A model generated the notes under the pieces. It did not search any database and was not told the DNA's origin. It was given only the letters and a program-made list of their open reading frames with translations. From positions 1-64,000 of IMG/VR virus record IMGVR_UViG_3300025012_000083: 64,000 nucleotides of DNA, one strand, 5' to 3'. Of this stretch, positions 1-64,000 are shown piece after piece; position 1 is the first letter of the stretch; each line of letters starts with the position of its first letter. Made by a program: the position numbers and the translations under genes. The stretch comes from a virus.

Positions 1-481
1 AATTTATTCCCAATACTATTATTGCACCACGGCAACAAGCACAACCACCCTTATTTAATAAATCACTCTCTAGCATCCAACTTCCATCATCACAAAACCC
101 ACAAACATTACATTTATATTTATAATACTTTCTATTAAAACCATTACTATCTTTTCTATATTCTCTATCCATAATAACCAAATCTCTCTTGTTGTCAACA
201 AACCTTGTTCCAATTTTAACTTTAAATTCGCTTGTCTTTTTTCCTAATAATTTACCTAATTTACAATTAGTAAAATTGCCATACTGGATTCTAAATATAT
301 CATGATTTAAGTATTGAATTTTTAAATATCCGCTTTTAGTATCATAACTAACAATTTCTATTTCACCTTCAATATCATCATAAATAAAATTAACAGTATT
401 TCCAACACTTTTTTCCCAATCAATATTTTTACCTCTATGTCTTGGTAAATTTTCTAAGAATATTTGTTTATTATTATTCAT
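1..481 (-). CDS. Homing endonuclease-like protein, partial (cut by window edge)
   Basis: The frame opens at an ATG at 481 behind a good ribosome site (AAAGGTGG) and is still open at position 1, so only about the first 160 residues are visible. The visible part has a beta-rich N-terminal domain, then a zinc-ribbon-like knuckle (KYKCNVCGF and GGCACC near residues 130-155), then LGIN. The same order and residues recur in the gene at 37771-39342, which continues into a VSR-like nuclease, so this is probably a second member of that endonuclease family. It lies downstream of the fibre gene, behind a terminator. Family membership is inferred from the internal comparison; the nuclease domain itself is out of view. 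Confidence 0.65.
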   Translation of the reverse strand, partial: MNNNKQIFLENLPRHRGKNIDWEKSVGNTVNFIYDDIEGEIEIVSYDTKSGYLKIQYLNHDIFRIQYGNFTNCKLGKLLGKKTSEFKVKIGTRFVDNKRDLVIMDREYRKDSNGFNRKYYKYKCNVCGFCDDGSWMLESDLLNKGGCACCRGAIIVLGIN

Positions 482-527
482 TTTATTATTTCCACCTTTC
501 TGTCAAAAAGTTTTATAAATGGATAAA

Positions 528-549
528 GAGCCGTGTGACAGCACGACTC
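528..549 (-). terminator. Intrinsic terminator after fibre gene
   Basis: On the minus strand GAGTCGTG pairs with CACGGCTC (one G-U pair) around a 6-nt loop and is followed by TTTAT. It sits between the end of the fibre gene and the start of the partial endonuclease gene. Confidence 0.6.
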
Positions 550-609
550 TTCGTTTTACCTAGAATCATTTTCGAACCTGATTATAGAACCATATTAAAT
601 TATTATTTA

Positions 610-2832
610 TTAACTAATTTGAACAATCTTTAAAAAATTACCTTCTGTTGCTGTAACTGTTGCGCTATCGTTAGAACAGCGTAATCCAATTTGTGTATCA
701 GCCGTACATTCCAATATGGCAAATGCTGGACTTCCTGTCCCAGCAGACCCAGACACATCGGCTGCATTGCCTTTTTCTCCGATATAACTGGATGTTGTGT
801 AATTATAAAATTGATAGCTTATTCCCATGTCATTTTCGTTTAAGAGTTGTACACCCATTAATTCAAAAACACCAGGATATAATTCGTATCTTCCACCACC
901 CATATTGGTTTTGATCCCATTTGATACAACGCCTGAACTAAAGTTAAGCAATGTATTGGCAGCTGGATTAACTGCTACAACATTTGAAGCTTTTAGATAT
1001 GCAAGGTTACTAATTTTATCCCATCTTGTGCCGTTGTATACATATTTACCTTTAGATGCATCGGTCTGATATACTTCCATTCCCTCAACTGCCACTAACG
1101 CCAATCTTTGTGCTTTTGTAATTCCACCAACTATTGGTAAAGTTAAAGTCTTATTACTTAATGTCTGTGTATCAGTTGTTCCAACAATATCTCCACTAGG
1201 CAATGATTTTCCACTATCAGCAACAGTATCTCCTGTTGTACCAGACCAAGTTACAATATTTCCACTAACATTATTAGCTATTTTCTTTAATTGTGCATCG
1301 TTAGTAACATTTCCTAATCCTACATCACCTTTTGCTAAAGTAACATCACCAGTTTTACCAGAAACAGAAGTAACTGCTTCATAAGCATCTACTTTGTCCC
1401 AAATAGTACCATTAGATACAATCCAATCTCCAATTGTCCAATCTGAAATACCATCAATTAATGTGTTACCTGCCGTATTAACCTTATAGTACCAACCTTT
1501 ATTTAAAGTTGATGCTGTAGGAATAGCAGGAGTATTCGTATTGGCATTCCAAAGTGATTGAAAATTTAATCCTCCTAATATAGCATCTGGAATTTGAGAT
1601 GTATTCAATTTTCCACTATTATCTAAAGTGGCAACACCGTCAGCAACGCCAAATTCATTACGTCTAATTTGCTCATGGTTAGTTACGTTATTAAGTCCAA
1701 CTGCTATCGTACCGCTAACATCTGGGAAATCATAAACTCTTATATTATTAGAAGTAATATTAGAGGTATCAAACTGTGCTTGTTTAGTAGCATTTACAGA
1801 ATCTCGTATTAAAGTTGTATTTTTTATTGAATTAAACTCAACGTCATCATCAGTATTAATTGGTTGATCTGAGTGATAATAATTTCCTAAACTTGCATTA
1901 CCACCAAATAATTCAGTTAATCCATTATGACTTGTTATAATAGATGGTGCAAATTTTGATGTAAACGCATTATCTATTTGAGTTGCAATATCAGCACCTT
2001 TTTGAACAATAATACGGCCAAGAAGCATTCCTGTAGAAGAAATTCCAGCAGGAATATTATTAGGTAATTGAGAAGCATTTGCTGTATTTAAATCGTAATC
2101 TCCATTACTAAGAAAAACTACAATTTCCTTACTATTTCCTATCATGCGAAATATCCAGTTTACAGCATAATTACCATCTGTTAAAGTTGATAATCCTGTC
2201 CCTGAATCAAATTGTGTATTATTATATTGAGTAATAGCGGTATTAAGCCAAGTACCTGTAGCATCTGTATAAAATAATTTACAAATATCAGTAGAAGAAT
2301 CAACTGATTGCATAGAATTTCTATAAACGCCTTGCCATATAATGCCAGAAGAAACAATAATTGAACGAGTTGCTTCTTCTCCTAAATTTAATCCAGACAC
2401 TCTTGCAAAACGATCTGCTTGAGTAAGGCGAGTGTGAATCTTGTTTGCAAGTCCATTTCCTGGGGAGTCCCAATCTATGTAAGATAAGTTATCACCATCT
2501 CTAGTGACGGTGTAAACAGGACATATGTTAGAACCATTAAGTTCACTAAAATCAGTAAGAGCGTTAATTATTGGGTTTCCATTATTATAACTTACACATA
2601 TATATATTATTGTATGCTCTGGTATAGATAATGTAGTCTCTGCTATAGTATGTTCTGTAATTAAACCAGTGTAGTTTTCTGTATGAAATAAACGATATGT
2701 CCCTGTGCCGATAGTTGCTGTTCCTTCTCCAATATTATATGTAATTGTTGGTTTAATTGTTGTACCGCATGATATAAAAGTTGTTGAACTATTTGATACA
2801 CTATTGCTACTTTTTGCACCACGTATAGGCAT
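610..2832 (-). CDS. Tail/virion fibre protein
   Basis: 740 residues, ATG behind GAGGTG. The composition (Gly, Asn, Thr, Ser rich, very few Cys) and the repeated motifs fit trimeric phage fibres: GLGNVTNDAQ near the middle, TQTLSNKTLT, NHEQIRR, and a YVYNGTRWDKIS segment typical of fibre shafts. No peptidase S74 chaperone domain is visible at the C-terminus. It ends the rightmost visible part of the structural block and is followed by a terminator. Likely role: host attachment or decoration of the particle. Which part of the virion carries it cannot be told from sequence. Codon usage matches its neighbours. Confidence 0.75.
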   Translation of the reverse strand: MPIRGAKSSNSVSNSSTTFISCGTTIKPTITYNIGEGTATIGTGTYRLFHTENYTGLITEHTIAETTLSIPEHTIIYICVSYNNGNPIINALTDFSELNGSNICPVYTVTRDGDNLSYIDWDSPGNGLANKIHTRLTQADRFARVSGLNLGEEATRSIIVSSGIIWQGVYRNSMQSVDSSTDICKLFYTDATGTWLNTAITQYNNTQFDSGTGLSTLTDGNYAVNWIFRMIGNSKEIVVFLSNGDYDLNTANASQLPNNIPAGISSTGMLLGRIIVQKGADIATQIDNAFTSKFAPSIITSHNGLTELFGGNASLGNYYHSDQPINTDDDVEFNSIKNTTLIRDSVNATKQAQFDTSNITSNNIRVYDFPDVSGTIAVGLNNVTNHEQIRRNEFGVADGVATLDNSGKLNTSQIPDAILGGLNFQSLWNANTNTPAIPTASTLNKGWYYKVNTAGNTLIDGISDWTIGDWIVSNGTIWDKVDAYEAVTSVSGKTGDVTLAKGDVGLGNVTNDAQLKKIANNVSGNIVTWSGTTGDTVADSGKSLPSGDIVGTTDTQTLSNKTLTLPIVGGITKAQRLALVAVEGMEVYQTDASKGKYVYNGTRWDKISNLAYLKASNVVAVNPAANTLLNFSSGVVSNGIKTNMGGGRYELYPGVFELMGVQLLNENDMGISYQFYNYTTSSYIGEKGNAADVSGSAGTGSPAFAILECTADTQIGLRCSNDSATVTATEGNFLKIVQIS

Positions 2833-2862
2833 TAATATTCACCTCACTTTATATTTAGAATT

Positions 2863-3180
2863 TTAATAGAATTGTCCAGACCATCGCAATTTTGTCCCTA
2901 AATTATTCATTACTTGAATAGATTTAATTCCTTGAAAATTATATTCTCTAGATTCATTTGCAGGGATATAAAGGATATATCCTCCAATATTAATATATAG
3001 ATTTGTATTTTCTGCTTCTATAAATAATGAGTTAAGATATACTTTGTTTCCATTAGAGTCAGTGAAATTGATTAGTTCATTTTCAGATATTGTTGTGTAC
3101 CATGGATCATAGTTAGCATCACCTATTTTATTTACTGGAAGACTACTTATAAAACCACTGTGTAATAATTGCCCTATCAT
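2863..3180 (-). CDS. Small structural-module protein, unknown
   Basis: 105 residues, ATG behind AGAAAGGA. No transmembrane segment or Cys cluster. The sequence contains LYINIGGYILYIPANESREY, which looks like a small beta-sandwich. It lies directly upstream of the fibre gene and may be a fibre partner or virion accessory protein. Function not recognised. Confidence 0.55.
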   Translation of the reverse strand: MIGQLLHSGFISSLPVNKIGDANYDPWYTTISENELINFTDSNGNKVYLNSLFIEAENTNLYINIGGYILYIPANESREYNFQGIKSIQVMNNLGTKLRWSGQFY

Positions 3181-3260
3181 TGTTTTATCATTCCTTTCTT
3201 TCTTTGTATTTTTTGTGATTTGAATTGTTATGGATGGATTTATTATATAATTTCCTAAAA

Positions 3261-3290
3261 CTTAAAACCCTTGTGGGAGTGGACTTTAAG
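3261..3290 (+). repeat. Copy of the AAACCCTTG repeat
   Basis: The 30-nt element starts CTTAAAACCCTTGTGGGAGT and ends GGACTTTAAG; its outer six bases are self-complementary (CTTAAA/TTTAAG). Two related copies lie at 27823-27904, next to the RNA polymerase gene. No gene covers it. Confidence 0.45.
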
Positions 3291-3346
3291 ATTTAGAATA
3301 TTTTATAATTGTGGGTTAAAATCAGTGTTTATTTGGAGTGGGAGAG

Positions 3347-3401
3347 TAAAAAAATAAGGAGAAAAGAGAAGTTTTTTAATTTCTTCTGCTTCTCTCCTTA
3401 T
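3347..3401 (-). terminator. Intrinsic terminator after tail-tube operon
   Basis: On the minus strand ATAAGGAGAGAAG pairs with CTTCTC...TCCTTAT (small bulge) around a roughly 17-nt loop, followed by seven T. It closes the transcript ending with the 80-residue protein at 3409-3651. Confidence 0.75.
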
Positions 3402-3408
3402 TAACTTA

Positions 3409-3651
3409 TTATTTCTTAATTATTTTAATATCATCTTTAACTTCTTCTTTCAACAATTCCTCCCAATTACCATCAATAGGTTTAAATAATTGAATTAATA
3501 CATCATACTCAATATCTATCCTTTTATCTCCACCATCAATATACAATTTCTTATTGTCTAAACCAATCGTATAAATAATATCCATTCTAATTTCCAGTGG
3601 AGGAGAAGCAGGGTGGAGATATTGAATTTTTATGCCTTTCAATTTTTCCAT
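3409..3651 (-). CDS. Small protein after the tail tube, unknown
   Basis: 80 residues, ATG behind CGAGGTAA. Alternating hydrophobic pattern in the first 60 residues (beta), ending in a Lys/Asp-rich tail (KDDIKIIKK). It follows the tail-tube gene by 42 bases and is the last gene before a strong terminator. In many phages this slot holds small tail assembly proteins, but nothing here proves that. Confidence 0.55.
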   Translation of the reverse strand: MEKLKGIKIQYLHPASPPLEIRMDIIYTIGLDNKKLYIDGGDKRIDIEYDVLIQLFKPIDGNWEELLKEEVKDDIKIIKK

Positions 3652-3692
3652 TTATATTACCTCGATTTTTAATTATTTTATATTTATGCTAA

Positions 3693-4487
3693 TTAAACAC
3701 TTTCTCCAAGCACAGTAGTCTCAAAGAACACTTTATCATTTCCACTTGTTACAGGGAATAAATCATATTCAAATGGAATTTCTGTTGCTTTATCGCTTGC
3801 AAATGTCCACTCAAATCCCGGCTTTACTTTAGCTTTCTTGATATCAAATTTAACTGGATATGTAAGACCATCTGATTCATCTACTGCCAAAGCATCTCCT
3901 GTAATACGAACATATCCTGGGAAATTATTTGCTGTAATGGTCATCTTCTTAGCTAAAGCAGTAGAAGTATAATCATAAACACAAAGGAATTTAGTTCCAA
4001 TTGCACCAGTTGTAACATTTAGAGTAACTGTTGCTGTAGAAATAGTATATTGATTTTCGACTGTTGCGGGAGTACCAACAATTTGTTCTGTAGAAATATC
4101 TCTGTTATTTAATAATTTATAGATTTTTAAACTCCCATTTACAGGTGTTTGAGCTAGTGTCATAGTTCCAGCAACAGTAATAGTAATTACTTCTCTTTTA
4201 GGAACTTGCGTAGCACCAGTGACTAATGCTTTACCTGTCATACTAGTTAAAGCAGATGTATCAAGCAATGGAAGTGTTGCCTTAAATGTTGCATCTTTGC
4301 TATGATCCATGCTTAAAAGTTTATAATTTCCCTGCCCACCACGTATATCTAATCTTTCTCCTGTAGTAGCAACAGATGAATCTTTTGCATAATCAACAAA
4401 AAATTGAACTGCACCACCAACGCCAGTGGCACTGTAAGTTTGTACTGTGTAATTTAAAACTTCTTTAAAAGCAAAAGTGTTTGACAT
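3693..4487 (-). CDS. Major tail (tube) protein
   Basis: 264 residues, ATG behind GAGGAGG. The C-terminal quarter (YVRITGDALAVDE, then KKAKVKPGFEWTF, then EIPFEYDLFPV) matches the pattern of siphovirus/myovirus tube proteins in Bacillota phages. The central part (residues about 80-180, Thr/Val rich, with TITVAGTMTLAQTPVNG) looks like an inserted Ig-like or beta-sandwich domain. Position after the tail-terminator candidate agrees. Acts as the tube subunit of the tail. The tape measure gene, usually next, is not in the window. Confidence 0.7.
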   Translation of the reverse strand: MSNTFAFKEVLNYTVQTYSATGVGGAVQFFVDYAKDSSVATTGERLDIRGGQGNYKLLSMDHSKDATFKATLPLLDTSALTSMTGKALVTGATQVPKREVITITVAGTMTLAQTPVNGSLKIYKLLNNRDISTEQIVGTPATVENQYTISTATVTLNVTTGAIGTKFLCVYDYTSTALAKKMTITANNFPGYVRITGDALAVDESDGLTYPVKFDIKKAKVKPGFEWTFASDKATEIPFEYDLFPVTSGNDKVFFETTVLGESV

Positions 4488-4508
4488 TTTATTACCTCCT
4501 CGTTTTAA

Positions 4509-5255
4509 TTATATTAGTCTTATTTTACTAAACCAGTTTTCTAGTTTAATATCCTCTTGTTTTGCTCCATGCAATAAACTTTGTATATCTATATCAAACT
4601 TATCAATTTTATTTAATCTTTTAAATTGATCTAGTGTTTGATAAACAGTTAATTGACCAATATTTAATGGGTTAATGTTATGATGTTTTGCACATACAGA
4701 TGAGAGAATATCAGAATAATCATATATTTGCTCATCATTTTTAGTTTTATTATATTTTTCTCTCATCTCTTTTAATTTTTTTGCCATTTGCTCTGCAATA
4801 GAATTAGCAAACTTCTCTGGTTCCTCCATTTGTATTCCGTTTTGCTTTTTTAAAATGAATTTTATATATTCATAATTTTCTTGGTGAATAAATTTTTCAT
4901 TAATAATATCGCCAACAAAAAAACATAATAATTCTTTTGAAAATATTATTTCCTTTTTAAAAAAAACAGATAATGCTTCTAATATTAATTGTCTGAACAG
5001 TTCGTCGTGGTAACTTGCTGAAATTAAATATTGAAATGTAGATATGTCTTGATCATTTGAGGATTCTAATAACATCTGTGTTATATGTTCTTTTTCTAAA
5101 CAAAGAATACTCAAATACTGATTATATTTACTAAATCTTATTTTTTTAACTTCACTATTAGTTAAGCAAAATAATTTACCTACATTCGGTATTTCAATAT
5201 AATCATCTAAAAACAACTCTATGTTTAAATCTAATTCGCTTAAGTTTTCAAACAT
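4509..5255 (-). CDS. Tail-module protein, unknown
   Basis: 248 residues, ATG behind TTAGGTGTCC. Mostly helical, with a segment SASYHDELFRQLILEALSVFF near residues 78-100 and a charged helix QMAKKLKEMREKYNKTKND around 155-175. It ends 21 bases upstream of the tail-tube start and begins 9 bases after the previous gene, so it is in the same operon. It may be a tail assembly factor, but I recognise no named family. Confidence 0.55.
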   Translation of the reverse strand: MFENLSELDLNIELFLDDYIEIPNVGKLFCLTNSEVKKIRFSKYNQYLSILCLEKEHITQMLLESSNDQDISTFQYLISASYHDELFRQLILEALSVFFKKEIIFSKELLCFFVGDIINEKFIHQENYEYIKFILKKQNGIQMEEPEKFANSIAEQMAKKLKEMREKYNKTKNDEQIYDYSDILSSVCAKHHNINPLNIGQLTVYQTLDQFKRLNKIDKFDIDIQSLLHGAKQEDIKLENWFSKIRLI

Positions 5256-5263
5256 ATGGACAC

Positions 5264-5740
5264 CTAATTAAATTCTGTAGTTTTATAAGCAAGATATACA
5301 CCACTATAATTTTCATTAATTGGGATGTCGTCCATACCATAAAAAGGTAATTTTCCTATACCTATATCCCTTGAAGAATTAAAAATTTCATCGATATAGT
5401 TTAAAAGCATATCATAGCGAAGCATTCCATAGTCTGTTCTCACCAACGAATTATGTGTAATGATATAAAAATAGATTGATCCATTTTTAAAAGTAATTCC
5501 ATCAGGCTTATAACCAAATGCCATTGATATAAATGTTTTTGCTTCTGTTTGGATAGTAGGTATGTATCTATATGGATATATCCTATCGTAAATCAAAGAA
5601 GTTACATCAAAATCAACAGGCAAAGGAATGTCTAGAAAATTATCTTCATTGTTAACAAGACATTTTACAATATTTTCGTTTTCAATAAGTTTCATTAATA
5701 TAGTTGTCTTGTTTGTACCTAGTTCACTAAATCTACTCAT
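5264..5740 (-). CDS. Tail terminator/completion-like protein
   Basis: 158 residues. Position (after connector and Ig-like proteins, before the tail tube), length and the internal pattern (YRYIPTIQTEAKTFISMAFG, then GSIYFYIITHNSL, then GIGKLPFYGMDDIPI) fit the head-tail joining/tail terminator class. ATG at 5740 with GAGGTGG upstream at a rather long spacing. Function inferred mainly from gene order. Confidence 0.55.
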   Translation of the reverse strand: MSRFSELGTNKTTILMKLIENENIVKCLVNNEDNFLDIPLPVDFDVTSLIYDRIYPYRYIPTIQTEAKTFISMAFGYKPDGITFKNGSIYFYIITHNSLVRTDYGMLRYDMLLNYIDEIFNSSRDIGIGKLPFYGMDDIPINENYSGVYLAYKTTEFN

Positions 5741-5791
5741 TTAATAAATATACACCACCTCTAAACTAAAAATTATTTAATAAACATTAAA

Positions 5792-6967
5792 TTACATCAC
5801 TGACCTCAACTTAATAACCTTCTCAACAATCTCACCATTTCCTACATCAGTACCCCTCAAAGTAACATAATAAGTATAACTATTACATTTAATCGAACAA
5901 CTATTCATACTCAAAGCACTTACAAAAGTATAAGCACTACTAGGCGTACTACCTGCAATAATTGAAAATATAAATTCTGCTCCTACAATTTCAACACCAT
6001 TATTAAATTTATGTGCTGTATAAATCTTAGTTGATCCTGATTTTATTTCCGTATCAGGTAAAATATTTCCAACCAAACTATAAGTATAATTATCTTGTGG
6101 CAAATCAACAATCTCAATTCCAATACTATCCTGAATCAAATTATCATTATCCATTTTACAACTAATATTTACATTCCCTACAGACAAGAAACTTACTAAT
6201 CCTGTGCTTGATACATTAGCGATTAGATTATTGCTTGAAGCAAAAGAAAACGAAGGAGATGTAATTAATGTTTCTCTATCTTTCACTTGAACATTTAATT
6301 GTACAGGAGTATTAATATCTGCTTGAATCGAATCTCCATTTAAAATAGTAAGAGAATATGATGGAAATACTTGTTCAACTTCGCTATACACCATTTTTAA
6401 AATTAACAAACCAGGAATAATAATATCATCAATATTTACTATGGTATAATTCCTCAGCCCAATTTTGAAAATGTAATTCATCCCAATTTGTCTAGTAATA
6501 TCAGTATTGCTTATTTGTATTGCAATTTCTGAATCTAAAGTTGAGATATACTTTTGTTCATCTAGACTTATTAGTCCTTTTGAGATTATGCAGGGGATTT
6601 GGTGGAGGGTTGATGTGGAAGAGTAAAATTTTAATACATTATCATTACATCTCTCAATAATACCCACATCAGATATTTTTGAAGTTGTATCACCGTTTAC
6701 GCAAATCCAATTCGAATTATCGAACTCAACAATTTCACCAATGCTTATAGTTTCATCAGGAAAACATAATAATCTCTTCCTGTTAGGATTCTTAATAATT
6801 GAACTTTCTTCAACAATACGAGTTTTTCTATCAATTCCACTAATTTTAACTAATTCATAACTTGTAGAATTTTCAAATTCAGTTGATACTAAATTCTTCA
6901 TGTTATCTGTAAACAAAGTTTTTCTATCTTGTCCTCGTCTTGCTTGATATTCAGTCCACCAAGTCAA
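5792..6967 (-). CDS. Virion protein with Ig-like (Big_2) domain
   Basis: 391 residues. The N-terminal half opens with MTWWTEYQARRGQDRKTLF; residues about 205-290 form a bacterial Ig-like fold (SYSLTILNGDSI, PVQLNVQVKD, ATVS-type turns such as NVSSTGLVSFLSVGNVNISC), and a second beta domain follows to the C-terminus. Such proteins are neck or surface decorations in Bacillota phages. Start: TTG at 6967, 11 nt after AGGAGG; an in-frame ATT two codons earlier is also within reach of the same ribosome site. Confidence 0.65.
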   Translation of the reverse strand: MTWWTEYQARRGQDRKTLFTDNMKNLVSTEFENSTSYELVKISGIDRKTRIVEESSIIKNPNRKRLLCFPDETISIGEIVEFDNSNWICVNGDTTSKISDVGIIERCNDNVLKFYSSTSTLHQIPCIISKGLISLDEQKYISTLDSEIAIQISNTDITRQIGMNYIFKIGLRNYTIVNIDDIIIPGLLILKMVYSEVEQVFPSYSLTILNGDSIQADINTPVQLNVQVKDRETLITSPSFSFASSNNLIANVSSTGLVSFLSVGNVNISCKMDNDNLIQDSIGIEIVDLPQDNYTYSLVGNILPDTEIKSGSTKIYTAHKFNNGVEIVGAEFIFSIIAGSTPSSAYTFVSALSMNSCSIKCNSYTYYVTLRGTDVGNGEIVEKVIKLRSVM

Positions 6968-7013
6968 TTTAATATCAACCTCCTTTTAAATTCTTACAAA
7001 TTATAATAGAGAA

Positions 7014-7036
7014 GGAGCAGAAATTAATTCTACTCC
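7014..7036 (-). terminator. Intrinsic terminator
   Basis: GGAGTAGAA pairs with TTCTGCTCC on the minus strand (one wobble) with a 4-5 nt loop, followed by TTCTCTATT. Lies just after the 91-residue gene at 7049-7324. Confidence 0.55.
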
Positions 7037-7048
7037 CTAAACAAAAAA

Positions 7049-7324
7049 CTATTCTTTTTCGCGCAAACCAATAACTTTTAAAACCGAACCATCCGCAGAA
7101 GCTTTATAATAAAAAGTTTTACAATAAGTTTCAAAATTTTCAATACTTGCCCCAGCGACTAATTCTATAGCGTTTTCTTCTGTCGTCAAATTGTCGATAT
7201 TAATCGTGACCACATTAGCAGACTCATTTTTAATTAATTGAAAAATATTTACCCCAAGTGCTACATTTTGTTCTGCTTGATTTGCCGTCAGTTTTTTGCT
7301 TACATATCCAGTTACATTTGCCAT
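7049..7324 (-). CDS. Small virion-module protein
   Basis: 91 residues, ATG behind GAGGAATAAAT. Beta-rich, no Cys motif, ends VLKVIGLREKE. Sits between the 127-residue protein and the Ig-like protein in the structural operon and has terminators on both sides, which suggests high, separate expression as for a decoration protein. Function is inference only. Confidence 0.55.
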   Translation of the reverse strand: MANVTGYVSKKLTANQAEQNVALGVNIFQLIKNESANVVTINIDNLTTEENAIELVAGASIENFETYCKTFYYKASADGSVLKVIGLREKE

Positions 7325-7429
7325 TATTTATTCCTCCTCTAAATTTTATTAATTATTTGTCTGTTTTATAATATAATTGAAGGAGGTACTAAGGCTTACG
7401 CTCCTTAAAATACCCCATAAATACAAAAA

Positions 7430-7451
7430 GTTAGAGAATAAATTCTCTAAC
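7430..7451 (-). terminator. Intrinsic terminator
   Basis: Perfect 9-bp stem GTTAGAGAA/TTCTCTAAC with a 4-nt loop and a T5 run on the minus strand, right after the gene at 7475-7858. Confidence 0.8.
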
Positions 7452-7474
7452 AATGAATTAATTTGCTATATTTA

Positions 7475-7858
7475 TTAAGTACCTATAGCAATCCATGCAA
7501 CATTTGCAAAAACATCTGCGGCAGCTATAGGTGTAACATCATTTACAGCAGTTGGTTTCCAAGATTTAATTACAATACTTCCTGCGGTTGGTTGACCAGT
7601 TTGATTTCCTACTGTACATGTGCTATACATATGTGTCATTGATGGATCTCCAACTAGAGAAACAACAGCATCAACAACAGTTGCCAAACCTGTTACAATA
7701 GTATCAGAAGCAGAACCAATAGTAGCAACTCCTCGTGCAATTTTATAACCTGATGCTACTCCTTGTGTCAATAAATTAATTTTAGCAGTTGTAACAGTAA
7801 GTCCATCAAGTACATTTAATTCTGATTCCGAAACTACTTTATAATCAAAATCACTCAT
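7475..7858 (-). CDS. Virion structural/decoration-like protein
   Basis: 127 residues, ATG behind AAGGAGGAAAA. Contains SELNVLDGLTVTTAKINLL, the motif found in many phage head-fibre and structural proteins, followed by an Ala/Val/Thr-rich beta region. Flanked by its own terminator, in keeping with an abundant virion protein. Exact location in the particle is not known. Confidence 0.6.
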   Translation of the reverse strand: MSDFDYKVVSESELNVLDGLTVTTAKINLLTQGVASGYKIARGVATIGSASDTIVTGLATVVDAVVSLVGDPSMTHMYSTCTVGNQTGQPTAGSIVIKSWKPTAVNDVTPIAAADVFANVAWIAIGT

Positions 7859-7908
7859 TATTTTCCTCCTTAACTTATATTAAATATTTTCTATAATTTT
7901 CTATAATA

Positions 7909-8346
7909 CTAATTCCCAGATTTATAAAACTTTGAATACAAATAACCGTCATAAAGATAATCATTAACTTTTAATTTTAACTCTTTGTCATAACTTAATT
8001 TTATTTTACTCATAGTACCTAATTGATCAGCAGGACTAAATGTTTTAAAATCCTTATCTGTTAATCTAAGTTTCAATAATTCACCGTTATTAATTTTCTC
8101 ATCTAACCAAACTTTGCGCATGTAATCAGCTAAAATCCACATTTCTTCTTCAGTTAATGTGTTTGTAAATGTTTCAGTAGTATCATCTCTGGTTAAAACT
8201 TGTTTGCATTTCTTAAATAATGTTACTGCCTTAGATAGAGTTAATTTATTTTCTACTTTCATTTGAACTTCTGTAAGAGATGTTAGATCAAAATCATTAA
8301 TTTCATGCATGAATTTTGGAAAAACTAAGTCATAGGATGTTCCCAA
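7909..8346 (-). CDS. Head-tail connector (neck) protein
   Basis: 145 residues, TTG start at 8346. The pattern YDLVFPKFMHEINDFDLTSLTE, then FKKCKQVLTRDD, then LTEEEMWILADYMRKVWL and LTDKDFKTFSPADQLG is characteristic of a helical neck/connector family in Bacillota phages. Gene order (two genes after the capsid protein) supports this. It would join the portal to the tail. Confidence 0.65.
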   Translation of the reverse strand: MGTSYDLVFPKFMHEINDFDLTSLTEVQMKVENKLTLSKAVTLFKKCKQVLTRDDTTETFTNTLTEEEMWILADYMRKVWLDEKINNGELLKLRLTDKDFKTFSPADQLGTMSKIKLSYDKELKLKVNDYLYDGYLYSKFYKSGN

Positions 8347-8360
8347 TTAAATCACATCCC

Positions 8361-8861
8361 TTATTTCTCATTCTTTTGTTGATTCAACTTATTTGCTTTC
8401 TCATCTTCTTTGATTAATGTTACTTTTACTTTTGTCCCATCTTCAATTGTATTAATTACTGAGCCTTTTAAATTGTCATAATCTTCGACAGCCAATTCAG
8501 CTAATAATTCTTTATTACCATTAGGGAGTTTTCCAATTTCCTCTTTTAATTCTTCAGAACTTAGATTTGCTAACATTAATTTTAATTGAGTGTGAAGTTT
8601 AATATCTTCATATTTTACATTAAGCCCTAGTGTATCAAATACATTCTTATCCTGAACATAAATATCACCAGTCTGAATCAAATCACTAGTATATGCCATA
8701 TTTTCTAATTCAATAAATGGTAATGTTGCTGGAGCACCAATTTTCAATAACGTGATAGGTCTACCATTTAATTGAGTCCAATAAATTTTGCCATTAGAAT
8801 TGTTAATTATTCTTACTTTTGTGTCTGCATCTATGGGTTGTATTTTAGTTTGAGTTGTCAT
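8361..8861 (-). CDS. Structural-module protein, unknown
   Basis: 166 residues, ATG behind AAGGAAATG. N-terminal 65 residues look like a small beta-barrel (KVRIINNSNGKIYWTQLNG), the rest is helical with a Lys/Glu-rich tail. It is 15 bases upstream of the connector gene. In related phages this slot is held by a head protein with an SH3-like start; I cannot name it with certainty. Confidence 0.55.
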   Translation of the reverse strand: MTTQTKIQPIDADTKVRIINNSNGKIYWTQLNGRPITLLKIGAPATLPFIELENMAYTSDLIQTGDIYVQDKNVFDTLGLNVKYEDIKLHTQLKLMLANLSSEELKEEIGKLPNGNKELLAELAVEDYDNLKGSVINTIEDGTKVKVTLIKEDEKANKLNQQKNEK

Positions 8862-8903
8862 TTTATTTAATCATTTCCTTTATATTTATTTTCTTGTTTG
8901 AAT

Positions 8904-9725
8904 TTATGCCATTTGTGAAAATTCCCATTTAAATCCTTTATGAGTTTTATATATTCCTTCACAACAACCAAGAACGTATGTTGTTCTAAACATAGGAATT
9001 TCTCTTATGTCTTTATAATTGTTCCATATTTTAATTAATTCACCATCTAAAGTAAATTGATTAATCTTTTTTCCAATTTTAGGTATGAATCTATTTATAT
9101 CAAAGTTTTTTTGTTCATACTCTGATTTAAAAAACCATAAACAATCGTAAGCATATTGATTCTTATAACTACAACATTTAGAAATAGGTGCTTGTTCTAA
9201 ATCTAATATTTTAGATGCATAATTAGCACTTTCCCATTCTTGAATATATCTACCATCAATTGTACATTGAATTATAGGTTTACTTTTAGATATGCTCATA
9301 TTTTTCTTGCCTTTGGCTGTACGCTTAATGCCAGTCATAGATTTACTCATTTTACTTTTAGTTTCTTCGGAATGACTACGACCTAATGTACTTTCAGCAG
9401 TAGGGCATATATTATAAGCAATATCTTTATTACAAGCATCTAATGTATCTATCCAATGCTGTTCACGTTTAATTAAATCTTCTTTAGATTCTACTTTTTC
9501 TAGTAAAATTACTATAAATCTTTCAGAACCATATTTATTATAAGAATTCTGCAAGTAAGTATTTTTATGTTTATTATTCCTTAAATCTCTATAGTGAGTT
9601 AATTTACGTTGCCATAAATTTTTAGCACTACCAACATAAAATTTATTATTTGCTAAATTTATAATTAAATAAATACCAGAATACTTCATATCACTTGTAA
9701 TAATTTTAGATTCAATTTGCTCCAA
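8904..9725 (-). CDS. GIY-YIG homing endonuclease
   Basis: 273 residues, TTG start behind AAAGGAACG. Residues 16-105 form a GIY-YIG nuclease (GIYLIINLANNKFYVGSAKN; the downstream Arg, Tyr and Glu of the active site are present as WQRKLTHY and LIKREQHW). Then an NUMOD3 DNA-binding motif (GRSHSEETKSKMS) and two NUMOD1/IENR1-like repeats (IIQCTIDGRYIQEWESANYAS and INQFTLDGELIKIWNNY). A free-standing mobile endonuclease inserted between the capsid gene and the next head gene. It would cut a cognate capsid-region site in endonuclease-free relatives. Confidence 0.9.
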   Translation of the reverse strand: MEQIESKIITSDMKYSGIYLIINLANNKFYVGSAKNLWQRKLTHYRDLRNNKHKNTYLQNSYNKYGSERFIVILLEKVESKEDLIKREQHWIDTLDACNKDIAYNICPTAESTLGRSHSEETKSKMSKSMTGIKRTAKGKKNMSISKSKPIIQCTIDGRYIQEWESANYASKILDLEQAPISKCCSYKNQYAYDCLWFFKSEYEQKNFDINRFIPKIGKKINQFTLDGELIKIWNNYKDIREIPMFRTTYVLGCCEGIYKTHKGFKWEFSQMA

Positions 9726-9797
9726 AATATCGTTCCTTTCTACTGATAGTATTTGTATTATTTATATTTGTATTATTATATTTAAACATAATAAATA

Positions 9798-9820
9798 AGA
9801 GAGTGAAAAATTCACTCTCT
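9798..9820 (-). terminator. Terminator after major capsid gene
   Basis: Perfect 10-bp stem AGAGAGTGAA/TTCACTCTCT with a 3-nt loop, then TATTTATT on the minus strand. It separates the capsid gene from the GIY-YIG gene. Confidence 0.8.
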
Positions 9821-9865
9821 TTACAAACTGCTTATTAAATTGTAATAATTTTGTTTAATTAAGTT

Positions 9866-10867
9866 TTACAAACTAGTATTACGATACGAACAATACATAT
9901 TAGAATAAACAATGGTCATTCCGAATTTTTTATAGCTTAAAAAATCAATGCTCATATCAGAGTTTTCAGTTTCCTTTACAATTGTCTCGCCTTCAAATGC
10001 AACTTTAATAATTTTTGCCTCGTTAGTTACAATTACGAATGCATATTGATCGCTCAATACTTTGCTAGTATTAGTATCATCAGCAAAAGCATTAGGCAAT
10101 ACAATTACACTAGCTCCTCTAAACTTACCAATTCTACCAAATTCTCTACGCTCAGTTTTATCCATATCAGTTATAAAACCAGGAGTTTCTTCAATCGTCC
10201 CTGCAAAAGTAGGAGTACAGAAAATTACAACATTATCTCCATAAGATTGAACATTAGTAATCAATTGACCCATTTGACTAGGGACAAATGCATTGGCTTG
10301 AACTTTCATATTAGCAGTCAATCCAGTAAATGAAGCAATTAAAGTAGCTTGAATTTGAACATTAATTTTCTCCATAATTCCATCAATGATAGCATTAATT
10401 AAATCAGTCCAGTCTACGACACCATCCAAGAAACGCTCAAATTCGACATAAACTGCACCACCATATGCTTCCATTGTCATATTAATATAGTCTACGTCAA
10501 GTCTTGTTCGTTCAATTACTCCACCCAAACCAACTTTTGTAATGAAATTGAGCAACCCTCTTTTACCTTTTTTAGTTTTGAATTTAGGTTTTTGTCCTTG
10601 GTCAAGAATTTGATATTCAACAAAACCACCATAAGCATCATCAACTCTTTTAGGAAGTATTTCATCTACATTTTCTTCAACAAGCTCAAAGATTTCAATC
10701 TTATTTTGACGAAAACTCTTATAACGATTTTTACCATCAGGAACTAATTCTTTAAAAGCATCTCTTAATGCACTATTCTTCTCATCGGAAGTATATGTAA
10801 CCCCATTTTCTACAGTATCTTTACGATTATATGCTTGTTTTGCTAACTCAAAATATTTTCTTTCCAT
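9866..10867 (-). CDS. Major capsid protein (HK97 fold)
   Basis: 333 residues, ATG behind GAAGGAGG. Position after the protease-scaffold and a 183-residue head protein, typical length, and motifs of the fold: EYQILDQGQKPKF in the N-terminal region, GGAVYVEFERFLDGVVDW, NAIIDGIMEKINVQIQATL in the spine helix, and VVIFCTPTFAGTIEETPGF and GKFRGASVIVLPNAF in the A domain. Forms the head shell. Followed by a strong terminator. No frameshift or intron is seen. Confidence 0.9.
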   Translation of the reverse strand: MERKYFELAKQAYNRKDTVENGVTYTSDEKNSALRDAFKELVPDGKNRYKSFRQNKIEIFELVEENVDEILPKRVDDAYGGFVEYQILDQGQKPKFKTKKGKRGLLNFITKVGLGGVIERTRLDVDYINMTMEAYGGAVYVEFERFLDGVVDWTDLINAIIDGIMEKINVQIQATLIASFTGLTANMKVQANAFVPSQMGQLITNVQSYGDNVVIFCTPTFAGTIEETPGFITDMDKTERREFGRIGKFRGASVIVLPNAFADDTNTSKVLSDQYAFVIVTNEAKIIKVAFEGETIVKETENSDMSIDFLSYKKFGMTIVYSNMYCSYRNTSL

Positions 10868-10902
10868 GTTAATTTAATTCCTCCTTCTAATTTTATTTAT
10901 TA

Positions 10903-11454
10903 TTAAGCTTTTGTGCAGGTGAAACAAAGCGCAGACTCTCCAGCAGGTAAAGTTACAACTCTAGTTGCTTGCAATTCAATTGCAGCACCAGCATTTTGGA
11001 TAGGTTCAAGTTCAATTTGACCATTAGTAGATGGGTAAGCATATACAGGAGTACCAGCATTAATTGCGGCTACAATAGCAGCATAATCAGCATAATCACC
11101 ATCATCATATTTAAAGTTATTGGTATCAAACATATCGCCAATATGAAAACGATAAATACGAGGTAAAAATTCACCCAAATTCAATTTGAAATTACCAAGA
11201 GACATATCACTCTCATCATACATTTTTTCTACACATGCTACCAAACCACATCTGATTGTAGGGCCACTAGGAAGACCAAGAGTTTTTGTATAGTGTTCTT
11301 CTTCTAAAAGAAATCCATTTTGACAAGCTGTAGCAGTAAAATCAGTTGCATTCAAAGCATACTGAATATTATGTTCCCCTGTTTTAACCCCTGCCACTTT
11401 ACGAAGATTTACAATACCATACCGACCAGTTACTACATTATTTTTATTAGCCAT
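10903..11454 (-). CDS. Head protein between protease and capsid genes
   Basis: 183 residues, ATG behind AAAGGAGG. Contains several Cys, IYRFHIGDMFDTNNFKYD and a C-terminal beta stretch (TRVVTLPAGESALCFTCTKA). The place between protease-scaffold and capsid gene is often held by a head decoration or stabilising protein. I do not recognise a named family. Confidence 0.6.
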   Translation of the reverse strand: MANKNNVVTGRYGIVNLRKVAGVKTGEHNIQYALNATDFTATACQNGFLLEEEHYTKTLGLPSGPTIRCGLVACVEKMYDESDMSLGNFKLNLGEFLPRIYRFHIGDMFDTNNFKYDDGDYADYAAIVAAINAGTPVYAYPSTNGQIELEPIQNAGAAIELQATRVVTLPAGESALCFTCTKA

Positions 11455-11485
11455 GTTTATTTTTCCTCCTTTTAATTAATTAATT

Positions 11486-13240
11486 TTATTTTTTAATGCA
11501 AGATGTCCAATCATCTTTTTTCTTACAAGAAAAACTATTTAATGGAATTTCTGTTTCTATTTTCTTAGGTTTTTTATTAAATTTTACTTGCAAATCTTTA
11601 TCTGCATAAAGAAGTTTAAATTCCTTTTCCATTTCCTCAGTAGAAAGGTCTTTGTCTTGTACTGATTTTACTTCTTCAAGAGTCAACACTTTAGAGAAAT
11701 TTTCTACTAATTCAGCTTTAAGTTGAATTTGATTTTGCTCGAATGCTTCTTGTTGTGCTGTTTCTGTATTGGATTTAAATTCTGCGAGAGATTGATTAGA
11801 TTGAGTAAGAGTTTCATTTTCTGATTTGATGGTGTTGAATTGTTCTGTTAGAGTAGAGATACTTGTTTCATATTCTGTTACTTTAGATTCTAATGCAGAA
11901 TATTTGGTTTGGACTTCTTCTAATTCAGGTTTAACTTTTTCATAATCAATAGTGATTGCTTCAAGTTTTATCTGAATTTCAGTTTTTTCTGATTCAAGTG
12001 CATTGAATTTTTCAGTAACTTCAGTAATTTTAGAATCAGTTTCTTCTTTAATTTGTTCAAATTCAGAAGTTATAACTTCATCTATTTTAGTAAATAAAGA
12101 AGAATCATCTGCTTGTTTTGGCCTCCAATCAGGAATAAATTCCACCTTTACTTCAAAATCTAAAGTTACAATATCACCATTTAAACTATATGGAACACCA
12201 TAATATGTATCCCAACTATTTGTGACTACAATAGCGTTATCATCTTTTAAATCCATCAAATAAAAACTACGTCTTTCTACTAATTCTCCCCAATAATTCT
12301 TTTTCATTTCAGTCATTGTTTGAAGTATTTTATCAATTTCTGTCATTAGTTGACTGTTACTTAAAGAAAATTGTTCTTTAATCTTACTTTCAATTTCTTC
12401 TAAACTTAATTCATCAATATTGAATGAAAAAGTTTCTACAGTAAGATTATATTTTTGCAATAAGTCTATTTTTTCTTGGTTATCCACTAACTCTTTACCT
12501 CCTTCTTCTGTGATGTTGTTTTGGTTATTTATATTATCAACATCTAAAATATTAGACGATTGATTCTTTGAAAACAATTGAGAAATATCTTTTAATTCTT
12601 TCATCATTTCTGTAAATTTAATTTTAAAGTCATTTTTATTAAATAATTGTATATTACTTGCTTCAAAACAAGGTTCGACAGAATTAGACAATATACAAAA
12701 TGCTGTAAATTGAAAATCTATAATCTCGTAATATCCAATATCTGAAAATGTGCCATTCGTGACTTCAATTTCCATACTATGATTGAAAATCTTATCTTCT
12801 TTTAGTTTATTATAAGCATCTTGTCTTTTCCACAAGATAACATTAGTACAAAGATACTCATGTATTCCAGATTCATCCTCAATTTCTTCCCACCAATAGT
12901 CTGCACTCTCATAGACCACTCCGATTGGATGTGTATCATTTACTATTTCAATAGATTTAATATTTCCATCTTCATTGGTTTCTACTTCTAAGTGAGCATC
13001 GTGTGATCCAAAATCACCTTTGTTTCCATTTTCATCTGTTGTATTTCGATCATAATTTGTAACTACTGGGCAATTGTACATACTCTTAATATTTCTTTCA
13101 AAACTTTCTTTTGAAATGAAACTATTATTCCTATTAAGACCGTGATAAGCTATTCTAAGGACACCAGTATCAAAAGAAGAATTAATCTCAGTTATTTTAT
13201 CAAGAGATGAAGAATAATTAAGATACATTGTTTTAGACAA
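11486..13240 (-). CDS. Prohead protease fused to scaffold
   Basis: 584 residues, TTG start 7-8 nt after AAAGGAGGTG. Residues about 20-190 match phage prohead protease architecture: GVLRIAYHGLNRNNSFISK, NCPVVTNYD, GSHDAHLEVETNEDG, then HSMEIEVTNG and YEIIDFQFTAFCILSNSVEP (a His and Ser in the right order for the His/Ser protease class). From about residue 385 to 530 the protein is a long coiled coil (EEVQTKYSALESKVTEYE and related heptads), as in scaffolds. The fusion would be cleaved off during head maturation. The active-site assignment is by pattern only. Confidence 0.75.
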   Translation of the reverse strand: MSKTMYLNYSSSLDKITEINSSFDTGVLRIAYHGLNRNNSFISKESFERNIKSMYNCPVVTNYDRNTTDENGNKGDFGSHDAHLEVETNEDGNIKSIEIVNDTHPIGVVYESADYWWEEIEDESGIHEYLCTNVILWKRQDAYNKLKEDKIFNHSMEIEVTNGTFSDIGYYEIIDFQFTAFCILSNSVEPCFEASNIQLFNKNDFKIKFTEMMKELKDISQLFSKNQSSNILDVDNINNQNNITEEGGKELVDNQEKIDLLQKYNLTVETFSFNIDELSLEEIESKIKEQFSLSNSQLMTEIDKILQTMTEMKKNYWGELVERRSFYLMDLKDDNAIVVTNSWDTYYGVPYSLNGDIVTLDFEVKVEFIPDWRPKQADDSSLFTKIDEVITSEFEQIKEETDSKITEVTEKFNALESEKTEIQIKLEAITIDYEKVKPELEEVQTKYSALESKVTEYETSISTLTEQFNTIKSENETLTQSNQSLAEFKSNTETAQQEAFEQNQIQLKAELVENFSKVLTLEEVKSVQDKDLSTEEMEKEFKLLYADKDLQVKFNKKPKKIETEIPLNSFSCKKKDDWTSCIKK

Positions 13241-13282
13241 TATTTATCACCTCCTTTCAAATATTAATAAAAATTTTGGATA

Positions 13283-13471
13283 TTAAAAAGTCATCTTGTT
13301 ACTAATGATGCATTTTGACTTATCAATCTGATTAAAGTTAAATTTATTGTTGGCATCAATTGCAAAAACCCAACATTTTTTATTATCAATGTGAGTTTCT
13401 TGAAAAAGTTTTAATTGTTGTGATTGGAGTTTTAGTTTTTCTTGTTCGTCAAAACAGTATATGAATGACAT
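13283..13471 (-). CDS. Small portal-adjacent protein
   Basis: 62 residues if started at the ATG at 13471, 9 nt after GTAGGTGA; an upstream start at 13483 lacks a ribosome site. The pattern FIYCFDEQEKLKL then KKCWVFAIDANNKFNFNQIDKSKCIISNKMTF is seen beside portal genes in Bacillota phages. No function is known to me. Confidence 0.65.
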   Translation of the reverse strand: MSFIYCFDEQEKLKLQSQQLKLFQETHIDNKKCWVFAIDANNKFNFNQIDKSKCIISNKMTF

Positions 13472-13517
13472 TATAATTATCACCTACTTTTTGTGTTTAG
13501 ATTTATTGTTGTTATTT

Positions 13518-14840
13518 TTATGATGCTTTTACTAGGATGTTTAATTCTTTTGTAAGAATTACTTCTATGTTTTTAAAATCCCAATAGGGGATACGAATTA
13601 GTTTTATATTGTGTTTTTTACAATAATCATCTTTAAGTTTGTCATGTATTTGTAATGTCTCAAAACCATCGTCTTCGTACTGTTTTTCATAATGAAATTC
13701 ACCGTCATACTCAATTAACATTCTTAACATTGTTTTTTCTTCATCATAAAATATTGGCACGTCATACTTTAATAGTCCTCCACCAACCCCTCTTAGATCA
13801 TTAAAAGTATATTGTGAACCATGTGGAACATTATGTTTAATTAATATAGCGTCTAATTGTTTTTCTCCTTTAGATTCAGAACATTTTGGACAACCAGTAT
13901 TCGAAGATGTTCTACTATTTGGTTTTACTTTCCATTCATGATCACATTTCTTGCATTGCCACCATATGTATTTTTCACTACCGTAAGTAACATCATAAGG
14001 AGTTAAATCACCATTCTTTGTCGGATGCCACTCAGAAGCAATTTCAGGAAATTTAGTCGCTAAACAATTAGACAAACCCACTTGTTTACTAGCACAAAAA
14101 GAACAACTACAACCACTTGAAATATTGTCCCATGTTTGATGGAATTTTTCTTTGCAACCTTCTTTTAAACATTGCCATTGAAGTTTTATACGATTATTTT
14201 TATATTCTGTACTTAACAATTCAAATGGTTTGCTATTTAACTTGCACCATAATTTTATATTTTGGATAGAATAAGGATTACTATCATCTGCTATATGAAG
14301 ATTACTTAATTTTTTTAAGTCACTCCATGTTTTTGTGTATGTATATCCATAGCTATCTGTCATTATTAATTTTATTTTATGATTAATAAATTCATTAAGT
14401 AAATTCAAATCTGGATAATTTTTATTTAAGAATAATTTAATATTCTGCGTTGAATAAATATTTTTCTCACTAACAAAAGCATGATTACTATCAATATTTT
14501 TATATAAGTTCCTCCAAGTTAAATTATAATAATATCCATCATCGTCACATAAAATTAAATGAGAATCTTCATTCTTATATTCATCAGATATTAAATAATA
14601 TTTAATCTTATAATTTTTTAAAAATAGTTTTATGTTTTGTATAGAATATGGATTAGATGAATGTACAAATTTTGGTCTTATACCATTACGAAATGAATTC
14701 CAAACAATTGTATAATAATAACCTTTATTATCTTTAATAATAAGTATTCCTTTACTTCCTGTACATTCTTTACTGACCAGTTCATAACCAAATGACTTCA
14801 AATATATTCTAACATCATTTGTTTCCAATTTATTACTCAT
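13518..14840 (-). CDS. Repeat/zinc-ribbon VSR-like homing endonuclease
   Basis: 440 residues, ATG behind GAAGGGAG. Residues 1-225 hold about four repeats of about 60 residues, each with a version of NPYSIQNIKLF; these are probably DNA-reading modules. Residues about 260-325 form a treble-clef zinc finger of the DUF4379 type (FPEIASEWHPTKNGDLTPY, WWQCKKCDHEWK, GCPKC). The C-terminus is a VSR-like PD-(D/E)xK nuclease: LIEYDGEFHYE, HDKLKDDYCKKHNIKLIRIPY. This fits the EDxHD homing endonucleases. Inserted between the portal gene and the small protein gene, so it is probably a mobile element of the head module. Confidence 0.8.
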   Translation of the reverse strand: MSNKLETNDVRIYLKSFGYELVSKECTGSKGILIIKDNKGYYYTIVWNSFRNGIRPKFVHSSNPYSIQNIKLFLKNYKIKYYLISDEYKNEDSHLILCDDDGYYYNLTWRNLYKNIDSNHAFVSEKNIYSTQNIKLFLNKNYPDLNLLNEFINHKIKLIMTDSYGYTYTKTWSDLKKLSNLHIADDSNPYSIQNIKLWCKLNSKPFELLSTEYKNNRIKLQWQCLKEGCKEKFHQTWDNISSGCSCSFCASKQVGLSNCLATKFPEIASEWHPTKNGDLTPYDVTYGSEKYIWWQCKKCDHEWKVKPNSRTSSNTGCPKCSESKGEKQLDAILIKHNVPHGSQYTFNDLRGVGGGLLKYDVPIFYDEEKTMLRMLIEYDGEFHYEKQYEDDGFETLQIHDKLKDDYCKKHNIKLIRIPYWDFKNIEVILTKELNILVKAS

Positions 14841-14882
14841 ATTATATCTCCCTTCATATAGAAATCCCTAATATATTATAAA

Positions 14883-14929
14883 GTGGCAGGAAGTAGGGAA
14901 ACTTCTTTTCGATCCGTCGATCTAGCCAC
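14883..14929 (-). other. Three-way-junction element after portal
   Basis: The 47-nt sequence folds as outer stem GTGGC/GCCAC enclosing GAAGT/ACTTC and GATC/GATC hairpins. It lies between the portal gene start of the endonuclease and the portal stop codon. On the minus strand it is followed by TTTATAATATATT, so it could act as a terminator or RNA-processing signal. Confidence 0.4.
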
Positions 14930-14937
14930 AAAATTTT

Positions 14938-16539
14938 CTATCTAATATTACTTTCCTTATCCTGCCCAATAATCGTTGCGTCTGAAGGCGTAGAAGTCTT
15001 TGGTGCTCCTCCGGTATTGTCAGAATTTGTTGCTTGATTCATATTCACAGGAACACGCCAGTTTCCCTTAGATTTGGTCAGATTTTCATACTGTAATGTT
15101 GCATCGTAATCGCAATCTGTATGTCCAACTTTGCTTGACAAGACGCTTAACGAACCTCCGATTGAAGTTAGTTTATATTCTTGTTCTATAGCCTCTGTTT
15201 GATTATACCAAGTGATTTTCCATATATTCAGTTTAAATGTGTACTTTTTCCTTAAATTTACATTGCTTATGCGATAATTAAACCAACTTTGAATTTTATC
15301 AAGTATACTAAATACATTTGATTGAATATATACCAAGTTTTGAGTTACACCTACTGATGAATTTGTACTAGAACCTCCAAGCAACAAAGGATTAGCTCCA
15401 GCTTGCATATATGCCATTGATTTTGCAAATTCAGCTAAACTTTCCTTTTCATTTTGCACACTTTTAAAAGAAATTTCTTCTAATTTGTAAGGACTACCGA
15501 CCACGCAAACCGATTCTGGCAAACCTTGACTTACAACATCTACCCAAGAAGAAACGACTTCAGGTTCTACCAATGGGATGCCAGTTTCTTGGTCAGTCGG
15601 GAAATTAATGAAGACCATTTTTAATTTTTGATCCCTAGAACTCTCAATTTCTTCATCAATTAAATCATTTAACAAAAATAATTCTGTAAACAATTGACTA
15701 TATAAAGGCAAGAAAAATGTATCATTATCTCCACCTAATTTAATACAACACACTTTTTCATTTGGCAAAGGTTGCCATTCAGGATATCTTAATTTATCAG
15801 GATTTTTTCTATACCTATCATACAAAATTTTAAATTCAGCAGGATATACTCCCCATGCAAATTCAGATAATTCATTATCTCTTGATAAATCATCAAAATA
15901 TTTGAAGTTAAACTCAACCTTATATTGTCCACTTTTTATTGAATATAATCTAATATACTTTATTGGCAAATCCCATAGATAAGGAAAATCTCCATCGTTT
16001 TTCTCGAATCCACAATATGCACCGTATCTAACTATACTTTCAATAATTCTTCTTCCGGTTTTCTTTATATCAATATTTTCTATATAATCTCTAACTGTAT
16101 CAAATTCATTTTCAAAATTGTTTAATATTTTATCAAACGCATCTTGATCTATTGGATTACCTAATTCATCAAATTTAGTTTTTGCTTTTAACTCTAAATT
16201 TAATTTTCTCATTGTTGATTTTGTTGGCTGAAGATAATTATCTAAAGTTGCCATATTTGAGGTTAGATTAACTAATGTTTTATATATTCCTTCAGGAGCA
16301 TATAATAAATCAGATAAATCTAGAATTTCTGTTTGATATTTATTTGGATTATGTAACCATAATTTTATTTTGTCTATTGTAATGTTTTTGTTGTTTTTTG
16401 TTGATTTTTTGTTAGAGAAAAATGAAGCAATACGAGATAATGAGAAGTTTTTTGATTTTGATGGTTCCCATGATTCTTTTAATGCGAATAGGTTTGGAGA
16501 GAGTGGGGAGGAAGTTGGTGTTTTGTTTTGGTCTGACAA
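14938..16539 (-). CDS. Portal protein
   Basis: 533 residues from the TTG at 16539, which lies 7 nt after AAAGGAGG; the upstream ATG at 16557 overlaps that ribosome site and is less likely. Portal features: residues about 130-200 (RRIIESIVRYGAYCGFEKNDG), the clip-region ELFLLNDLIDEEIESSRDQ, and the long wing/crown helices with SLAEFAKSMAYMQAGANP and GVTQNLVYIQSNVFSILDKI. It lies downstream of TerL as usual. Forms the dodecameric DNA entry ring. Confidence 0.85.
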   Translation of the reverse strand: MSDQNKTPTSSPLSPNLFALKESWEPSKSKNFSLSRIASFFSNKKSTKNNKNITIDKIKLWLHNPNKYQTEILDLSDLLYAPEGIYKTLVNLTSNMATLDNYLQPTKSTMRKLNLELKAKTKFDELGNPIDQDAFDKILNNFENEFDTVRDYIENIDIKKTGRRIIESIVRYGAYCGFEKNDGDFPYLWDLPIKYIRLYSIKSGQYKVEFNFKYFDDLSRDNELSEFAWGVYPAEFKILYDRYRKNPDKLRYPEWQPLPNEKVCCIKLGGDNDTFFLPLYSQLFTELFLLNDLIDEEIESSRDQKLKMVFINFPTDQETGIPLVEPEVVSSWVDVVSQGLPESVCVVGSPYKLEEISFKSVQNEKESLAEFAKSMAYMQAGANPLLLGGSSTNSSVGVTQNLVYIQSNVFSILDKIQSWFNYRISNVNLRKKYTFKLNIWKITWYNQTEAIEQEYKLTSIGGSLSVLSSKVGHTDCDYDATLQYENLTKSKGNWRVPVNMNQATNSDNTGGAPKTSTPSDATIIGQDKESNIR

Positions 16540-16576
16540 GGATTGACCTCCTTTCATTGTGTTTTATTTATTTTGG

Positions 16577-18415
16577 CTATCGCCTTGCTCTGCTTGATTT
16601 ATTTGCTATTGCGAAGTATGATGATGGGGAGATGTTTGTTGGACGTTTTTTACCAGTTACATGTTTTCTTCTTAATTCAGATAAATGCCATGCTAACATT
16701 GCACAAGCATATGCTCTATCGTCATTCATTTTATGTATTTTATCTGATGGTAAATCATATCTGCAATTTCCATTTGAACTTTCAAACCTATAAATATTAA
16801 CAAGTTCTTCTTTAAGAAGATCAATTTGTACCAATGCCATTTCTTCCTCAAACGATAATTTGTATATACTTGATTTTATTTCCTCTCCTTCTGTTTCATT
16901 CATGGTCAAATAGCCTTTACCATCGTATGTTTCAGGAAAAGAGATTAAATCTAAATTCATCATTTCAATTAATGCTTCAAAAAGTTGTTTTTTATATTTT
17001 TGAGGAGATATTAATTTAAGTTTATCAACTGCATTTGGAAATTTAGACACATAATCTATAGATTCAATTTTATCAATCAATCCTCTATGTTTGTTACCTT
17101 GTTTATCCACCCATTCTTCCATGAAATAGTCAGCAATATTTACTCCTCCTCCTCCAGAACCCGCATCAATGCCCAATATCTCAAGATTTTCATAATCTGC
17201 TGATGATTTTCCATTATAATCAAGTAACATTTGTTTAACCAATTCTACTTGTTCAGGTGTTCTCATAGGAGTCTTTTTCTTTTTAGCAATATCAACAAAA
17301 CTTACCCCACTACTAATTTTTAACTTATATCCTACAATGTCATCTAAAATAAATTCCCCAACCACACACACAGAATTATCGTAACTACGTGCAGGATCAT
17401 ACATAATACCAAATTTTCCACCAGTATTGTTGTATAAAGTCGGAACTCTTAATTCTGAGTTTTTTATAATAGTGGCACGTTTTACAATCTGATTATTGCC
17501 TCCTTCAGTTGTGAAGATATTTTTGTACTCGCGGAGGGCTTTTTCTTTATTTTCTCTCATTGCAGAATCAATTTTATCTTGAGTTAATAATGCAACTGGG
17601 TATAATTTTCCATTATATGTAGCATTCATTACGATATCAGAACTAATGTCTGCTACAAAAAATCTTTTATCCCCTAAAAACATTTTTTTGCTAAAATCTC
17701 TATATTTTCTAAAAAAATATGTATCAATGCTAGATGCTGATGAAGCATATATTAATTGATTTGGAAATTGTTTTGGATATAATGTAACATCAATATCTCC
17801 ACCTAATTTGAAGTCAGCATTTTGAGTTGTAAAAGGTTCAGAAGTTGTAAACAATTCATCTGAAGCAAATCCTGACTCATCGTAAAAATTTAAATTTGAG
17901 CGTTTTGAGCGATTTGAGTCCACAGCCCCATTTAGAGAATGAATAGTACTTCCATTATAAAGAGAACATTTAAAACTAGCAGGGTTATGAGTAAAACCAT
18001 CTGTATTAGCAGCAGATTTTACTGTTTCGTTTAAGAATACATCTGTCAAACCAGTAAACGAAGCAATATTATTCTTAGCAATATTTTCAATTTTCATAAA
18101 CATTTCTTGACTTTGTGACCCGACACCTGCCAATATATATGTATTAAAGTTTGGTATAAGCATTGATTTTGTCATTATAAAAGGAGAACCTAATGTAGTT
18201 TTGCCCCCATTCCTCCCCATACACCAAACACAGAAAGGAGTTGTCCAACTTTCCATAAAAATATATTTCTGATAATCCAAAAGATCAATTCCAAACATTA
18301 ATTCGACGAACCTCAGAGGCCACTTACGTCCCCATTGAATGATTTCAGCAAGTTTTAAATATCCATCAATCTTTCTTTGAGACATCATTTTATTATCCAT
18401 TAATAATGCCACCAC
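16577..18415 (-). CDS. terL: Terminase large subunit
   Basis: 612 residues from the ATG at 18415 (overlapping the upstream gene by 23 bases) or 607 from the ATG at 18400, which is better spaced from GTGGTGG. ATPase: Walker A GRNGGKTTLGS near residues 67-77 and Walker B LNFYDESGF near 175. Nuclease: LGIDAGSGGGG near 415 and the late acidic NDDRAYACAMLAWHL near 575. It powers DNA packaging and cuts concatemers. Complete and co-transcribed with the TerS-like gene and the portal. Confidence 0.92.
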   Translation of the reverse strand: MVALLMDNKMMSQRKIDGYLKLAEIIQWGRKWPLRFVELMFGIDLLDYQKYIFMESWTTPFCVWCMGRNGGKTTLGSPFIMTKSMLIPNFNTYILAGVGSQSQEMFMKIENIAKNNIASFTGLTDVFLNETVKSAANTDGFTHNPASFKCSLYNGSTIHSLNGAVDSNRSKRSNLNFYDESGFASDELFTTSEPFTTQNADFKLGGDIDVTLYPKQFPNQLIYASSASSIDTYFFRKYRDFSKKMFLGDKRFFVADISSDIVMNATYNGKLYPVALLTQDKIDSAMRENKEKALREYKNIFTTEGGNNQIVKRATIIKNSELRVPTLYNNTGGKFGIMYDPARSYDNSVCVVGEFILDDIVGYKLKISSGVSFVDIAKKKKTPMRTPEQVELVKQMLLDYNGKSSADYENLEILGIDAGSGGGGVNIADYFMEEWVDKQGNKHRGLIDKIESIDYVSKFPNAVDKLKLISPQKYKKQLFEALIEMMNLDLISFPETYDGKGYLTMNETEGEEIKSSIYKLSFEEEMALVQIDLLKEELVNIYRFESSNGNCRYDLPSDKIHKMNDDRAYACAMLAWHLSELRRKHVTGKKRPTNISPSSYFAIANKSSRARR

Positions 18416-19484
18416 TTTTTATTTTTAATAATCTCAACTCTTCTTCAAGTTCAGCATTTTTAAAATCTAATTTTTCAATTAGTTCTCTCTGTTCATTTAT
18501 CATTGCACTATAATCATTTTCATCAAATTGAAGTTGTTTTCTAATGCTTTCATTACTCATATCTGCAACCTGTTTCATACCTTCACATGTTTCAATGTCA
18601 TAAAGGTTAACTTCTACTTCCATAAAACCTTTTTCTTGAAGTTGCTTCATTATTCCAGATAATGTTCCGGCGCCTTTAGATTTCTTATTTGAGTGATTTA
18701 CAGAAATACCATTATCCTTTGCCATTGCAAGAATAGCACGATACATTTTATCTTTTGCTTCAAATAGAGACTTAATTCCACCAACTTGACTTTGTACAGA
18801 TCCTATATCGCTAGTCATTAGTGCTAATGCTTGGTTTATTTTATCTATTTGATTAAAACTTTTTGCTATTTCTATAACTATGGGTAATTTAAAAGAATCC
18901 TCAAGAGTTGATTCATCTAACATATCAACTAAAGAGTTATATAACCCCTTTTGATCCAAAGGATTTTCATTCTCAAATGGATCATAACCAACCATCCGAA
19001 TCACATCATCTTTATTACGTTTGTCTTCTTCAGTCCACTCAACATTTTCTCCTGTTTCAAATATATTTCTTTCTCCACTAACATCAATAAGAGTAGAATC
19101 AAAAAATGTTTTTGAACTATACTGAGGCAAACTATTAATTTTTTGAAAATAAATACCAGCTATATTTGTATTTCCATTGGTAGCTTGTTGTGCTACACTT
19201 GGATACAAGTTTGAATCAAAATATACATCTAATAATCTACATAAAAAATACAATGCAATTTTTGTATCTTCATATTTATTAACTAGGAATGAATATAATT
19301 CAATTACGCATTCTTTACATACTACCATCCTATGATCATTCCCTTTTAGGATAATAGAATTAGATTTATAATAGTCTTTATCTTTTTGTTTGTCTTTGGT
19401 ACAACATACACATTTGTATAATATTTTTTCTTCTTTAACTTGTGGCAAGGTACTATTTGCCACTTTTTTAGGTCTTCCTGCCAC
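18393..19484 (-). CDS. Terminase small subunit-like protein
   Basis: 363 residues from the GTG at 19484, placed 8-9 nt after AAAGGAAG. That gives an N-terminus VAGRPKK, typical of this family, followed by a four-Cys zinc motif (CVCCTK and VCKEC, residues about 25-65), a helical core and a coiled coil ending LEEELRLLKIKSGG. An ATG at 19520 would overlap the endonuclease gene's stop region and has no ribosome site. Directly upstream of TerL. Probable packaging-site recognition; the zinc motif plus GRPKK start is seen in TerS-like proteins of Bacillota phages. Confidence 0.65.
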   Translation of the reverse strand: MAGRPKKVANSTLPQVKEEKILYKCVCCTKDKQKDKDYYKSNSIILKGNDHRMVVCKECVIELYSFLVNKYEDTKIALYFLCRLLDVYFDSNLYPSVAQQATNGNTNIAGIYFQKINSLPQYSSKTFFDSTLIDVSGERNIFETGENVEWTEEDKRNKDDVIRMVGYDPFENENPLDQKGLYNSLVDMLDESTLEDSFKLPIVIEIAKSFNQIDKINQALALMTSDIGSVQSQVGGIKSLFEAKDKMYRAILAMAKDNGISVNHSNKKSKGAGTLSGIMKQLQEKGFMEVEVNLYDIETCEGMKQVADMSNESIRKQLQFDENDYSAMINEQRELIEKLDFKNAELEEELRLLKIKSGGIING

Positions 19485-19501
19485 AAGGTCACTTCCTTTA
19501 A

Positions 19502-20710
19502 TTAAACTACATTTTTCCAAGATTTATTAGTTTTTATATTATAAATTGCAGCGTCTTTCATACCATATTCTTTTGAAATATAGGTAATTGGAAACCCTTT
19601 GTCTAATAATTCTCTAATTCTAATTACTTCATCTCTTGTTAGTCTTTTATATTCTTTTATATTTCTTTGTTTATTTTTAATAGTTTTTTCTTTTATTTCT
19701 AGAATTTCCTTAAATTCACCATCAAAGTATTTACTTTTAAACTCTTCAAATTGATCTTGAGTATTATTTGTAAGACCATACATAACATGAAACAGCTTAT
19801 GTAATTTTCTTTTAAGTGGTATCCCTAAACCATGCTTATAATTTAAATCCAAAAAGCATTTATTTATTTTTTTAATTTCTTCATCAGAGTATTTAAGCAT
19901 GTTGTCATAAATTGGCAATTCTAATAAGTTTAATGTCTCAGCAATAATATCACTAAAATTTTCATTGGCATGATGTATTTGTAAATCTCTATTATTTTCA
20001 CCTGTGAATGCACATTTATAGTCATACACTTTTAAACTATCATTCTTCCATTCATTCAAAATGCTTCTAAAATAAGTGTGTAAAGGAGTTAGACCGCCTT
20101 TCCAATTCTTATTGTTAGATCCTCTGTTATTTATACCTATTTTCCTTCTTTGCTCGACTGGCATAATATAACCCTTATGTGCCTCGCTATTTATTTTAAA
20201 TAACATTTCATCGCTTCTACATACTCTCAATTTAGTAGCCTTATTTTTTATAGCGTCCCATGTTCTATCTTTAAATCCTTCTTGTAATTTATCTTGTGGC
20301 ATACTTGGATAATTAATTTTTAAGAAATTAATATCTTCGTCATTCCAATTATCGTTCTTTTCTGTCTTTCTAATATTCCATTGATAAATTATATTAGTTA
20401 GTGTCTTATAATTCGAATTTGGAAATTTATTAATTAATTCTTTTCTACCTATTTTTAAATAGTTATCGTATATCCATTTAATATCTTCAAATAACCACTT
20501 GTTTTTGAAGATATTTGATCTATCTTGATACCAACTATAAATATCAAAATCATCAGTTTGTTTGTATTTCCCTTTGACGCATTCTTTGCATTTTGTTCGA
20601 TACCCTTCTTTTGCAGTTTCTTCTTTGTAAAAATTTTCTTCCGTAAGTTCTTTTTCTTCTCCACATTGAGTACATGTTCTCATTTTAATCTCTTGATTTT
20701 CTACTAACAT
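19502..20710 (-). CDS. HNH homing endonuclease
   Basis: 402 residues, ATG behind GAAGGAATT. Order: four-Cys zinc finger at residues 13-45 (CTQCGEEK, CKECVKG), two tandem SANT/Myb-like helix units (DIKWIYDNYLKIGRKEL and NDEDINFLKINYPSMPQDKL), an NUMOD-like stretch (EQRRKIGINNRGSNN), then an HNH nuclease (CAFTGENNRDLQIHHANENF with later KRKLHKLFHVMYG). It ends 18 bases before the TerS-like gene start. A mobile endonuclease inserted at the head of the packaging genes. Confidence 0.82.
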   Translation of the reverse strand: MLVENQEIKMRTCTQCGEEKELTEENFYKEETAKEGYRTKCKECVKGKYKQTDDFDIYSWYQDRSNIFKNKWLFEDIKWIYDNYLKIGRKELINKFPNSNYKTLTNIIYQWNIRKTEKNDNWNDEDINFLKINYPSMPQDKLQEGFKDRTWDAIKNKATKLRVCRSDEMLFKINSEAHKGYIMPVEQRRKIGINNRGSNNKNWKGGLTPLHTYFRSILNEWKNDSLKVYDYKCAFTGENNRDLQIHHANENFSDIIAETLNLLELPIYDNMLKYSDEEIKKINKCFLDLNYKHGLGIPLKRKLHKLFHVMYGLTNNTQDQFEEFKSKYFDGEFKEILEIKEKTIKNKQRNIKEYKRLTRDEVIRIRELLDKGFPITYISKEYGMKDAAIYNIKTNKSWKNVV

Positions 20711-20765
20711 CTATAATTCCTTCTTTCCGTATATTTTTGAATCCCCGTACTATAAAAAAGTAAAA

Positions 20766-20813
20766 GAAGATAGGGTACGGAGATGAAGGAGCTACCTTCA
20801 AAAACCTATCTTC
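20766..20813 (-). terminator. Intrinsic terminator with nested hairpin
   Basis: Nine-bp outer stem GAAGATAGG/CCTATCTTC enclosing GAAGG/CCTTC, followed on the minus strand by TTTTACTTTTTT. It separates the antirepressor transcript from the packaging genes. Confidence 0.7.
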
Positions 20814-21010
20814 TATGCCTATATTTTCATAGACACAAAGACGTATTATTGCTAATACGCCTATAATCCACAAAACTTTATAATCATTACTATTACAATT
20901 CCCATCCACACAGAAGACACCTGATTGCTCAAGCGTCTTATAACTTACAAAACATTATTTATTATTAGATTAAAAGGTACGACATTTAGTGGTGAACCTA
21001 CAAATTTAAC
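20814..21010. other. Intergenic stretch with small hairpin
   Basis: No gene seen. Contains AAGAC/GTCTT enclosing TTGA/TCAG at about 20913-20938 (minus strand), 100 nt upstream of the terminator. No convincing sigma-A promoter is visible. Confidence 0.35.
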
Positions 21011-21871
21011 TTATTTCAATTTCTTAATACCACCATCACCAACCATAATTTTATCTATCTTCTTCAATTCCTTAATAGACTTTTCTGCTCTAACTGGCAC
21101 TATTCTATTAGGATACTCCTTAACCAAATCACTATAAATCTCTTTCCATGTATAATTTTTCTTTACCATCCAAACTATCTCTTCTTCGATTTCTTTTATC
21201 TCTTCTAAATCTCTTGTAGATAAGAAATCTCTAAGATTATCACGTTCTTTTAAATCTAAATATTTCTTAATTTCTTTAGCATACATTCCATAAAGCATGT
21301 CATATGTAGTATTCGTAATACATGCATATGGATTGTAAAAATGACTTAACTCTCCACGACTTTTCAATATGGACATTGCTTCAGTTTCTTTGTTTCTTTT
21401 GATTGTTCCTATTTCTCTTGCTACTAATTGCTTTAATTCATCTGGCGTAATTGCTTGAGTTAAAATTGCTTCCTTGATATAAAAGTAATCATTAATTACA
21501 GCTTTATATTGGATAATAGATAATTCACTGTCCATAAATTTCAACAGTAAACTATATCCACGTTCAGACAATAAGAAGATATTATTACTAACTTTAATTG
21601 CTTGATTTGTAAATATCTTACTGCCGACCAAAACGGCAGTTGCTTCTTTACTGTCTTTTAAGTCAAGATAATGAATTCCTATATCAAAATGCTTTATATT
21701 TTTATTTATTAATTCATTTATATGACTTGGCTTTTTATTGTGCAATTCTGCTACAGTTTTTGCTAAAATTACTCTTTGATCTCCACCAAAACCACCATAA
21801 ACATTAGGGACATCAATTCCGCATACTTTTGTTGTACCTTTTATTATTAACTCATTAATATTATTTTCCAT
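21011..21871 (-). CDS. ORF6N-domain antirepressor-like protein
   Basis: 286 residues, ATG behind AGAAAGGATA. Residues 10-105 match the ORF6N DNA-binding domain (IKGTTKVCGIDVPNVYGGFG, VAELHNKKPSHINELINKNI, IHYLDLKD, FLLSERGYSLLLKFM). The rest is a helical C-terminal domain. Family members act as antirepressors or lytic regulators in phages. Start overlaps the previous gene by 11 bases, so the two are translated together. Confidence 0.75.
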   Translation of the reverse strand: MENNINELIIKGTTKVCGIDVPNVYGGFGGDQRVILAKTVAELHNKKPSHINELINKNIKHFDIGIHYLDLKDSKEATAVLVGSKIFTNQAIKVSNNIFLLSERGYSLLLKFMDSELSIIQYKAVINDYFYIKEAILTQAITPDELKQLVAREIGTIKRNKETEAMSILKSRGELSHFYNPYACITNTTYDMLYGMYAKEIKKYLDLKERDNLRDFLSTRDLEEIKEIEEEIVWMVKKNYTWKEIYSDLVKEYPNRIVPVRAEKSIKELKKIDKIMVGDGGIKKLK

Positions 21872-22442
21872 TTGTGGCTGTATCCTTTCTATTACTTCTA
21901 CACTTTTCGTACCCTATGGTGTCGAATAGTCGAGGAACAAGAATATTGATGTTTTTACCACAATAAAGAAGATAAGGATTAACCAAATAAAAGGTTTCCT
22001 TACCTAGTTCATAACTTACTATTGCTAATTTCTCTCTAAGACTTTTCATATTTCTATTTACTGTTTTTCTATTAATATCTAATATATTTGCTAATCCAAT
22101 TTGATTTAATGGATTGTCATCTAAATCAACAAGTAAATTCATTTCCCATTTTAAATATGGAGATAAAGAATATAAAAATGCTATCTCACTTTTTGTTATT
22201 CCATATTGTTCTGTTGCATGAGCAATTTCTAAATTAAATACTTTTGTAAAATGATCTTTAGGTTTCCAATGTTGTTTCTTAACATCTTTTACAAAAAGAG
22301 AAGCAGTTAAAGTATTATCTTCATCTTTTTTAAGATATTGTTTTATAAAGTCTCCAATTTCTTTTTGTGCTTTTATATCCTTAAACGTATCAACATCACT
22401 AGCAAAAATATCTGCTAATATCCGCATAGTTTTATCTTCCAT
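21861..22442 (-). CDS. Helix-turn-helix (replication/regulatory) protein
   Basis: 193 residues from the ATG at 22442, 9 nt after GAGGTG; earlier ATGs overlap that site. Winged-helix region near residues 105-155: LNQIGLANILDINRKTVNRNMKSLREKLAIVSYELG, then VNPYLLYCGKNINILVPRLF. This resembles small plasmid/phage replication or transcription factors in Bacillota. Whether it is an initiator or a repressor cannot be decided. Confidence 0.6.
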   Translation of the reverse strand: MEDKTMRILADIFASDVDTFKDIKAQKEIGDFIKQYLKKDEDNTLTASLFVKDVKKQHWKPKDHFTKVFNLEIAHATEQYGITKSEIAFLYSLSPYLKWEMNLLVDLDDNPLNQIGLANILDINRKTVNRNMKSLREKLAIVSYELGKETFYLVNPYLLYCGKNINILVPRLFDTIGYEKCRSNRKDTATNGK

Positions 22443-22481
22443 TGTAGACATCACCTCTTTCATCATCACAGACAAATAAAA

Positions 22482-22727
22482 TTATTTTAAAATTTTATGT
22501 TTGTCTAATTCCCTTCTTAATAGGGATGTTGCTTTAGTTAATTTATTTAAATTAACCATTGCTTTATAATTTAAAAAATCATTAATTAATTTTTGAAATA
22601 ATTCTGGTTTATTATTATTAATTTTAAAATAAACGCTTTCTTCTTTTTTCTCTGAACCAACTAATTGAAATTTGTAACTAACAAATAATGCAGCCAAATA
22701 AAAATCTTTTGTTTCAAAAATATTCAT
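22482..22727 (-). CDS. DUF5659-like small protein
   Basis: 81 residues from the ATG at 22727 behind AAAGGTG. Begins MNIFETKDFYLAALFVSYKFQLVG, the signature of the DUF5659 family of phage and plasmid proteins. Neighbour at 22755-23033 is a diverged paralogue, so this is a tandem pair. Function unknown. Confidence 0.6.
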   Translation of the reverse strand: MNIFETKDFYLAALFVSYKFQLVGSEKKEESVYFKINNNKPELFQKLINDFLNYKAMVNLNKLTKATSLLRRELDKHKILK

Positions 22728-22754
22728 ATTATCAATCACCTTTCATCATCTCAA

Positions 22755-23033
22755 TTATTTAACTTTGGTTACTTCATACTTTGCTATTTCTGACCTTATG
22801 ATTTTTGAGATTTGTTTTCTGTTTTTTGAGAAAGATAAAACATTTATATTTGCATTATCATTTATAAAATTGTTATAAAGATTAATTAATTCTTCTTTTT
22901 CTCCAGTAAAATGAACAAAAACTTTAATTCCATAATCTTTATCTTTTGTAATTTCAATGTTATTATATTTATATCCTAATGTAATAAGATAAGATATAAA
23001 ATTTGTATCACTATACCTAAAATTAACTTGCAT
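22755..23033 (-). CDS. DUF5659-like small protein, paralogue
   Basis: 92 residues, ATG behind TAAAGGAGG. FRYSDTNFISYLITLGYKYNN and the C-terminal half (NNFINDNANINVLSFSKNRKQIS) parallel the gene at 22482-22727. Function unknown. Confidence 0.55.
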   Translation of the reverse strand: MQVNFRYSDTNFISYLITLGYKYNNIEITKDKDYGIKVFVHFTGEKEELINLYNNFINDNANINVLSFSKNRKQISKIIRSEIAKYEVTKVK

Positions 23034-23176
23034 AATTAAATGCCTCCTTTAAATTTAAAATATCAAATAAATTAAATAATCAAACCTAAATATTGAGCGT
23101 TAGCGAAATATTTAGAAAGAGGAACACGCTTGTTCCGATACACTTGCTCTCGTTGTGTGTTATTATTTTTATTAAA

Positions 23177-23325
23177 TTATATCTCCACCCAATGCCCACA
23201 ATCAGCACACCATAATATTGTCTTACCACAATAAAATTTCATCCAGAACCTATTTTTGAAGCATATAGGGCATATTGTATTTTCGTTGATTGAATCATAA
23301 ATATTAGTTTCTTTCATTTTGTTTA
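23177..23325 (-). pseudogene. Zinc-ribbon gene broken by one-base frameshift
   Basis: A ribosome site AAGGAGG lies 8 nt before ATA at 23325. That frame reads ATA-AAC-AAA-ATG then KETNIYDSINE; the frame then has to slip by one base within CGAAATAC to continue as TICPICFKNRFW, then YCGKTILWCADCGHWVEI and a stop. The second frame has a perfect CxxC...CxxC ribbon but no start of its own. Either a decayed gene, a sequencing indel, or programmed frameshifting. Confidence 0.45.
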
Positions 23326-24127
23326 TTGTTTAATCCTCCTTATAGAGAATATACTATAAAATACAGTTTTTCTTGGATTGTTAAGTGATAGTTTTTATCT
23401 GGGATATACTATCAAACCCATTTAGTAAGTTATTGGGGAATCAACGGACTCCCCATATTTGAATCAGCAATTTAAAATCTTCCCACTCGTGAAAGATATT
23501 TTTGTTAATAGAATAGAGAAGGGAGATATGGTAATTATGATAATATTATTTATCTCCCTTGTGTGACCACATCTAAATTTCTTTAGATGGACAATATAAC
23601 GTGCCTAAAGCACAAACGACTTTTATATTACTAACCAGAAAAGCAAGCAAAATAAGACTATTTTTCTTAATTAATTAATTATATTATCCATTTATTTATT
23701 AAAATCATCCTCTTGTTTCTAAGATAGTATCTTTTAAAATACTATATTTTTAATATTTGTTCTTCTAGTTAAGGATTGTTAATCCTAAAATTTATTTATG
23801 GCATGATTAGCGAAACGATTGTCGTATTTGCGTAATAATGAGACTAATGTTATATAGAATTTACGAATAATGATTTTGTGTTTTGCGAAGCGGATTAGCG
23901 ATTTTTCTTTTACTGTTAAGTAAAACCTGCTTGTTTATCAGTTTCAAATGTTTGAGAAATATGTAAAGTTAAACTTACACAATCTTGCATTATTTGATAT
24001 GTCTTATCTGTTTATATCACAGATTAGCTTTAAATAGTCTATCTTGCTTTGCTTCTGGCTAGTTTTTTAATAAGGGAAGTGTGGTTAGGCAATCCTCTTA
24101 TTAACTGTCTTGGTTAAGATTCTTAGA
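23326..24127. other. Non-coding stretch, about 0.8 kb
   Basis: No convincing gene on either strand. Hairpins: GGGGA/TCCCC at 23435-23454; GGGAGATA/TATCTCCC at 23521-23559, followed on the minus strand by TTCTC, a possible terminator; ATAGTAT/ATACTAT near 23727-23750 with a T-run on the plus strand; AGGATT/AATCCT near 23780. It could contain a small RNA, but I see no clear promoter. Confidence 0.35.
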
Positions 24128-24817
24128 TTAACTTTCTAAAGATGATAAATATTTCCCTACAATATCAGCAGTTGAATCATGAATACTATAAGGAAATTCA
24201 TACTCAACAATTTCTTCCATCATAGCTTTTTCAATAGAAATACTGAGTTTGTCAGCTTTTGCTAGTAATGCTTTGTAATTATCACTAACAATATTCCTAT
24301 CAAAATTAATTGTTTTTGTAACTACTACATCATATCGATATGACGTTTCATTACCTTCTAGATTAAATTTGAAGCCATTTTTCTGTGTCTTTTGTTCATC
24401 TGTCTTTATATTGATAAGACTATTTAATACATTAGCTAAATTCCTAGATTGTTTTGCATTTGATATAGCAGAATCTAAACTAAGATTATTATTATCCTTA
24501 GTTTCAATTATTATATCTCTTTTAGCTATTTCTACTGAAATTTCTAATTTTGTCTTTTCTGCAATTAGATTTTGCACAAGATTAATGATATCAACTGTTG
24601 AAGCATCAGGATATTCTCTAATGGTAGTAGTATCTAGTTCCTCATTTTGTGCTTCTGGATTTGATTTTTCTTTAAAGTGTGATTCAATTACAGAAATAGA
24701 ATTGTTTTTATTAGAAAGATAAGATGTTAGAGATGAAATAGTTTTATCAATATAAACCAATGTGCGAAAGGACTCTTTTAGTGAAATTGCGGATTGTGTA
24801 TTTTGTGAATTAGACAT
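24128..24817 (-). CDS. Coiled-coil protein, unknown
   Basis: 229 residues, ATG behind GAAAGAAGG. Helical N-terminal half, with EKTKLEISVEIAKRDI near residue 90, and a C-terminal region ending EYEFPYSIHDSTADIVGKYLSS. No Cys motif, no membrane segment. Preceded by a long structured intergenic region. Function not recognised. Confidence 0.55.
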   Translation of the reverse strand: MSNSQNTQSAISLKESFRTLVYIDKTISSLTSYLSNKNNSISVIESHFKEKSNPEAQNEELDTTTIREYPDASTVDIINLVQNLIAEKTKLEISVEIAKRDIIIETKDNNNLSLDSAISNAKQSRNLANVLNSLINIKTDEQKTQKNGFKFNLEGNETSYRYDVVVTKTINFDRNIVSDNYKALLAKADKLSISIEKAMMEEIVEYEFPYSIHDSTADIVGKYLSSLES

Positions 24818-24829
24818 ATTTGTTATTTC

Positions 24830-25400
24830 CTTCTTTCAATTGTTAATTTTATTTTTTGTTAGAGTAATTAACTCAATTATTATTATGAAGGAATTAGTAG
24901 CTTGAGCAGATCATATTTTTCAATATAATCTTACATAATTCCTTCACAATACAAGCAAAAATGCATCCATAAACCTCATACTCTTTATCAGAGCAATGCC
25001 TGTCTTTCAAGGTCTTACTAACTTATGCACATGATTTTAGGGAAGGTTCGCAATTGCACTAGCGTTGACCTAATTTTATCAAACCCTAAAATAAGTTTTT
25101 ATTGTTGCTGTTTTGGTTTATGCAATTTCCAAAAATCATCACCACAACAATTTATAGAGGGAAATAAAAGATTGCTCTCATGAGCATGTAATAGATGATA
25201 TCAGACCACAATAGTAAGGCGGTGTATCTTACATCTCAGATACTCTTTCGAGTGCGTCAGGAACCATTTCTGACCTTATTGTAGTTAATTAAGGTAACTG
25301 CCAATGAATCGCCAAACTCACCATATCTGTAAGAGATATTTAATCTCTAGAAATATCCTGCAATTAAACCATCACCTATCTGAGTGATATCACTTTTTAT
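24830..25400 (-). other. Structured intergenic region (possible ncRNA/leader)
   Basis: About 570 nt without a gene but full of paired segments: TGAAGGAATTA/TAATTCCTTCA (11 bp) near 24890-24954; TTTTAGGG/CCCTAAAA around 25036-25095, enclosing AGGT...ACCT; and a multi-branched unit at 25208-25282. It lies upstream of the 24817 gene in the direction of transcription, so it could be its leader or a separate RNA. Confidence 0.4.
25208..25282 (-). ncRNA. Four-way-junction RNA candidate
   Basis: On the minus strand ACAATAAGG pairs with CCTTAC-TATTGT and encloses three hairpins: TCAG/CTGA, ACTC-GAAA-GAGT (GNRA tetraloop) and TATCT/AGATA. The compact fold and GNRA loop argue for a functional RNA. It lacks the T-arm consensus, so it is not a tRNA. 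Confidence 0.4.
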
Positions 25401-25401
25401 C

Positions 25402-25587
25402 TTACTCTTCTTCTTCAGTATCCTCAGATTCCCCATCTAAAGACAAATACTGATCACAACCATTGATTGTAATATCTAAAATTCCAGCTTGCTTTTTTGT
25501 ACCTTCTAGTTTATATAGTTTAGTTGACCATTCACATACACTAGCTTTTACACAAGATTCACAGAATTGATTATTTAAATTAGCCAT
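25402..25587 (-). CDS. Small Cys-containing acidic protein
   Basis: 61 residues, ATG behind AAAGGGTGG. Cys at 9, 12, 18 and 44 (FCESCVKASVCEW, NGCDQYL) and an acidic tail DTEEEE. Likely metal-binding. Similar small genes are common in Bacillota phages, but no function is known to me. Confidence 0.6.
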   Translation of the reverse strand: MANLNNQFCESCVKASVCEWSTKLYKLEGTKKQAGILDITINGCDQYLSLDGESEDTEEEE

Positions 25588-25714
25588 ATATTAATAAATT
25601 CCACCCTTTATATTTTTTTATTTATTATTAGTCTTCATCCCGACTTACGTAAATAATTGTATTGTGCTACCATGTCTGTTCAGGACTTATATAGTAGCAC
25701 AAAAATTTATATAT

Positions 25715-25999
25715 TTATTGCTTAACTAAATCTGCAAACTCTTTACCAACCTTAAATCCAACCCTAAATGAATCTTCGGAAGTCCAAGTTTCACCTTTAC
25801 GATCTCCGAATCGAATAATTCCAGTTGTCCCTTTAGTTGGTTTCTTCTCAAAGTTACCAAAATTAACGATTTTCACAGGTTCTCCAGTTGCTACAGTTTC
25901 TTTAATTACATCCAATACAGCATTAATTGCTTTTTCAGCGTCTTTTTTTGACATTTCACCTTTTAAACTTACTGCTGTAACCATTTCATTTTTCGTCAT
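25715..25999 (-). CDS. HU/IHF-family DNA-binding protein
   Basis: 94 residues, the usual length. MTKNEMVTAVSLKGEMSKKDAEKAINAVLDVIKETVATGEPVKIVNFGNFEKK is the HU helix-and-core pattern. The DNA-grasping arm is atypical: the GRNPxTG motif is replaced by PTKGTTGIIRFGDRKGETW. Ends FKVGKEFADLVK. Binds and bends DNA; possible roles in packaging or replication. Good ribosome site. Confidence 0.88.
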   Translation of the reverse strand: MTKNEMVTAVSLKGEMSKKDAEKAINAVLDVIKETVATGEPVKIVNFGNFEKKPTKGTTGIIRFGDRKGETWTSEDSFRVGFKVGKEFADLVKQ

Positions 26000-26104
26000 G
26001 TTTTAATATATCCCCTTTTTATTCTTTAATAGTATCTGCGTACTTTTAGTACCAGACCTGTGTTTTTCAATTTGTTATTGTTATTTATTTTTGTTTTATT
26101 TAAT

Positions 26105-27346
26105 CTAAATTTGTTGTGCAATTTCACACATAGGACTTCTATACGTATTCTTTAACTTCACACATGAAAAATACTTTGTGTCCTTAAATACTTCTATTGC
26201 TCTTTGCATACCATTATCTCTAGGATTTGTACTCTTTAAATCTCTTTGCTCAAACATATCCCCCTCAATAATAATTTTACATTTAGCACGTTGAATAATT
26301 GTTCTCATAGTATAAGCATCAATATTCTGTGCCTCAGTAACAAAAATACAATCCTTCTCAGATATCTCAATTCCTCTAATTTCAGAAGTAGGAATCAATA
26401 ATAATTTACCTTCTTCAATTAAATCTTCTACAGCAGACATAGCACCAAATTTACTTGACAAAATGCCACCTAAACTAGATTGAAGTAGTTTATCATCTCT
26501 TGAACCAGGATAATATCCTTGCATTTGACTATTCTTTAAAGGAACAGAATTGAATATTATTACACACTTATCTATCTCTCCACTGTGAATATTTTGCATT
26601 ATCCAACTCAAAGATAATAAACTTTTAGCACTTCCTGCTACTCCAAATAATAGTGTAAATACTGTACTATCCAATGAGTCCATTGCAATTATCTGATATG
26701 GATCTTTTGGTGTAAATTTATCAAGATATATAGAATTTATTGTTTTCTCTTTTAAAGAAATAAATCCTTTCTCTGTATTCCATCTTTGTTGATCTACAAT
26801 TATACCACTTTCATCTTCTATTAATAAATATTCATTATTAAGAAGTCCAAAAATATTGATTGGATTAGATTTATGATTTTTTATTTCTTGTTGAGACATC
26901 TTAACTGTCTTATAACCCTTGTAATCAAACTTTTCTTCTTTAAACTCAAACATATCACAAGGAATTCCAAATGCTTTTGCCTTAATATAAAGATTAAGAT
27001 CATCAGTCAAGAACAAAAAATCATTATCTTCTTGATATGCTTGGAAGGAGAAGCCTAAGATAAAGTTATCTGACTTATGTGTAAGAAACTTATTTTCGAA
27101 TGAAAAATCATAAAATGTTAAAATATCTAAATTAGTTGCATTTTTAATTTTTCTTGTTGCATCTCTAGCTTGATATCCAACTTCTGTTGAGCGTTTCAAA
27201 CCATCAATTTCTTCAATGCAGACTATACAAGTGATTACTTTGTCATAATCTTCAAATCTGAATGATGGGTTTAATAAAACGTTTGTATCAACAAATATTC
27301 TTCTGTTAGATGCATTTGAATTAATATATGATGGTTTATCGGGCAA
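26105..27346 (-). CDS. PIN-PhoH fusion protein
   Basis: 413 residues. Residues 14-130: PIN RNase-like domain (IFVDTNVLLNPSF with the first Asp, VCIEEIDGLKR with Glu/Asp, FLTDDLNLYIKA with Asp). Residues about 215-413: PhoH ATPase with Walker A LLFGVAGSAKSLLSL and Walker B-like CIFVTEAQNI; the usual Asp before EAQN is replaced by Thr. Probably an RNA-processing ATPase-nuclease. Start TTG at 27346 is 11 nt after AAAGGA; an in-frame ATA one codon earlier is at 8 nt. Confidence 0.85.
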   Translation of the reverse strand: MPDKPSYINSNASNRRIFVDTNVLLNPSFRFEDYDKVITCIVCIEEIDGLKRSTEVGYQARDATRKIKNATNLDILTFYDFSFENKFLTHKSDNFILGFSFQAYQEDNDFLFLTDDLNLYIKAKAFGIPCDMFEFKEEKFDYKGYKTVKMSQQEIKNHKSNPINIFGLLNNEYLLIEDESGIIVDQQRWNTEKGFISLKEKTINSIYLDKFTPKDPYQIIAMDSLDSTVFTLLFGVAGSAKSLLSLSWIMQNIHSGEIDKCVIIFNSVPLKNSQMQGYYPGSRDDKLLQSSLGGILSSKFGAMSAVEDLIEEGKLLLIPTSEIRGIEISEKDCIFVTEAQNIDAYTMRTIIQRAKCKIIIEGDMFEQRDLKSTNPRDNGMQRAIEVFKDTKYFSCVKLKNTYRSPMCEIAQQI

Positions 27347-27386
27347 TATAAACCAGATCCTTTGCTATTTATTTTACTGTGATTTA

Positions 27387-27644
27387 TCATGAGACACTAT
27401 CCATACTACCATTAAACAAATATCTCTGATTATCTTTTACATCAGTAATAGTCTGTTTATTTTTATCATTTTGCTTTAATCTGAGCAAATAATTATAGTA
27501 TGGGTCTGTAATATAGCGTTGTTTGCGAGTTCCACTACTGAATTTACCTATTACTACTAGATTATCTCCATAGTTGCCGTGGTATTGCTTTAGGATATTT
27601 AGATTAATTAGATATGACATTTCTTGTTTGCTGATTTTTTCCAA
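27387..27644 (-). CDS. Small protein, unknown
   Basis: 85 residues with basic tract RKQRYITDPYYNYLLRLKQNDKN. The TTG at 27644 is 15 nt from AAAGGAG; in-frame ATC five codons earlier would be closer but very near the site, so the start is unsure. Directly upstream of the PIN-PhoH gene. Confidence 0.45.
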   Translation of the reverse strand: MEKISKQEMSYLINLNILKQYHGNYGDNLVVIGKFSSGTRKQRYITDPYYNYLLRLKQNDKNKQTITDVKDNQRYLFNGSMDSVS

Positions 27645-27705
27645 TGTTTTGTTATTGATGCTCCTTTTGGTTTGGAGTTTTTGTTAATTTTTGTTGTTTA
27701 TATAT

Positions 27706-27733
27706 TTTAATCGTGATCGACCACACGATTAAA
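27706..27733. promoter_or_regulatory. Palindrome, operator-like
   Basis: Perfect 10-bp inverted repeat TTTAATCGTG/CACGATTAAA with an 8-nt spacer, between the RNA polymerase gene and the next gene downstream. No T-run follows on either strand, so a protein binding site is likelier than a terminator. Confidence 0.45.
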
Positions 27734-27822
27734 TACTGATGTAAGGGTATCATACCTCTTAGATTTGTATATTAGCCTATGTTTCCCTAATAGTAGGTAT
27801 TTTGAAAACAGTACTTATCCTT

Positions 27823-27904
27823 ACTCCTGCAAGGGTTTCAGCAATTTGTAATATTTATTTATTATTTTGCAAACCTTGAAACCCTTGTGAGAGTAGGGTT
27901 TTAG
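27823..27904. repeat. Inverted pair of the AAACCCTTG repeat
   Basis: The left copy (minus orientation: CTGAAACCCTTGCAGGAGT) and right copy (plus: CTTGAAACCCTTGTGAGAGT) face each other across about 33 nt and end 4 bases before the RNA polymerase stop codon. A third copy is at 3261-3290. Confidence 0.5.
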
Positions 27905-27907
27905 GGA

Positions 27908-30514
27908 TTAGCTAACTGGTAAAGTATTTTTCTTATGATAGTACCTTAATGCCTTTTCTCTATTTTGTTGTTCACGAATACTTTTCCAACATTCATTACA
28001 ATATTTAGTTTGATTATTAATAGTCTGTTCAATCCTTTCTCCGCAAACTTCACAAAGCATAGAATTTTCTGCAATATTTTTATTTAAATTCTCAATAATT
28101 ACATCTCCAAAACACTCCCATAACGTAGTTTTATAATTAGCCTTTTTATGTATATATAAATATTCAACTAGCACATCAACCACATAATTTACATCACTAT
28201 TTATTTTAAGTATCTCATTTCTAATTTCTTTGTATAAATATACTGAATTTCCTGCTTCATCATTAGATACCTTTGTAATCATAAAATGATTTTTTAAATC
28301 TAATTCAGTATATTTTTTAATTATCTCATCATTTTGTTCTATTTTTTTATTATTCATAAGCATCTTGTAATTAAATTTTCCTAAATTCAGTGCATTGTAA
28401 TTAATATTAGGATTTGGAATAATCTTTTCAAGTTTATTTACTACACTATTATTGATTTTCTCTACTTTATCTTTTTCTTTATCTTTGGCATATATAAAAA
28501 AATGAGGTGTTTTTGATTTAGTGTAACCACTAATTAATTTATGTTTGTCATCTGGTCTTTCTGGTTTATATAGCGTTTTAGCAAAATCAATGACAAAGTT
28601 TGATTCCATACATAGAAGTTTAATTGCATCTAGATTTACATTTTCACTATTCCATATCTTTGTAATATTGTTACTCACCATTCCAATATTTCCACCAGTA
28701 TAAGCAGTTTTCAAACCATTATAAATACTATTGTTAGTAATTAATTCTGCTGATGCTTTTCTCATGTTATAATATAAGGGAACAATGTCTATCATATTGC
28801 GTTCTGCAACCTCAATCAGTGTGTGATCTGCTACTACTAAACTTTTGTCTCCATCCCAATCATTTTGTAAAATCTTAGATATTAAATCATGACATGAATT
28901 ATATAATCCTTTCGTGATAAACCATTTGCACTTTTCTTCCTCTATTGTATTATTTCTAACTGCCCACTCTCTATAAAGATGCGGTGATCTTAAACATGCT
29001 AATTTTGGTTTATCTTTATATAGATTACAATAAACTTCACCGTCATTTAATAAACCTTTTGGATTTAATTCTCCTTTTATTAAATACTCACAAAAAGCAT
29101 ACATATCAGGAATTATGAATGTGTACTTACCATTAACATCTAATTTTCCTGCTCTAGCATTTTTAACCATACTTTTTTTCACTTGTTTTAATATTTCTTT
29201 ACTATATGTATCATTTAATAATTCAGGATAAATTACCAATGCTTGTTGAATATAATTCTTGTTCACATTTGTTTTAGTAACTCCTAAAACTTTCAGCATT
29301 GTTTTTCTATCCTTACCTATGTTTACAATATTGTTCTTAGTTTGTTTTGCGACTTCCTCTAATTCTTCATCAGACATACATGTAAGCGTCTGCAATGTTT
29401 GATAATTAATTTTTGCATTTCCTATAATATCTTCCTCTTCATTACACATTCCTGCTTGGCAATTATATTTTTTATAATTTTCTACATATTGCTCCCAACT
29501 TTCAAAATACTTATACATCTTGAATTGACTTTTACAAAAGATAACCTCTATTTTTTCTTTTAAAATATCATGTTCTACGCCATAAATATCTTTTACTATA
29601 CCATATTTCTTCCCGTCTTCGTTTTTATTTGCTTCTCTTATGAATTTATCGAAAGGGAAGGGGGTAATTAACCCCTTCACCCAAGGCAAGCGAATCATTG
29701 TACTCTTTCTTGTTTTACTAGGCAATATCATCCCAATACCATCCGTATGAGAAATTGGTACATCCATTTTCTTTCTATTTATAGAATAAGTTTCATCATC
29801 TATAAGATCGACAGTTCCATTAACCATAGATTCAAAATCTTCTACTACAATTGACTTATCAATATTAAATCCTTGCCATATATCTGTCGCAGAATTTGAA
29901 AGAGCTAGATAACTCAAATATTTATTTATATTTGCCCCACCAAGTTTATTAATAATATCAATTGTCAATCCACACATTAAAGTATTTTGATGTTTACGTA
30001 GTGAACTTTCCTTAATAAATACTGTCTTTTTTGTGCGAATTTGTCCAGCACTTGCTGTCAAACAAACATATTTTTCATTTCCATACATATACCCATCTAA
30101 TATTATATCCTCGATTACATCAAAGAAAAATGTTTGTACAATCATAATATCAGTTGATAACGTATTTTCTGGAATCTGCATTGTTCTAGTTAATACAGAA
30201 TCAAATATTGAAATTATATTTCTCTTGTTTAGTGATTCTGGTCTCAAATTTCTTATTCCTGTATTTTTATTAAACTCGATATACAGTTTATCTTTCAGTT
30301 TCTTTATCATTTTATTGGCGTTTGACATATGTTTAGTATAATATTTACTCAATTCTTTATTTTCTTTTTTGCCTTTTAGTTTTTTTCTTTTTTTATTTAA
30401 TTCAAATTTATATTTATATAATCTACCCAAATATTTATGTATTCTTGCTTCATCTTTATTGTAGAATGAGCTTGTATCAACAGAGTAGATATGTACTTGT
30501 TTATTAAGATTTAT
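27908..30514 (-). CDS. YonO/RdRP-like single-subunit RNA polymerase
   Basis: 868 residues if started at the ATA at 30514, which lies 8 nt after GAGGAG; the next usual start (TTG at 30430) has no ribosome site and would remove QVHIYSVDTSSFYN. Two double-psi-barrel signatures: HTDGIGMILPS...RLPWVKGL near residues 256-281, and the catalytic metal motif NDWDGDKSLVV near 551-561 (DxDGD), preceded by LACLRSPHLYREW. C-terminal zinc ribbon with Cys at about 821, 824, 839 and 842. The SPbeta homologue YonO is a DNA-dependent RNA polymerase for late genes; the same job here is inference. Confidence 0.82.
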   Translation of the reverse strand: MNLNKQVHIYSVDTSSFYNKDEARIHKYLGRLYKYKFELNKKRKKLKGKKENKELSKYYTKHMSNANKMIKKLKDKLYIEFNKNTGIRNLRPESLNKRNIISIFDSVLTRTMQIPENTLSTDIMIVQTFFFDVIEDIILDGYMYGNEKYVCLTASAGQIRTKKTVFIKESSLRKHQNTLMCGLTIDIINKLGGANINKYLSYLALSNSATDIWQGFNIDKSIVVEDFESMVNGTVDLIDDETYSINRKKMDVPISHTDGIGMILPSKTRKSTMIRLPWVKGLITPFPFDKFIREANKNEDGKKYGIVKDIYGVEHDILKEKIEVIFCKSQFKMYKYFESWEQYVENYKKYNCQAGMCNEEEDIIGNAKINYQTLQTLTCMSDEELEEVAKQTKNNIVNIGKDRKTMLKVLGVTKTNVNKNYIQQALVIYPELLNDTYSKEILKQVKKSMVKNARAGKLDVNGKYTFIIPDMYAFCEYLIKGELNPKGLLNDGEVYCNLYKDKPKLACLRSPHLYREWAVRNNTIEEEKCKWFITKGLYNSCHDLISKILQNDWDGDKSLVVADHTLIEVAERNMIDIVPLYYNMRKASAELITNNSIYNGLKTAYTGGNIGMVSNNITKIWNSENVNLDAIKLLCMESNFVIDFAKTLYKPERPDDKHKLISGYTKSKTPHFFIYAKDKEKDKVEKINNSVVNKLEKIIPNPNINYNALNLGKFNYKMLMNNKKIEQNDEIIKKYTELDLKNHFMITKVSNDEAGNSVYLYKEIRNEILKINSDVNYVVDVLVEYLYIHKKANYKTTLWECFGDVIIENLNKNIAENSMLCEVCGERIEQTINNQTKYCNECWKSIREQQNREKALRYYHKKNTLPVS

Positions 30515-30537
30515 GACAATCTCTCCTCTACATTATT

Positions 30538-31536
30538 TTATTTTTTAATTATAGAATTAAGGAACTCATTCAAATTTGTATGTATGTAATTATAATACCA
30601 ATCTTTATCTTGAAATATTTTTCTGCCATTATAGTAGTCAAGTCTAAACAAAGGTATATTATTATCTTCACAATATTTATCTTTAATATGATCTCTTTCT
30701 CTTGCCCTTACTCTTCTTGGTTGTGTATGATTATATCTATGTTCTTCATCATCTATTTCTACTAATCCTAGTAATTTATTATCATCATCTAATATCCCAA
30801 AATCATATTTTAAGTGTTCACCATTTTCACCCATTAAATCATCAAAAGTATATTGTACTCTAATATTATGATTAGGATAATTATCTATTAAATAATCATA
30901 AGGAACTTTTTCAGAATAAGGTAGGTTGCAAATTGGACACCACCTACCTTTCCTAAGATTTAAAGGCATTATATCCCAAATATAATTATGCTCATTACAT
31001 TTTACTGACAAATGTATTCCTGCACCTTCATATGTACCTAACAATGTTCCATTTTTACTATTTACTATGTCTTCCATTTCTTTTTGAAATTCTCCAGTTC
31101 GTCCATAGCAAGCAGGACACCATTGAGGTTTATTCAGTAAACTATCTGCATTACTAAAGAAGTTTGGGTGTCCATCTACTTTACAATCTACTTCATATAA
31201 ATCTTTTGCTATAGTCCATTCTGTGCTTATTAGTTCACCTCCCATCGACCTACAATATTCCTGTAATCTTTTATATTGATAAGTTTTATCTTTTATTGCT
31301 AGAGTTGCTTTTAAACTCTTCAATTCTATATCACATTTTTTACAAGGTTGAAAACATTTTGCTAATACATTTTTAGCATTTAAAGTTTTATATGTATCGC
31401 CATGTTTTTCACAATGATAGACAAAATCTATTGGTTCTGTACCTCCTAGATATTCACTTAATATTTCTACTTTATCACCACGTTTTGCGAATACTTTCTG
31501 CTTATATGTGTCTGTGCTTTGTAATTTTACTCCCAA
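30538..31536 (-). CDS. Zinc-ribbon VSR-like homing endonuclease
   Basis: 332 residues, TTG at 31536 about 10 nt after AGGAGG. Three zinc-finger-like modules (YHCEKHGDTYKT with CKKC; DCKVDGHPNF with WCPACYG; KCNEHNYIWDI with WCPICN), then a VSR-like nuclease domain: QYTFDDLMGENGEHLKYDFG, GLVEIDDEEHRYNHT, RDHIKDKYCEDNNIPLFRLDY. EDxHD-type residues are visible. Inserted just upstream of the RNA polymerase gene. Probably a mobile element. Confidence 0.78.
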   Translation of the reverse strand: MGVKLQSTDTYKQKVFAKRGDKVEILSEYLGGTEPIDFVYHCEKHGDTYKTLNAKNVLAKCFQPCKKCDIELKSLKATLAIKDKTYQYKRLQEYCRSMGGELISTEWTIAKDLYEVDCKVDGHPNFFSNADSLLNKPQWCPACYGRTGEFQKEMEDIVNSKNGTLLGTYEGAGIHLSVKCNEHNYIWDIMPLNLRKGRWCPICNLPYSEKVPYDYLIDNYPNHNIRVQYTFDDLMGENGEHLKYDFGILDDDNKLLGLVEIDDEEHRYNHTQPRRVRARERDHIKDKYCEDNNIPLFRLDYYNGRKIFQDKDWYYNYIHTNLNEFLNSIIKK

Positions 31537-31645
31537 TTAATTTATTCCTCCTATTTTATTTTTATTATTATAATATTTATTTATTAATTTAATGGAAAGG
31601 GAGTTTTACACTCCCTACTTCTTATCCTCTACCATCCAAAAACCT

Positions 31646-32089
31646 CTAACAATCCATAATCAAATCCTGAATCATATCATACAATTCATTCTTCTTAACA
31701 CCATAAATTACATCACTTTTCTGACTAACCATTCCTTGTATCCACTCAAATACACTTCTACTCACAAATTTACCATCAATATAAAATGGTTTATGTCCTT
31801 TATACTCAAATACAGCACCAATGCTTTCTACTCTATCTTCATTTAATTTCTCATTTTTATATTTATACTGATTAAATTTAACCTCTACCCATAGCTCACT
31901 TCTCATTTCATCTTTAAAACACCTCATACCTTCGTCCATATATTCTTGATATTCCACAGATACTTCTGTTTGTCTTGATGCTATTACTCCTAATTTTTCT
32001 TCAATAAATTCTTCTATTCTTTCTGTAAGATCAATTTCTAATTCATCTAAATCAAATTCTGTAATAATAAAATTCTTATCAATGCTCAT
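31646..32089 (-). CDS. Conserved-looking phage protein, unknown
   Basis: 147 residues, ATG behind GAAGGAG. Acidic helical N-terminus (EFDLDELEIDLTERIEEFIEEK) and a C-terminal half with VEFKYNQ-like beta strands. No catalytic motif recognised. Lies between the methyltransferase and endonuclease genes. Confidence 0.55.
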   Translation of the reverse strand: MSIDKNFIITEFDLDELEIDLTERIEEFIEEKLGVIASRQTEVSVEYQEYMDEGMRCFKDEMRSELWVEVKFNQYKYKNEKLNEDRVESIGAVFEYKGHKPFYIDGKFVSRSVFEWIQGMVSQKSDVIYGVKKNELYDMIQDLIMDC

Positions 32090-32131
32090 TTTTATTTCTC
32101 CTTCTTGCTATTGGTAGCAACCCATAATTTA

Positions 32132-32910
32132 TTATTTATTAACCAACAAACCTTCCTTATGTAATCTAACTCTTTCCTGTCCTAACTCAAAATACTTTTC
32201 ATCATTCTCAAACCCTATGTAATTTCTATTTGTATTTATACATGCTATTGCTGTTGTAAAAGATCCCATACAATTATCTAAAATCAATTCACCTTCATTA
32301 GAGTATGTTTTTATAAGATATCCTAGTAATTCAACTGGTTTTTGAGCAGGATGAAGTTTATTTTTAGCATTTACAACCACATTAAATTTTTGCACACTTG
32401 TAGGATATCTTAAATCTTCGTAATTTTCTTTTCTTACTCCCGTGATATTATGTAAATCGCTTTTTACTTCTCCCGTTGTATATTTATAATTATTTCTTTT
32501 AGCGGAAGCTTCTGTAACATCCCTTGCTTCTTTTATTGGGTTGTATGTAGGTTTCTTTTTGTAAAAAACACTTATCGTTTCATGACTTCTCATTGGTTGA
32601 TTTTTTGCATTCGCAAAACCACTTGGTTTATTTTTATGCCAAATCCAATCATATCTAAATAATTTTATATTACTCAATCTTAGATAACTGCTAAAGGGTT
32701 CTGCTCCAAATAAAACTATCGCTCCATTTTCTTTTATAATTCTTTCATATTGTAACCACAACTTATCTAGAGGGATTACACTGTCCCATTTTGCTTGAGT
32801 AGTACCGTAAGGAAGATCACAGAGGATTAAATCTATACTTTTATCTTCTATTATACACATACCATTATCACCAATACAATCCTCATTATATACTTTATTC
32901 AATTCTAACA
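32132..32910 (-). CDS. DNA adenine/cytosine-N4 methyltransferase
   Basis: 259 residues from the ATG at 32910 behind GAAGGAAAT; a further upstream start at 32962 has no ribosome site. Motif IV comes first (ILCDLPYGTTQAKWD, residues about 27-42), then the target-recognition part (WIWHKNKPSGFANAKNQPMRSHE), and motif I last (LILDNCMGSFTTAIACINTNRNYIGFE, about 205-231), so this is a beta-class amino-methyltransferase. Its likely role is protection of phage DNA from host restriction; no partner nuclease is nearby. Confidence 0.85.
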
Positions 32911-32985
32911 TTATTATTTCCTTCTTTCTGTTTTTCAAACTATAAAGTCCCTTAAAACTCACCTTTTGTTGGATTATATTAATAT

Positions 32986-33255
32986 TTATTTATATTTTAT
33001 AATGTTTTTATGATATAATTCATCAAAATCTTCATTTGATAACGGACTTGTTTCTTTAAGATAATTGTAATGCTCTTCTTCTTTTAAAGTATTAGTCCAT
33101 TCTCTATTCCAACATTCTTCACAATCAGAATTGTCTTTACATAAAATCATTTCTCCATTAGATATCCCATACTCCTGTGGGCAAGATCCTGAAATAATCA
33201 TATTAGGATTTCTGTTGTTATTTTCTATCTCTAATGCTTTTTCAATAAGTTTAAT
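32986..33255 (-). CDS. Cys-rich small phage protein, AUU start
   Basis: 89 residues if started at ATT 33255, 8 nt after AGGAGG. The first ATG in frame (33201) has no ribosome site and would cut MKLIEKALEIENNNRNPNM, a start conserved in similar phage proteins as I recall them. Cys-containing centre: SGSCPQEYGI, LCKDNSDCEECWNREW. Likely zinc-binding. Function unknown. Confidence 0.65.
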   Translation of the reverse strand: MKLIEKALEIENNNRNPNMIISGSCPQEYGISNGEMILCKDNSDCEECWNREWTNTLKEEEHYNYLKETSPLSNEDFDELYHKNIIKYK

Positions 33256-33273
33256 TTCAAAAACCTCCTATTT

Positions 33274-33465
33274 TTAATAATCCATACAACTAACTACTTC
33301 TATATCCATTCTTTCAGCACACTCACCACATATGTATCTATCTTTATCAACACTAACAAATATATCTTCTATTTGTAATAATTCCTTAGAACAATAATAA
33401 CATGATTCAAAAACACTATTGTTGTCAGCTTCACTATTATAAGACAATTGATTTTGCATTTTCAT
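33274..33465 (-). CDS. Small zinc-ribbon protein
   Basis: 63 residues, ATG 12 nt after GGAGG. Two CxxC pairs: CYYCSKEL and YICGECAERMD. Overlaps the 3' end of the next gene upstream by 29 bases. Function unknown. Confidence 0.55.
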   Translation of the reverse strand: MKMQNQLSYNSEADNNSVFESCYYCSKELLQIEDIFVSVDKDRYICGECAERMDIEVVSCMDY

Positions 33466-33832
33466 TTTTCACACGAACCTCCGAAAACACAAAGTCAGTA
33501 TAATCTTCTAAAAGTATCTCAATTTGATTTCCAACATTCTCAAACAATTTGCTTTCTAACTGCATACTGCCAACACAATATCCCTCTACTTTTTGCTCAT
33601 TGCTCCTACACATATGTAAGCAACCCATTCCATTAAATTCAATATTATTAACTCTTCCTAAAACTCTTACCAATTTGTTATTAATGTTTTTACCATTGAA
33701 AATGTTATCTAGAATATTGGTGAGTGATGTTTGCGAATTATCTGAAGGTGATGTAATTATGTAATTTATTTTATTATTAATTGAATTTGTGTCAGATATA
33801 GATAGTTGACCTTGGAAATGATAAGTTTTCAT
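33437..33832 (-). CDS. Small beta-rich protein, unknown
   Basis: 131 residues from the ATG at 33832 (behind AAGAAGG), giving MKTYHFQGQLSISD. The start at 33919 has no ribosome site. Contains RVLGRVNNIEFNGMGCLHMC. No named family recognised. Confidence 0.55.
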   Translation of the reverse strand: MKTYHFQGQLSISDTNSINNKINYIITSPSDNSQTSLTNILDNIFNGKNINNKLVRVLGRVNNIEFNGMGCLHMCRSNEQKVEGYCVGSMQLESKLFENVGNQIEILLEDYTDFVFSEVRVKNENAKSIVL

Positions 33833-34062
33833 ATTTTTAATTTGCCTTCTTTCTATTATTAATTTTATTTTTGTATTTTTATTAAATATCTCGACCTTGA
33901 GTAATAGAATTACCATCATTTTCCAACCCTGTAATCAGCCTATAGCTTTATTCTTAAAATGACAATTCAATATAAATGGGCTGTATTGATAGCAAAAATC
34001 TATCTGCTATAATCTTACATATTGAAGAATTGAACGCCTTATAATGAGTTTTAAATTGATTT
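33833..34062. other. Intergenic, palindromic patches
   Basis: No gene seen. Contains a minus-strand TTATAAGG/TATAGC-rich stretch and short self-complementary segments (GATAGCAAAAATCTATC near 33985-34001). No confident promoter. Confidence 0.25.
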
Positions 34063-34473
34063 TTATTTATTTGTATTAGATATATTATTTTTATCTTCTT
34101 TTAGTTTCGCTTTTAAATTATCTGCTTTAAGTTTTTCCTTGTGAAGTTTCAATTGCTCATTTTTCCCTTTAATCTGAAAATGTAACACAGAATGAATTTT
34201 ATCTATATCCTTTTCATCCACAAGATAGACTTTCTCTTCACAATCAATATGTAATGTGTATTTAATCCCTAATTCATCAAACTGTGGTAAAACTATATTT
34301 GTTGTGCTTTTGCCTTTCGGGAAATATATAGCCAATGTTCCTTTATCATCATAGCGATAAGTTTCTGTTTGTGATTTTCCAAGCAAATAATTATCTGATT
34401 CATTTTTAGTTGGTTTATTTGTTTTTAGATCATAAGGCATATGTATTGTGTAGATACCGATGTAGTCTAAAAT
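34063..34473 (-). CDS. Small protein, AUU start
   Basis: 136 residues if started at ATT 34473, 7-9 nt after AAAGGAGGTG. The first ATG (34440) has no ribosome site and lies 11 codons inside an open frame that begins ILDYIGIYTIH. C-terminal half is a Lys-rich helix (KGKNEQLKLHKEKLKADNL). Function unknown. Confidence 0.6.
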   Translation of the reverse strand: MLDYIGIYTIHMPYDLKTNKPTKNESDNYLLGKSQTETYRYDDKGTLAIYFPKGKSTTNIVLPQFDELGIKYTLHIDCEEKVYLVDEKDIDKIHSVLHFQIKGKNEQLKLHKEKLKADNLKAKLKEDKNNISNTNK

Positions 34474-34520
34474 TTCTTTTCACCTCCTTTATATAAATAT
34501 TTATTTTAGTATTTAACAAC

Positions 34521-34694
34521 TTAATATGTATTGTAACTATACATTAACTTCTTATTATCACATTCTTTACAAACTAAATGAACCCAATGTTCTGTGTAAC
34601 TATCGTCATACCACATATTAAATTTTTCAGTATGATTTATTGATGTAGAATTGCTGTGGCAAACCTTACATTCAATATGAAAACCTATATTCAT
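34521..34694 (-). CDS. Small zinc-ribbon protein
   Basis: 57 residues from the ATG at 34694 behind GAGGAGG. Two Cys pairs, ECKVCHSNS and LVCKECDNK, with Trp and His between them. First gene after a TTGCAT/TACAAT promoter. Confidence 0.6.
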   Translation of the reverse strand: MNIGFHIECKVCHSNSTSINHTEKFNMWYDDSYTEHWVHLVCKECDNKKLMYSYNTY

Positions 34695-34720
34695 TAATAT
34701 CACCTCCTCTCTACTACTTC

Positions 34721-34749
34721 ATTGTATCATTAATTAAGAAATAATGCAA
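34721..34749 (-). promoter_or_regulatory. Sigma-A promoter, TTGCAT/TACAAT type
   Basis: Minus strand TTGCAT, 17-nt spacer, TACAAT, 27 nt before the gene at 34694. Two other promoters (37493-37521 and 43138-43166) share TTGCATTA and TACAAT. Confidence 0.7.
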
Positions 34750-34784
34750 GTAATATTATTTATTGCTTTATATACCTATGTATT

Positions 34785-34994
34785 CTATTGAATCTTCTTT
34801 GTAACACCTCTTTTATCACGATATTTCTTAATTATAAAATCAAGAAACTCTTTCTTCATATTAAATATTTGCAAACCAAGATCAAATACTTTCTCCCATA
34901 CTTTTAACATAGCAATTAGTAGTACTCCACTGGTAATAATTAAGGATAGTCCAATAGTTACTTTGATGAGATTATCTATGATTATGTATTCCAT
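34785..34994 (-). CDS. Small membrane protein
   Basis: 69 residues, ATG behind AGAAAGG. One transmembrane helix (VTIGLSLIITSGVLLIAML, residues about 12-30) followed by a basic tail KKYRDKRGVTKK. Could be a holin- or spanin-type or regulatory membrane peptide; one helix is not enough to decide. Confidence 0.55.
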   Translation of the reverse strand: MEYIIIDNLIKVTIGLSLIITSGVLLIAMLKVWEKVFDLGLQIFNMKKEFLDFIIKKYRDKRGVTKKIQ

Positions 34995-35010
34995 TTATTT
35001 TATTCCTTTC

Positions 35011-35292
35011 TCACATTGTTGAATTATACAAATCTTTCATTTCATCTTTCAAAGATTCATAACCATATTTATAATCTAATCTTGGGAATATAGTTACTGA
35101 GCGTTTCCATTTCATATGTTCTACGGTTAAGATAATTTCATGTCCTATGCTGTATCCTTCTTTATCTAATTTATCATATTGACTTACTATGAATTTAGGA
35201 GGAGAATCTGTATCGTTACCATATTCTTGTTTACATATTTTATCTACTGCAAATTGGATGGAATCAATGATATTTATGTGTTCTAGTTTCAT
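35011..35292 (-). CDS. Small protein, unknown
   Basis: 93 residues, ATG behind AAAGGAG. Mixed alpha/beta (EIILTVEHMKWKRSVTIFPR). No motif recognised. Confidence 0.5.
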   Translation of the reverse strand: MKLEHINIIDSIQFAVDKICKQEYGNDTDSPPKFIVSQYDKLDKEGYSIGHEIILTVEHMKWKRSVTIFPRLDYKYGYESLKDEMKDLYNSTM

Positions 35293-35406
35293 GTTTTATT
35301 CTCCTTTTCTATTTTGACAAAACAAATCTCTCAAGCACCAACCACTTAGAAATCCATCAAAGAAAAAATATTAAAATGATAAGTAACACAGATATTTCTT
35401 TACTCA

Positions 35407-35646
35407 TTAATTATCCTCTCTTAAAATCTTTGATAAATCTTTCAATGCTTTTTGTCTCATAACCTTTTTATACTCAGTTTGTTTCTGACCGATTATTTCT
35501 ATATTAGAATTTATTTTTAGTAGTCTTTCTACGATGGATTCATATGGAGCAATTGTCAATCCTAAAATATTACATCTTTGTTTCATTAATGATAATTCTC
35601 CTAAGATGTAATCAATGTCGCTTTTAATTGCTTCAATTTCAAACAT
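35407..35646 (-). CDS. Small helical protein, unknown
   Basis: 79 residues, ATG behind AAGGAGG; overlaps the upstream gene by 8 bases, so the two are translationally coupled. Helical, with Lys-rich C-terminus. Function unknown. Confidence 0.5.
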   Translation of the reverse strand: MFEIEAIKSDIDYILGELSLMKQRCNILGLTIAPYESIVERLLKINSNIEIIGQKQTEYKKVMRQKALKDLSKILREDN

Positions 35647-35986
35647 TTATTTCCTCCTTATGTTCGTTAATCCATCCATAATCCAAATTATAATACAATT
35701 TAGCAAGGTAACTTGGTAATCTGTATACTAATTTATCCTCAATATCTTTTAATTTGTTTTTATATTTATCTCTAAACACAATGTTATTGTCATCTTTCTC
35801 ATCATATTTAAACATATCTGACCAATCCAATAAAGCCCAGAGTGACTTTGATTCTATGTCAACATAACCTTCTTTGATATAAGGATTTATGCGATAAGAT
35901 AAATCTTTCAGAAATGGAATATTAATTCCTTCTGGTCTTTTTAATAATGCCCATGTTACAATATTTTCAATGCTTAGTGTATACAT
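35639..35986 (-). CDS. Small protein, unknown
   Basis: 115 residues, ATG behind TTGGAGG. Aromatic-rich (ESKSLWALLDWSDMFKYDE). Forms a two-gene unit with 35407-35646. No family recognised. Confidence 0.5.
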   Translation of the reverse strand: MYTLSIENIVTWALLKRPEGINIPFLKDLSYRINPYIKEGYVDIESKSLWALLDWSDMFKYDEKDDNNIVFRDKYKNKLKDIEDKLVYRLPSYLAKLYYNLDYGWINEHKEEINV

Positions 35987-36114
35987 TATATTCCTCCAAT
36001 TTCTCGCTCGACAGATTTGTCGGATGAGGTGTAATCACAATTTTTAAATTCTATTTAGTTTCTTATGTGACGTAATATATTTACTTAAACCATCAAAAAG
36101 AAATTGTCTTTATA

Positions 36115-36321
36115 TCATTCTCCTAAATAATTTAATCTATTTGCTATACAAGTAGGGCATAATAATCCTGCTTCTTCATGATGCGTTGGATTAATTAATT
36201 CCCATAAGTAATTTGGTATAATTAAGTCTGGAAATTCACCATATTTCATTCTACAATCATAGCAACATCCTTGTGGTCTTTCATTATCATTGTATTTCCA
36301 CTTGTATTTATAATTATTCAA
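36115..36321 (-). CDS. Small zinc-finger protein
   Basis: 68 residues, TTG start about 10 nt after GAGGTGA. Cys pairs CCYDCRMKYG and LCPTCIANR with His in between (HHEEAG). The Shine-Dalgarno lies inside the end of the upstream membrane-protein gene, so the pair is coupled. Confidence 0.55.
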   Translation of the reverse strand: MNNYKYKWKYNDNERPQGCCYDCRMKYGEFPDLIIPNYLWELINPTHHEEAGLLCPTCIANRLNYLGE

Positions 36322-36330
36322 TTATTTTAT

Positions 36331-36903
36331 TCACCTCTTTAAATCTCTTTCAACAATCTTAATAACTTTATAATCAAATATACCCATAATAAACTGTGCA
36401 AATATCTGTAATCCAATTAATATATTAATACTTACCTCAAACTTTATTGCTACTATTGCTAATGTAGCTCCCATGATCTGTGCTATAGATACTAAATAAC
36501 TTTCTTGTGTCTGATAATTTGTTAAATCATCTCCTTGCCATATTTTATTTATATTCGATTTAATAATACACATCCATATTGCTGAAGATGTTCCATTGAG
36601 TATGGAAATACCGAAGAATCTTATGTTTATATTGTGTAATCCATAAATTGACACAAATAAGAATCCTAAAACATCTAAAATTACTATTAATAAGAAGAAT
36701 TTTTGTAATAATTCTCTATTCTTTTGTTTCTTTAATATGTAATTTATAAGAAATATTGTGATAATTCCTACCCAGTTTACTATTGAATATATGTATGTGG
36801 ATACTTTTTGCATGAAATATATGTTTACTGTAGGAGTTGTTAGTGCGAATAGTAGACAATTTGTGAATATTCCAGTGTATAGGTATAGTTTTATGTTTTT
36901 GAT
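36331..36903 (-). CDS. Polytopic membrane protein, AUC start
   Basis: 190 residues if started at ATC 36903, 8 nt after GAGGTG. The first ATG (36813) has no ribosome site and would drop 30 residues including a full membrane helix (LYTGIFTNCLLFALTTPTV). About five transmembrane helices. The pattern ISILNGTSSAIWMCIIKSNINK resembles the central loop and helix of MFS-type transporters, so it may be half of such a carrier. Function unknown. Confidence 0.6.
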   Translation of the reverse strand: MKNIKLYLYTGIFTNCLLFALTTPTVNIYFMQKVSTYIYSIVNWVGIITIFLINYILKKQKNRELLQKFFLLIVILDVLGFLFVSIYGLHNINIRFFGISILNGTSSAIWMCIIKSNINKIWQGDDLTNYQTQESYLVSIAQIMGATLAIVAIKFEVSINILIGLQIFAQFIMGIFDYKVIKIVERDLKR

Positions 36904-36940
36904 TGTGTGATCACCTCATTTGTGTTTATTATATATTAAC

Positions 36941-37375
36941 TTAGTATTTTTTAAAAAACATCTCAAATGGTTTAAACTTTTTTTGCTGTTTCTTTTCTTC
37001 TTCTACCTTTTCAGTATCTTCTAATAGTTTTATTTCCTGTTCTTTTTTATCAACAATTGCTTCTACTTTCCTTAAATACTTTTCAATGTAATCTATCCAT
37101 GCTCCCTTGATAAGCCAGTCATAATTAAAAACATTTTCAGGTGTTGTATTTCCGTAAACATGTAATACAGGAATTCTACAATTAGGAATATACTTATTAT
37201 TTCGTATTGAATTTAAATCTTCAGTTTGATAAACATAAATGTTAATGCCAAAACATCCATAAGGATAATCAAACATTATATTTTTATGTTTATAGCAACT
37301 ACACCCTATATCTACTAAATCAACTTCATCTAATAAATCTAAATCTTTTGCTGTTTTTATATACCATAATTTCAT
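36941..37375 (-). CDS. Small protein, unknown
   Basis: 144 residues, ATG behind AAAGGAGG. N-terminal domain with Cys 25 and 27 (IGCSCYKHKN), C-terminal coiled coil ending FKPFEMFFKKY. Driven by the promoter at 37493-37521. Function unknown. Confidence 0.5.
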   Translation of the reverse strand: MKLWYIKTAKDLDLLDEVDLVDIGCSCYKHKNIMFDYPYGCFGINIYVYQTEDLNSIRNNKYIPNCRIPVLHVYGNTTPENVFNYDWLIKGAWIDYIEKYLRKVEAIVDKKEQEIKLLEDTEKVEEEKKQQKKFKPFEMFFKKY

Positions 37376-37492
37376 TTAATTATTTCACCTCCTTTGATTT
37401 ATTTTATTATTGGATTTTGAGGAAAGGGGTAGGTATATTTGAGTGTGATTTTTTGATTGTGTAAATATACCTACCCCGTACCTCTTGTATAT

Positions 37493-37521
37493 ATTGTAAC
37501 ATATTATTATGAATAATGCAA
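37493..37521 (-). promoter_or_regulatory. Sigma-A promoter, TTGCAT/TACAAT type
   Basis: Minus strand TTGCAT, 17-nt spacer, TACAAT, about 110 nt upstream of the gene at 37375. Confidence 0.7.
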
Positions 37522-37559
37522 ATATATATTTATTTATTAATTTTCACAATATCCAATAT

Positions 37560-37799
37560 CTATCTTTTCTTAATAATCCAACTAATCTTATTCGCCTTCA
37601 CGCAAGTATGAACATCAAATTTAGTTCTCAATACCTTACCATTAGCCCACCATTCATTCTTTAACCAATCTAATTGTTTCTGAGTTGCAGGTTCATATTT
37701 CCACTTTGCTTTTCTGTCTAGGAATGTACTATATTTTCTAGATGCATATTTCTCTGCTTCTTCAATAAGATTAAACTTCTTTATTATAATATTTCCAGA
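37560..37799 (-). pseudogene. Stranded helicase C-terminal fragment
   Basis: An 80-codon open frame with no start codon reads FNLIEEAEKYASRKYSTF, then DRKAKWKYEPATQKQLDWL, and ends IIKKR. The W...PAT.KQ...L pattern is the usual C-terminal tail of phage helicases. It overlaps the last 29 bases of the endonuclease gene at 37771 in another frame. Most likely the orphaned end of a helicase gene split by insertion. Confidence 0.55.
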
Positions 37800-39342
37800 T
37801 CAATTTTTCTCCTGTTTCTAAAGTTCCTGCTGATTTAGCCTTACCTCTACAACATGCGGATATTCCAGAAACACTGTTTAAATTATATCTCTTGATTGCA
37901 TCAGTTATAGAATTAAAAATTTCTCCAGTTGTTACACAAATAACCTCTTTATTATTTGTTGCTATTGATTTAGTATTATTTATACAATCTTCATGATATT
38001 TCCATTCTAAATGAATACCTGTAATTGGACAAATTACATATTGCTTAAACCCTGAACAGCATTCTGAAATAAAGTCGGATTTAATTTTATATTTTTTACC
38101 TGCTTCAGAAATACTTTTAAAAATTTCTCCGGTAGTAGTGCAAACTATCTTTTTCATGTTAGAATTATAATTACACCATCCAAGCTTTACTCCTTTATGT
38201 AAATAACTTCTTATAGTCGTTGTAGATAATTTATAGATTTCTGCCAATTCTGAAATAGTACGCTTACCATTGTCCCAAATTATACATATTTCTTTAACTA
38301 AATTCTTTAACGCAAACTCTTCACATTTTATCCAATCTACTAGTTCAAGGTCAAATATTGTATTTAGTTTAGATTTAATTATATTACTCTTTATGTATTC
38401 CAAATCAGAAAAGGCACAATCAATTCTAATCACTTCTATATCATGCTCTTTTGCTATATTGTCCTTATTTTCATCTATAAGCTTTGATTCTTCCTTGGTT
38501 TGTCCAGACATTTTATTATCTACCTTATGCCATCTACCGTCCATTTCAACAGCATATTTATTATTATCTAATTCAAAATAGAAGTCGAATCTCATTTCTT
38601 TAAAAGTATGTTCTGATTTGAAATCTACATTTAACTGTTCTAATACACTAAATCCTATTTTATTAGGATAACTAATTTTATCACCGCATGAACACCCTAT
38701 GGATTTATTTTTATATATAGAATATATACTTATAGGTTTGTCTTTAATTCTACCGCAATCTGGACAGATTGGAACGATCTTTTGTTTAGTACCCTTAATA
38801 TACAATTTTGCTTCATCATAACCTCCTTGAAAATATTTAACCATCCAAGGATCTGTAGTTGTAATATCATTAATTCCAACAACTAGTTTTAGAGGATTAA
38901 CACCACATACATTACAACCATTTTTCTCTTTTAAATGATTTTCTGCAATAGAATCTTCATTCCCACAATTTAAACATAAATAATCATACCCCTTTCTATT
39001 ATTATTTCCCATTCTTATTTGTTTTATTATTTGTAATTTCCCACTTCTAGTTTCGATGATGTCGTCTATTTTATATATATGTTCAAAACTATAATTTCCT
39101 AAATATAATTCAAATTTGCATTTAGCAAACCAACCGGAATACATATTAAATTCTTTTTATTTATCATTACCAATATAAAAATATATTTGCCTATTTTTAA
39201 AATCATTGATATGAAATATGTAGTTGTTATTATTGAACTCTATTTGTAAATCCATTCCTATAATTTCTTTCCATTTTACTTTTCCTATATTAAAACCACT
39301 TGTCCATTTTGGCAATTCTGTAAGTATTTTATTATTATACAT
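37771..39342 (-). pseudogene. VSR-like homing endonuclease interrupted by TAA
   Basis: Reads in one frame from ATG 39342 (behind GAGGAGG) to 37771 except for a TAA at 39157-39159; translation could restart at ATG 39144, giving 457 residues. Across the stop the sequence aligns without gaps to the family member at 1-481. Order: N-terminal beta domain, zinc ribbon (CLNCGNED, GCNVCGV), GINDI...PWM, second ribbon (PICPDCGRI, GCSCGD), VSR-like nuclease (FKEMRFDFYFEL, YAVEMDGRWHK, DNIAKEHDIEVIRIDC), an HTH, and two NUMOD1-like repeats (TTTGEIFKSISEAGKKYKI, VTTGEIFNSITDAIKRY). Confidence 0.75.
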
Positions 39343-41158
39343 TATATTCCTCCTCTTTATTAATTGTATTAATATTATTTATTACATTATGTAACTCATG
39401 TCCATTTGTTTTATATCTCAGCAATAAATATCTCTTAATAGTATCGCTTAATTGAATTTTGTTACTCGCTCTAGAAATCCCAACATATACAATCGCCATC
39501 TCTTCAAATAGGTTACTATTAACCTTCTTTTTATCTGGATCAACTTCAATAAACTTATTATAATATTCACTTTCAATATCAAAATGATCATCACTAATAT
39601 ATACAGGTATTGAATAAGTTTGGCCTTTGCTACGATGAATGGTGGAAAATATAATGTCTGCATTTTCTTTTTTAGTTACTGCATTATTTTTAATTCCATT
39701 TACAATATCAATAATTCTTGAGCCATATTTCTTTACCATTCTAATTAGTGAAAGAAGTTCTAAATCAACTGTTTTTTCTGAGTATTCTTCTAACTCTTGG
39801 TAATTCTTAAATTTAGATAATATTTTGTTTTTGGTTGGTTTACCTATACTAAAATAGTAACAGTCAGAAATATTTTCAAAGTTATAAGATTTATATGTTC
39901 CTTCGAAGAAAAACTTCTTATTCTTATCTAAATATAATGCTTCCGCAATTTCTGCAAATATGTATGCATTAGTTCTACAAAGACACACATAGGGTTTTGA
40001 TTTATCAATTTTATCTACTATAGTTTGTTTGGTATTGAATCCTTTCATTTGAATATCATTATCTGACATATCTCCAACAATTAAATTTGCAATATGTGCT
40101 ATATTTTGTGATACTCTAAATGAGGTTGTTAGAAAATATTCTTTTGCTTCAAACAAAGGCATAATATTTATAGCATTACGCCAAGAGTACAAAGCTTGGA
40201 AGCGATCCCCACAAATACATATACCTTTAACATTAGAATTAGCAATAATATCAAACATCATCTTACTGCTGTCTTGTGCTTCATCTAAAAGGATAATATC
40301 ATATTTTTTACTTAAGTCTTGTTGGCTTAATTGAAATAATTTTAAATAAAAATCATGCGTAACCTTTATGTTGTTCTTATATGATTTCATCATAGTCCAT
40401 AATTTTTCACATAGGGATATTATTTGTCCTTTCATTTTATCATTTATAAACAACTCTAAATCATTAAATGTTTGGACATCTGACAACATATATTGCTTCA
40501 TCATTTCATTAATTTTTACTGCTAATTCCATATCATTATGCCAATTAAGATTTAAATCTTTAATAATGTCTACAACACCATAATTAAATGTAAGTTTATC
40601 TTTATAAAATCTTCCGACATATCCAAAAGCTAATCCATGTACGGTTTTTACGTCAACAAAGTTAAGTTTTCCGAAACTTCCATTTTGTGCCTCGGTTTTC
40701 ATTGCTGTATTATACACCAAATACAATATCTTTTTAAATGGTCTTGCTTTTGAGTAATAGTAGAGGGTGCTTGATTTGGCACTTCCGGCTAAAGCTGATA
40801 TCTTTATCCTATCCTCCGTAGAGTTTATAATATCTTTTTGTTCATTTGTAAGAGCAAAACCATCATCAGACATATAATCAGACATTTCAATAGCGATATT
40901 ATCAAATTGCTTGTTATAAAATTCATCAGATAATATATTAGATTCAGATTCTTGTAATACTAATTCCTCTTCTTTTAATATCAATTTCATTTTTAGTTCG
41001 CATTCTTCGCCTAGTCCTTTGGGGTGAGCATAATATTGTTTTTGAGCACCAAACTTTCTTGTGAGATTTTCTCCACACACTGAACAATGATATATATTTT
41101 CTGCTACGGACTCAATGATATCTATGAGTTTATTATTCTGATCTAAAGCTTTTTTCAT
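39335..41158 (-). CDS. UvrD-like SF1 helicase with CoiA-like zinc domain
   Basis: 607 residues, ATG behind AGAGGAATT. Residues 22-55: CSVCGENLTRKFG...YYAHPKGLGEEC zinc domain. Motor: Walker A ISALAGSAKSSTLYY near 122-136, motif II IILLDEAQDSS near 285, motif III CICGDRFQALYSWRN, motif V FSTIHRSKGQTYSIP and motif VI AIVYVGISRASNKIQL. Its last residues (KEEEYNV) come from the ribosome site of the endonuclease gene that overlaps it by 8 bases, so the C-terminus may have been replaced. Likely replication or repair helicase. Confidence 0.85.
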   Translation of the reverse strand: MKKALDQNNKLIDIIESVAENIYHCSVCGENLTRKFGAQKQYYAHPKGLGEECELKMKLILKEEELVLQESESNILSDEFYNKQFDNIAIEMSDYMSDDGFALTNEQKDIINSTEDRIKISALAGSAKSSTLYYYSKARPFKKILYLVYNTAMKTEAQNGSFGKLNFVDVKTVHGLAFGYVGRFYKDKLTFNYGVVDIIKDLNLNWHNDMELAVKINEMMKQYMLSDVQTFNDLELFINDKMKGQIISLCEKLWTMMKSYKNNIKVTHDFYLKLFQLSQQDLSKKYDIILLDEAQDSSKMMFDIIANSNVKGICICGDRFQALYSWRNAINIMPLFEAKEYFLTTSFRVSQNIAHIANLIVGDMSDNDIQMKGFNTKQTIVDKIDKSKPYVCLCRTNAYIFAEIAEALYLDKNKKFFFEGTYKSYNFENISDCYYFSIGKPTKNKILSKFKNYQELEEYSEKTVDLELLSLIRMVKKYGSRIIDIVNGIKNNAVTKKENADIIFSTIHRSKGQTYSIPVYISDDHFDIESEYYNKFIEVDPDKKKVNSNLFEEMAIVYVGISRASNKIQLSDTIKRYLLLRYKTNGHELHNVINNINTINKEEEYNV

Positions 41159-41159
41159 A

Positions 41160-41252
41160 TTATTTAATTCCTCTTTCTTTTATATATTTTGGTTTTAAGT
41201 TATTTACTGCTTCTACAGATTCTAATTGATATGGTCTTAATTCATATGCCAT
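41160..41252 (-). pseudogene. Helicase N-terminal remnant
   Basis: 30 codons, ATG at 41252 with GAGGA 8-9 nt upstream. Reads MAYELRPYQLESVEAV, the standard Q-motif start of SF2 helicases (LRPYQ.EAVE), then stops next to the UvrD-like gene start, to which it supplies the ribosome site. Too short to function. Confidence 0.5.
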
Positions 41253-41351
41253 TCTAATAGTCCTCATTTTCTAGATTATTTACTATAATTATATTCATCT
41301 GGCATAATACTACTCATAATTTAATCAATCTCCTCAATCATATTTATTATT

Positions 41352-41525
41352 TTATTTAAGACTATTATAGAACTCAGTTAATGCTACGAATAATTCTTCT
41401 GTTTTTGTGAATTTGTATGTTCTAATTTGACTATCTCTTTTAATGAATATAGGTTTAATTCCTTTAGTAGATAAGTAATCTACCTCTACACTCCATTGGG
41501 TTGCATATTCTTTATCAAATTTCAT
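41352..41525 (-). CDS. Small protein, unknown
   Basis: 57 residues from the ATG at 41525 behind AAAAGGTGG. Alternates charged and aromatic residues (EYATQWSVEVDYLSTKG). No family recognised. Confidence 0.45.
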   Translation of the reverse strand: MKFDKEYATQWSVEVDYLSTKGIKPIFIKRDSQIRTYKFTKTEELFVALTEFYNSLK

Positions 41526-41570
41526 TTCAAAATCAACCACCTTTTAATTAGTACTATGTAATGTGTATAC

Positions 41571-41830
41571 AATTTTGCGTTCACATTCTAGAATGTACCC
41601 CCTATTTTGAGTACAAATTCTAAAGTTATGCTCACACACATTTGCGTTCAAATTCATAGTATTTTAGAAAGTAAACGCTTTTCTGTGTGAGCACTCTCTG
41701 CGTTTGTACGCAAAACTGTGTGAGCACATTTAGAATGTAAACGCTTTTTAGTAGCCACATCACAGAGAATATAGAGTTATATAAGTATAAAGAGTAAAAA
41801 AGAATATAGAGTAAAAGATTATAAAGAGTT
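41571..41830. repeat. Cluster of direct and inverted repeats
   Basis: Non-coding. Copies of GTAAACGC: TTTAGAAAGTAAACGCTTTT (41663-41682) and TTTAGAATGTAAACGCTTTT (41729-41748), with two inverted versions near 41571-41593 and 41642-41654. GTGTGAGCA occurs twice direct and once inverted, so long stems can form. A second part has four repeats of the type ATAAAGAGTAAA (41780-41840). Suggests a binding array for a regulator or an origin. Confidence 0.55.
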
Positions 41831-41872
41831 CTATAGATTTGCTAACGCAAAATCAAATTGTTTTTATCATTA

Positions 41873-42532
41873 TTATTTATTTTTCTTTTTAAGTTCTAAT
41901 GTATCAATAATAAATTGTTTACCTTTCCCTGTTATCAATATTTTATAATGCTTAAATTCTTTATTTTTAGATTCCTTACCATTAACAAAATAACCAAGTT
42001 CAATATATTTTTTATGTACATAAAAAGAATTATTTTCTTTGTAAAATATATTTTTATCCTTTAAAGCAGTATGCAAAGATGTTTTTGTAAAATCTAATAT
42101 ATATCCTTCGTCTAATAATTCTTGACAGGTTGTGATGCAACTTTTAACATTTAAATTTAGTTTCTTTAAGTATTTACAATCCAAGTCTTTACTCATAATT
42201 ATTCTATTACCATTTAAAATTTCTTGCATGGTATTTTCTACATTATATCCATTGGTAAGGGATTTATATTGCTCCATATATTTTCCTTCTAAATATATTA
42301 ATTGCATAGTGGTTCTATATGAAGTTTTTAACTTCTGAATTTTTTCTATTATCTCAAATTCAAAATTATCTTTACCATATGTATTCCAATCATTTTGGAG
42401 TTTGTAACTATGATGAGTATTATTGTTTAAATCTTCTATATGTTCATCCCAACGTCTTTCTATGTTATTACTTTCACCAATATAGATTAGATTGTTTACC
42501 TTGTTTATGATTTTGTATATTCCTATTGTCAT
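41873..42532 (-). CDS. GIY-YIG homing endonuclease
   Basis: 219 residues, ATG behind AGGAGAG. GIYKIINKVNNLIYIGESNN and RRWDEHIEDLNNNTHHSYKLQNDWNTYG form the nuclease domain; FEIIEKIQ provides a downstream acidic residue. The C-terminal part (from about 115) is helical with IIMSKDLDCKYLKKLNLNV, a probable DNA-binding tail. Free-standing, behind its own TTGACA/TATACT promoter. Host-side target not known. Confidence 0.85.
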   Translation of the reverse strand: MTIGIYKIINKVNNLIYIGESNNIERRWDEHIEDLNNNTHHSYKLQNDWNTYGKDNFEFEIIEKIQKLKTSYRTTMQLIYLEGKYMEQYKSLTNGYNVENTMQEILNGNRIIMSKDLDCKYLKKLNLNVKSCITTCQELLDEGYILDFTKTSLHTALKDKNIFYKENNSFYVHKKYIELGYFVNGKESKNKEFKHYKILITGKGKQFIIDTLELKKKNK

Positions 42533-42697
42533 TTAATCTTCTCTCCTCTATCAATTATTATTTTGTTAATTAATTTATATTTTACTTATGTAAAACCAGT
42601 AGCAATAATATTAATTTGTATATGTAATAGAAATGTAATATCATAATCAATAAATTTCCTCCTTTCCGAATTTGTTTCGTAGTTGTCACCTTAGATA

Positions 42698-42726
42698 AGT
42701 ATACCATACAATAATAATCATGTCAA
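42698..42726 (-). promoter_or_regulatory. Sigma-A promoter TTGACA/TATACT
   Basis: Minus strand TTGACA, 17-nt spacer, TATACT, about 165 nt before the GIY-YIG gene start. Confidence 0.65.
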
Positions 42727-42744
42727 CATATTTTATTTATATAT

Positions 42745-43005
42745 TTATAAAAGATGCTTAATATATTGATTAGAATACAAACCATTATTAATCAAATACT
42801 CAATATACTTTTCCATTTCACTCTTTACTGCTAATCTTGCTTGATTAATTCCATGACCAGATTCTACATGATATATTTCTAGGGATATGTTTTGTCTGAA
42901 TTGTTGAGCTGATTTCTCTCCATTTAGTTTTACCTTTATGGAAGGAGTACGTACAGAATATGTTATTGAGGATGTAATTGAAGGATAGTGCTGTGGAATA
43001 GACAT
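42745..43005 (-). CDS. Small protein with uncertain start
   Basis: 86 residues from ATG 43005. The region TSSITYSVRTPSIKVKLNGEKSAQQF and LEIYHVESGHGINQARLAVKSEMEKYIEYLI looks like a genuine protein, but no ribosome site precedes this ATG. A good site (AGAAAGGAG) precedes an ATG at 43081 in the next frame. Either a frameshift separates them or the N-terminus is elsewhere. Confidence 0.45.
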   Translation of the reverse strand: MSIPQHYPSITSSITYSVRTPSIKVKLNGEKSAQQFRQNISLEIYHVESGHGINQARLAVKSEMEKYIEYLINNGLYSNQYIKHLL

Positions 43006-43137
43006 TAGATATGGTTTTAAGTTGTGATTTATAATTAGAGAATTGGTTAAGATTATTTTGTTTAGATTTGTATTTATTCATATGTTTTTGTTACTCCTTT
43101 CTAGATACTGATTTTGTGCAGATTTGTACCTGTTAAT

Positions 43138-43166
43138 ATTGTAACACAGATTTATTAGTAATGCAA
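43138..43166 (-). promoter_or_regulatory. Sigma-A promoter, TTGCAT/TACAAT type
   Basis: Minus strand TTGCAT, 17-nt spacer, TACAAT, with AAATAAATAT upstream. First promoter of the minus-strand half. Confidence 0.7.
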
Positions 43167-43915
43167 ATATTTATTTTATAATTTATAAAATATGCAAATG
43201 TTATTAAAAATATTTTCATCAAATTTTAGAGTATCGTATATATGATATAATTGATTCGTCTTGAGTTGTAAAATACACCCCCTCTATAGTAGAAGGGATA
43301 ATTTGAGTGTGATATAATTGGTTAGGATCAACGGTTTTAAGGTTATTAATTGGATTAGATTGATTAGGAATTTGTGATTAATTTTGGATGCATAATTATG
43401 AATTTAGGTGGGATAATTTTGTTCGATAGGATTTATGATATTTTATGATAATTTATATTTTAAGTTATGAAATTGAGTTAAGATCAAGTAGTTATTTACA
43501 CCAGATAAATGTTGTGAGAGTAGTATTTATTAGTGTTTTGTGTTGGAAAGATTTATTGAGATTATATGAGATTTTATTAAATTAATTTGTAAATTTATTT
43601 GACTTTTGAGAAGTTTTATGATTTGGAAATTGATTCGTATGAGTGGAAATTGTTGTGTTGATTATGTTTTTGCGATGTGAGAACGAAGGGGAAATTGGAG
43701 ATGATTTGTCTCGAAATCGATTTCTAAAATTTCGATGTGTAAACAAGTACTCTGCACATAATGTCGAACCATGTCGAATAATAATTTGTAATCTAGGCCC
43801 CACCTATGCTAAAGTTGGCATGGAAATTGAAAGTGAATACAGAAGCAGGTTTTTGGTATAGTCTCTGCTTATGACAAACTCAAAATGACATAGGCCGTAA
43901 ATGATGCGAACGCTG

Positions 43916-43940
43916 AAACCCGCATTATACAAGGGTTTTT
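43916..43940 (+). terminator. Terminator-like hairpin in gene-free region
   Basis: AAACCC/GGGTTT with an 11-nt loop followed by a T-run on the plus strand. It would end any transcript from the 43.3-43.9 kb stretch. Confidence 0.45.
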
Positions 43941-43951
43941 ACTAATATCTG

Positions 43952-43980
43952 AATGTGACACAATGGGAATGTGTCACATT
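43952..43980. repeat. Perfect 11-bp inverted repeat
   Basis: AATGTGACACA and TGTGTCACATT around a 7-nt spacer. Not followed by a T-run; likely an operator or origin element. Confidence 0.5.
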
Positions 43981-44240
43981 GGAGAGGAATGGAGGGTATA
44001 ATTGTATGGGCCGGATGAATCTGAGAGTTTAGAAGGGCTATTTGTGGCAGAAATGATAAGAGGATAATGTCCTGGCTTTTATGATCGGCTGCAGTCGGAA
44101 ATGATTTTGTCGAATTGATTATGATGGATAAAAATGGAATGAATGCAGAGATAATGAAGCCAATCATTGGGCCTTAATGCTAATGTGCGTTATAACGCTC
44201 AAATAGTTCGGAATCTATAACATTGGCGAAACTGGCGAAG

Positions 44241-45294
44241 ACTTTACAGTATACAAATGTATACCTAGTATATAAAAGATACTAACTATATTAAACATAC
44301 TATTATACAATCACATAAACTCTTAATGCAGTCATATGAACTCATTATAATAAATCTAATCACATAACCATCATATCTAATCTAATAACTTTGTAATACA
44401 ATCACTTGACTACATTACACGTTTATTGTAATCGTTATCACATTATCCTATTACATTAACCACTTTATATGATCGCAATGATCATATAGCATAAACATAT
44501 ATCTATAATTAAACCTAATACCAAATGATTTATTATACTATAATCCACACTATATTGCTATACATTAATACTTACCATATCACTTAGTATTTATATCTTA
44601 TCATTATACTATACATTAATACCAACTATATTACTATACTATAAATCAATATCATTTTACTATACATTCCATCAAGCAAATACCATAAACAACTTAAAAC
44701 ATTTCTAATCAATTCTAATGCCAAAACACCCAATTCTACGACACACTAGGCAACGTGTAGAAAAATTTTAGTATAAACCATAAAATAAATATTTATAACC
44801 TAGTATAACCCTCTAAACCTTAAACGTCTTAAAAGGCCCATTCTGTGCCCCTCATGCGATTACATTATTTTTGCATTTGTACACTCATTAAACTCACAAT
44901 TAACATTGGCATACATATTGCATAATATACAGCAATACAAATAACTCTAGCAAATACAGCACAATAAGCATAATATACAGCCTCTGTTACCGTTGATCCC
45001 ACTCTATTTATTACATCTTATCTATCCATTATTACTTATATTTTACTTATCCTTAACATCATACCTCTATTAACTCTAAACGTCTTAAAACACACTTCTA
45101 GGGCCTATAAGCCCAACACAATAACCTTATTAACCTTCATTCTGTATGTACTAAATTTTAACCTATATAATAGGAAACAATAATTCAGAAAATCTAAAAT
45201 AATCTCTATAATACCTTACAAACCCACTAGACACAACCCTCTATAAATGTTAAAATAAATAAACAAATTGAATTAATAAAGGAGTTGTTTGCTA
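44241..45294. repeat. AT-rich region with iteron-like repeats
   Basis: No gene. Loose direct repeats of ATCACATAA (about 44310, 44331, 44359, 44400) and then of ACTATACATTAATAC (four versions between about 44560 and 44670), in very AT-rich DNA. GTATAC-AAAT-GTATAC lies at about 44251. This fits a replication origin or a control region between the divergent halves. Confidence 0.4.
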
Positions 45295-45723
45295 ATGGCA
45301 AAGAAAATTAAATCCTCTAACACTGTTAGAAAACTAGAGGATACCAGTTGGTTAGCTCAAATTGTCCAAGATAAAATGGATGTAGAGTCTAGTAAAATGG
45401 GGTTATATCCTTCAAGTCGTTGGAATGCATTAAATACCTTACATATCATCATCAATGAAGCAGACGATCAAACAAATGACAATATCTACTACGATACCTA
45501 CAATAGAAAACAATCAATCACAATATGCGAAATACCATCACTGATAATGAAATATGGATATGATTACGATATAGAAGGAATGCAAGCAAGACTAAGAGGA
45601 CTTGCAGAAAGATATAAGGATGATGACGGAATGTACATTGTATCAGTCCTAACCACGAATGATCTTAATAGTGCCACCATAAAAGATTTAGAAGAATTGA
45701 TGTATCAAATAGGAACTCATTAA
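45295..45723 (+). CDS. Early protein, unknown
   Basis: 142 residues from the ATG at 45295, behind AAAGGAG. Helical; contains SRWNALNTLHIIINEADD and a C-terminal YIVSVLTTNDLNSATIKDLEELMYQ. First gene of the rightward block, followed by its own terminator. Function not recognised. Confidence 0.6.
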   Translation: MAKKIKSSNTVRKLEDTSWLAQIVQDKMDVESSKMGLYPSSRWNALNTLHIIINEADDQTNDNIYYDTYNRKQSITICEIPSLIMKYGYDYDIEGMQARLRGLAERYKDDDGMYIVSVLTTNDLNSATIKDLEELMYQIGTH

Positions 45724-45724
45724 A

Positions 45725-45752
45725 AAGGGAATCTAAAAATTTCCTTTTTTTC
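45725..45752 (+). terminator. Intrinsic terminator
   Basis: AAAGGGAA/TTTCC-type stem followed by a T7 run directly after the stop codon. Confidence 0.7.
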
Positions 45753-45782
45753 TATCTTTAAACTTGAAAGGAGCAAAACAAA

Positions 45783-45932
45783 ATGAAGTGTGTAATTATT
45801 GTAAATGGCAAAATACTAAAAGAATATGATTCAGATAATATTAGAATATACAATACCAAAAAAGAAGCTGAATCAATAGCAAGGAATATTAAAGAATCAA
45901 AAATTATTGTTAAACCATTGAAGGAAGTTTAA
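45783..45932 (+). CDS. Small early protein
   Basis: 49 residues, ATG behind GAAAGGAG: MKCVIIVNGKILKEYDSDN, then helix KKEAESIARNIKESK. Its stop codon is inside the terminator stem, as in its neighbours. Confidence 0.55.
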   Translation: MKCVIIVNGKILKEYDSDNIRIYNTKKEAESIARNIKESKIIVKPLKEV

Positions 45933-45946
45933 AAGACTTCCTTTTC
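45921..45946 (+). terminator. Intrinsic terminator
   Basis: GGAAGT/ACTTCC with a loop containing the stop codon, then CTTTTC. Confidence 0.7.
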
Positions 45947-46135
45947 TTTGTCTTATAATCTATTCACTCTCATATCTAAATGCCTTAAAAGACCCTTCTA
46001 GCCTCTTATAATAGCATCTTATAACCTTAATTATCCTACATAATTTTAACCTAAATAATAGGAAGTAATAATAAGAAATACATTGCAAACTATAAAAATA
46101 AATATTATTCAACATGGTTTTTCCTATTGATTATA

Positions 46136-46144
46136 TGCTATAAT
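46136..46144 (+). promoter_or_regulatory. Extended -10 promoter
   Basis: TGCTATAAT at 46136-46144 with no clear -35 box. The same TGCTATAAT form occurs before the genes at 55202 and 55654. Confidence 0.55.
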
Positions 46145-46189
46145 GTATATAGTAGATCAAACAAATTAAATAAAAGGAGTTGCTTACAT

Positions 46190-46669
46190 ATGACTGCTAC
46201 AGCTAACCTCTTAGGCTATACTGGCAAAGTAAATATCCTAGAAGAAACTACTACAGGTTACGAAATTGAATTACTCCAAGGAAATCTAAAAGGCAAAAGA
46301 ACATTCGTTTCCAAAAGCTCCCAAAACGAAACAATAACAATTCCTAATCAAAAGTTTACATCTAAAATCTCCTACACTGTTTATAAAGAACTCAACGAAG
46401 ACACAAATACCGAGCAAGTGCAACAAAGATATCTTGACTTAACCATAACAGCACAAACCGAAGAAATAGCAGAAAAATTATGGGATAATTGCTTTAACTA
46501 CTTAGAAGAAAATGCAAGATTTAAAATTACTTGGATAGGATGTCCTGCAAAAGAGGAAGAATTAAATGGAAAATTTAGTTACTCAGACAATATAGCAATA
46601 TTTGACAAAGAAGAATATGAGGAACTAAAAGACCTATACAAAGAATGGAAGAAGTTAGGTAAGATATAA
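46190..46669 (+). CDS. Early protein, unknown
   Basis: 159 residues from the ATG at 46190 behind AAAAGGAG. N-terminal beta domain (NLLGYTGKVNILEETTTGYEI) and C-terminal helix-rich acidic part. Single-gene transcription unit. Function not recognised. Confidence 0.6.
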   Translation: MTATANLLGYTGKVNILEETTTGYEIELLQGNLKGKRTFVSKSSQNETITIPNQKFTSKISYTVYKELNEDTNTEQVQQRYLDLTITAQTEEIAEKLWDNCFNYLEENARFKITWIGCPAKEEELNGKFSYSDNIAIFDKEEYEELKDLYKEWKKLGKI

Positions 46670-46690
46670 AAAGTCTTACCTAACCTTTTG
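46655..46690 (+). terminator. Intrinsic terminator
   Basis: TTAGGTAAGA pairs with TCTTACCTAA around a loop holding the stop codon, then CCTTTTG. Confidence 0.7.
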
Positions 46691-46781
46691 TCTATTTTTG
46701 TCATAACAAAATCATTATAACAGCATAACAATTTACTTATAACAAATCTGATCATTGCAATATTAAAATAATTATAATTAT

Positions 46782-46810
46782 TTGACATATACCATAACAT
46801 TTGATAATAT
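46782..46810 (+). promoter_or_regulatory. Sigma-A promoter TTGACA/TAATAT
   Basis: TTGACA, 17-nt spacer, TAATAT, upstream of the gene at 46855. Confidence 0.6.
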
Positions 46811-46854
46811 TAAGAAAATTATCTAAATTTAAAGAAAGGAGAATTAATATAAGT

Positions 46855-47088
46855 ATGAGTAAACAAACGTTAGAATTTGAAATGCAGGCAATTTATAAAA
46901 CTGTAGAATTAAATCTTAAAAAAGACCATAATTATATACACAGGGTAATACTAAAAGAAACAGTATTCGAATATATCAGAAATATTTTAATAGAAATGCA
47001 AAACGACGATATTATTATCTACGGCTTATCTAAAGAATATGAAAAGGCATATACTGATTTTGAAAAATTAATTAAGAAAGAAGGTTAA
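46855..47088 (+). CDS. Small early protein
   Basis: 77 residues from ATG 46855, behind AAAGGAG. Helical and charged (MSKQTLEFEMQAIYKTVELN). Followed 7 bases later by the next gene. Confidence 0.55.
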   Translation: MSKQTLEFEMQAIYKTVELNLKKDHNYIHRVILKETVFEYIRNILIEMQNDDIIIYGLSKEYEKAYTDFEKLIKKEG

Positions 47089-47095
47089 AACAATA

Positions 47096-47305
47096 ATGCA
47101 AGAAAAAGATATCTATATTGTCAATGCTAAATTACGATTTAATGATAATAAAGAAGAAACTATACCTTTTTATGTAGATCGTGATACAATGGGTAAAGCT
47201 GAAGCAATAGTAGAAGAATGGCTGCTATCTGGAAAATCTGGTTATTATTTTACTAAAATATTAGCTATACGTGCAGATCATAATATATTATTATTAACTG
47301 ACTAA
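47096..47305 (+). CDS. Small early protein
   Basis: 69 residues. Ribosome site GAAGG lies in the end of the upstream gene, so the two are coupled. Beta pattern ETIPFYVDRDTMGKAEAIVEEWL. Function unknown. Confidence 0.55.
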   Translation: MQEKDIYIVNAKLRFNDNKEETIPFYVDRDTMGKAEAIVEEWLLSGKSGYYFTKILAIRADHNILLLTD

Positions 47306-47336
47306 GGACTTCTAGCAGAGTCCTTTTTCTTTTTGT
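47304..47336 (+). terminator. Intrinsic terminator
   Basis: AAGGACT/AGTCCTT, 8-nt loop, then TTTCTTTTT. Confidence 0.8.
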
Positions 47337-47463
47337 CTATAATTGTACCACTATGCTATATAAAACGTATTATAAGTCATTCTGGAGCCTCTGACATCAA
47401 TCTATTATCCTTATATCAATACTACCCTATCCAATCGTCTTGTAAACACTAATATAAAATATA

Positions 47464-47492
47464 TTGACAACTGCAAAATGAATTTATATACT
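47464..47492 (+). promoter_or_regulatory. Sigma-A promoter TTGACA/TATACT
   Basis: Consensus TTGACA with 17-nt spacer and TATACT, 82 nt before the gene at 47574. Confidence 0.75.
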
Positions 47493-47573
47493 CTTAATTA
47501 ATCCACCTTATCAGTAATTCAATTACATACCAAATACTAAAAATACATAAATAAAAAAAGGAAGTGCAACCTC

Positions 47574-47957
47574 ATGGCAAAAAATCTTAAACCTACAAAT
47601 CTCAAAAAATTATCTCAAATCAAAACCACAAACGGTTTCCGCATCGACCTAGCAAACTACATGTATAATCCATCATACGACCACGAATACCCAAACTTAA
47701 TCCAATGCACCCATGAAACCACAACTGAGCGATTCTACACCAATATCAAATACTTTAAACGTTACAATGGCACTGGATATTATTCAACAGAAACCTACTC
47801 ACACAAAATAGATCCTTCTAACTCCTGGAGCATTGCAAACAGTCTAAAGGAAACAGAACTAGAAGAATCTAACAGATTTAGCATGAAGAGACTAATAGAA
47901 CTGGCTGAACAAATTAAACTAGAAAACATTCCGGCAATTGCTGAAGCAGCACGTTAA
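47574..47957 (+). CDS. Early protein, unknown
   Basis: 127 residues, ATG behind AAAGGAAG. Basic N-terminus (MAKNLKPTNLKKLSQIKTTNG), many Tyr and Asn in the centre. Function unknown. Confidence 0.55.
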   Translation: MAKNLKPTNLKKLSQIKTTNGFRIDLANYMYNPSYDHEYPNLIQCTHETTTERFYTNIKYFKRYNGTGYYSTETYSHKIDPSNSWSIANSLKETELEESNRFSMKRLIELAEQIKLENIPAIAEAAR

Positions 47958-47985
47958 ACATAAATCACAAAATAAAATCCAAATT

Positions 47986-48007
47986 GAGGCTCTAACGAGT
48001 CTCTTTT
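47986..48007 (+). terminator. Intrinsic terminator, weak
   Basis: GAG-GCTC pairs with GAG-TCTC around TAAC, followed by TTTT. Confidence 0.5.
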
Positions 48008-48139
48008 CTATTCCCTAACATTCCCTCATCCATCCACCAAAACCATCTCACAATCAATCCTAGTGCATATCAGATTATATTCCGCTATAATCTAAAATAC
48101 ATATTCCCGATCACAACAAAATAAACCATAAAATAAATA

Positions 48140-48169
48140 TTGACATATTATATCCCATCATGTTATAAT
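48140..48169 (+). promoter_or_regulatory. Sigma-A promoter TTGACA/TATAAT
   Basis: Consensus boxes with an 18-nt spacer. The transcript starts about 40 nt before a well-formed ribosome site that has no ATG behind it (see 48222). Confidence 0.75.
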
Positions 48170-48221
48170 TAATTTTACCCAATTATACAAAATAAATTTA
48201 TAAAAAGGAGTTGAGCGAACC

Positions 48222-48275
48222 ATACTAATTATTATTAATTTTGTTATTTGCATCTATAGATTCGGCTATACATAA
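48222..48275 (+). other. Possible ATA-initiated leader peptide
   Basis: AAAAAGGAGTTGAGCGAACC precedes ATA and a 17-codon hydrophobic frame (LIIINFVICIYRFGYT). In all neighbouring genes the same AAGGAGTTG sequence is followed by ATG. Either a leader peptide or a start codon lost by mutation. Confidence 0.3.
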
Positions 48276-48363
48276 TAATCTAATCAATTATCTGTCTTTA
48301 ATCATTGCATCATTTAATCACTGTATCAGAAAAAAATAAAATAATGAAAGAGTTAATATAAAA

Positions 48364-48585
48364 ATGAAATATAATGACTTTGAATCAACTATACTAGATA
48401 TGCTCTACAATTCTTATGGTCCTAATGAACTGGAAGAAGAGCAAGAGCCGCAAGTATTAAACCTAAAATACATCTTGGAATACTGCAATGAATATTCTTT
48501 AGAATCAGATCCAGACATAATATATCATGAATGGATACAATTATATGAGGGTAACGATGCAATCATACTAGAAATATCATACTAG
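48364..48585 (+). CDS. Small acidic early protein
   Basis: 73 residues, ATG behind GAAAGAG. Acidic (GPNELEEEQEPQVL), ends EGNDAIILEISY. Starts a three-gene unit with 48588 and 48692. Confidence 0.55.
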   Translation: MKYNDFESTILDMLYNSYGPNELEEEQEPQVLNLKYILEYCNEYSLESDPDIIYHEWIQLYEGNDAIILEISY

Positions 48586-48587
48586 AA

Positions 48588-48692
48588 ATGATTATGGAAG
48601 AATACATGCGTATTATTGAAAGAAGCACTGGGAAAGTAATAATTAGACATCCAAAACAAAGAAAAGTAATTAATCTAGAAGGAGAAAAATAA
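48588..48692 (+). CDS. Very small early protein
   Basis: 34 residues, ATG two bases after the previous stop; its stop overlaps the next start (TAATG). Sequence MIMEEYMRIIERSTGKVII then basic end RHPKQRKVINLEGEK. Looks translated by coupling; ribosome site weak. Confidence 0.4.
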   Translation: MIMEEYMRIIERSTGKVIIRHPKQRKVINLEGEK

Positions 48693-49939
48693 TGAATATA
48701 TTTAATTTATACGTTGGTTTAATTATTAAAAACTATAAAGAACTCTGTGCTATATTAGGGATACCAGTTAAGGCCAGCACAAACAGTAAACAAGCGCAAT
48801 ATAAGGAAATGGATAGATACTTTAAATATCACAAAGAAGGGAATAAGTTTATCATTGATGAAATATACCTTGAAGCATTACCTAAAATTGATAATAGAAT
48901 ATTTAATAAAGGAGGAGCAAACAACGTCACGGAATACACAAAATACATAGAAAACTTAATATTAGATTTATTAGTGCAAGGAGGAAGTAAAAAACAAGGT
49001 TTTGGGAGAGTATTCTTATCTAAAAATCAATTATTCAAAGAATTTCATATGATTAATGATAATTACGTTTTCTGCAAGCGCAGAATATTAAAATTGTCTA
49101 AATTTATGAATATTAGCAAAGAGACTGTAGAAGAATGGTATGATCTAAACGATGATATGTTAGAAAGAAATTTAAACCAAGCACTTAAAAGTCTAGAAAA
49201 CCAATCATTAATATTATGGTCAAGGGAGTTAACCGTGGCTGAAGCAATAGTAATGGCAGAAGTGACAAAGGATGGAACTGAAATAGTAAAAAGAAAATAT
49301 ATGGATAAATATGACGAGGAACAAATTGATTATAAATATCGTGCCGATGATGAAATACAATTGAACTATAGAGAAGGTACTGATAAGGAAAAGACATTTA
49401 TCTTAGAAACTGAAAAAGAAATAATGAAAGAATTAGGATGTGATAGTAAACAGAAGGTTATTAAGTTTGGAATGTGGGAAACCTTTAAAAATAAAGTTGA
49501 TGATATAGTATTGAAAAAATTGAATATTGCTTTTTACTATAAAAGTTATAAAATATTATTTAACGAGAAACATATCAAAGAGGCCATAGATGATATTTAT
49601 GGTAAATGTGAACTGGTAGAAGATGAAAAAATTAGCAGTAAATATCTTATTAATACTGATGTAATGGATAGAACTATCACAAATGCAGAAAATAGACATG
49701 AAAAAGCATTAGAAGAAAAGTCTAAAATCATCGGAAAACTTAAAGATGATAAAGAAGGTAAAAGAACTAAAAGAAGGGCTGAGAAAAACTATATAGATGA
49801 TAATATAGAATTAGGAAATAGTTTGATATTTATAAATGCCACAAATATTAAAGATTCAGTCAAGAAAACTAAATTAGATGCTATTGTTAATATAAACATG
49901 GATGAATTATTAGAAAAATTGTTAGATGAATTAGAGTAA
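48692..49939 (+). CDS. Larger early protein, unknown
   Basis: 415 residues, ATG behind GAAGGAG. The N-terminal 65 residues (GLIIKNYKELCAILG, NSKQAQYKEMDRYFKYHKEGNKFIIDEIY) are a domain I have seen repeated in Bacillota phage proteins of unknown role. Then helical part with LSKNQLFKEFHMIND, and a basic coiled-coil near 340-375 (EEKSKIIGKLKDDKEGKR). It could bind DNA or RNA. Not identified. Confidence 0.6.
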   Translation: MNIFNLYVGLIIKNYKELCAILGIPVKASTNSKQAQYKEMDRYFKYHKEGNKFIIDEIYLEALPKIDNRIFNKGGANNVTEYTKYIENLILDLLVQGGSKKQGFGRVFLSKNQLFKEFHMINDNYVFCKRRILKLSKFMNISKETVEEWYDLNDDMLERNLNQALKSLENQSLILWSRELTVAEAIVMAEVTKDGTEIVKRKYMDKYDEEQIDYKYRADDEIQLNYREGTDKEKTFILETEKEIMKELGCDSKQKVIKFGMWETFKNKVDDIVLKKLNIAFYYKSYKILFNEKHIKEAIDDIYGKCELVEDEKISSKYLINTDVMDRTITNAENRHEKALEEKSKIIGKLKDDKEGKRTKRRAEKNYIDDNIELGNSLIFINATNIKDSVKKTKLDAIVNINMDELLEKLLDELE

Positions 49940-50303
49940 TAAATAAAATCGCTCATAATTGACATGGCCTTTATATTATAGTTATTATGGGGACTTCAAT
50001 TATGGTCGATTCTTTATAAAATCTCTAAAAACAATAGCTTGCAGCGCCTTTTCAATTTTGAGTAAACTCAAAATAGCATTTATCAACTCTTTATCAACTC
50101 CATTCTAATAATCCCTTAAATATAGACAAAGGGGAACGCAACATAATTTCCGGCAAGTGTGCGGAAATTCTGGTTATATTTTCTTAATCAATTTTCTCTT
50201 TTTATATCCTAAAGATAAAAATAAAATACTTTACAAAACATAATCCTATCTATATAATACTAATCAATATCAAAATACATAAAAAGAAAGAAGGTACACA
50301 CTA
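49940..50303. other. Gap with two hairpins and a promoter
   Basis: No gene. TTTTGAG/CTCAAAA (50056-50073) and TTTCCG/CGGAAA (50147-50167) can form; a promoter lies at 50230-50258. Confidence 0.35.
50230..50258 (+). promoter_or_regulatory. Sigma-A promoter TTTACA/TATAAT
   Basis: TTTACA, 17-nt spacer, TATAAT, 46 nt before the secreted-protein gene at 50304. Confidence 0.7.
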
Positions 50304-50621
50304 ATGAAAAAATTATTATCTATCCTAACCCTTTCCATTTCCCTCCTAACATCTTCCATCCTCACAACTTCCGCTTCACCCACAATTCAACCCAACTCCG
50401 ATACATCCTACACAATGATAGCACTAGCCACACAAAGCACCTATAATCCTTCAGATTCCTGCTATCATACAACTCTACAAAATGAGAATGGAAATACCTT
50501 TATAGTCCTAACTGCTGACAATGTAAAAGACAAATGGTTTTCTTGCTCAGTGGATAGCAATAATACACCGGAAAACATAAAAGATGATAAAATTATTGAT
50601 TTAGGATTGCTAGAAGACTAA
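50304..50621 (+). CDS. Small secreted protein
   Basis: 105 residues with a classical signal peptide: MKKLLSILTLSISLLTSSIL then TTSASPT, with cleavage probably after the Ala near residue 28. Mature part about 77 residues, two Cys (DSCYHTT and FSCSVD) that could form a disulphide. Ribosome site GAAGG. An exported product in the early block suggests a surface or host-modifying role; not identified. Confidence 0.65.
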   Translation: MKKLLSILTLSISLLTSSILTTSASPTIQPNSDTSYTMIALATQSTYNPSDSCYHTTLQNENGNTFIVLTADNVKDKWFSCSVDSNNTPENIKDDKIIDLGLLED

Positions 50622-50643
50622 ATACTAAAATAAAATTATACCA

Positions 50644-50672
50644 TTGCAAAACTATTCAACCTATGCTATATT
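50644..50672 (+). promoter_or_regulatory. Promoter TTGCAA/TATATT inside terminator
   Basis: TTGCAA, 17-nt spacer, TGCTATATT. The -10 region lies inside the 5' arm and loop of the upstream gene's terminator. Confidence 0.6.
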
Positions 50673-50688
50673 TATGGCATAGGTTTTT
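50658..50688 (+). terminator. Intrinsic terminator overlapping next promoter
   Basis: AACCTATGC/GCATAGGTT, 10-nt loop, then TTTT. Confidence 0.75.
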
Positions 50689-50736
50689 ACTGTAATCAAT
50701 TCAAATCTAAAATATTAGAAAGAAGGTAAAATACAT

Positions 50737-51285
50737 ATGATCAAATTAACCGAACTCAAGCGCATGATAAAAGCCAACAACTTGAACCCTTGTTTTTATG
50801 CTGAAGGATTAAATAATGTCATTTTCAACTATAAGCAACAACTTACCATTATTTTAAAGCAAATTGACCAACCAAAACTATTTGCTTATTTACAATCAAC
50901 TAATTATGTCTCTGCTGATTTAAAATTTACTCCATATAATCTGGATATGGATCTTAAAAATAAATTTGAGAGAATCACAGCTAACAAACTAGAACATACA
51001 CAAATGCTAGTGGATACTGGAATACAATTCCACAAAAAAGGAAAATGGAAAGATGAGCAGAAAATTCTTTACAAAGTATTCAAAACTGAAAAAGGATTAA
51101 TGAAGATTAAAGACGAATATCTTTGCATCTTGAATCAGAACATTAAAAAAGGAGTCATGTTAAAAACTAATGAAGCACATTCAATGGTATTTATCTATAA
51201 TAATACCTTTGATATTATCGGTGTTTGCATGGGAGAAAAATTCGAAATGAGCGAACTAACAGAATATACACAATGGGGATCTTAA
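50737..51285 (+). CDS. Early protein, unknown
   Basis: 182 residues, ATG behind AGAAGGT. Two alpha/beta halves; CFYAEGLNNVIFNYKQQLTIIL near the start and a C-terminal FIYNNTFDIIGVCMGEKFEMSE. No family recognised. Confidence 0.55.
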   Translation: MIKLTELKRMIKANNLNPCFYAEGLNNVIFNYKQQLTIILKQIDQPKLFAYLQSTNYVSADLKFTPYNLDMDLKNKFERITANKLEHTQMLVDTGIQFHKKGKWKDEQKILYKVFKTEKGLMKIKDEYLCILNQNIKKGVMLKTNEAHSMVFIYNNTFDIIGVCMGEKFEMSELTEYTQWGS

Positions 51286-51308
51286 GGAGCTTTACAGCTT
51301 CTTTTTTC
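51284..51308 (+). terminator. Intrinsic terminator
   Basis: AGGAGCT/AGCTTCT (one wobble), 4-nt loop, T6 run; stop codon in the 5' arm. Confidence 0.7.
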
Positions 51309-51392
51309 TTTGCTTAATACAATTTCCCTCCATCTATATCTAATCTCTTACAATCCCTATCCACGGGCCCTTAAAACCTAAAATAAAACAGT

Positions 51393-51421
51393 TTGACATT
51401 GTGTTATTTATCCTTTATAAT
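51393..51421 (+). promoter_or_regulatory. Sigma-A promoter TTGACA/TATAAT
   Basis: Consensus boxes with a 17-nt spacer, 39 nt before the gene at 51460. Confidence 0.8.
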
Positions 51422-51459
51422 CTTACTTAGTTACATAAATAAATTATTGGAGGAATAAA

Positions 51460-51669
51460 ATGTTTACAATTGATAAAATCAAATACCACGTACACGAGCA
51501 AATAATCAAAACTATTGATCTTTGTGTAAAACTTCAAGAAATTGACACACTGGAAAAATGGCTGAAAGATTGTAACACAGAGATTCAGCGCAGGGAATCA
51601 GAAAAAGAGAATACTTATCCTTTGTTTTATGAGAAAGCATATTTGGAAATGGTATTAGGGAATCATTAA
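51460..51669 (+). CDS. Small early protein
   Basis: 69 residues, ATG behind GGAGGAA. Helical (EQIIKTIDLCVKLQEIDTLE). Function unknown. Confidence 0.55.
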   Translation: MFTIDKIKYHVHEQIIKTIDLCVKLQEIDTLEKWLKDCNTEIQRRESEKENTYPLFYEKAYLEMVLGNH

Positions 51670-51684
51670 TTTGATTCTCTTTTC
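51658..51684 (+). terminator. Intrinsic terminator
   Basis: GAATCA/TGATTC with the stop codon in the loop, then TCTTTTC. Confidence 0.65.
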
Positions 51685-51837
51685 TTTTGTCTCTGTTTTG
51701 TCTATTCTCCTTATCTTATCCCTTATAATCCTTCCAGACCTTCCACGATGTCATATAAGCCCTCAGATAATCAAACTAATACAAAATACACCACTAAAGT
51801 ACAATAAAGGCCACAAACACAAATATAAAATATATGG

Positions 51838-51866
51838 TTGACATAGCCTTATTATTTTAGTATTAT
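51838..51866 (+). promoter_or_regulatory. Sigma-A promoter TTGACA/TATTAT
   Basis: TTGACA, 17-nt spacer, TATTAT (TATAAT is three bases further), 45 nt before the gene at 51911. Confidence 0.7.
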
Positions 51867-51910
51867 AATTAGTAATTACATAAATAATTTAATAAAAGGA
51901 GTGCTTACGA

Positions 51911-52144
51911 ATGACTGAAATTACACACGCTTACGGATCTTACAGAATGAAATTAACTCCATATATCACACTGGACGAAAATGGAGAAATAAACAACGAA
52001 AAATCCTACGCTCAAGTATCTGTATCTGATTTAGGAAATTTAAAATGGCCATTAATGTGGAGCAAACCTTTTCCACTAGCTGAAGCTCATGCAGCAATGA
52101 CATTGTTTGAAGGCATAGGACATTTCCCTATAATGGATGTTTAA
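51911..52144 (+). CDS. Small early protein
   Basis: 77 residues, ATG behind AAAGGAG. Beta-rich with a helical end (FPLAEAHAAMTLFEGIGHFPIMDV). Function unknown. Confidence 0.55.
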   Translation: MTEITHAYGSYRMKLTPYITLDENGEINNEKSYAQVSVSDLGNLKWPLMWSKPFPLAEAHAAMTLFEGIGHFPIMDV

Positions 52145-52170
52145 GAACCTTTTTAGGTTCTTTATTTTTC
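52143..52170 (+). terminator. Intrinsic terminator
   Basis: AAGAACCT/AGGTTCTT, 4-nt loop, TATTTTTC. Confidence 0.75.
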
Positions 52171-52199
52171 TAAATTAAATATTAAGGAGTGATCACAAC

Positions 52200-52460
52200 A
52201 TGAATCAAAAAACTTGGGAGTTAAAAAACACTAAGGAAACTACTGATTATATTTGTTGCAATTGTCAAGAAAATATTATACATCATTCTCATTATACGGA
52301 TCATAGGTTCTGTGAAGAGTGCAGGAATTATATTATCAATAGTTTTAATACGATGGAGGATAAAGAAAGTAAAAATAGATATTTTAACAGTGAAGACTTT
52401 TTAGATTCTGTATATGAGGAATTGAGTCCTAAATATTATGGAATTGATGAAAGATTTTAA
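52200..52460 (+). CDS. Small zinc-finger early protein
   Basis: 86 residues, ATG behind AAGGAG. CCNCQENI and FCEECRNYI separated by a His-rich stretch (HHSHYTDH). No promoter of its own seen, so it is probably read through from upstream. Confidence 0.6.
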   Translation: MNQKTWELKNTKETTDYICCNCQENIIHHSHYTDHRFCEECRNYIINSFNTMEDKESKNRYFNSEDFLDSVYEELSPKYYGIDERF

Positions 52461-52477
52461 AGGAGGGATTAAAACAA

Positions 52478-52648
52478 ATGTCAAAACAATTTTTACATGA
52501 TATTAAAATAATTTTTAAAATTTTAAAGGAAATATTTATATCTATTTTCTTTCCATTAACCGTGGAGCAAAAACTAGAAAGAATATTTGGGAAAGATAAA
52601 CCATATAGACAAGACGAATTATTTGATGATTATTACGATTATCACTAA
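52478..52648 (+). CDS. Small early protein with amphipathic helix
   Basis: 56 residues, ATG behind AAAGGAGGG. Begins MSKQFLHDIKIIFKILKEIF, then ISIFFPL, a short hydrophobic stretch that may touch the membrane; acidic C-terminus (DELFDDYYDYH). Function unknown. Confidence 0.55.
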   Translation: MSKQFLHDIKIIFKILKEIFISIFFPLTVEQKLERIFGKDKPYRQDELFDDYYDYH

Positions 52649-52676
52649 GAGGCTGAAAACAGTCTCTTTTCTTTTT
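52647..52676 (+). terminator. Intrinsic terminator
   Basis: AGAGGCT/AGTCTCT with a 6-nt loop and CTTTTCTTTTT. Confidence 0.7.
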
Positions 52677-52956
52677 GTGTTAACACATTATACCAGTTAT
52701 CAATTCCGGTAATTAAAACTCTTGTTTTATCCTATTGTATAAAGTGTAAAATAATTTTCCAAAATCTATTTTACAAACATATAAAAATTATGGTAAAATG
52801 AGAAGAACGCTAAATCTAATTTATTATTTATCCTTCACTCGTGTACATTTGTGTCTATAGTTAGTACACCACCAAGGCGAACATATTTCATAAATTCAAT
52901 TAAAAATATCGTTTCTATAGACCATAAAAGAGTAAATCTAAATATAAAATATTTAC

Positions 52957-52984
52957 TTGACATTCATTCAAATAAGACTATAAT
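52957..52984 (+). promoter_or_regulatory. Sigma-A promoter TTGACA/TATAAT
   Basis: Consensus boxes with a 16-nt spacer. The expected start point (about 52991) coincides with the first base of the structured leader. Confidence 0.75.
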
Positions 52985-52991
52985 AGTAATT

Positions 52992-53105
52992 AGATAAGTG
53001 GTATGTACCGAAATGGACGCAAGGTTAACCTCTTCGACTGTAGTTCCTAGAGCGTAGGCAGTAGAACGTTTTCCCTTAATCTCCTCTATGAGATATCACT
53101 TATCT
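52992..53105 (+). promoter_or_regulatory. Structured 5' UTR (riboregulator candidate)
   Basis: AGATAAGTG (52992-53000) and CACTTATCT (53097-53105) form a perfect 9-bp closing stem at the transcript's 5' end. Inside are at least three hairpins: CGAA...AGG/CCT...TTCG, GTT-CCTA/TAGG-AAC, and ATCTC/GAGAT. It precedes the gene at 53143 by 37 nt. No match to a riboswitch class that I could confirm. Confidence 0.5.
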
Positions 53106-53142
53106 AAAACCTAAATCAAACAACCTTTAAGGAGGAATACAT

Positions 53143-53766
53143 ATGGCTAAAGCAATCAAAACTGAAAAATCCCTTCCAATGGTTCCAGTGATCGAAGAAT
53201 TTTTAGCACAATGGAAACAAAGAGCTTTTGCATTTTACTCCCCATACTACAAGAAAAGTCAATTCCTAGAAAAGCAGCACGAAGATGCCCACAAGGAATT
53301 AAATCAAGCGCAGGAGAAAATTGAAAAACCTTTAAAAGATGAGATAAAACCCATGATGGTAGAACTTGATAAAATGGAAGTCAATGACGAAAGCAGAGCG
53401 TATTGGGAAACTATACAGGCAAAACAAGAAAATGTAAAAAGGATGATGGTTCCATATTTTAACAGGTATCAAATTACTATGAAAGATAATCAAGAATTTA
53501 TCAAAGAGAATCGGGAATTTATTATCTGGAATAGTAAAATCAATTTAGATCAAGCACTTGACCGTGAAGTATTAAGTAAAAAGAAAACACTGTTTACTAG
53601 AATTCTTAAAAAGACAGGCAATATCTTGGATGCAAAATTGAACATAGGAGCAAACGGAGAAATTAATGGAACGATTGCAGGAGATATTGCAACAGTAAAA
53701 GTTGAAACAATATACGCAGGAGGCCACAACATACAATGTTTACACTATAGGGTACTAGTAAAGTAA
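53143..53766 (+). CDS. Early protein, unknown
   Basis: 207 residues, ATG behind AAGGAGGA. N-terminal half a long helical/coiled-coil region (EKQHEDAHKELNQAQEKIEK), C-terminal domain with Gly-rich turns (LNIGANGEINGTIAGDIATV). It is the only early gene here with a large structured leader, which suggests tight regulation or a cellular signal. Function unknown. Confidence 0.6.
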   Translation: MAKAIKTEKSLPMVPVIEEFLAQWKQRAFAFYSPYYKKSQFLEKQHEDAHKELNQAQEKIEKPLKDEIKPMMVELDKMEVNDESRAYWETIQAKQENVKRMMVPYFNRYQITMKDNQEFIKENREFIIWNSKINLDQALDREVLSKKKTLFTRILKKTGNILDAKLNIGANGEINGTIAGDIATVKVETIYAGGHNIQCLHYRVLVK

Positions 53767-53796
53767 AGGACTTGAAATATAGTCCTTTCTTTTTCT
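53765..53796 (+). terminator. Intrinsic terminator
   Basis: AAAGGACT/AGTCCTTT, 8-nt loop, CTTTTTC. Confidence 0.75.
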
Positions 53797-53818
53797 TAAT
53801 ATAAGGGAGGTGAATATT

Positions 53819-54049
53819 TTGTATTATCCTAAATTATCTAAAAAGATTAGAAAAGATTGTAGTGATTGTCGGGCATGTAATCATGATGTATTTTCTAGCT
53901 CTAATTGTTCTCTATATTTTAAGACTGGTTCTAAAGAAATAGTGGGGTATCCTATATCAATTCCTTTAGAACCATGTCCAAAACCTTTGACTTATGATCA
54001 ATATTTTTTATGTCGCGAAGTTTATAAAAGTAGATGGAGTGTGAATTAA
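53819..54049 (+). CDS. Cys-rich small protein
   Basis: 76 residues from the TTG at 53819, 8 nt after GGGAGG (a GTG at 53810 is too close). Six or more Cys: DCSDCRACNHD, SNCSLYF, LEPCPKP, FLCREV. Possibly zinc-binding. Lies downstream of the previous terminator without a visible promoter. Confidence 0.5.
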   Translation: MYYPKLSKKIRKDCSDCRACNHDVFSSSNCSLYFKTGSKEIVGYPISIPLEPCPKPLTYDQYFLCREVYKSRWSVN

Positions 54050-54077
54050 AGAAGGCAAATAAACCTTCTTTTCTTTT
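54048..54077 (+). terminator. Intrinsic terminator
   Basis: AAAGAAGG/CCTTCTTT, 8-nt loop, TCTTTT. Confidence 0.75.
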
Positions 54078-54191
54078 ACTTCCAAATGCCCATTTTATAG
54101 GGATGTAAAAATTCAATTATCACTATTGGTATTATGAGAATACATAAATTTTTAGTTATGAAATCAGCACAAAATAATAATTTATAATCTA

Positions 54192-54219
54192 TTGCAATTA
54201 TTTTAAAACTCTATATAAT
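54192..54219 (+). promoter_or_regulatory. Sigma-A promoter TTGCAA/TATAAT
   Basis: TTGCAA, 16-nt spacer, TATAAT. Confidence 0.65.
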
Positions 54220-54256
54220 AAGGAGTAATTAAATAAATAAAAGGAGTTGTTTGAAT

Positions 54257-54583
54257 ATGCGTTCATTCATGGAAATTTCAAACGAATTTACAGCACTCGG
54301 AGAGCAACACGGGAAAAATGGTATTGACAACTCAAAAAGACTTTTAGAACTTGAAAAGGAATTTGCCGAACGTGCTGAAACTATCACACAAGAAAAAATC
54401 AAAACTAAGTACAAAGGTAAAAAAATTACTTTTTGGGATAATATTAAGACTGACTATGCGACTTCTACGCATCCTGAAGAATATCTAGGAATAGAAAGAA
54501 AATTTAGTGACAAAGACGGAGTTTTAGTTGACTGGTATACACATAAAGCAAGTTTTTACGGAGTAAATAAAGAAGCTGAATAA
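54257..54583 (+). CDS. Early protein, unknown
   Basis: 108 residues from ATG 54257, 10 nt after AAAAGGAG. Helical and charged (SKRLLELEKEFAERAETI), C-terminal beta part. No family recognised. Confidence 0.55.
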   Translation: MRSFMEISNEFTALGEQHGKNGIDNSKRLLELEKEFAERAETITQEKIKTKYKGKKITFWDNIKTDYATSTHPEEYLGIERKFSDKDGVLVDWYTHKASFYGVNKEAE

Positions 54584-54598
54584 AGCTTCTTTTTCTTT
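54570..54598 (+). terminator. Intrinsic terminator
   Basis: AGAAGCT/AGCTTCT with the stop codon in the loop, then TTTTC. Confidence 0.7.
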
Positions 54599-54607
54599 GT
54601 CCTCATA

Positions 54608-54636
54608 TTGTACTAATATAATTAATATGCTAAAAT
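54608..54636 (+). promoter_or_regulatory. Promoter TTGTAC/TGCTAAAAT
   Basis: TTGTAC, 17-nt spacer, TAAAAT with TGC extension. Confidence 0.6.
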
Positions 54637-54669
54637 GAATTATAAATAAATTTAAGGAGTTGACCAAAC

Positions 54670-55026
54670 ATGGAAATCACAAAAGAATACAACTATGACT
54701 GGGAGATCCCAAAAGAAATATTCTTAAGTCATTGCAGTAAAGTTGGTAAATTATTAGTGCAATTTCCCTTAGAAGCAAAGAGAGTAGATTTTAGATTCGA
54801 TGGAGGACAAAACTTAGAAAAGATAACTAAAAAGAATATATTTCTTAAGACTTCGGATACCTTGAAAAACAGAGAAATAATAAAAGAGTATAGAGGTAAA
54901 ATAAAAGAAGTTGACGAGTCGGAATATATATACTGGGAGAAAGGGCATAAACGGAAGGTATTAAAAGCCATTGAAGAAGGTATGCCAGTGCCGGAAGAAG
55001 TTAAAAAGGATTATACTATAAACTAG
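54670..55026 (+). CDS. Early protein, unknown
   Basis: 118 residues, ATG behind TAAGGAG. Basic and aromatic (FPLEAKRVDFRFDGGQNLEK). Function unknown. Confidence 0.55.
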   Translation: MEITKEYNYDWEIPKEIFLSHCSKVGKLLVQFPLEAKRVDFRFDGGQNLEKITKKNIFLKTSDTLKNREIIKEYRGKIKEVDESEYIYWEKGHKRKVLKAIEEGMPVPEEVKKDYTIN

Positions 55027-55048
55027 GATCTTATTCCTAGTTTTTCTT
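55022..55048 (+). terminator. Intrinsic terminator
   Basis: ACTAGGA/TCCTAGT, then TTTTC; stop codon in the 5' arm. Confidence 0.7.
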
Positions 55049-55157
55049 TTGTCCTACTAGTACCTTAAAACCTATATTTTAACCCTTGCACGAATCTACC
55101 GGATCAAAAATAAATGTAAAATAATTTTTAAAATTCTAACACAAATATAAAAATGTA

Positions 55158-55166
55158 TGCTATAAT
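55158..55166 (+). promoter_or_regulatory. Extended -10 promoter
   Basis: TGCTATAAT, no clear -35. Confidence 0.5.
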
Positions 55167-55201
55167 AAATCATCAAATAAATTTATATGGAGGTTATGAA
55201 A

Positions 55202-55429
55202 ATGAGAGATGTATTAGTTTTTGATCGAGACACAAACCAAGAAGCGGTAATTCAAGCAAAAACATTAATCGAAGCCACTAGAAAATACATGAAACAAAAT
55301 AAAATCAGCGGAAATGTTAAGCGCACCAGTGATAATGGATGGAGATTCAACGCGATAGAAATTCAGAAAGGAGAATACATAGACAGGATAAAAGTTGGAG
55401 TAAATAGTTGGTATTTGTGGACAAACTAA
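55202..55429 (+). CDS. Small early protein
   Basis: 75 residues from ATG 55202, 8 nt after TGGAGG. MRDVLVFDRDTNQEAVIQAK is a compact alpha/beta start. Function unknown. Confidence 0.55.
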   Translation: MRDVLVFDRDTNQEAVIQAKTLIEATRKYMKQNKISGNVKRTSDNGWRFNAIEIQKGEYIDRIKVGVNSWYLWTN

Positions 55430-55456
55430 GAACTAAGCAATTAGTTCTTTTTCTTT
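55428..55456 (+). terminator. Intrinsic terminator
   Basis: AAGAACTAA/TTAGTTCTT with a 4-nt loop, TTTCTTTT. Confidence 0.75.
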
Positions 55457-55609
55457 TCCCTAAAATCCTTCCTACACGCTCACAAATCCTCTATAATCGC
55501 TCAGAACTCTATACCCTATATTATCGCACCACAAGCAAAACATAACCCTTTATACGCTCAGTAAATATAAAAATAATTATTTCCAACATGACTATTCGCG
55601 CCTATTATG

Positions 55610-55618
55610 TGCTATAAT
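55610..55618 (+). promoter_or_regulatory. Extended -10 promoter
   Basis: TGCTATAAT, with CCAACATG about 30 nt upstream as also before 46136. Confidence 0.5.
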
Positions 55619-55653
55619 ATATGAAATGGTACATATTTAAGGAGTTGGAGCAA

Positions 55654-56097
55654 ATGTTTAAATTGACTATTTACGAAAATGGTTATATTTTTGAAACTGA
55701 AAAAGGCAAAATTAATTACGGAAATATACCATCTGATATAAGTGAAGCAACTGAATTTAATGGTCAAGAAGCATATAAACAATTTTGGCTATTACGATTC
55801 AATAAACAAGATGAGAAAGTACAAAACATCTTAAAAGCAGTATATCCCAATTATTTAGAGAGACTAGAGACCGAACAACTTAAAACTCCTGACAAGTTGT
55901 GGAATATTGCAATTAACAAACTAGTAAAATTAGAAACTAAATTCATGAAAGAATGTACTCGTTGCGGAGGGACAGGACATTACTCATACAACCAACAAAT
56001 AGGAACTAAATGCATAAAGTGTAATGGATTGAAGTATACATTACCTAAAATCACCAAAAAATGGCTAGAAGATGTTACAGAATATTTTCAAAAGTAA
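55654..56097 (+). CDS. Early protein with DnaJ-like zinc ribbon
   Basis: 147 residues from ATG 55654 behind AAGGAG. C-terminal part has CTRCGGTGHYSY and GTKCIKCNGLKY, a CxxCxGxG zinc ribbon like that of DnaJ. N-terminal part mixed alpha/beta. May bind a protein partner or nucleic acid. Confidence 0.6.
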   Translation: MFKLTIYENGYIFETEKGKINYGNIPSDISEATEFNGQEAYKQFWLLRFNKQDEKVQNILKAVYPNYLERLETEQLKTPDKLWNIAINKLVKLETKFMKECTRCGGTGHYSYNQQIGTKCIKCNGLKYTLPKITKKWLEDVTEYFQK

Positions 56098-56100
56098 TAT

Positions 56101-56130
56101 TAGGAGGTTTTTACCTCCTATTGTTTTTTA
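56101..56130 (+). terminator. Intrinsic terminator
   Basis: TAGGAGG/CCTCCTA with a TTTTTA loop, followed by TTGTTTTTT. Confidence 0.8.
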
Positions 56131-56170
56131 TGATATAATATTAATTAATTTTCAGAAAGAAGGACTAATA

Positions 56171-56593
56171 ATGAGAAGAGAAAAATTAAAACATTTTGCT
56201 AATAAAATAATTGACATTAATTTGTATGATTATATATTAGATAATTATGACATTGACAATTGGGATGAAGTTATAAATTATATATCTGATTTAAGTAGAA
56301 ATCATAAAGATAAAAAGTGGTATATTTCAAATAATTCTATTAAACTTGCTATTAAAATTAAAACAGAATTAAATATAGATGTTTTCCTTATAATATTTAG
56401 AACTTATGCGGGGAAATGGTTAAAAGCCGGAGCAGCTTTTACATGGTTTATGTATATGGATAATACTGGTATAATTGGAGGATGTTCTAATGCTTCAAAA
56501 TATATTAAAAAGAATAGTAGATTAGAATTATATACAGGAGATAATGATTTGGAATTAATGATTAATGATTTGGAATTAATGATTAATGATTAG
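56171..56593 (+). CDS. Early protein with tandem C-terminal repeat
   Basis: 140 residues from ATG 56171 behind AGAAGGA. Contains YAGKWLKAGAAFTWFMYMDN near residue 80. The C-terminus repeats DLELMIN twice, encoded by two identical 21-bp units at 56546-56589, so the length may vary between relatives. Function unknown. Confidence 0.55.
   Translation: MRREKLKHFANKIIDINLYDYILDNYDIDNWDEVINYISDLSRNHKDKKWYISNNSIKLAIKIKTELNIDVFLIIFRTYAGKWLKAGAAFTWFMYMDNTGIIGGCSNASKYIKKNSRLELYTGDNDLELMINDLELMIND
56546..56589 (+). repeat. 21-bp tandem repeat, two copies
   Basis: Two exact copies of GATTTGGAATTAATGATTAA plus T, in frame at the end of the gene at 56171. Confidence 0.7.
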
Positions 56594-56620
56594 AGATTAG
56601 GCCACAAACCTAGTCTTTTC
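56594..56620 (+). terminator. Intrinsic terminator
   Basis: GATTAGG/CCTAGTC, 7-nt loop, TTTTC. Confidence 0.65.
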
Positions 56621-56797
56621 TTATGTCTAAATATAAAATCCTCCTTCCAACTCTCACTAACCCCAAACATAACGTGCAGAATACCATCTCTAAGCCCTTA
56701 TAATCTATATCCTTATATAATTCCCCTCTAACACGTTTTAAACCTGCTAGAATCAAAATACAGATATGAGGCCCATGAATGTTAAAATAATATTATA

Positions 56798-56826
56798 TTG
56801 ACATTGTAGCGGTCAATCCTTATAAT
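56798..56826 (+). promoter_or_regulatory. Sigma-A promoter TTGACA/TATAAT
   Basis: Consensus boxes, 17-nt spacer. Confidence 0.8.
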
Positions 56827-56862
56827 ACTAAGTAATTACATATTATTTAGGAGGTTGAGCAA

Positions 56863-57135
56863 ATGGAGAATTGGCAAATTGAATCATCTAGCTACCACGA
56901 CAAGAAAAAGAATAAACTATGGATCACTGTACTAATAGAGGACACTAACAACTACATAGAAAAATGGGAGCATAACTATTACATTTACTGCATGGTAGAA
57001 TTTATTAAAGGTAACGAACCCAAAATTAATTTTGCTATTCCAAACGCCAGAGGATTGAAAGGAATAGAACTTACAGAGTATCAAAAAGAATTAGTAATAA
57101 ACGCAGCAATCGAAACAAGTAAAAAATACAATTAA
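56863..57135 (+). CDS. Small early protein
   Basis: 90 residues, ATG behind AGGAGG. Many Trp/Tyr (HNYYIYCMVEF), C-terminal helix. Last of the single-gene units. Function unknown. Confidence 0.55.
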   Translation: MENWQIESSSYHDKKKNKLWITVLIEDTNNYIEKWEHNYYIYCMVEFIKGNEPKINFAIPNARGLKGIELTEYQKELVINAAIETSKKYN

Positions 57136-57166
57136 GACTAGCTGAAAATTCTAGTCTTTTTCTTTG
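57134..57166 (+). terminator. Intrinsic terminator
   Basis: AAGACTAG/CTAGTCTT, loop of 9-10 nt, TTTCTTTG. Confidence 0.75.
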
Positions 57167-57413
57167 TCTAAAATAAAATCATGTTAATCATTTAGCCGGA
57201 TCAACTCATTTTCCATTTTTAATCCTTCACAAACCAAAAACACACGCACATAAACGGCCCTTCTTTCCTTCAGATTGCATTGCCCTTTATAATCTTACCT
57301 AGCATCGATTTAAACGTCTCAGAATCAAAATAGGGTTAATTGTGACTGAAAACCTATATAATTCACCTATAAATTAAATATAAAATTTATTTTTAAAATA
57401 CCTCAAAAGGGTA

Positions 57414-57442
57414 TTGCAATCTTATTCAACATGTATTAAAAT
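57414..57442 (+). promoter_or_regulatory. Promoter TTGCAA/TAAAAT of the leader operon
   Basis: TTGCAA, 17-nt spacer, TAAAAT. It is the only good promoter before the long structured leader and the operon that follows. Confidence 0.6.
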
Positions 57443-57560
57443 AAGGCCATGGAAGAGATACATAAACCACTAGGAAGTAGTTAGTGGTCATTGAATACAA
57501 AAATAAAGGTTTTCCGATTTGCCCTCAAAAAATCGAGGTGACTGGTAAAACAGCCTAAAA

Positions 57561-57577
57561 GCTCTTTGAAAACTGAA
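57561..57577 (+). promoter_or_regulatory. rRNA-type boxA antitermination element
   Basis: GCTCTTTGAAAACTGAA matches the boxA found in Bacillota rRNA operon leaders and spacers (CTTTGAAAACT). A small stem-loop lies about 26 nt upstream, the boxB position. It should recruit NusB-S10-type antitermination factors. Confidence 0.6.
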
Positions 57578-58043
57578 TAAAACTTTCCTGAAGTTATACA
57601 AAAGTTGTTTATATGTCTATAAGTTCGCTTGCGTCTGATGGCAATTAAACAATATGGAAATACTGGCTCTAAGGTAGCCAAGGAAGTAATAGGGAAAGGC
57701 TTAAAACCTCTCTTTTATATTATCTAATTCTCTATCCTTCATAAATTCTAGCATATGGGATATTCCCTCTATATCAAAATTTTCTTAACAGCGTCCCTTA
57801 GTCGAATGATGATCTAAGACAGCCAAAAGAAAATAAAGATACACGGAATACAAAATATGTTAGATTTTATAAAGGATAGAGGAAAAGATAAAAACATTCT
57901 ATAAATCCCTTCAGTTTATTCATTATTACAATTTAATCATAACAATTCATTTAAACTTGCATAACATTATTAAAATGCAGGTTGTTGTAATTTAATGTTA
58001 AATTGTCTATACTTAGGGCTGAAGGGATTGAATTTTCCGCAAG

Positions 58044-58077
58044 GTGTGAACTTATAACAATGAGTTTAGACCTTGTT
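58044..58077 (+). promoter_or_regulatory. ATAACAA hairpin 1
   Basis: AAGGT/ACCTT and AACT/AGTT stems separated by GTG/TAG, loop TATAACAATG; an outer AATTTT/AAAATT stem follows. 33 nt before the gene at 58110. Confidence 0.6.
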
Positions 58078-58109
58078 TAAAATTTAAAGAATGAAAGAGG
58101 TTAAAAATT

Positions 58110-58364
58110 ATGAGTATGTACGCAATTGTCAAAGTTTTTAACACTGGTAAAATGGAGATTCAACAGGCCACAATCGGAACTAAGGAGTTTGCAGAATCTC
58201 AAATGGAATCATGTTTAAATCAGGATGAATCAAATATATACAGAGGAAACATCAAAAAATGTCAAGAAAAAGGTATCGATCCAACTATGTGGATTGAAGC
58301 ATTAAATTTACATGAGAATCTACGTGTAACTTATCAAGTTTGTCAAATTGGAATTATTCTATAG
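58110..58364 (+). CDS. Operon protein 1, unknown
   Basis: 84 residues, ATG behind AAAGAGG. MSMYAIVKVFNTGKMEIQQA then helical. First gene after the structured leader. Function unknown. Confidence 0.6.
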   Translation: MSMYAIVKVFNTGKMEIQQATIGTKEFAESQMESCLNQDESNIYRGNIKKCQEKGIDPTMWIEALNLHENLRVTYQVCQIGIIL

Positions 58365-58389
58365 TACTTTTAGAGTTTTTGAATTAATG

Positions 58390-58415
58390 CGCTGTGATAA
58401 TAACAATGCATAGCG
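58390..58415 (+). promoter_or_regulatory. ATAACAA hairpin 2
   Basis: CGCTGTG/CATAGCG (one wobble), loop ATAATAACAATG; outer AGTTT/AAACT stem. Confidence 0.65.
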
Positions 58416-58450
58416 TGTTGACGTGTAAACTTGAAAGGAAGTGTTGAAAA

Positions 58451-58663
58451 ATGAATGATGGAGAACGAGTGGAATTAATTAAGAATTGCTTAGATAATCC
58501 ATATATCAAAAAGGGAATGCAGGGTATTGTATGGAACGATTTTGTTGGATATGATGGACATATCACAATTCAATTTGATTTCGATATTTGCGGAAATACT
58601 ATAGTCAGAGACAAATATAACACTTGGAACATTAAACCAGAATTTTTAAAGGTTATTGGTTAA
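58451..58663 (+). CDS. Small DUF4314-like protein
   Basis: 70 residues, ATG behind AAAGGAAG. GERVELIKNCLDNPYIKKGMQGIVWN then a beta pattern resembles the SH3-like DUF4314 proteins of phages. Function unknown. Confidence 0.55.
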   Translation: MNDGERVELIKNCLDNPYIKKGMQGIVWNDFVGYDGHITIQFDFDICGNTIVRDKYNTWNIKPEFLKVIG

Positions 58664-58691
58664 AGTTAATTCCTAAAAGTTTGTTGGTCAT

Positions 58692-58725
58692 AAGATAGCG
58701 GAGACTATAACAGATTCGCTATCTT
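58692..58725 (+). promoter_or_regulatory. ATAACAA hairpin 3
   Basis: AAGATAGCG/CGCTATCTT (9 bp), loop containing CTATAACAG; outer AAGTTTG/CAAACTT stem (58677-58741), directly followed by the ribosome site AAGGAG. Confidence 0.7.
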
Positions 58726-58758
58726 GCGTCGAGTCAAACTTATAAGGAGTGGTAAGAA

Positions 58759-60073
58759 ATGGCTAAAGAAATGAATGTAAAAACTTTAGGAATTGTTGGT
58801 CTAGTATCTCAACTCAAATCAGGTCAAATTAACAGAGATGCTGAAATGCAGCGTTCATATGTTTGGGGGCAAAAAGAACAAACTGAACTTATTGACAGTG
58901 TTTTTCAAGTGTCAACTACTTATATTCCTCCCTTGATTGGTGCGGAAACTGAGGTTGAAATTGAGGTAAAAGGCAAACTAGAAAAAGGTTATCGACCTTT
59001 TGGATGGAAAGCAACGTTCCACTACTTTAGAAAAATTCCTAAACGATGAAATAAAATTAGGTCATAACATTCGGCCTGTTGTAATCGAAAATGAAGACGA
59101 TACAATCGAAACTTACATAGTCGCAGGGAAAAAGTGGAGCGAATTACCGGACAGAGCGAAACAAGTTTTCAAGAATTGCAAAATTCAAATGGTCTATTTT
59201 AAGGATATGACACAACATGAACGAGAGCTTCAATTTATCAAACTCCAAGGAGGTAAAAAATTAAGCAATGCAGAAGTAAATAAAGTTCGTATTGGTGGTA
59301 CTGTCAGAGAGTTCATTTATAAGCAATTGGCAACAGACCTATGGACAAAACATGTTGCTATTTCTTCTAATCGCGAAGTAAAATTTGAAGCAATGCAACA
59401 AACTTTAATGGTTATGTCTAGAAATTATGACTTATCCGGCAAGTCATTACAAGCCTTTTCAGAGGATTCTATAATGGTCACTGATGACATCATAGAGCAA
59501 GTTGAACAGGTCACAGAATACCTAAATGAAGTTGTAGCACTTATCAAAAAATTCTCATTACCTGCTGAACTTCAATCCCTTGAAGAATCTGAAGTTATAA
59601 CCAAACTCGAACCTAAAGAGCTTAAAAAGTATCTCAAGACCATAGACTATCTCAAGAAGGTAAATGTTCCTATCATCTATAATACTGCCTTAAAAGCCCT
59701 TCAGAACGATGTAAATACAAAAGACTTCGCTAAGTTTATCTCTAAATTCTTTGAGAATGTTTCTGCTAAATATAAGAGCAAAACGGAATCAGGAAGTTCT
59801 GATTCTGATAAAGTTAAGGCTAGAATTGATATGCTGAACGATGCCTTAATTAGCGAGTTTAAAATTGTGGAAAAGGTTGTTGAAGTAAAAGCGGAAGAGA
59901 TTCAAACTGAAAACCTTGAATCCACTATAACAGTGAGCGCAGAAGAGTTCAGCGATGAAACAGAAAATAAAGAAGAACAGTCAGAACAAACTATCAATGA
60001 TAAACAAGAACAGGATCAAGAATTCCAAGAAGAAACTCAAGCAATCCTAAACATTGTAAACAATGTTGCTTAA
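58759..60073 (+). pseudogene. DUF262 protein gene with +1 frameshift
   Basis: Two overlapping frames make one protein. Frame 1 from ATG 58759 gives QLKSGQINRDAEMQRSYVW and later KGKLEK; the second, joined in the A5 run at 58982-58986, gives VIDLLDGKQRSTTLEKFL and continues to 60073. Together they form a DUF262 (ParB/Srx-like nuclease-fold) domain with the QRxYVW and DGKQRSTT motifs, then a helical part and an acidic tail. The second frame has only a TTG without a ribosome site. Joined length about 437 residues. Confidence 0.7.
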
Positions 60074-60097
60074 TCCATAAATAATTGTATCTGGAGT

Positions 60098-60132
60098 CTA
60101 GACAATAACAATATTAATTTGCTATTGTCTAG
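60098..60132 (+). promoter_or_regulatory. ATAACAA hairpin 4
   Basis: CTAGACAATA/TATTGTCTAG (10 bp); ATAACAA spans the end of the 5' arm and the loop. Outer ATAATT/AGTTAT stem; TTCGAG follows the 3' arm as in hairpin 7. Confidence 0.6.
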
Positions 60133-60173
60133 CATTCGAGGTAAAGTTATTATATTCAAAGGAGGTCAAACAA

Positions 60174-60482
60174 TTGCAATTCTTAACCCACTACGAACGC
60201 TACAACGTGTTAAAATGGGAGCAACGTCAAATCATGCCAAGTTCAAATTTTGTGGCCTTAAACAATTCCTTTATGAGCCACAATTCTTCCTTGATAGGTT
60301 TCCAGGTTGAACATGAAGACAAACGAGTTCATTATTCAGTTAGTAATATGTTTCTTAACAGGTTGCAAGCTCAATTTCCTGATAACTGGTTAAAAATTCT
60401 TAATGATGGTATGATAGCAGAGTTTAAACAGTGGGAAAGAGGTATATATTCTAACATGTATCAAGAGGGATTTTTCAGTTAA
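60174..60482 (+). CDS. Operon protein, unknown
   Basis: 102 residues, TTG start behind AAAGGAGG. Contains HYSVSNMFLNRLQAQFPDNW and AEFKQWERGIYSNMYQ. Followed by a terminator hairpin. Function unknown. Confidence 0.6.
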   Translation: MQFLTHYERYNVLKWEQRQIMPSSNFVALNNSFMSHNSSLIGFQVEHEDKRVHYSVSNMFLNRLQAQFPDNWLKILNDGMIAEFKQWERGIYSNMYQEGFFS

Positions 60483-60516
60483 TAAAATCTATTACCCAAA
60501 TCTTAAAATAAAATTT

Positions 60517-60542
60517 AGAGAATTAGCCTTAATTCTCTTTTA
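60517..60542 (+). terminator. Intrinsic terminator within operon
   Basis: AGAGAATTA/TAATTCTCT with a 3-4 nt loop and TTTT. The only clear terminator among the hairpin-linked genes. Confidence 0.7.
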
Positions 60543-60593
60543 AGTTCATACAAAATAGGTTATAATATTTATAACAAATGTATGAACTTAAAA
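60538..60593 (+). repeat. Long inverted repeat with nested hairpin
   Basis: TTTTAAGTTCATACA/TGTATGAACTTAAAA (15 bp) enclosing GTTATAA/TTATAAC; the inner arm is followed by AA, so TATAACAA is present again. Its 5' arm shares the T-run of the terminator, so the two structures exclude each other. Confidence 0.6.
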
Positions 60594-60595
60594 GG

Positions 60596-60623
60596 CAATT
60601 GTGGAGAATATCTATAACAATTG
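60596..60623 (+). promoter_or_regulatory. ATAACAA hairpin 5
   Basis: CAATTGT/ACAATTG; the loop ends CTATAAC and runs into the 3' arm. Confidence 0.55.
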
Positions 60624-60651
60624 ACCTAGAATACTTGAAGGAGGTTCACAA

Positions 60652-60846
60652 GTGAAATATTGTGATTTTTGCAATGAGTCTTTCGACGTTCAATTTGTTA
60701 CTAAATATGAAACATTGATACACAAAAAGAAAGTATTATATATTTGTGAGTATTGTAATGATGAGCATTCAGAATATGACGATGCTGAAGAAATGCAGTC
60801 GATTACTTATGGCGATTCGATTTATTACCCTTCACGCTTGCTATAA
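60652..60846 (+). CDS. Small zinc-ribbon protein
   Basis: 64 residues, GTG start behind AAGGAGG. CDFCNESF and YICEYCNDEH pairs, then an acidic stretch (EYDDAEEM). Confidence 0.6.
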   Translation: MKYCDFCNESFDVQFVTKYETLIHKKKVLYICEYCNDEHSEYDDAEEMQSITYGDSIYYPSRLL

Positions 60847-60871
60847 CAAATCAAAGGAGAGTGATTTTATA

Positions 60872-61081
60872 ATGGAAAAATTAAGTTTTGATATAAACAA
60901 TGGAAGCACTGTTGAACTAATACAATTTAAACATGATGGAAGTGTATTAATAACAAAGTATGACAGCAAAGGCAATCAAGAAACGAATACAGAATCTATT
61001 TCTGCAGGTGATTTTATAACAATGCTTAATTGGTATAGGTATGAAAAAGGGAAAGGAAATCACAGTTTAAATTTTGACTAA
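60872..61081 (+). CDS. Small operon protein
   Basis: 69 residues from ATG 60872 behind AAAGGAG. Beta-rich (MEKLSFDINNGSTVELIQF). Function unknown. Confidence 0.55.
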   Translation: MEKLSFDINNGSTVELIQFKHDGSVLITKYDSKGNQETNTESISAGDFITMLNWYRYEKGKGNHSLNFD

Positions 61082-61101
61082 CCATTCTTTATCTCGACAG
61101 T

Positions 61102-61137
61102 GGGCAGGTAACATAACAATAACAATGTTATTTGCCT
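61102..61137 (+). promoter_or_regulatory. ATAACAA hairpin 6
   Basis: GGGCAGGTAACAT pairs over 13 positions with ATGTTATTTGCCT (three wobbles), loop AACAATAACA. Followed by TTTCGA and the ribosome site. Confidence 0.7.
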
Positions 61138-61168
61138 AGTTTCGAAATTAAGAAAGGAAGTGTATAGA

Positions 61169-61408
61169 ATGAAAGATTTTGTAATTAATAACGTGAATAT
61201 GATCAAAGAAGATTTTTCGCAAATGATTAACTATGTAGGTCAAAGAGCTATCGCATTAGCCGAAGTAGAAGAAGGTATTGCAATTAATACTTCTAACCCT
61301 TTAAACGAAAAAGATGTTCATAGTAGTATTATATTTTTCTTTGAAAAATGGAATAGGGTTTATAAATTAGATTACGGACGAAATGATATTGAAATCGTTT
61401 GGAGTTAA
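61169..61408 (+). CDS. Small operon protein
   Basis: 79 residues from ATG 61169 behind AAAGGAAG. Helical N-terminus, C-terminal RVYKLDYGRNDIEIVWS. Function unknown. Confidence 0.55.
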   Translation: MKDFVINNVNMIKEDFSQMINYVGQRAIALAEVEEGIAINTSNPLNEKDVHSSIIFFFEKWNRVYKLDYGRNDIEIVWS

Positions 61409-61444
61409 TAACTTTAAATTCTAATTTTGATTGTATGGAAATAG

Positions 61445-61477
61445 GGCGAAGTGACATAACAATAACAGGACTTCGTC
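61445..61477 (+). promoter_or_regulatory. ATAACAA hairpin 7
   Basis: GGCGAAGT/ACTTCGTC, loop GACATAACAATAACAGG; outer perfect stem AATTTTGAT/ATCAAAATT followed at once by AAGGAG. Confidence 0.7.
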
Positions 61478-61516
61478 TTGATTCGAGACTATCAAAATTT
61501 AAGGAGCGTGCATATT

Positions 61517-61774
61517 ATGACAAAGAAAGAAAACTTTAAATTAATTGCGGAGATTGCAAAAAGAGCAGAAAGTATGAATTTACTCATGTTTGACAGATTT
61601 TCTTTAATTATGGATTTAGAATGTGCGAACCGTGAATTCAATTTGAGACTTGAAGAATTTTTGGATGCAGATAATTTTAATTTTGCTCATGATATTAGCG
61701 GTATCCAAAATAATCTAAACAGACAAACGAAGCAATTTGAAAATTGTTTTTTGCCTAGATTTTCAAGCAAATAG
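61517..61774 (+). CDS. Small operon protein
   Basis: 85 residues from ATG 61517 behind AAGGAG. Helical (ENFKLIAEIAKRAESMNLLM). Function unknown. Confidence 0.55.
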   Translation: MTKKENFKLIAEIAKRAESMNLLMFDRFSLIMDLECANREFNLRLEEFLDADNFNFAHDISGIQNNLNRQTKQFENCFLPRFSSK

Positions 61775-61810
61775 ATTAAAACCAAACTTTTAAGGCATTT
61801 TGCAGAGTGT

Positions 61811-61842
61811 AAAGGGTAATATATCTATAACAATTGCCCTTT
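61811..61842 (+). promoter_or_regulatory. ATAACAA hairpin 8
   Basis: AAAGGGTAAT/ATTGCCCTTT (10 bp, one wobble), loop ATATCTATAACA. Flanks TTGCAGAGTG and ATTAATGCAC are shared with hairpin 9; a second hairpin GGC-CACG/CGTG-GCC with CAAGT in its loop follows. Confidence 0.7.
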
Positions 61843-61905
61843 ATTAATGCACTGGCACACGTTTCAAGTCGTGGCCTATGCTAAACTAAGAAAGAGGTTA
61901 TCAAC

Positions 61906-62244
61906 ATGACTAATGAACTAAAAGAGCGCATTAAAGAAGAAAATAAATATTCCGATTTATTAAAAAGCAATCCAAAATATATTCTTCAAGGTTGTGACAT
62001 GAAAACTAAAAAGCGTATCGTTGGAATTATTCGAGGGAACCCAAACGAATATCATGTTACAGATTTTCTAGATTACAAATATTTTGATTCTTGGAAAGAC
62101 GCTTATATGCAATTAGAATTAAATAAAGTGTACTGCTCAAACTGTGGAAAATCTATAACACCAGAAGTCACAGAATACGAGGAAGGACTAGAAAATTTTG
62201 AAAGTGAAAAGATATGTCCTATATGCGAAGAATATATTAATTAA
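61906..62244 (+). CDS. Zinc-ribbon operon protein
   Basis: 112 residues, ATG behind AAAGAGG. C-terminal ribbon: YCSNCGKSITPE and KICPICEEYIN. N-terminal part holds a small alpha/beta domain (IVGIIRGNPNEYHVTDFLDY). Function unknown. Confidence 0.6.
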   Translation: MTNELKERIKEENKYSDLLKSNPKYILQGCDMKTKKRIVGIIRGNPNEYHVTDFLDYKYFDSWKDAYMQLELNKVYCSNCGKSITPEVTEYEEGLENFESEKICPICEEYIN

Positions 62245-62257
62245 TCTTGCAGAGTGG

Positions 62258-62281
62258 TAGAGCGTATAACAAAACGCTCTA
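62258..62281 (+). promoter_or_regulatory. ATAACAA hairpin 9
   Basis: Perfect TAGAGCGT/ACGCTCTA with loop ATAACAAA; flanks as in hairpin 8, second hairpin ACAGG/CCTGT with loop TCACAAGT, then ATGCTAAA and the ribosome site. Confidence 0.75.
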
Positions 62282-62342
62282 TTAATGCACAAGACAGGTC
62301 ACAAGTCCTGTTAAGATGCTAAATTATTAGGAGGAATATATA

Positions 62343-64000
62343 ATGTCCAAATCTCTTCAAACTTTAAAAACCAACATTACTAAAGGCTCACAAAGACTTT
62401 CCAAAACTACTATTAAAAACATCGTAAATGCCGGAGAATTTGATAAAATTGAACTTGCCTATTCTTACGATGGCAGAGAAGTCCACAAAGGGACTTTGAT
62501 CGAAAATCCTGTTGAATGGTTCAATAAAGAGTATGAATTATTGGACGTTCGGCTCTACAAGGTAGAAAAAGGTTTAGTTTTAATTCATTTGCAATTCCAT
62601 TCTAACCTATGGTATGCTCTACATATTGACTTAAATAAAAACTATGAAACAACCAACGCACCAGGAGTTAAAGCAGAAAATAAAGTTCAAGATGTTCAAG
62701 TAACGGAAACAAAAACCTATCTTGACACAATGCAAAGCAAATTCAAAACAGGAGAAGGAACAGCAGAGGAACTAAGATCCTATTATACTTATTTAATTGA
62801 AAATGTTGATTCTGTAAAAGTTGTAATTCTTGACATGCTGAACAATTCAGAACAACACAAACGGAAACGTGCAAATACTAAAGCGGAATTGACTGAGGAT
62901 TGCTATAACAACATGGTAGAGGCTCTTGTATATCATGTTAAAGACACTTTATCTTACCAGATGGATTTTACTGATATCAAAGGAGCAAGACAAAGAGCTA
63001 TCAAGACAATTCTTGATTCTGCTACTGACGAAATGATACAAACCCAATATACCAAAAACAAAGCAGAGAAAGAAGAAAGAACAGTACAAAGAAAGGAATT
63101 AATTGAAGGGATTACAAATCCCCAAACCCTAGAGGATTTCCATAATGTCAAATATTATCGCAATGACAAAAACTTGACCATTGAAGAACAACAGCGTTTT
63201 GATCATATTTATTCAATCTCTCAGAAAGTAAAGAGAGAAAAAGAACAGCAGGAGCGAAAAGAAAAAGCACTTGCAACAGTTGTCGGATCAAATGACATGT
63301 ACGCTATAACAGCAGACGTTGACACACGCGACAATTCTCCTCTATGGGTTGTAAAACTCATAAATACTCTTAGTAAAGATGAATGGAGAATTCATGATTC
63401 ACAAATGAAATTAATTAGCGGTTATTATTCAAGATTCAAAAAAGGCCACATTTTCAAGTATGACCCAACATCTAAATTATTAGGAGAACAGTCTGAAGAA
63501 AACCAAGTAGAACAGTTGGAAGAAATCCAAGCATCTAGCAATAACAGCGACAAACTACGCAAGGTAGCAGACAACATGCAAAACACAATTGACAACAAAA
63601 GAGCAAACATACTGACAAATACTGCAAGAAGAGCAAGAATGGCAATAGGTCAAGAAGAGCAAGCAGACACATTAGAACAAATGCAGGGAGTTTTGCGAAA
63701 TATTGCAAATGCTATTGAATATGGTGAATTAACATTTATTAATCTTATTGATTCTAGGACACAAGTTGACACACTAGAAAGCATTCTTAATCGTGCAAAC
63801 TGGAAATATAAATCAGTTGAAAATATTGATTATAATGTATGGCATAATTCTCCAATAACAACAGACATTATTAGGTTCGCAGAAATTCCCTCAAGTACAA
63901 TTTATCTTCGTCAATTACAGTCTATTATTAATGATATTCGCAATACTGACGGTTTTAAACTCATTGCAAACCGATTGCAAAAACTAATTGACAATGCAAA
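62343..64000 (+). CDS. Large operon protein, partial at right edge
   Basis: ATG at 62343 behind TAGGAGG; open to the window end, at least 552 residues. Mostly helical and highly charged. A segment near residue 340-370 (DEWRIHDSQMKLISGYYSRF, KKGHIFKY) resembles a small domain found in large polyvalent phage and plasmid proteins. A coiled coil lies near 370-450. No catalytic motif identified in the visible part. Confidence 0.6.
   Translation, partial: MSKSLQTLKTNITKGSQRLSKTTIKNIVNAGEFDKIELAYSYDGREVHKGTLIENPVEWFNKEYELLDVRLYKVEKGLVLIHLQFHSNLWYALHIDLNKNYETTNAPGVKAENKVQDVQVTETKTYLDTMQSKFKTGEGTAEELRSYYTYLIENVDSVKVVILDMLNNSEQHKRKRANTKAELTEDCYNNMVEALVYHVKDTLSYQMDFTDIKGARQRAIKTILDSATDEMIQTQYTKNKAEKEERTVQRKELIEGITNPQTLEDFHNVKYYRNDKNLTIEEQQRFDHIYSISQKVKREKEQQERKEKALATVVGSNDMYAITADVDTRDNSPLWVVKLINTLSKDEWRIHDSQMKLISGYYSRFKKGHIFKYDPTSKLLGEQSEENQVEQLEEIQASSNNSDKLRKVADNMQNTIDNKRANILTNTARRARMAIGQEEQADTLEQMQGVLRNIANAIEYGELTFINLIDSRTQVDTLESILNRANWKYKSVENIDYNVWHNSPITTDIIRFAEIPSSTIYLRQLQSIINDIRNTDGFKLIANRLQKLIDNA

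What the first reader, a model, noticed from the sequence alone, without database searches (positions are those of the whole stretch)
58041..62300. Nine hairpins with a conserved ATAACA(A) loop at the gene junctions of one operon
The sequence shows nine stem-loops (58044, 58390, 58692, 60098, 60596, 61102, 61445, 61811, 62258) just upstream of genes. The stems are unrelated in sequence (for example CGCTGTG/CATAGCG, AAGATAGCG/CGCTATCTT, TAGAGCGT/ACGCTCTA) yet all pair, and the unpaired loop or loop edge keeps ATAACA. Most have a second outer stem whose 3' arm touches the ribosome site. Conserved loop plus changing stems is the mark of an RNA element recognised by a protein or by another RNA. 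It could set translation, RNA processing or antitermination for the whole operon. I know of no described phage RNA family with this loop.
Basis: partly seen in the sequence, partly recalled or inferred. Interest (0 to 1): 0.88.

Follow-up and report, generated by a model that had tools for sequence, protein, structure and literature searches.

The report
Strand-coded ATAACA motif in SPbeta-like phages
The nine RNA hairpins are real (two are self-cleaving twister ribozymes), but the ATAACA in their loops belongs to something larger: a short motif crowded into one early region of these phages and nearly banned from the same DNA strand everywhere else, which suggests a machine that reads only one strand of the genome.

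Summary
All nine hairpins exist, fold well, and carry ATAACA in or at the loop. They are not one RNA family. Two (61811, 62258) are type-P5 twister ribozymes. Five (58390, 58692, 60098, 61102, 61445) are long, mismatch-interrupted hairpins next to the ribosome site, conserved in relatives with changed stems. The strong hairpin at 58044 and the weak one at 60596 are unassigned.

ATAACA is not a hairpin signature. In the early block (57.9-65.8 kb here; 8-20 kb in relatives) it is the most over-represented hexamer, including inside genes (2.5-4-fold over synonymous shuffles), with consensus C-H-ATAACA-R. Outside the block it is depleted on the same physical strand whatever the gene direction: sense in the rightward arm (34 vs 93.6), antisense in the leftward late arm (16 vs 78.5). 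It is normal on the opposite strand (130/130.0; 105/109.8). Of 4096 hexamers it ranks first in block enrichment and in strand asymmetry. The isolated phage Perkons shows the pattern; SPbeta does not.

A transcript-only element does not predict depletion on the late antisense strand. I favour a polar motif read on one DNA strand by a one-directional phage machine (replication or packaging); unproven. RNA-level rivals, including phage MazF cleavage, remain open.

The parts
57954..57983 (.). Inverted repeat AACTTGCAT-N12-ATGCAGGTT just upstream of the block promoter; probable operator, with two ATAACA copies 22 nt apart (57939, 57961)
   Evidence: sequence; conserved in three relatives G001, G005, G007
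57985..58013 (+). Probable promoter of the early block: TTGTAA-17 nt-TATACT
   Evidence: sequence; conserved beside the operator in relatives; start site inferred, not measured
58039..58076 (+). Hairpin 1 (ATAACA at 58054), at the start of the inferred transcript; strong hairpin, not assigned to a class
   Evidence: -19.7 kcal/mol, z -6.4
58373..58432 (+). Hairpin 2, long interrupted hairpin (ATAACA at 58400)
58669..58750 (+). Hairpin 3, long interrupted hairpin (ATAACA at 58707); outermost predicted pairs include the Shine-Dalgarno
60083..60148 (+). Hairpin 4, long interrupted hairpin (ATAACA at 60105, half in the stem)
   Evidence: orthologues in G001, G005, G007
60593..60627 (+). Hairpin 5, weak (ATAACA at 60614); lies after a long inverted repeat (60536-60596) that holds a TATAAT-like promoter
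   Evidence: z -2.5
61085..61154 (+). Hairpin 6, long interrupted hairpin (ATAACA at 61113 and 61119)
   Evidence: orthologue in G007
61424..61498 (+). Hairpin 7, long interrupted hairpin (ATAACA at 61456 and 61462)
   Evidence: orthologues in G005, G007
61801..61877 (+). Hairpin 8: twister ribozyme, type P5 (ATAACA at 61827 in the P1 loop)
   Evidence: GCAGAG...TAATGCAC spacing pattern: 2 matches in window, 0.01 expected; not reported by the Rfam model
62248..62310 (+). Hairpin 9: twister ribozyme, type P5 (ATAACA at 62266 in the P1 loop)
   Evidence: Rfam RF02684, 58.6 bits against cut-off 37.6
57939..63860 (+). ATAACA-rich early block in the window (continues to 65.3 kb in the record); copies outside the named hairpins at 58617, 59064, 59927, 60571, 60843, 60950, 61016, 62155, 62905, 63306, 63541, 63855
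46654..46699 (+). Intrinsic terminator (11-bp stem GTTAGGTAAGA/TCTTACCTAAC and T-rich tail)
   Evidence: sequence
46703..46744 (+). Array of four ATAACA copies with starts 14, 8 and 14 nt apart, just after the terminator and before the next promoter (TTGACA at about 46783)
   Evidence: same arrangement in G017
57561..57577 (+). Sequence like the boxA antitermination site of Bacillus rRNA operons (GCTCTTTGAAAACTGAA), upstream of the block
   Evidence: sequence; also upstream of the block in G004; likeness to boxA from memory

Best explanation
Two layers lie on top of each other. Layer 1 (RNA): the junctions of the early operon carry RNA structures, either twister ribozymes that cut the transcript themselves or long interrupted hairpins that probably serve as RNase III-type processing sites and partly hide the ribosome site. 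Layer 2 (DNA strand): ATAACA, more fully C-H-ATAACA-R, is a polar motif of the genome, not of the hairpins. It is crowded into one early zone and kept off the same physical strand in the rest of the genome. Hairpin loops hold it because they are free positions in otherwise constrained junctions. The most likely mechanism is a phage DNA machine that travels one way round the genome (replication that exposes one strand, or DNA packaging). It recognises the motif on that strand and is meant to act only in the zone: to load, start, stop or cut there. Shown: the structures, the motif, the zone, and the strand-specific depletion.
For: Zone: 234 copies on the block strand vs 27 on the other vs 67 expected (six blocks pooled). 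Inside genes of the zone there is 2.5-4.2-fold excess over synonymous codon shuffles, in both frames that can hold it. Specificity: first of 4096 hexamers for zone enrichment (80 vs 26.4) and for strand asymmetry outside it (33/103 vs 133/140). Strand, not transcript: in the late arm (genes leftward) the top sense-depleted hexamer is TGTTAT, 16/78.5, with ATAACA 105/109.8; in the right arm (genes rightward) it is ATAACA, 34/93.6, with TGTTAT 130/130.0, apart from A runs. The late arm avoids the full motif H-ATAACA-R most (2/28.3). Clusters with phased starts (14, 8, 6 nt); arrays before the zone sit just after terminators and before the next promoter, where little RNA is made. Depletion grows with distance to the right of the zone: 0.61, then 0.28, then 0.21 of expected. 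Further cases: G017 and the isolated phage Perkons.
Against: No binding protein or machine is identified. Composition skews at fourfold sites show no consistent strand component. Too few genes lie against the main direction of each arm to separate DNA from RNA reading directly. The zone starts sharply near an early promoter and lies in rightward transcribed DNA, as an RNA signal would. Contigs are incomplete and the relatives are few lineages; several come from one metagenome series and are near-identical.
Confidence: 0.4

Rival explanations
1. RNA-level factor: a phage or host protein binds AUAACA in nascent rightward transcripts and keeps polymerase going or protects the RNA (antitermination). 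The early operon needs it; elsewhere on that strand, sense or antisense, it is avoided so that rightward transcription ends before it runs against the late operon. Late transcripts are made by the YonO-type polymerase and do not respond.
For: Sharp start of the zone near a promoter; boxA-like sequence upstream of the zone in two phages; intergenic copies lie inside hairpins; [quoted passage not shown]
Against: The strongest depletion is on the antisense strand of the late arm, far from the zone, where such RNA would have to be common. Arrays after terminators are in the wrong place for antitermination. Leftward antisense ATAACA in the right arm is not avoided.
Confidence: 0.25
2. Self-targeting mRNA interferase: the phage's own MazF-type enzyme cuts RNA at (H)AUAACA(R). 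Early lytic RNA is loaded with sites so that it is destroyed during lysogeny or after the early stage; right-arm RNAs avoid the site.
For: Two MazF-family genes in each of the three large relatives G004, G007, G017, near YopQ-like and MrpR-like lysogeny genes; one in Perkons; no hit in SPbeta, which also lacks the motif pattern. In phi3T, phage factors control host MazF in the lysis-lysogeny choice (abstract of PMC10769878). MazF targets are short and often hold ACA (own knowledge).
Against: Late mRNAs hold normal numbers of AUAACA and their antisense strand is depleted, which this does not predict. MazF genes are common in Firmicutes phages (96 records), so the co-occurrence is weak.
Confidence: 0.15
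3. One reading: one RNA element family, hairpin plus ATAACA loop, recognised through its loop for translation or processing of this operon.
For: Block-specific hairpins with the loop (40 of 68 vs 0 of 72); outer stems are real.
Against: Motif enriched in coding sequence outside hairpins, mostly without hairpins in Perkons, shared by unrelated structures (twisters and long hairpins), missing from some of the hairpins, and depleted by DNA strand elsewhere.
Confidence: 0.08
4. Sequence avoidance or skew without function in the zone, for example restriction pressure or mutational bias.
For: Some palindromes are strongly depleted in these phages (AGATCT 2/67, AGTACT 7/53), so sequence avoidance does act here.
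Against: Restriction acts on both strands and does not enrich one zone; Type III enzymes need opposed sites (own knowledge), and here zone and rest are opposed, so the layout gives no protection. Enrichment in coding sequence exceeds synonymous shuffles with a defined extended consensus.
Confidence: 0.03

Closest known systems
Type-P5 twister ribozyme (Rfam RF02684)
   Same: Hairpins 8 and 9 have the conserved GCAGAG, TAATGC and CAAG segments around a variable P1 hairpin
   Different: Set between genes of one phage operon, with ATAACA in the P1 loop, which is not part of the twister consensus
RNase III processing sites between early genes of phage T7 (R-sites)
   Same: Long hairpins with internal mismatches at successive gene junctions of an early operon (resemblance from memory)
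   Different: No sequence relation tested; cleavage not shown; several also reach the Shine-Dalgarno
Polar DNA motifs: Chi, KOPS/SRS, strand-biased sites such as EcoP15I sites in T7
   Same: Short asymmetric motif with strong bias to one DNA strand
   Different: Chi and KOPS are spread along the genome and T7 sites are merely one-sided (own knowledge); here the motif is crowded into one zone and excluded from the rest of the same strand, with the other strand neutral
boxA (rrn and lambda-type antitermination)
   Same: CTATAACAAT resembles the E. coli rrn boxA CTTTAACAAT in 9 of 10 positions (from memory)
   Different: TTAACA itself is not enriched (41 vs 46 on the other strand), and boxA acts as one site near the start of a transcript
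SPBRE, the operator of the SPbeta repressor MrpR
   Same: Repeated element in an SPbeta-type phage; MrpR-like protein encoded in a relative
   Different: SPBRE is a 15-bp operator at promoters (PMC10516654); ATAACA is a short oriented motif also inside genes, and SPbeta lacks the pattern

Membership tests
Twister-P5 ribozyme | Match to the Rfam covariance model above the gathering score | tested here: met
   met for 62248-62310, 58.6 bits vs 37.6; not met for 61801-61877, which the model did not report
Twister-P5 ribozyme | Conserved GCAGAG...TAATGC segments around P1, with the CAAG segment downstream | tested here: met
   both sites, 0.01 matches expected; CAAG read in the sequence
Twister-P5 ribozyme | Self-cleavage at the U-A step | not testable with these tools
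   needs in vitro transcription
T7-like RNase III R-sites | Long interrupted double-stranded RNA at gene junctions | tested here: met
T7-like RNase III R-sites | Cleavage by RNase III | not testable with these tools
   needs purified enzyme or a mutant host
   enriched in coding sequence outside hairpins; Perkons
boxA antitermination site | CTTTAACA-type core | tested here: not met
   TTAACA 41 vs 46 on the opposite strand in the block
Chi/KOPS-type polar motifs | Bias to one DNA strand independent of gene direction | tested here: met
Chi/KOPS-type polar motifs | Spread over the whole genome or replication arm | tested here: not met
   confined to one zone and depleted elsewhere
MazF cleavage site | Cut by the phage MazF; avoided in all RNAs present with it | tested here: inconclusive
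   late mRNA sense strand not depleted (105/109.8); enzyme specificity unknown

The most novel reading that the evidence does not exclude
These phages use a strand-specific DNA address code: a short oriented motif that marks a landing or cutting zone for a one-way replication or packaging machine, with the rest of that strand purged of it, written through coding sequence and RNA structures alike.
Probability: 0.35. Interest if true: 0.9.

Novelty: new variant of a known kind. Interest (0 to 1): 0.7.

Why it matters
Tailed-phage genomes are known to carry start signals for packaging and replication as short sites. A motif that is selected through about 20 kb of coding and non-coding DNA and removed from 100 kb or more of one strand would be a different kind of signal, and would say which way a genome-scale machine travels. 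It is directly testable in a cultured phage, Perkons. If the RNA-level rivals are right instead, it would be a self-imposed mark of early RNA in relatives of the phages where the arbitrium lysis-lysogeny choice was found. Either way the hairpin loops alone would have given the wrong answer.

Tried and rejected
Single RNA family with a recognised loop: rejected because the motif is selected outside hairpins and by DNA strand. Promoter -10 element: rejected because leftward and rightward copies would both be avoided, but only one strand is. YonO polymerase pause or terminator (UGUUAU in late RNA): SPbeta has YonO and no depletion (10 observed vs 11.6 expected over 21-64 kb), and it would not explain the right arm. 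boxA variant: TTAACA not enriched. Type III restriction: orientation is wrong for protection. Chi site: GC-poor, and the layout gives no benefit (own knowledge of Chi). Replication skew at fourfold sites: inconclusive. Minority-strand genes as a DNA/RNA discriminator: too few.

Literature: no paper in the library that I could find describes AUAACA or ATAACA as a phage motif; searches on twister and phage terms gave nothing on this arrangement. A triple-array pattern search of viral contigs gave 36 stretches, mostly unrelated; G017 was a useful new relative, G014 and G016 showed no zone. A distant relative (G002, 28% protein identity) shows no clear coding excess (26 vs 18). No covariance model of the long hairpins was built; instead flank pairing was tested by swapping flanks.
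Full report
WHAT WAS CHECKED. The window is 64 kb of a 65.8-kb phage record from an SPbeta-like phage: the leftward arm encodes terminase, portal and a YonO-type RNA polymerase about 52% identical to that of SPbeta and phi3T. From about 45 kb genes run rightward. The nine hairpins lie in a rightward operon of small genes that begins just after a probable promoter (TTGTAA-17-TATACT, 57985-58013) and operator-like inverted repeat, both conserved in relatives.

THE HAIRPINS. All nine are present and fold better than shuffles, the one at 60596 weakly. Hairpin 9 is a twister ribozyme of type P5 by the Rfam model (58.6 bits, cut-off 37.6). Hairpin 8 has the same conserved segments in the right order; the pattern GCAGAG-N20-48-TAATGCAC occurs twice in the window against 0.01 expected, although the model did not report it. 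Five others (58390, 58692, 60098, 61102, 61445) are long hairpins interrupted by mismatches. The outer stem is real as a class: 31 distinct elements pair better with their own flank than with other flanks, p = 2e-5 (the 31 include the twisters). In several, predicted outer pairs reach the Shine-Dalgarno (58692 here, and G004 58131, G007 47659, G017 45833). The hairpin at 58044 is strong (-19.7 kcal/mol, z -6.4) but unassigned. I infer RNA processing and translation control for the long hairpins; nothing here shows cleavage.

THE MOTIF IS NOT A HAIRPIN MOTIF. Relatives were fetched from IMG/VR. In the pooled related blocks (this phage, G001, G004, G005, G007 and the distant G002) ATAACA is the most over-represented hexamer: 234 on the + strand, 27 on the other, 67 expected from a second-order model. 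Intergenic density is 5-8 per kb in the five close relatives, but coding sequence is enriched as well. Against shuffles that keep protein and codon use, copies in genes are 15 vs 5.5, 24 vs 10.8, 13 vs 4.6, 21 vs 5.0 and 8 vs 3.2, in both reading frames that can hold it. Intergenic copies sit inside hairpins more often than anagram controls; coding copies do not. Position -2 prefers C, position -1 is almost never G, position +6 is a purine. Some hairpins of the block lack ATAACA, including a twister. Copies occur in clusters whose starts are often 14, 8 or 6 nt apart. Arrays before the block stand directly after terminators and before the next promoter: 46703-46744 here, 32275-32339 and 33112-33153 in G017, 17155-17174 in G005 (terminators and promoters read by eye).

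STRAND-SPECIFIC EXCLUSION. Outside the block ATAACA is depleted on the block's own physical strand in both arms, although the arms are transcribed in opposite directions. Late arm (five records pooled): antisense ATAACA 16 vs 78.5 expected, sense 105 vs 109.8. Right arm (three records): sense 34 vs 93.6, antisense 130 vs 130.0. One contig is flipped and the effect flips with it (G010). Among all 4096 hexamers ATAACA ranks first for block enrichment in genes and first for strand asymmetry outside. The late arm rejects the full motif H-ATAACA-R most strongly, 2 vs 28.3, while the block prefers C-H-ATAACA-R 7.7-fold, so enrichment and depletion concern the same sequence. Depletion is weaker just to the right of the block (0.61) than further on (0.28) and in the late arm (0.21). 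A further relative, G017, repeats the pattern. So does Psychrobacillus phage Perkons, an isolated phage: zone at 5-27.5 kb, 28 vs 15.3 in genes; + strand over 55-136 kb 7 vs 29. SPbeta shows nothing.

WHAT IT MEANS. A signal read only in transcripts would not be purged from the antisense strand of late genes while being tolerated in late mRNAs. A single rule, 'one DNA strand', covers all regions. That favours a one-directional DNA process such as replication with one strand exposed, or packaging. The growing depletion to the right of the zone would fit a packaging machine for which a cut signal becomes more harmful as the head fills; this is inference. No protein is identified, skews give no support, and the sharp start of the block near a promoter and a boxA-like sequence upstream keep RNA-level models alive. 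A phage MazF is a specific rival: each of the three large relatives has two MazF genes, near MrpR-like and YopQ-like genes, Perkons has one, and SPbeta has none detected. It leaves the late-arm pattern unexplained.

LIMITS. Gene calls on the metagenome contigs are my own simple predictions. Several contigs are near-copies from one metagenome series, so the number of independent lineages is small (about four plus Perkons). Synonymous shuffling does not control every codon-pair effect, but opposite-strand controls in the same genes do much of that work. Block borders were set by looking at the motif counts, so block enrichment is partly selected for; the depletion elsewhere and the Perkons and G017 cases are less exposed to this. 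No experiment was done.

KNOWN OR NOT. The twisters are new members of a known ribozyme class. The long hairpins resemble known processing sites in function only. The literature searched here gave no ATAACA or AUAACA phage motif. The distribution - one zone, same-strand exclusion, neutral other strand - matches none of the polar motifs I know.

Noticed in passing
window 57440-57720: Region upstream of the block with an apparent promoter (TTGCAA-17-TAAAAT) and a boxA-like sequence (GCTCTTTGAAAACTGAA at 57561) as in Bacillus rRNA operons; the boxA-like sequence also lies upstream of the block in relative G004 (56667). Possibly a leader or small RNA.
   Followed up: partly
window 58759-60073: A GmrSD_N/DUF262-type gene is split over two overlapping frames near 59000; the relative in G004 (58204-59505) is one open frame. 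Sequencing error, true mutation or frameshifting cannot be told apart here.
   Followed up: partly
window 60536-60596; G001 44389; G017 47292: Long inverted repeats at gene junctions that enclose a TATAAT-like promoter, conserved in relatives.
   Followed up: no
late and right arms of G000, G004, G007, G010: AGATCT (2 vs 67 expected) and AGTACT (7 vs 53) are strongly avoided, as expected for restriction sites.
   Followed up: no
window 25206-25284 and 14866-14932, - strand: Rfam matches to skipping-rope RNA and int-alpA RNA.
   Followed up: no
G004 151063-160471; G007 105774-114750; G017 114.3-124.1 kb: Two MazF-family genes near YopQ-like and MrpR-like genes in each large relative; the longer MazF has an extra N-terminal part.
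   Followed up: partly
window 45300-48200: Stretch of small genes, several with their own terminator and promoter, with long AT-rich spacers, between the late arm and the block.
   Followed up: no
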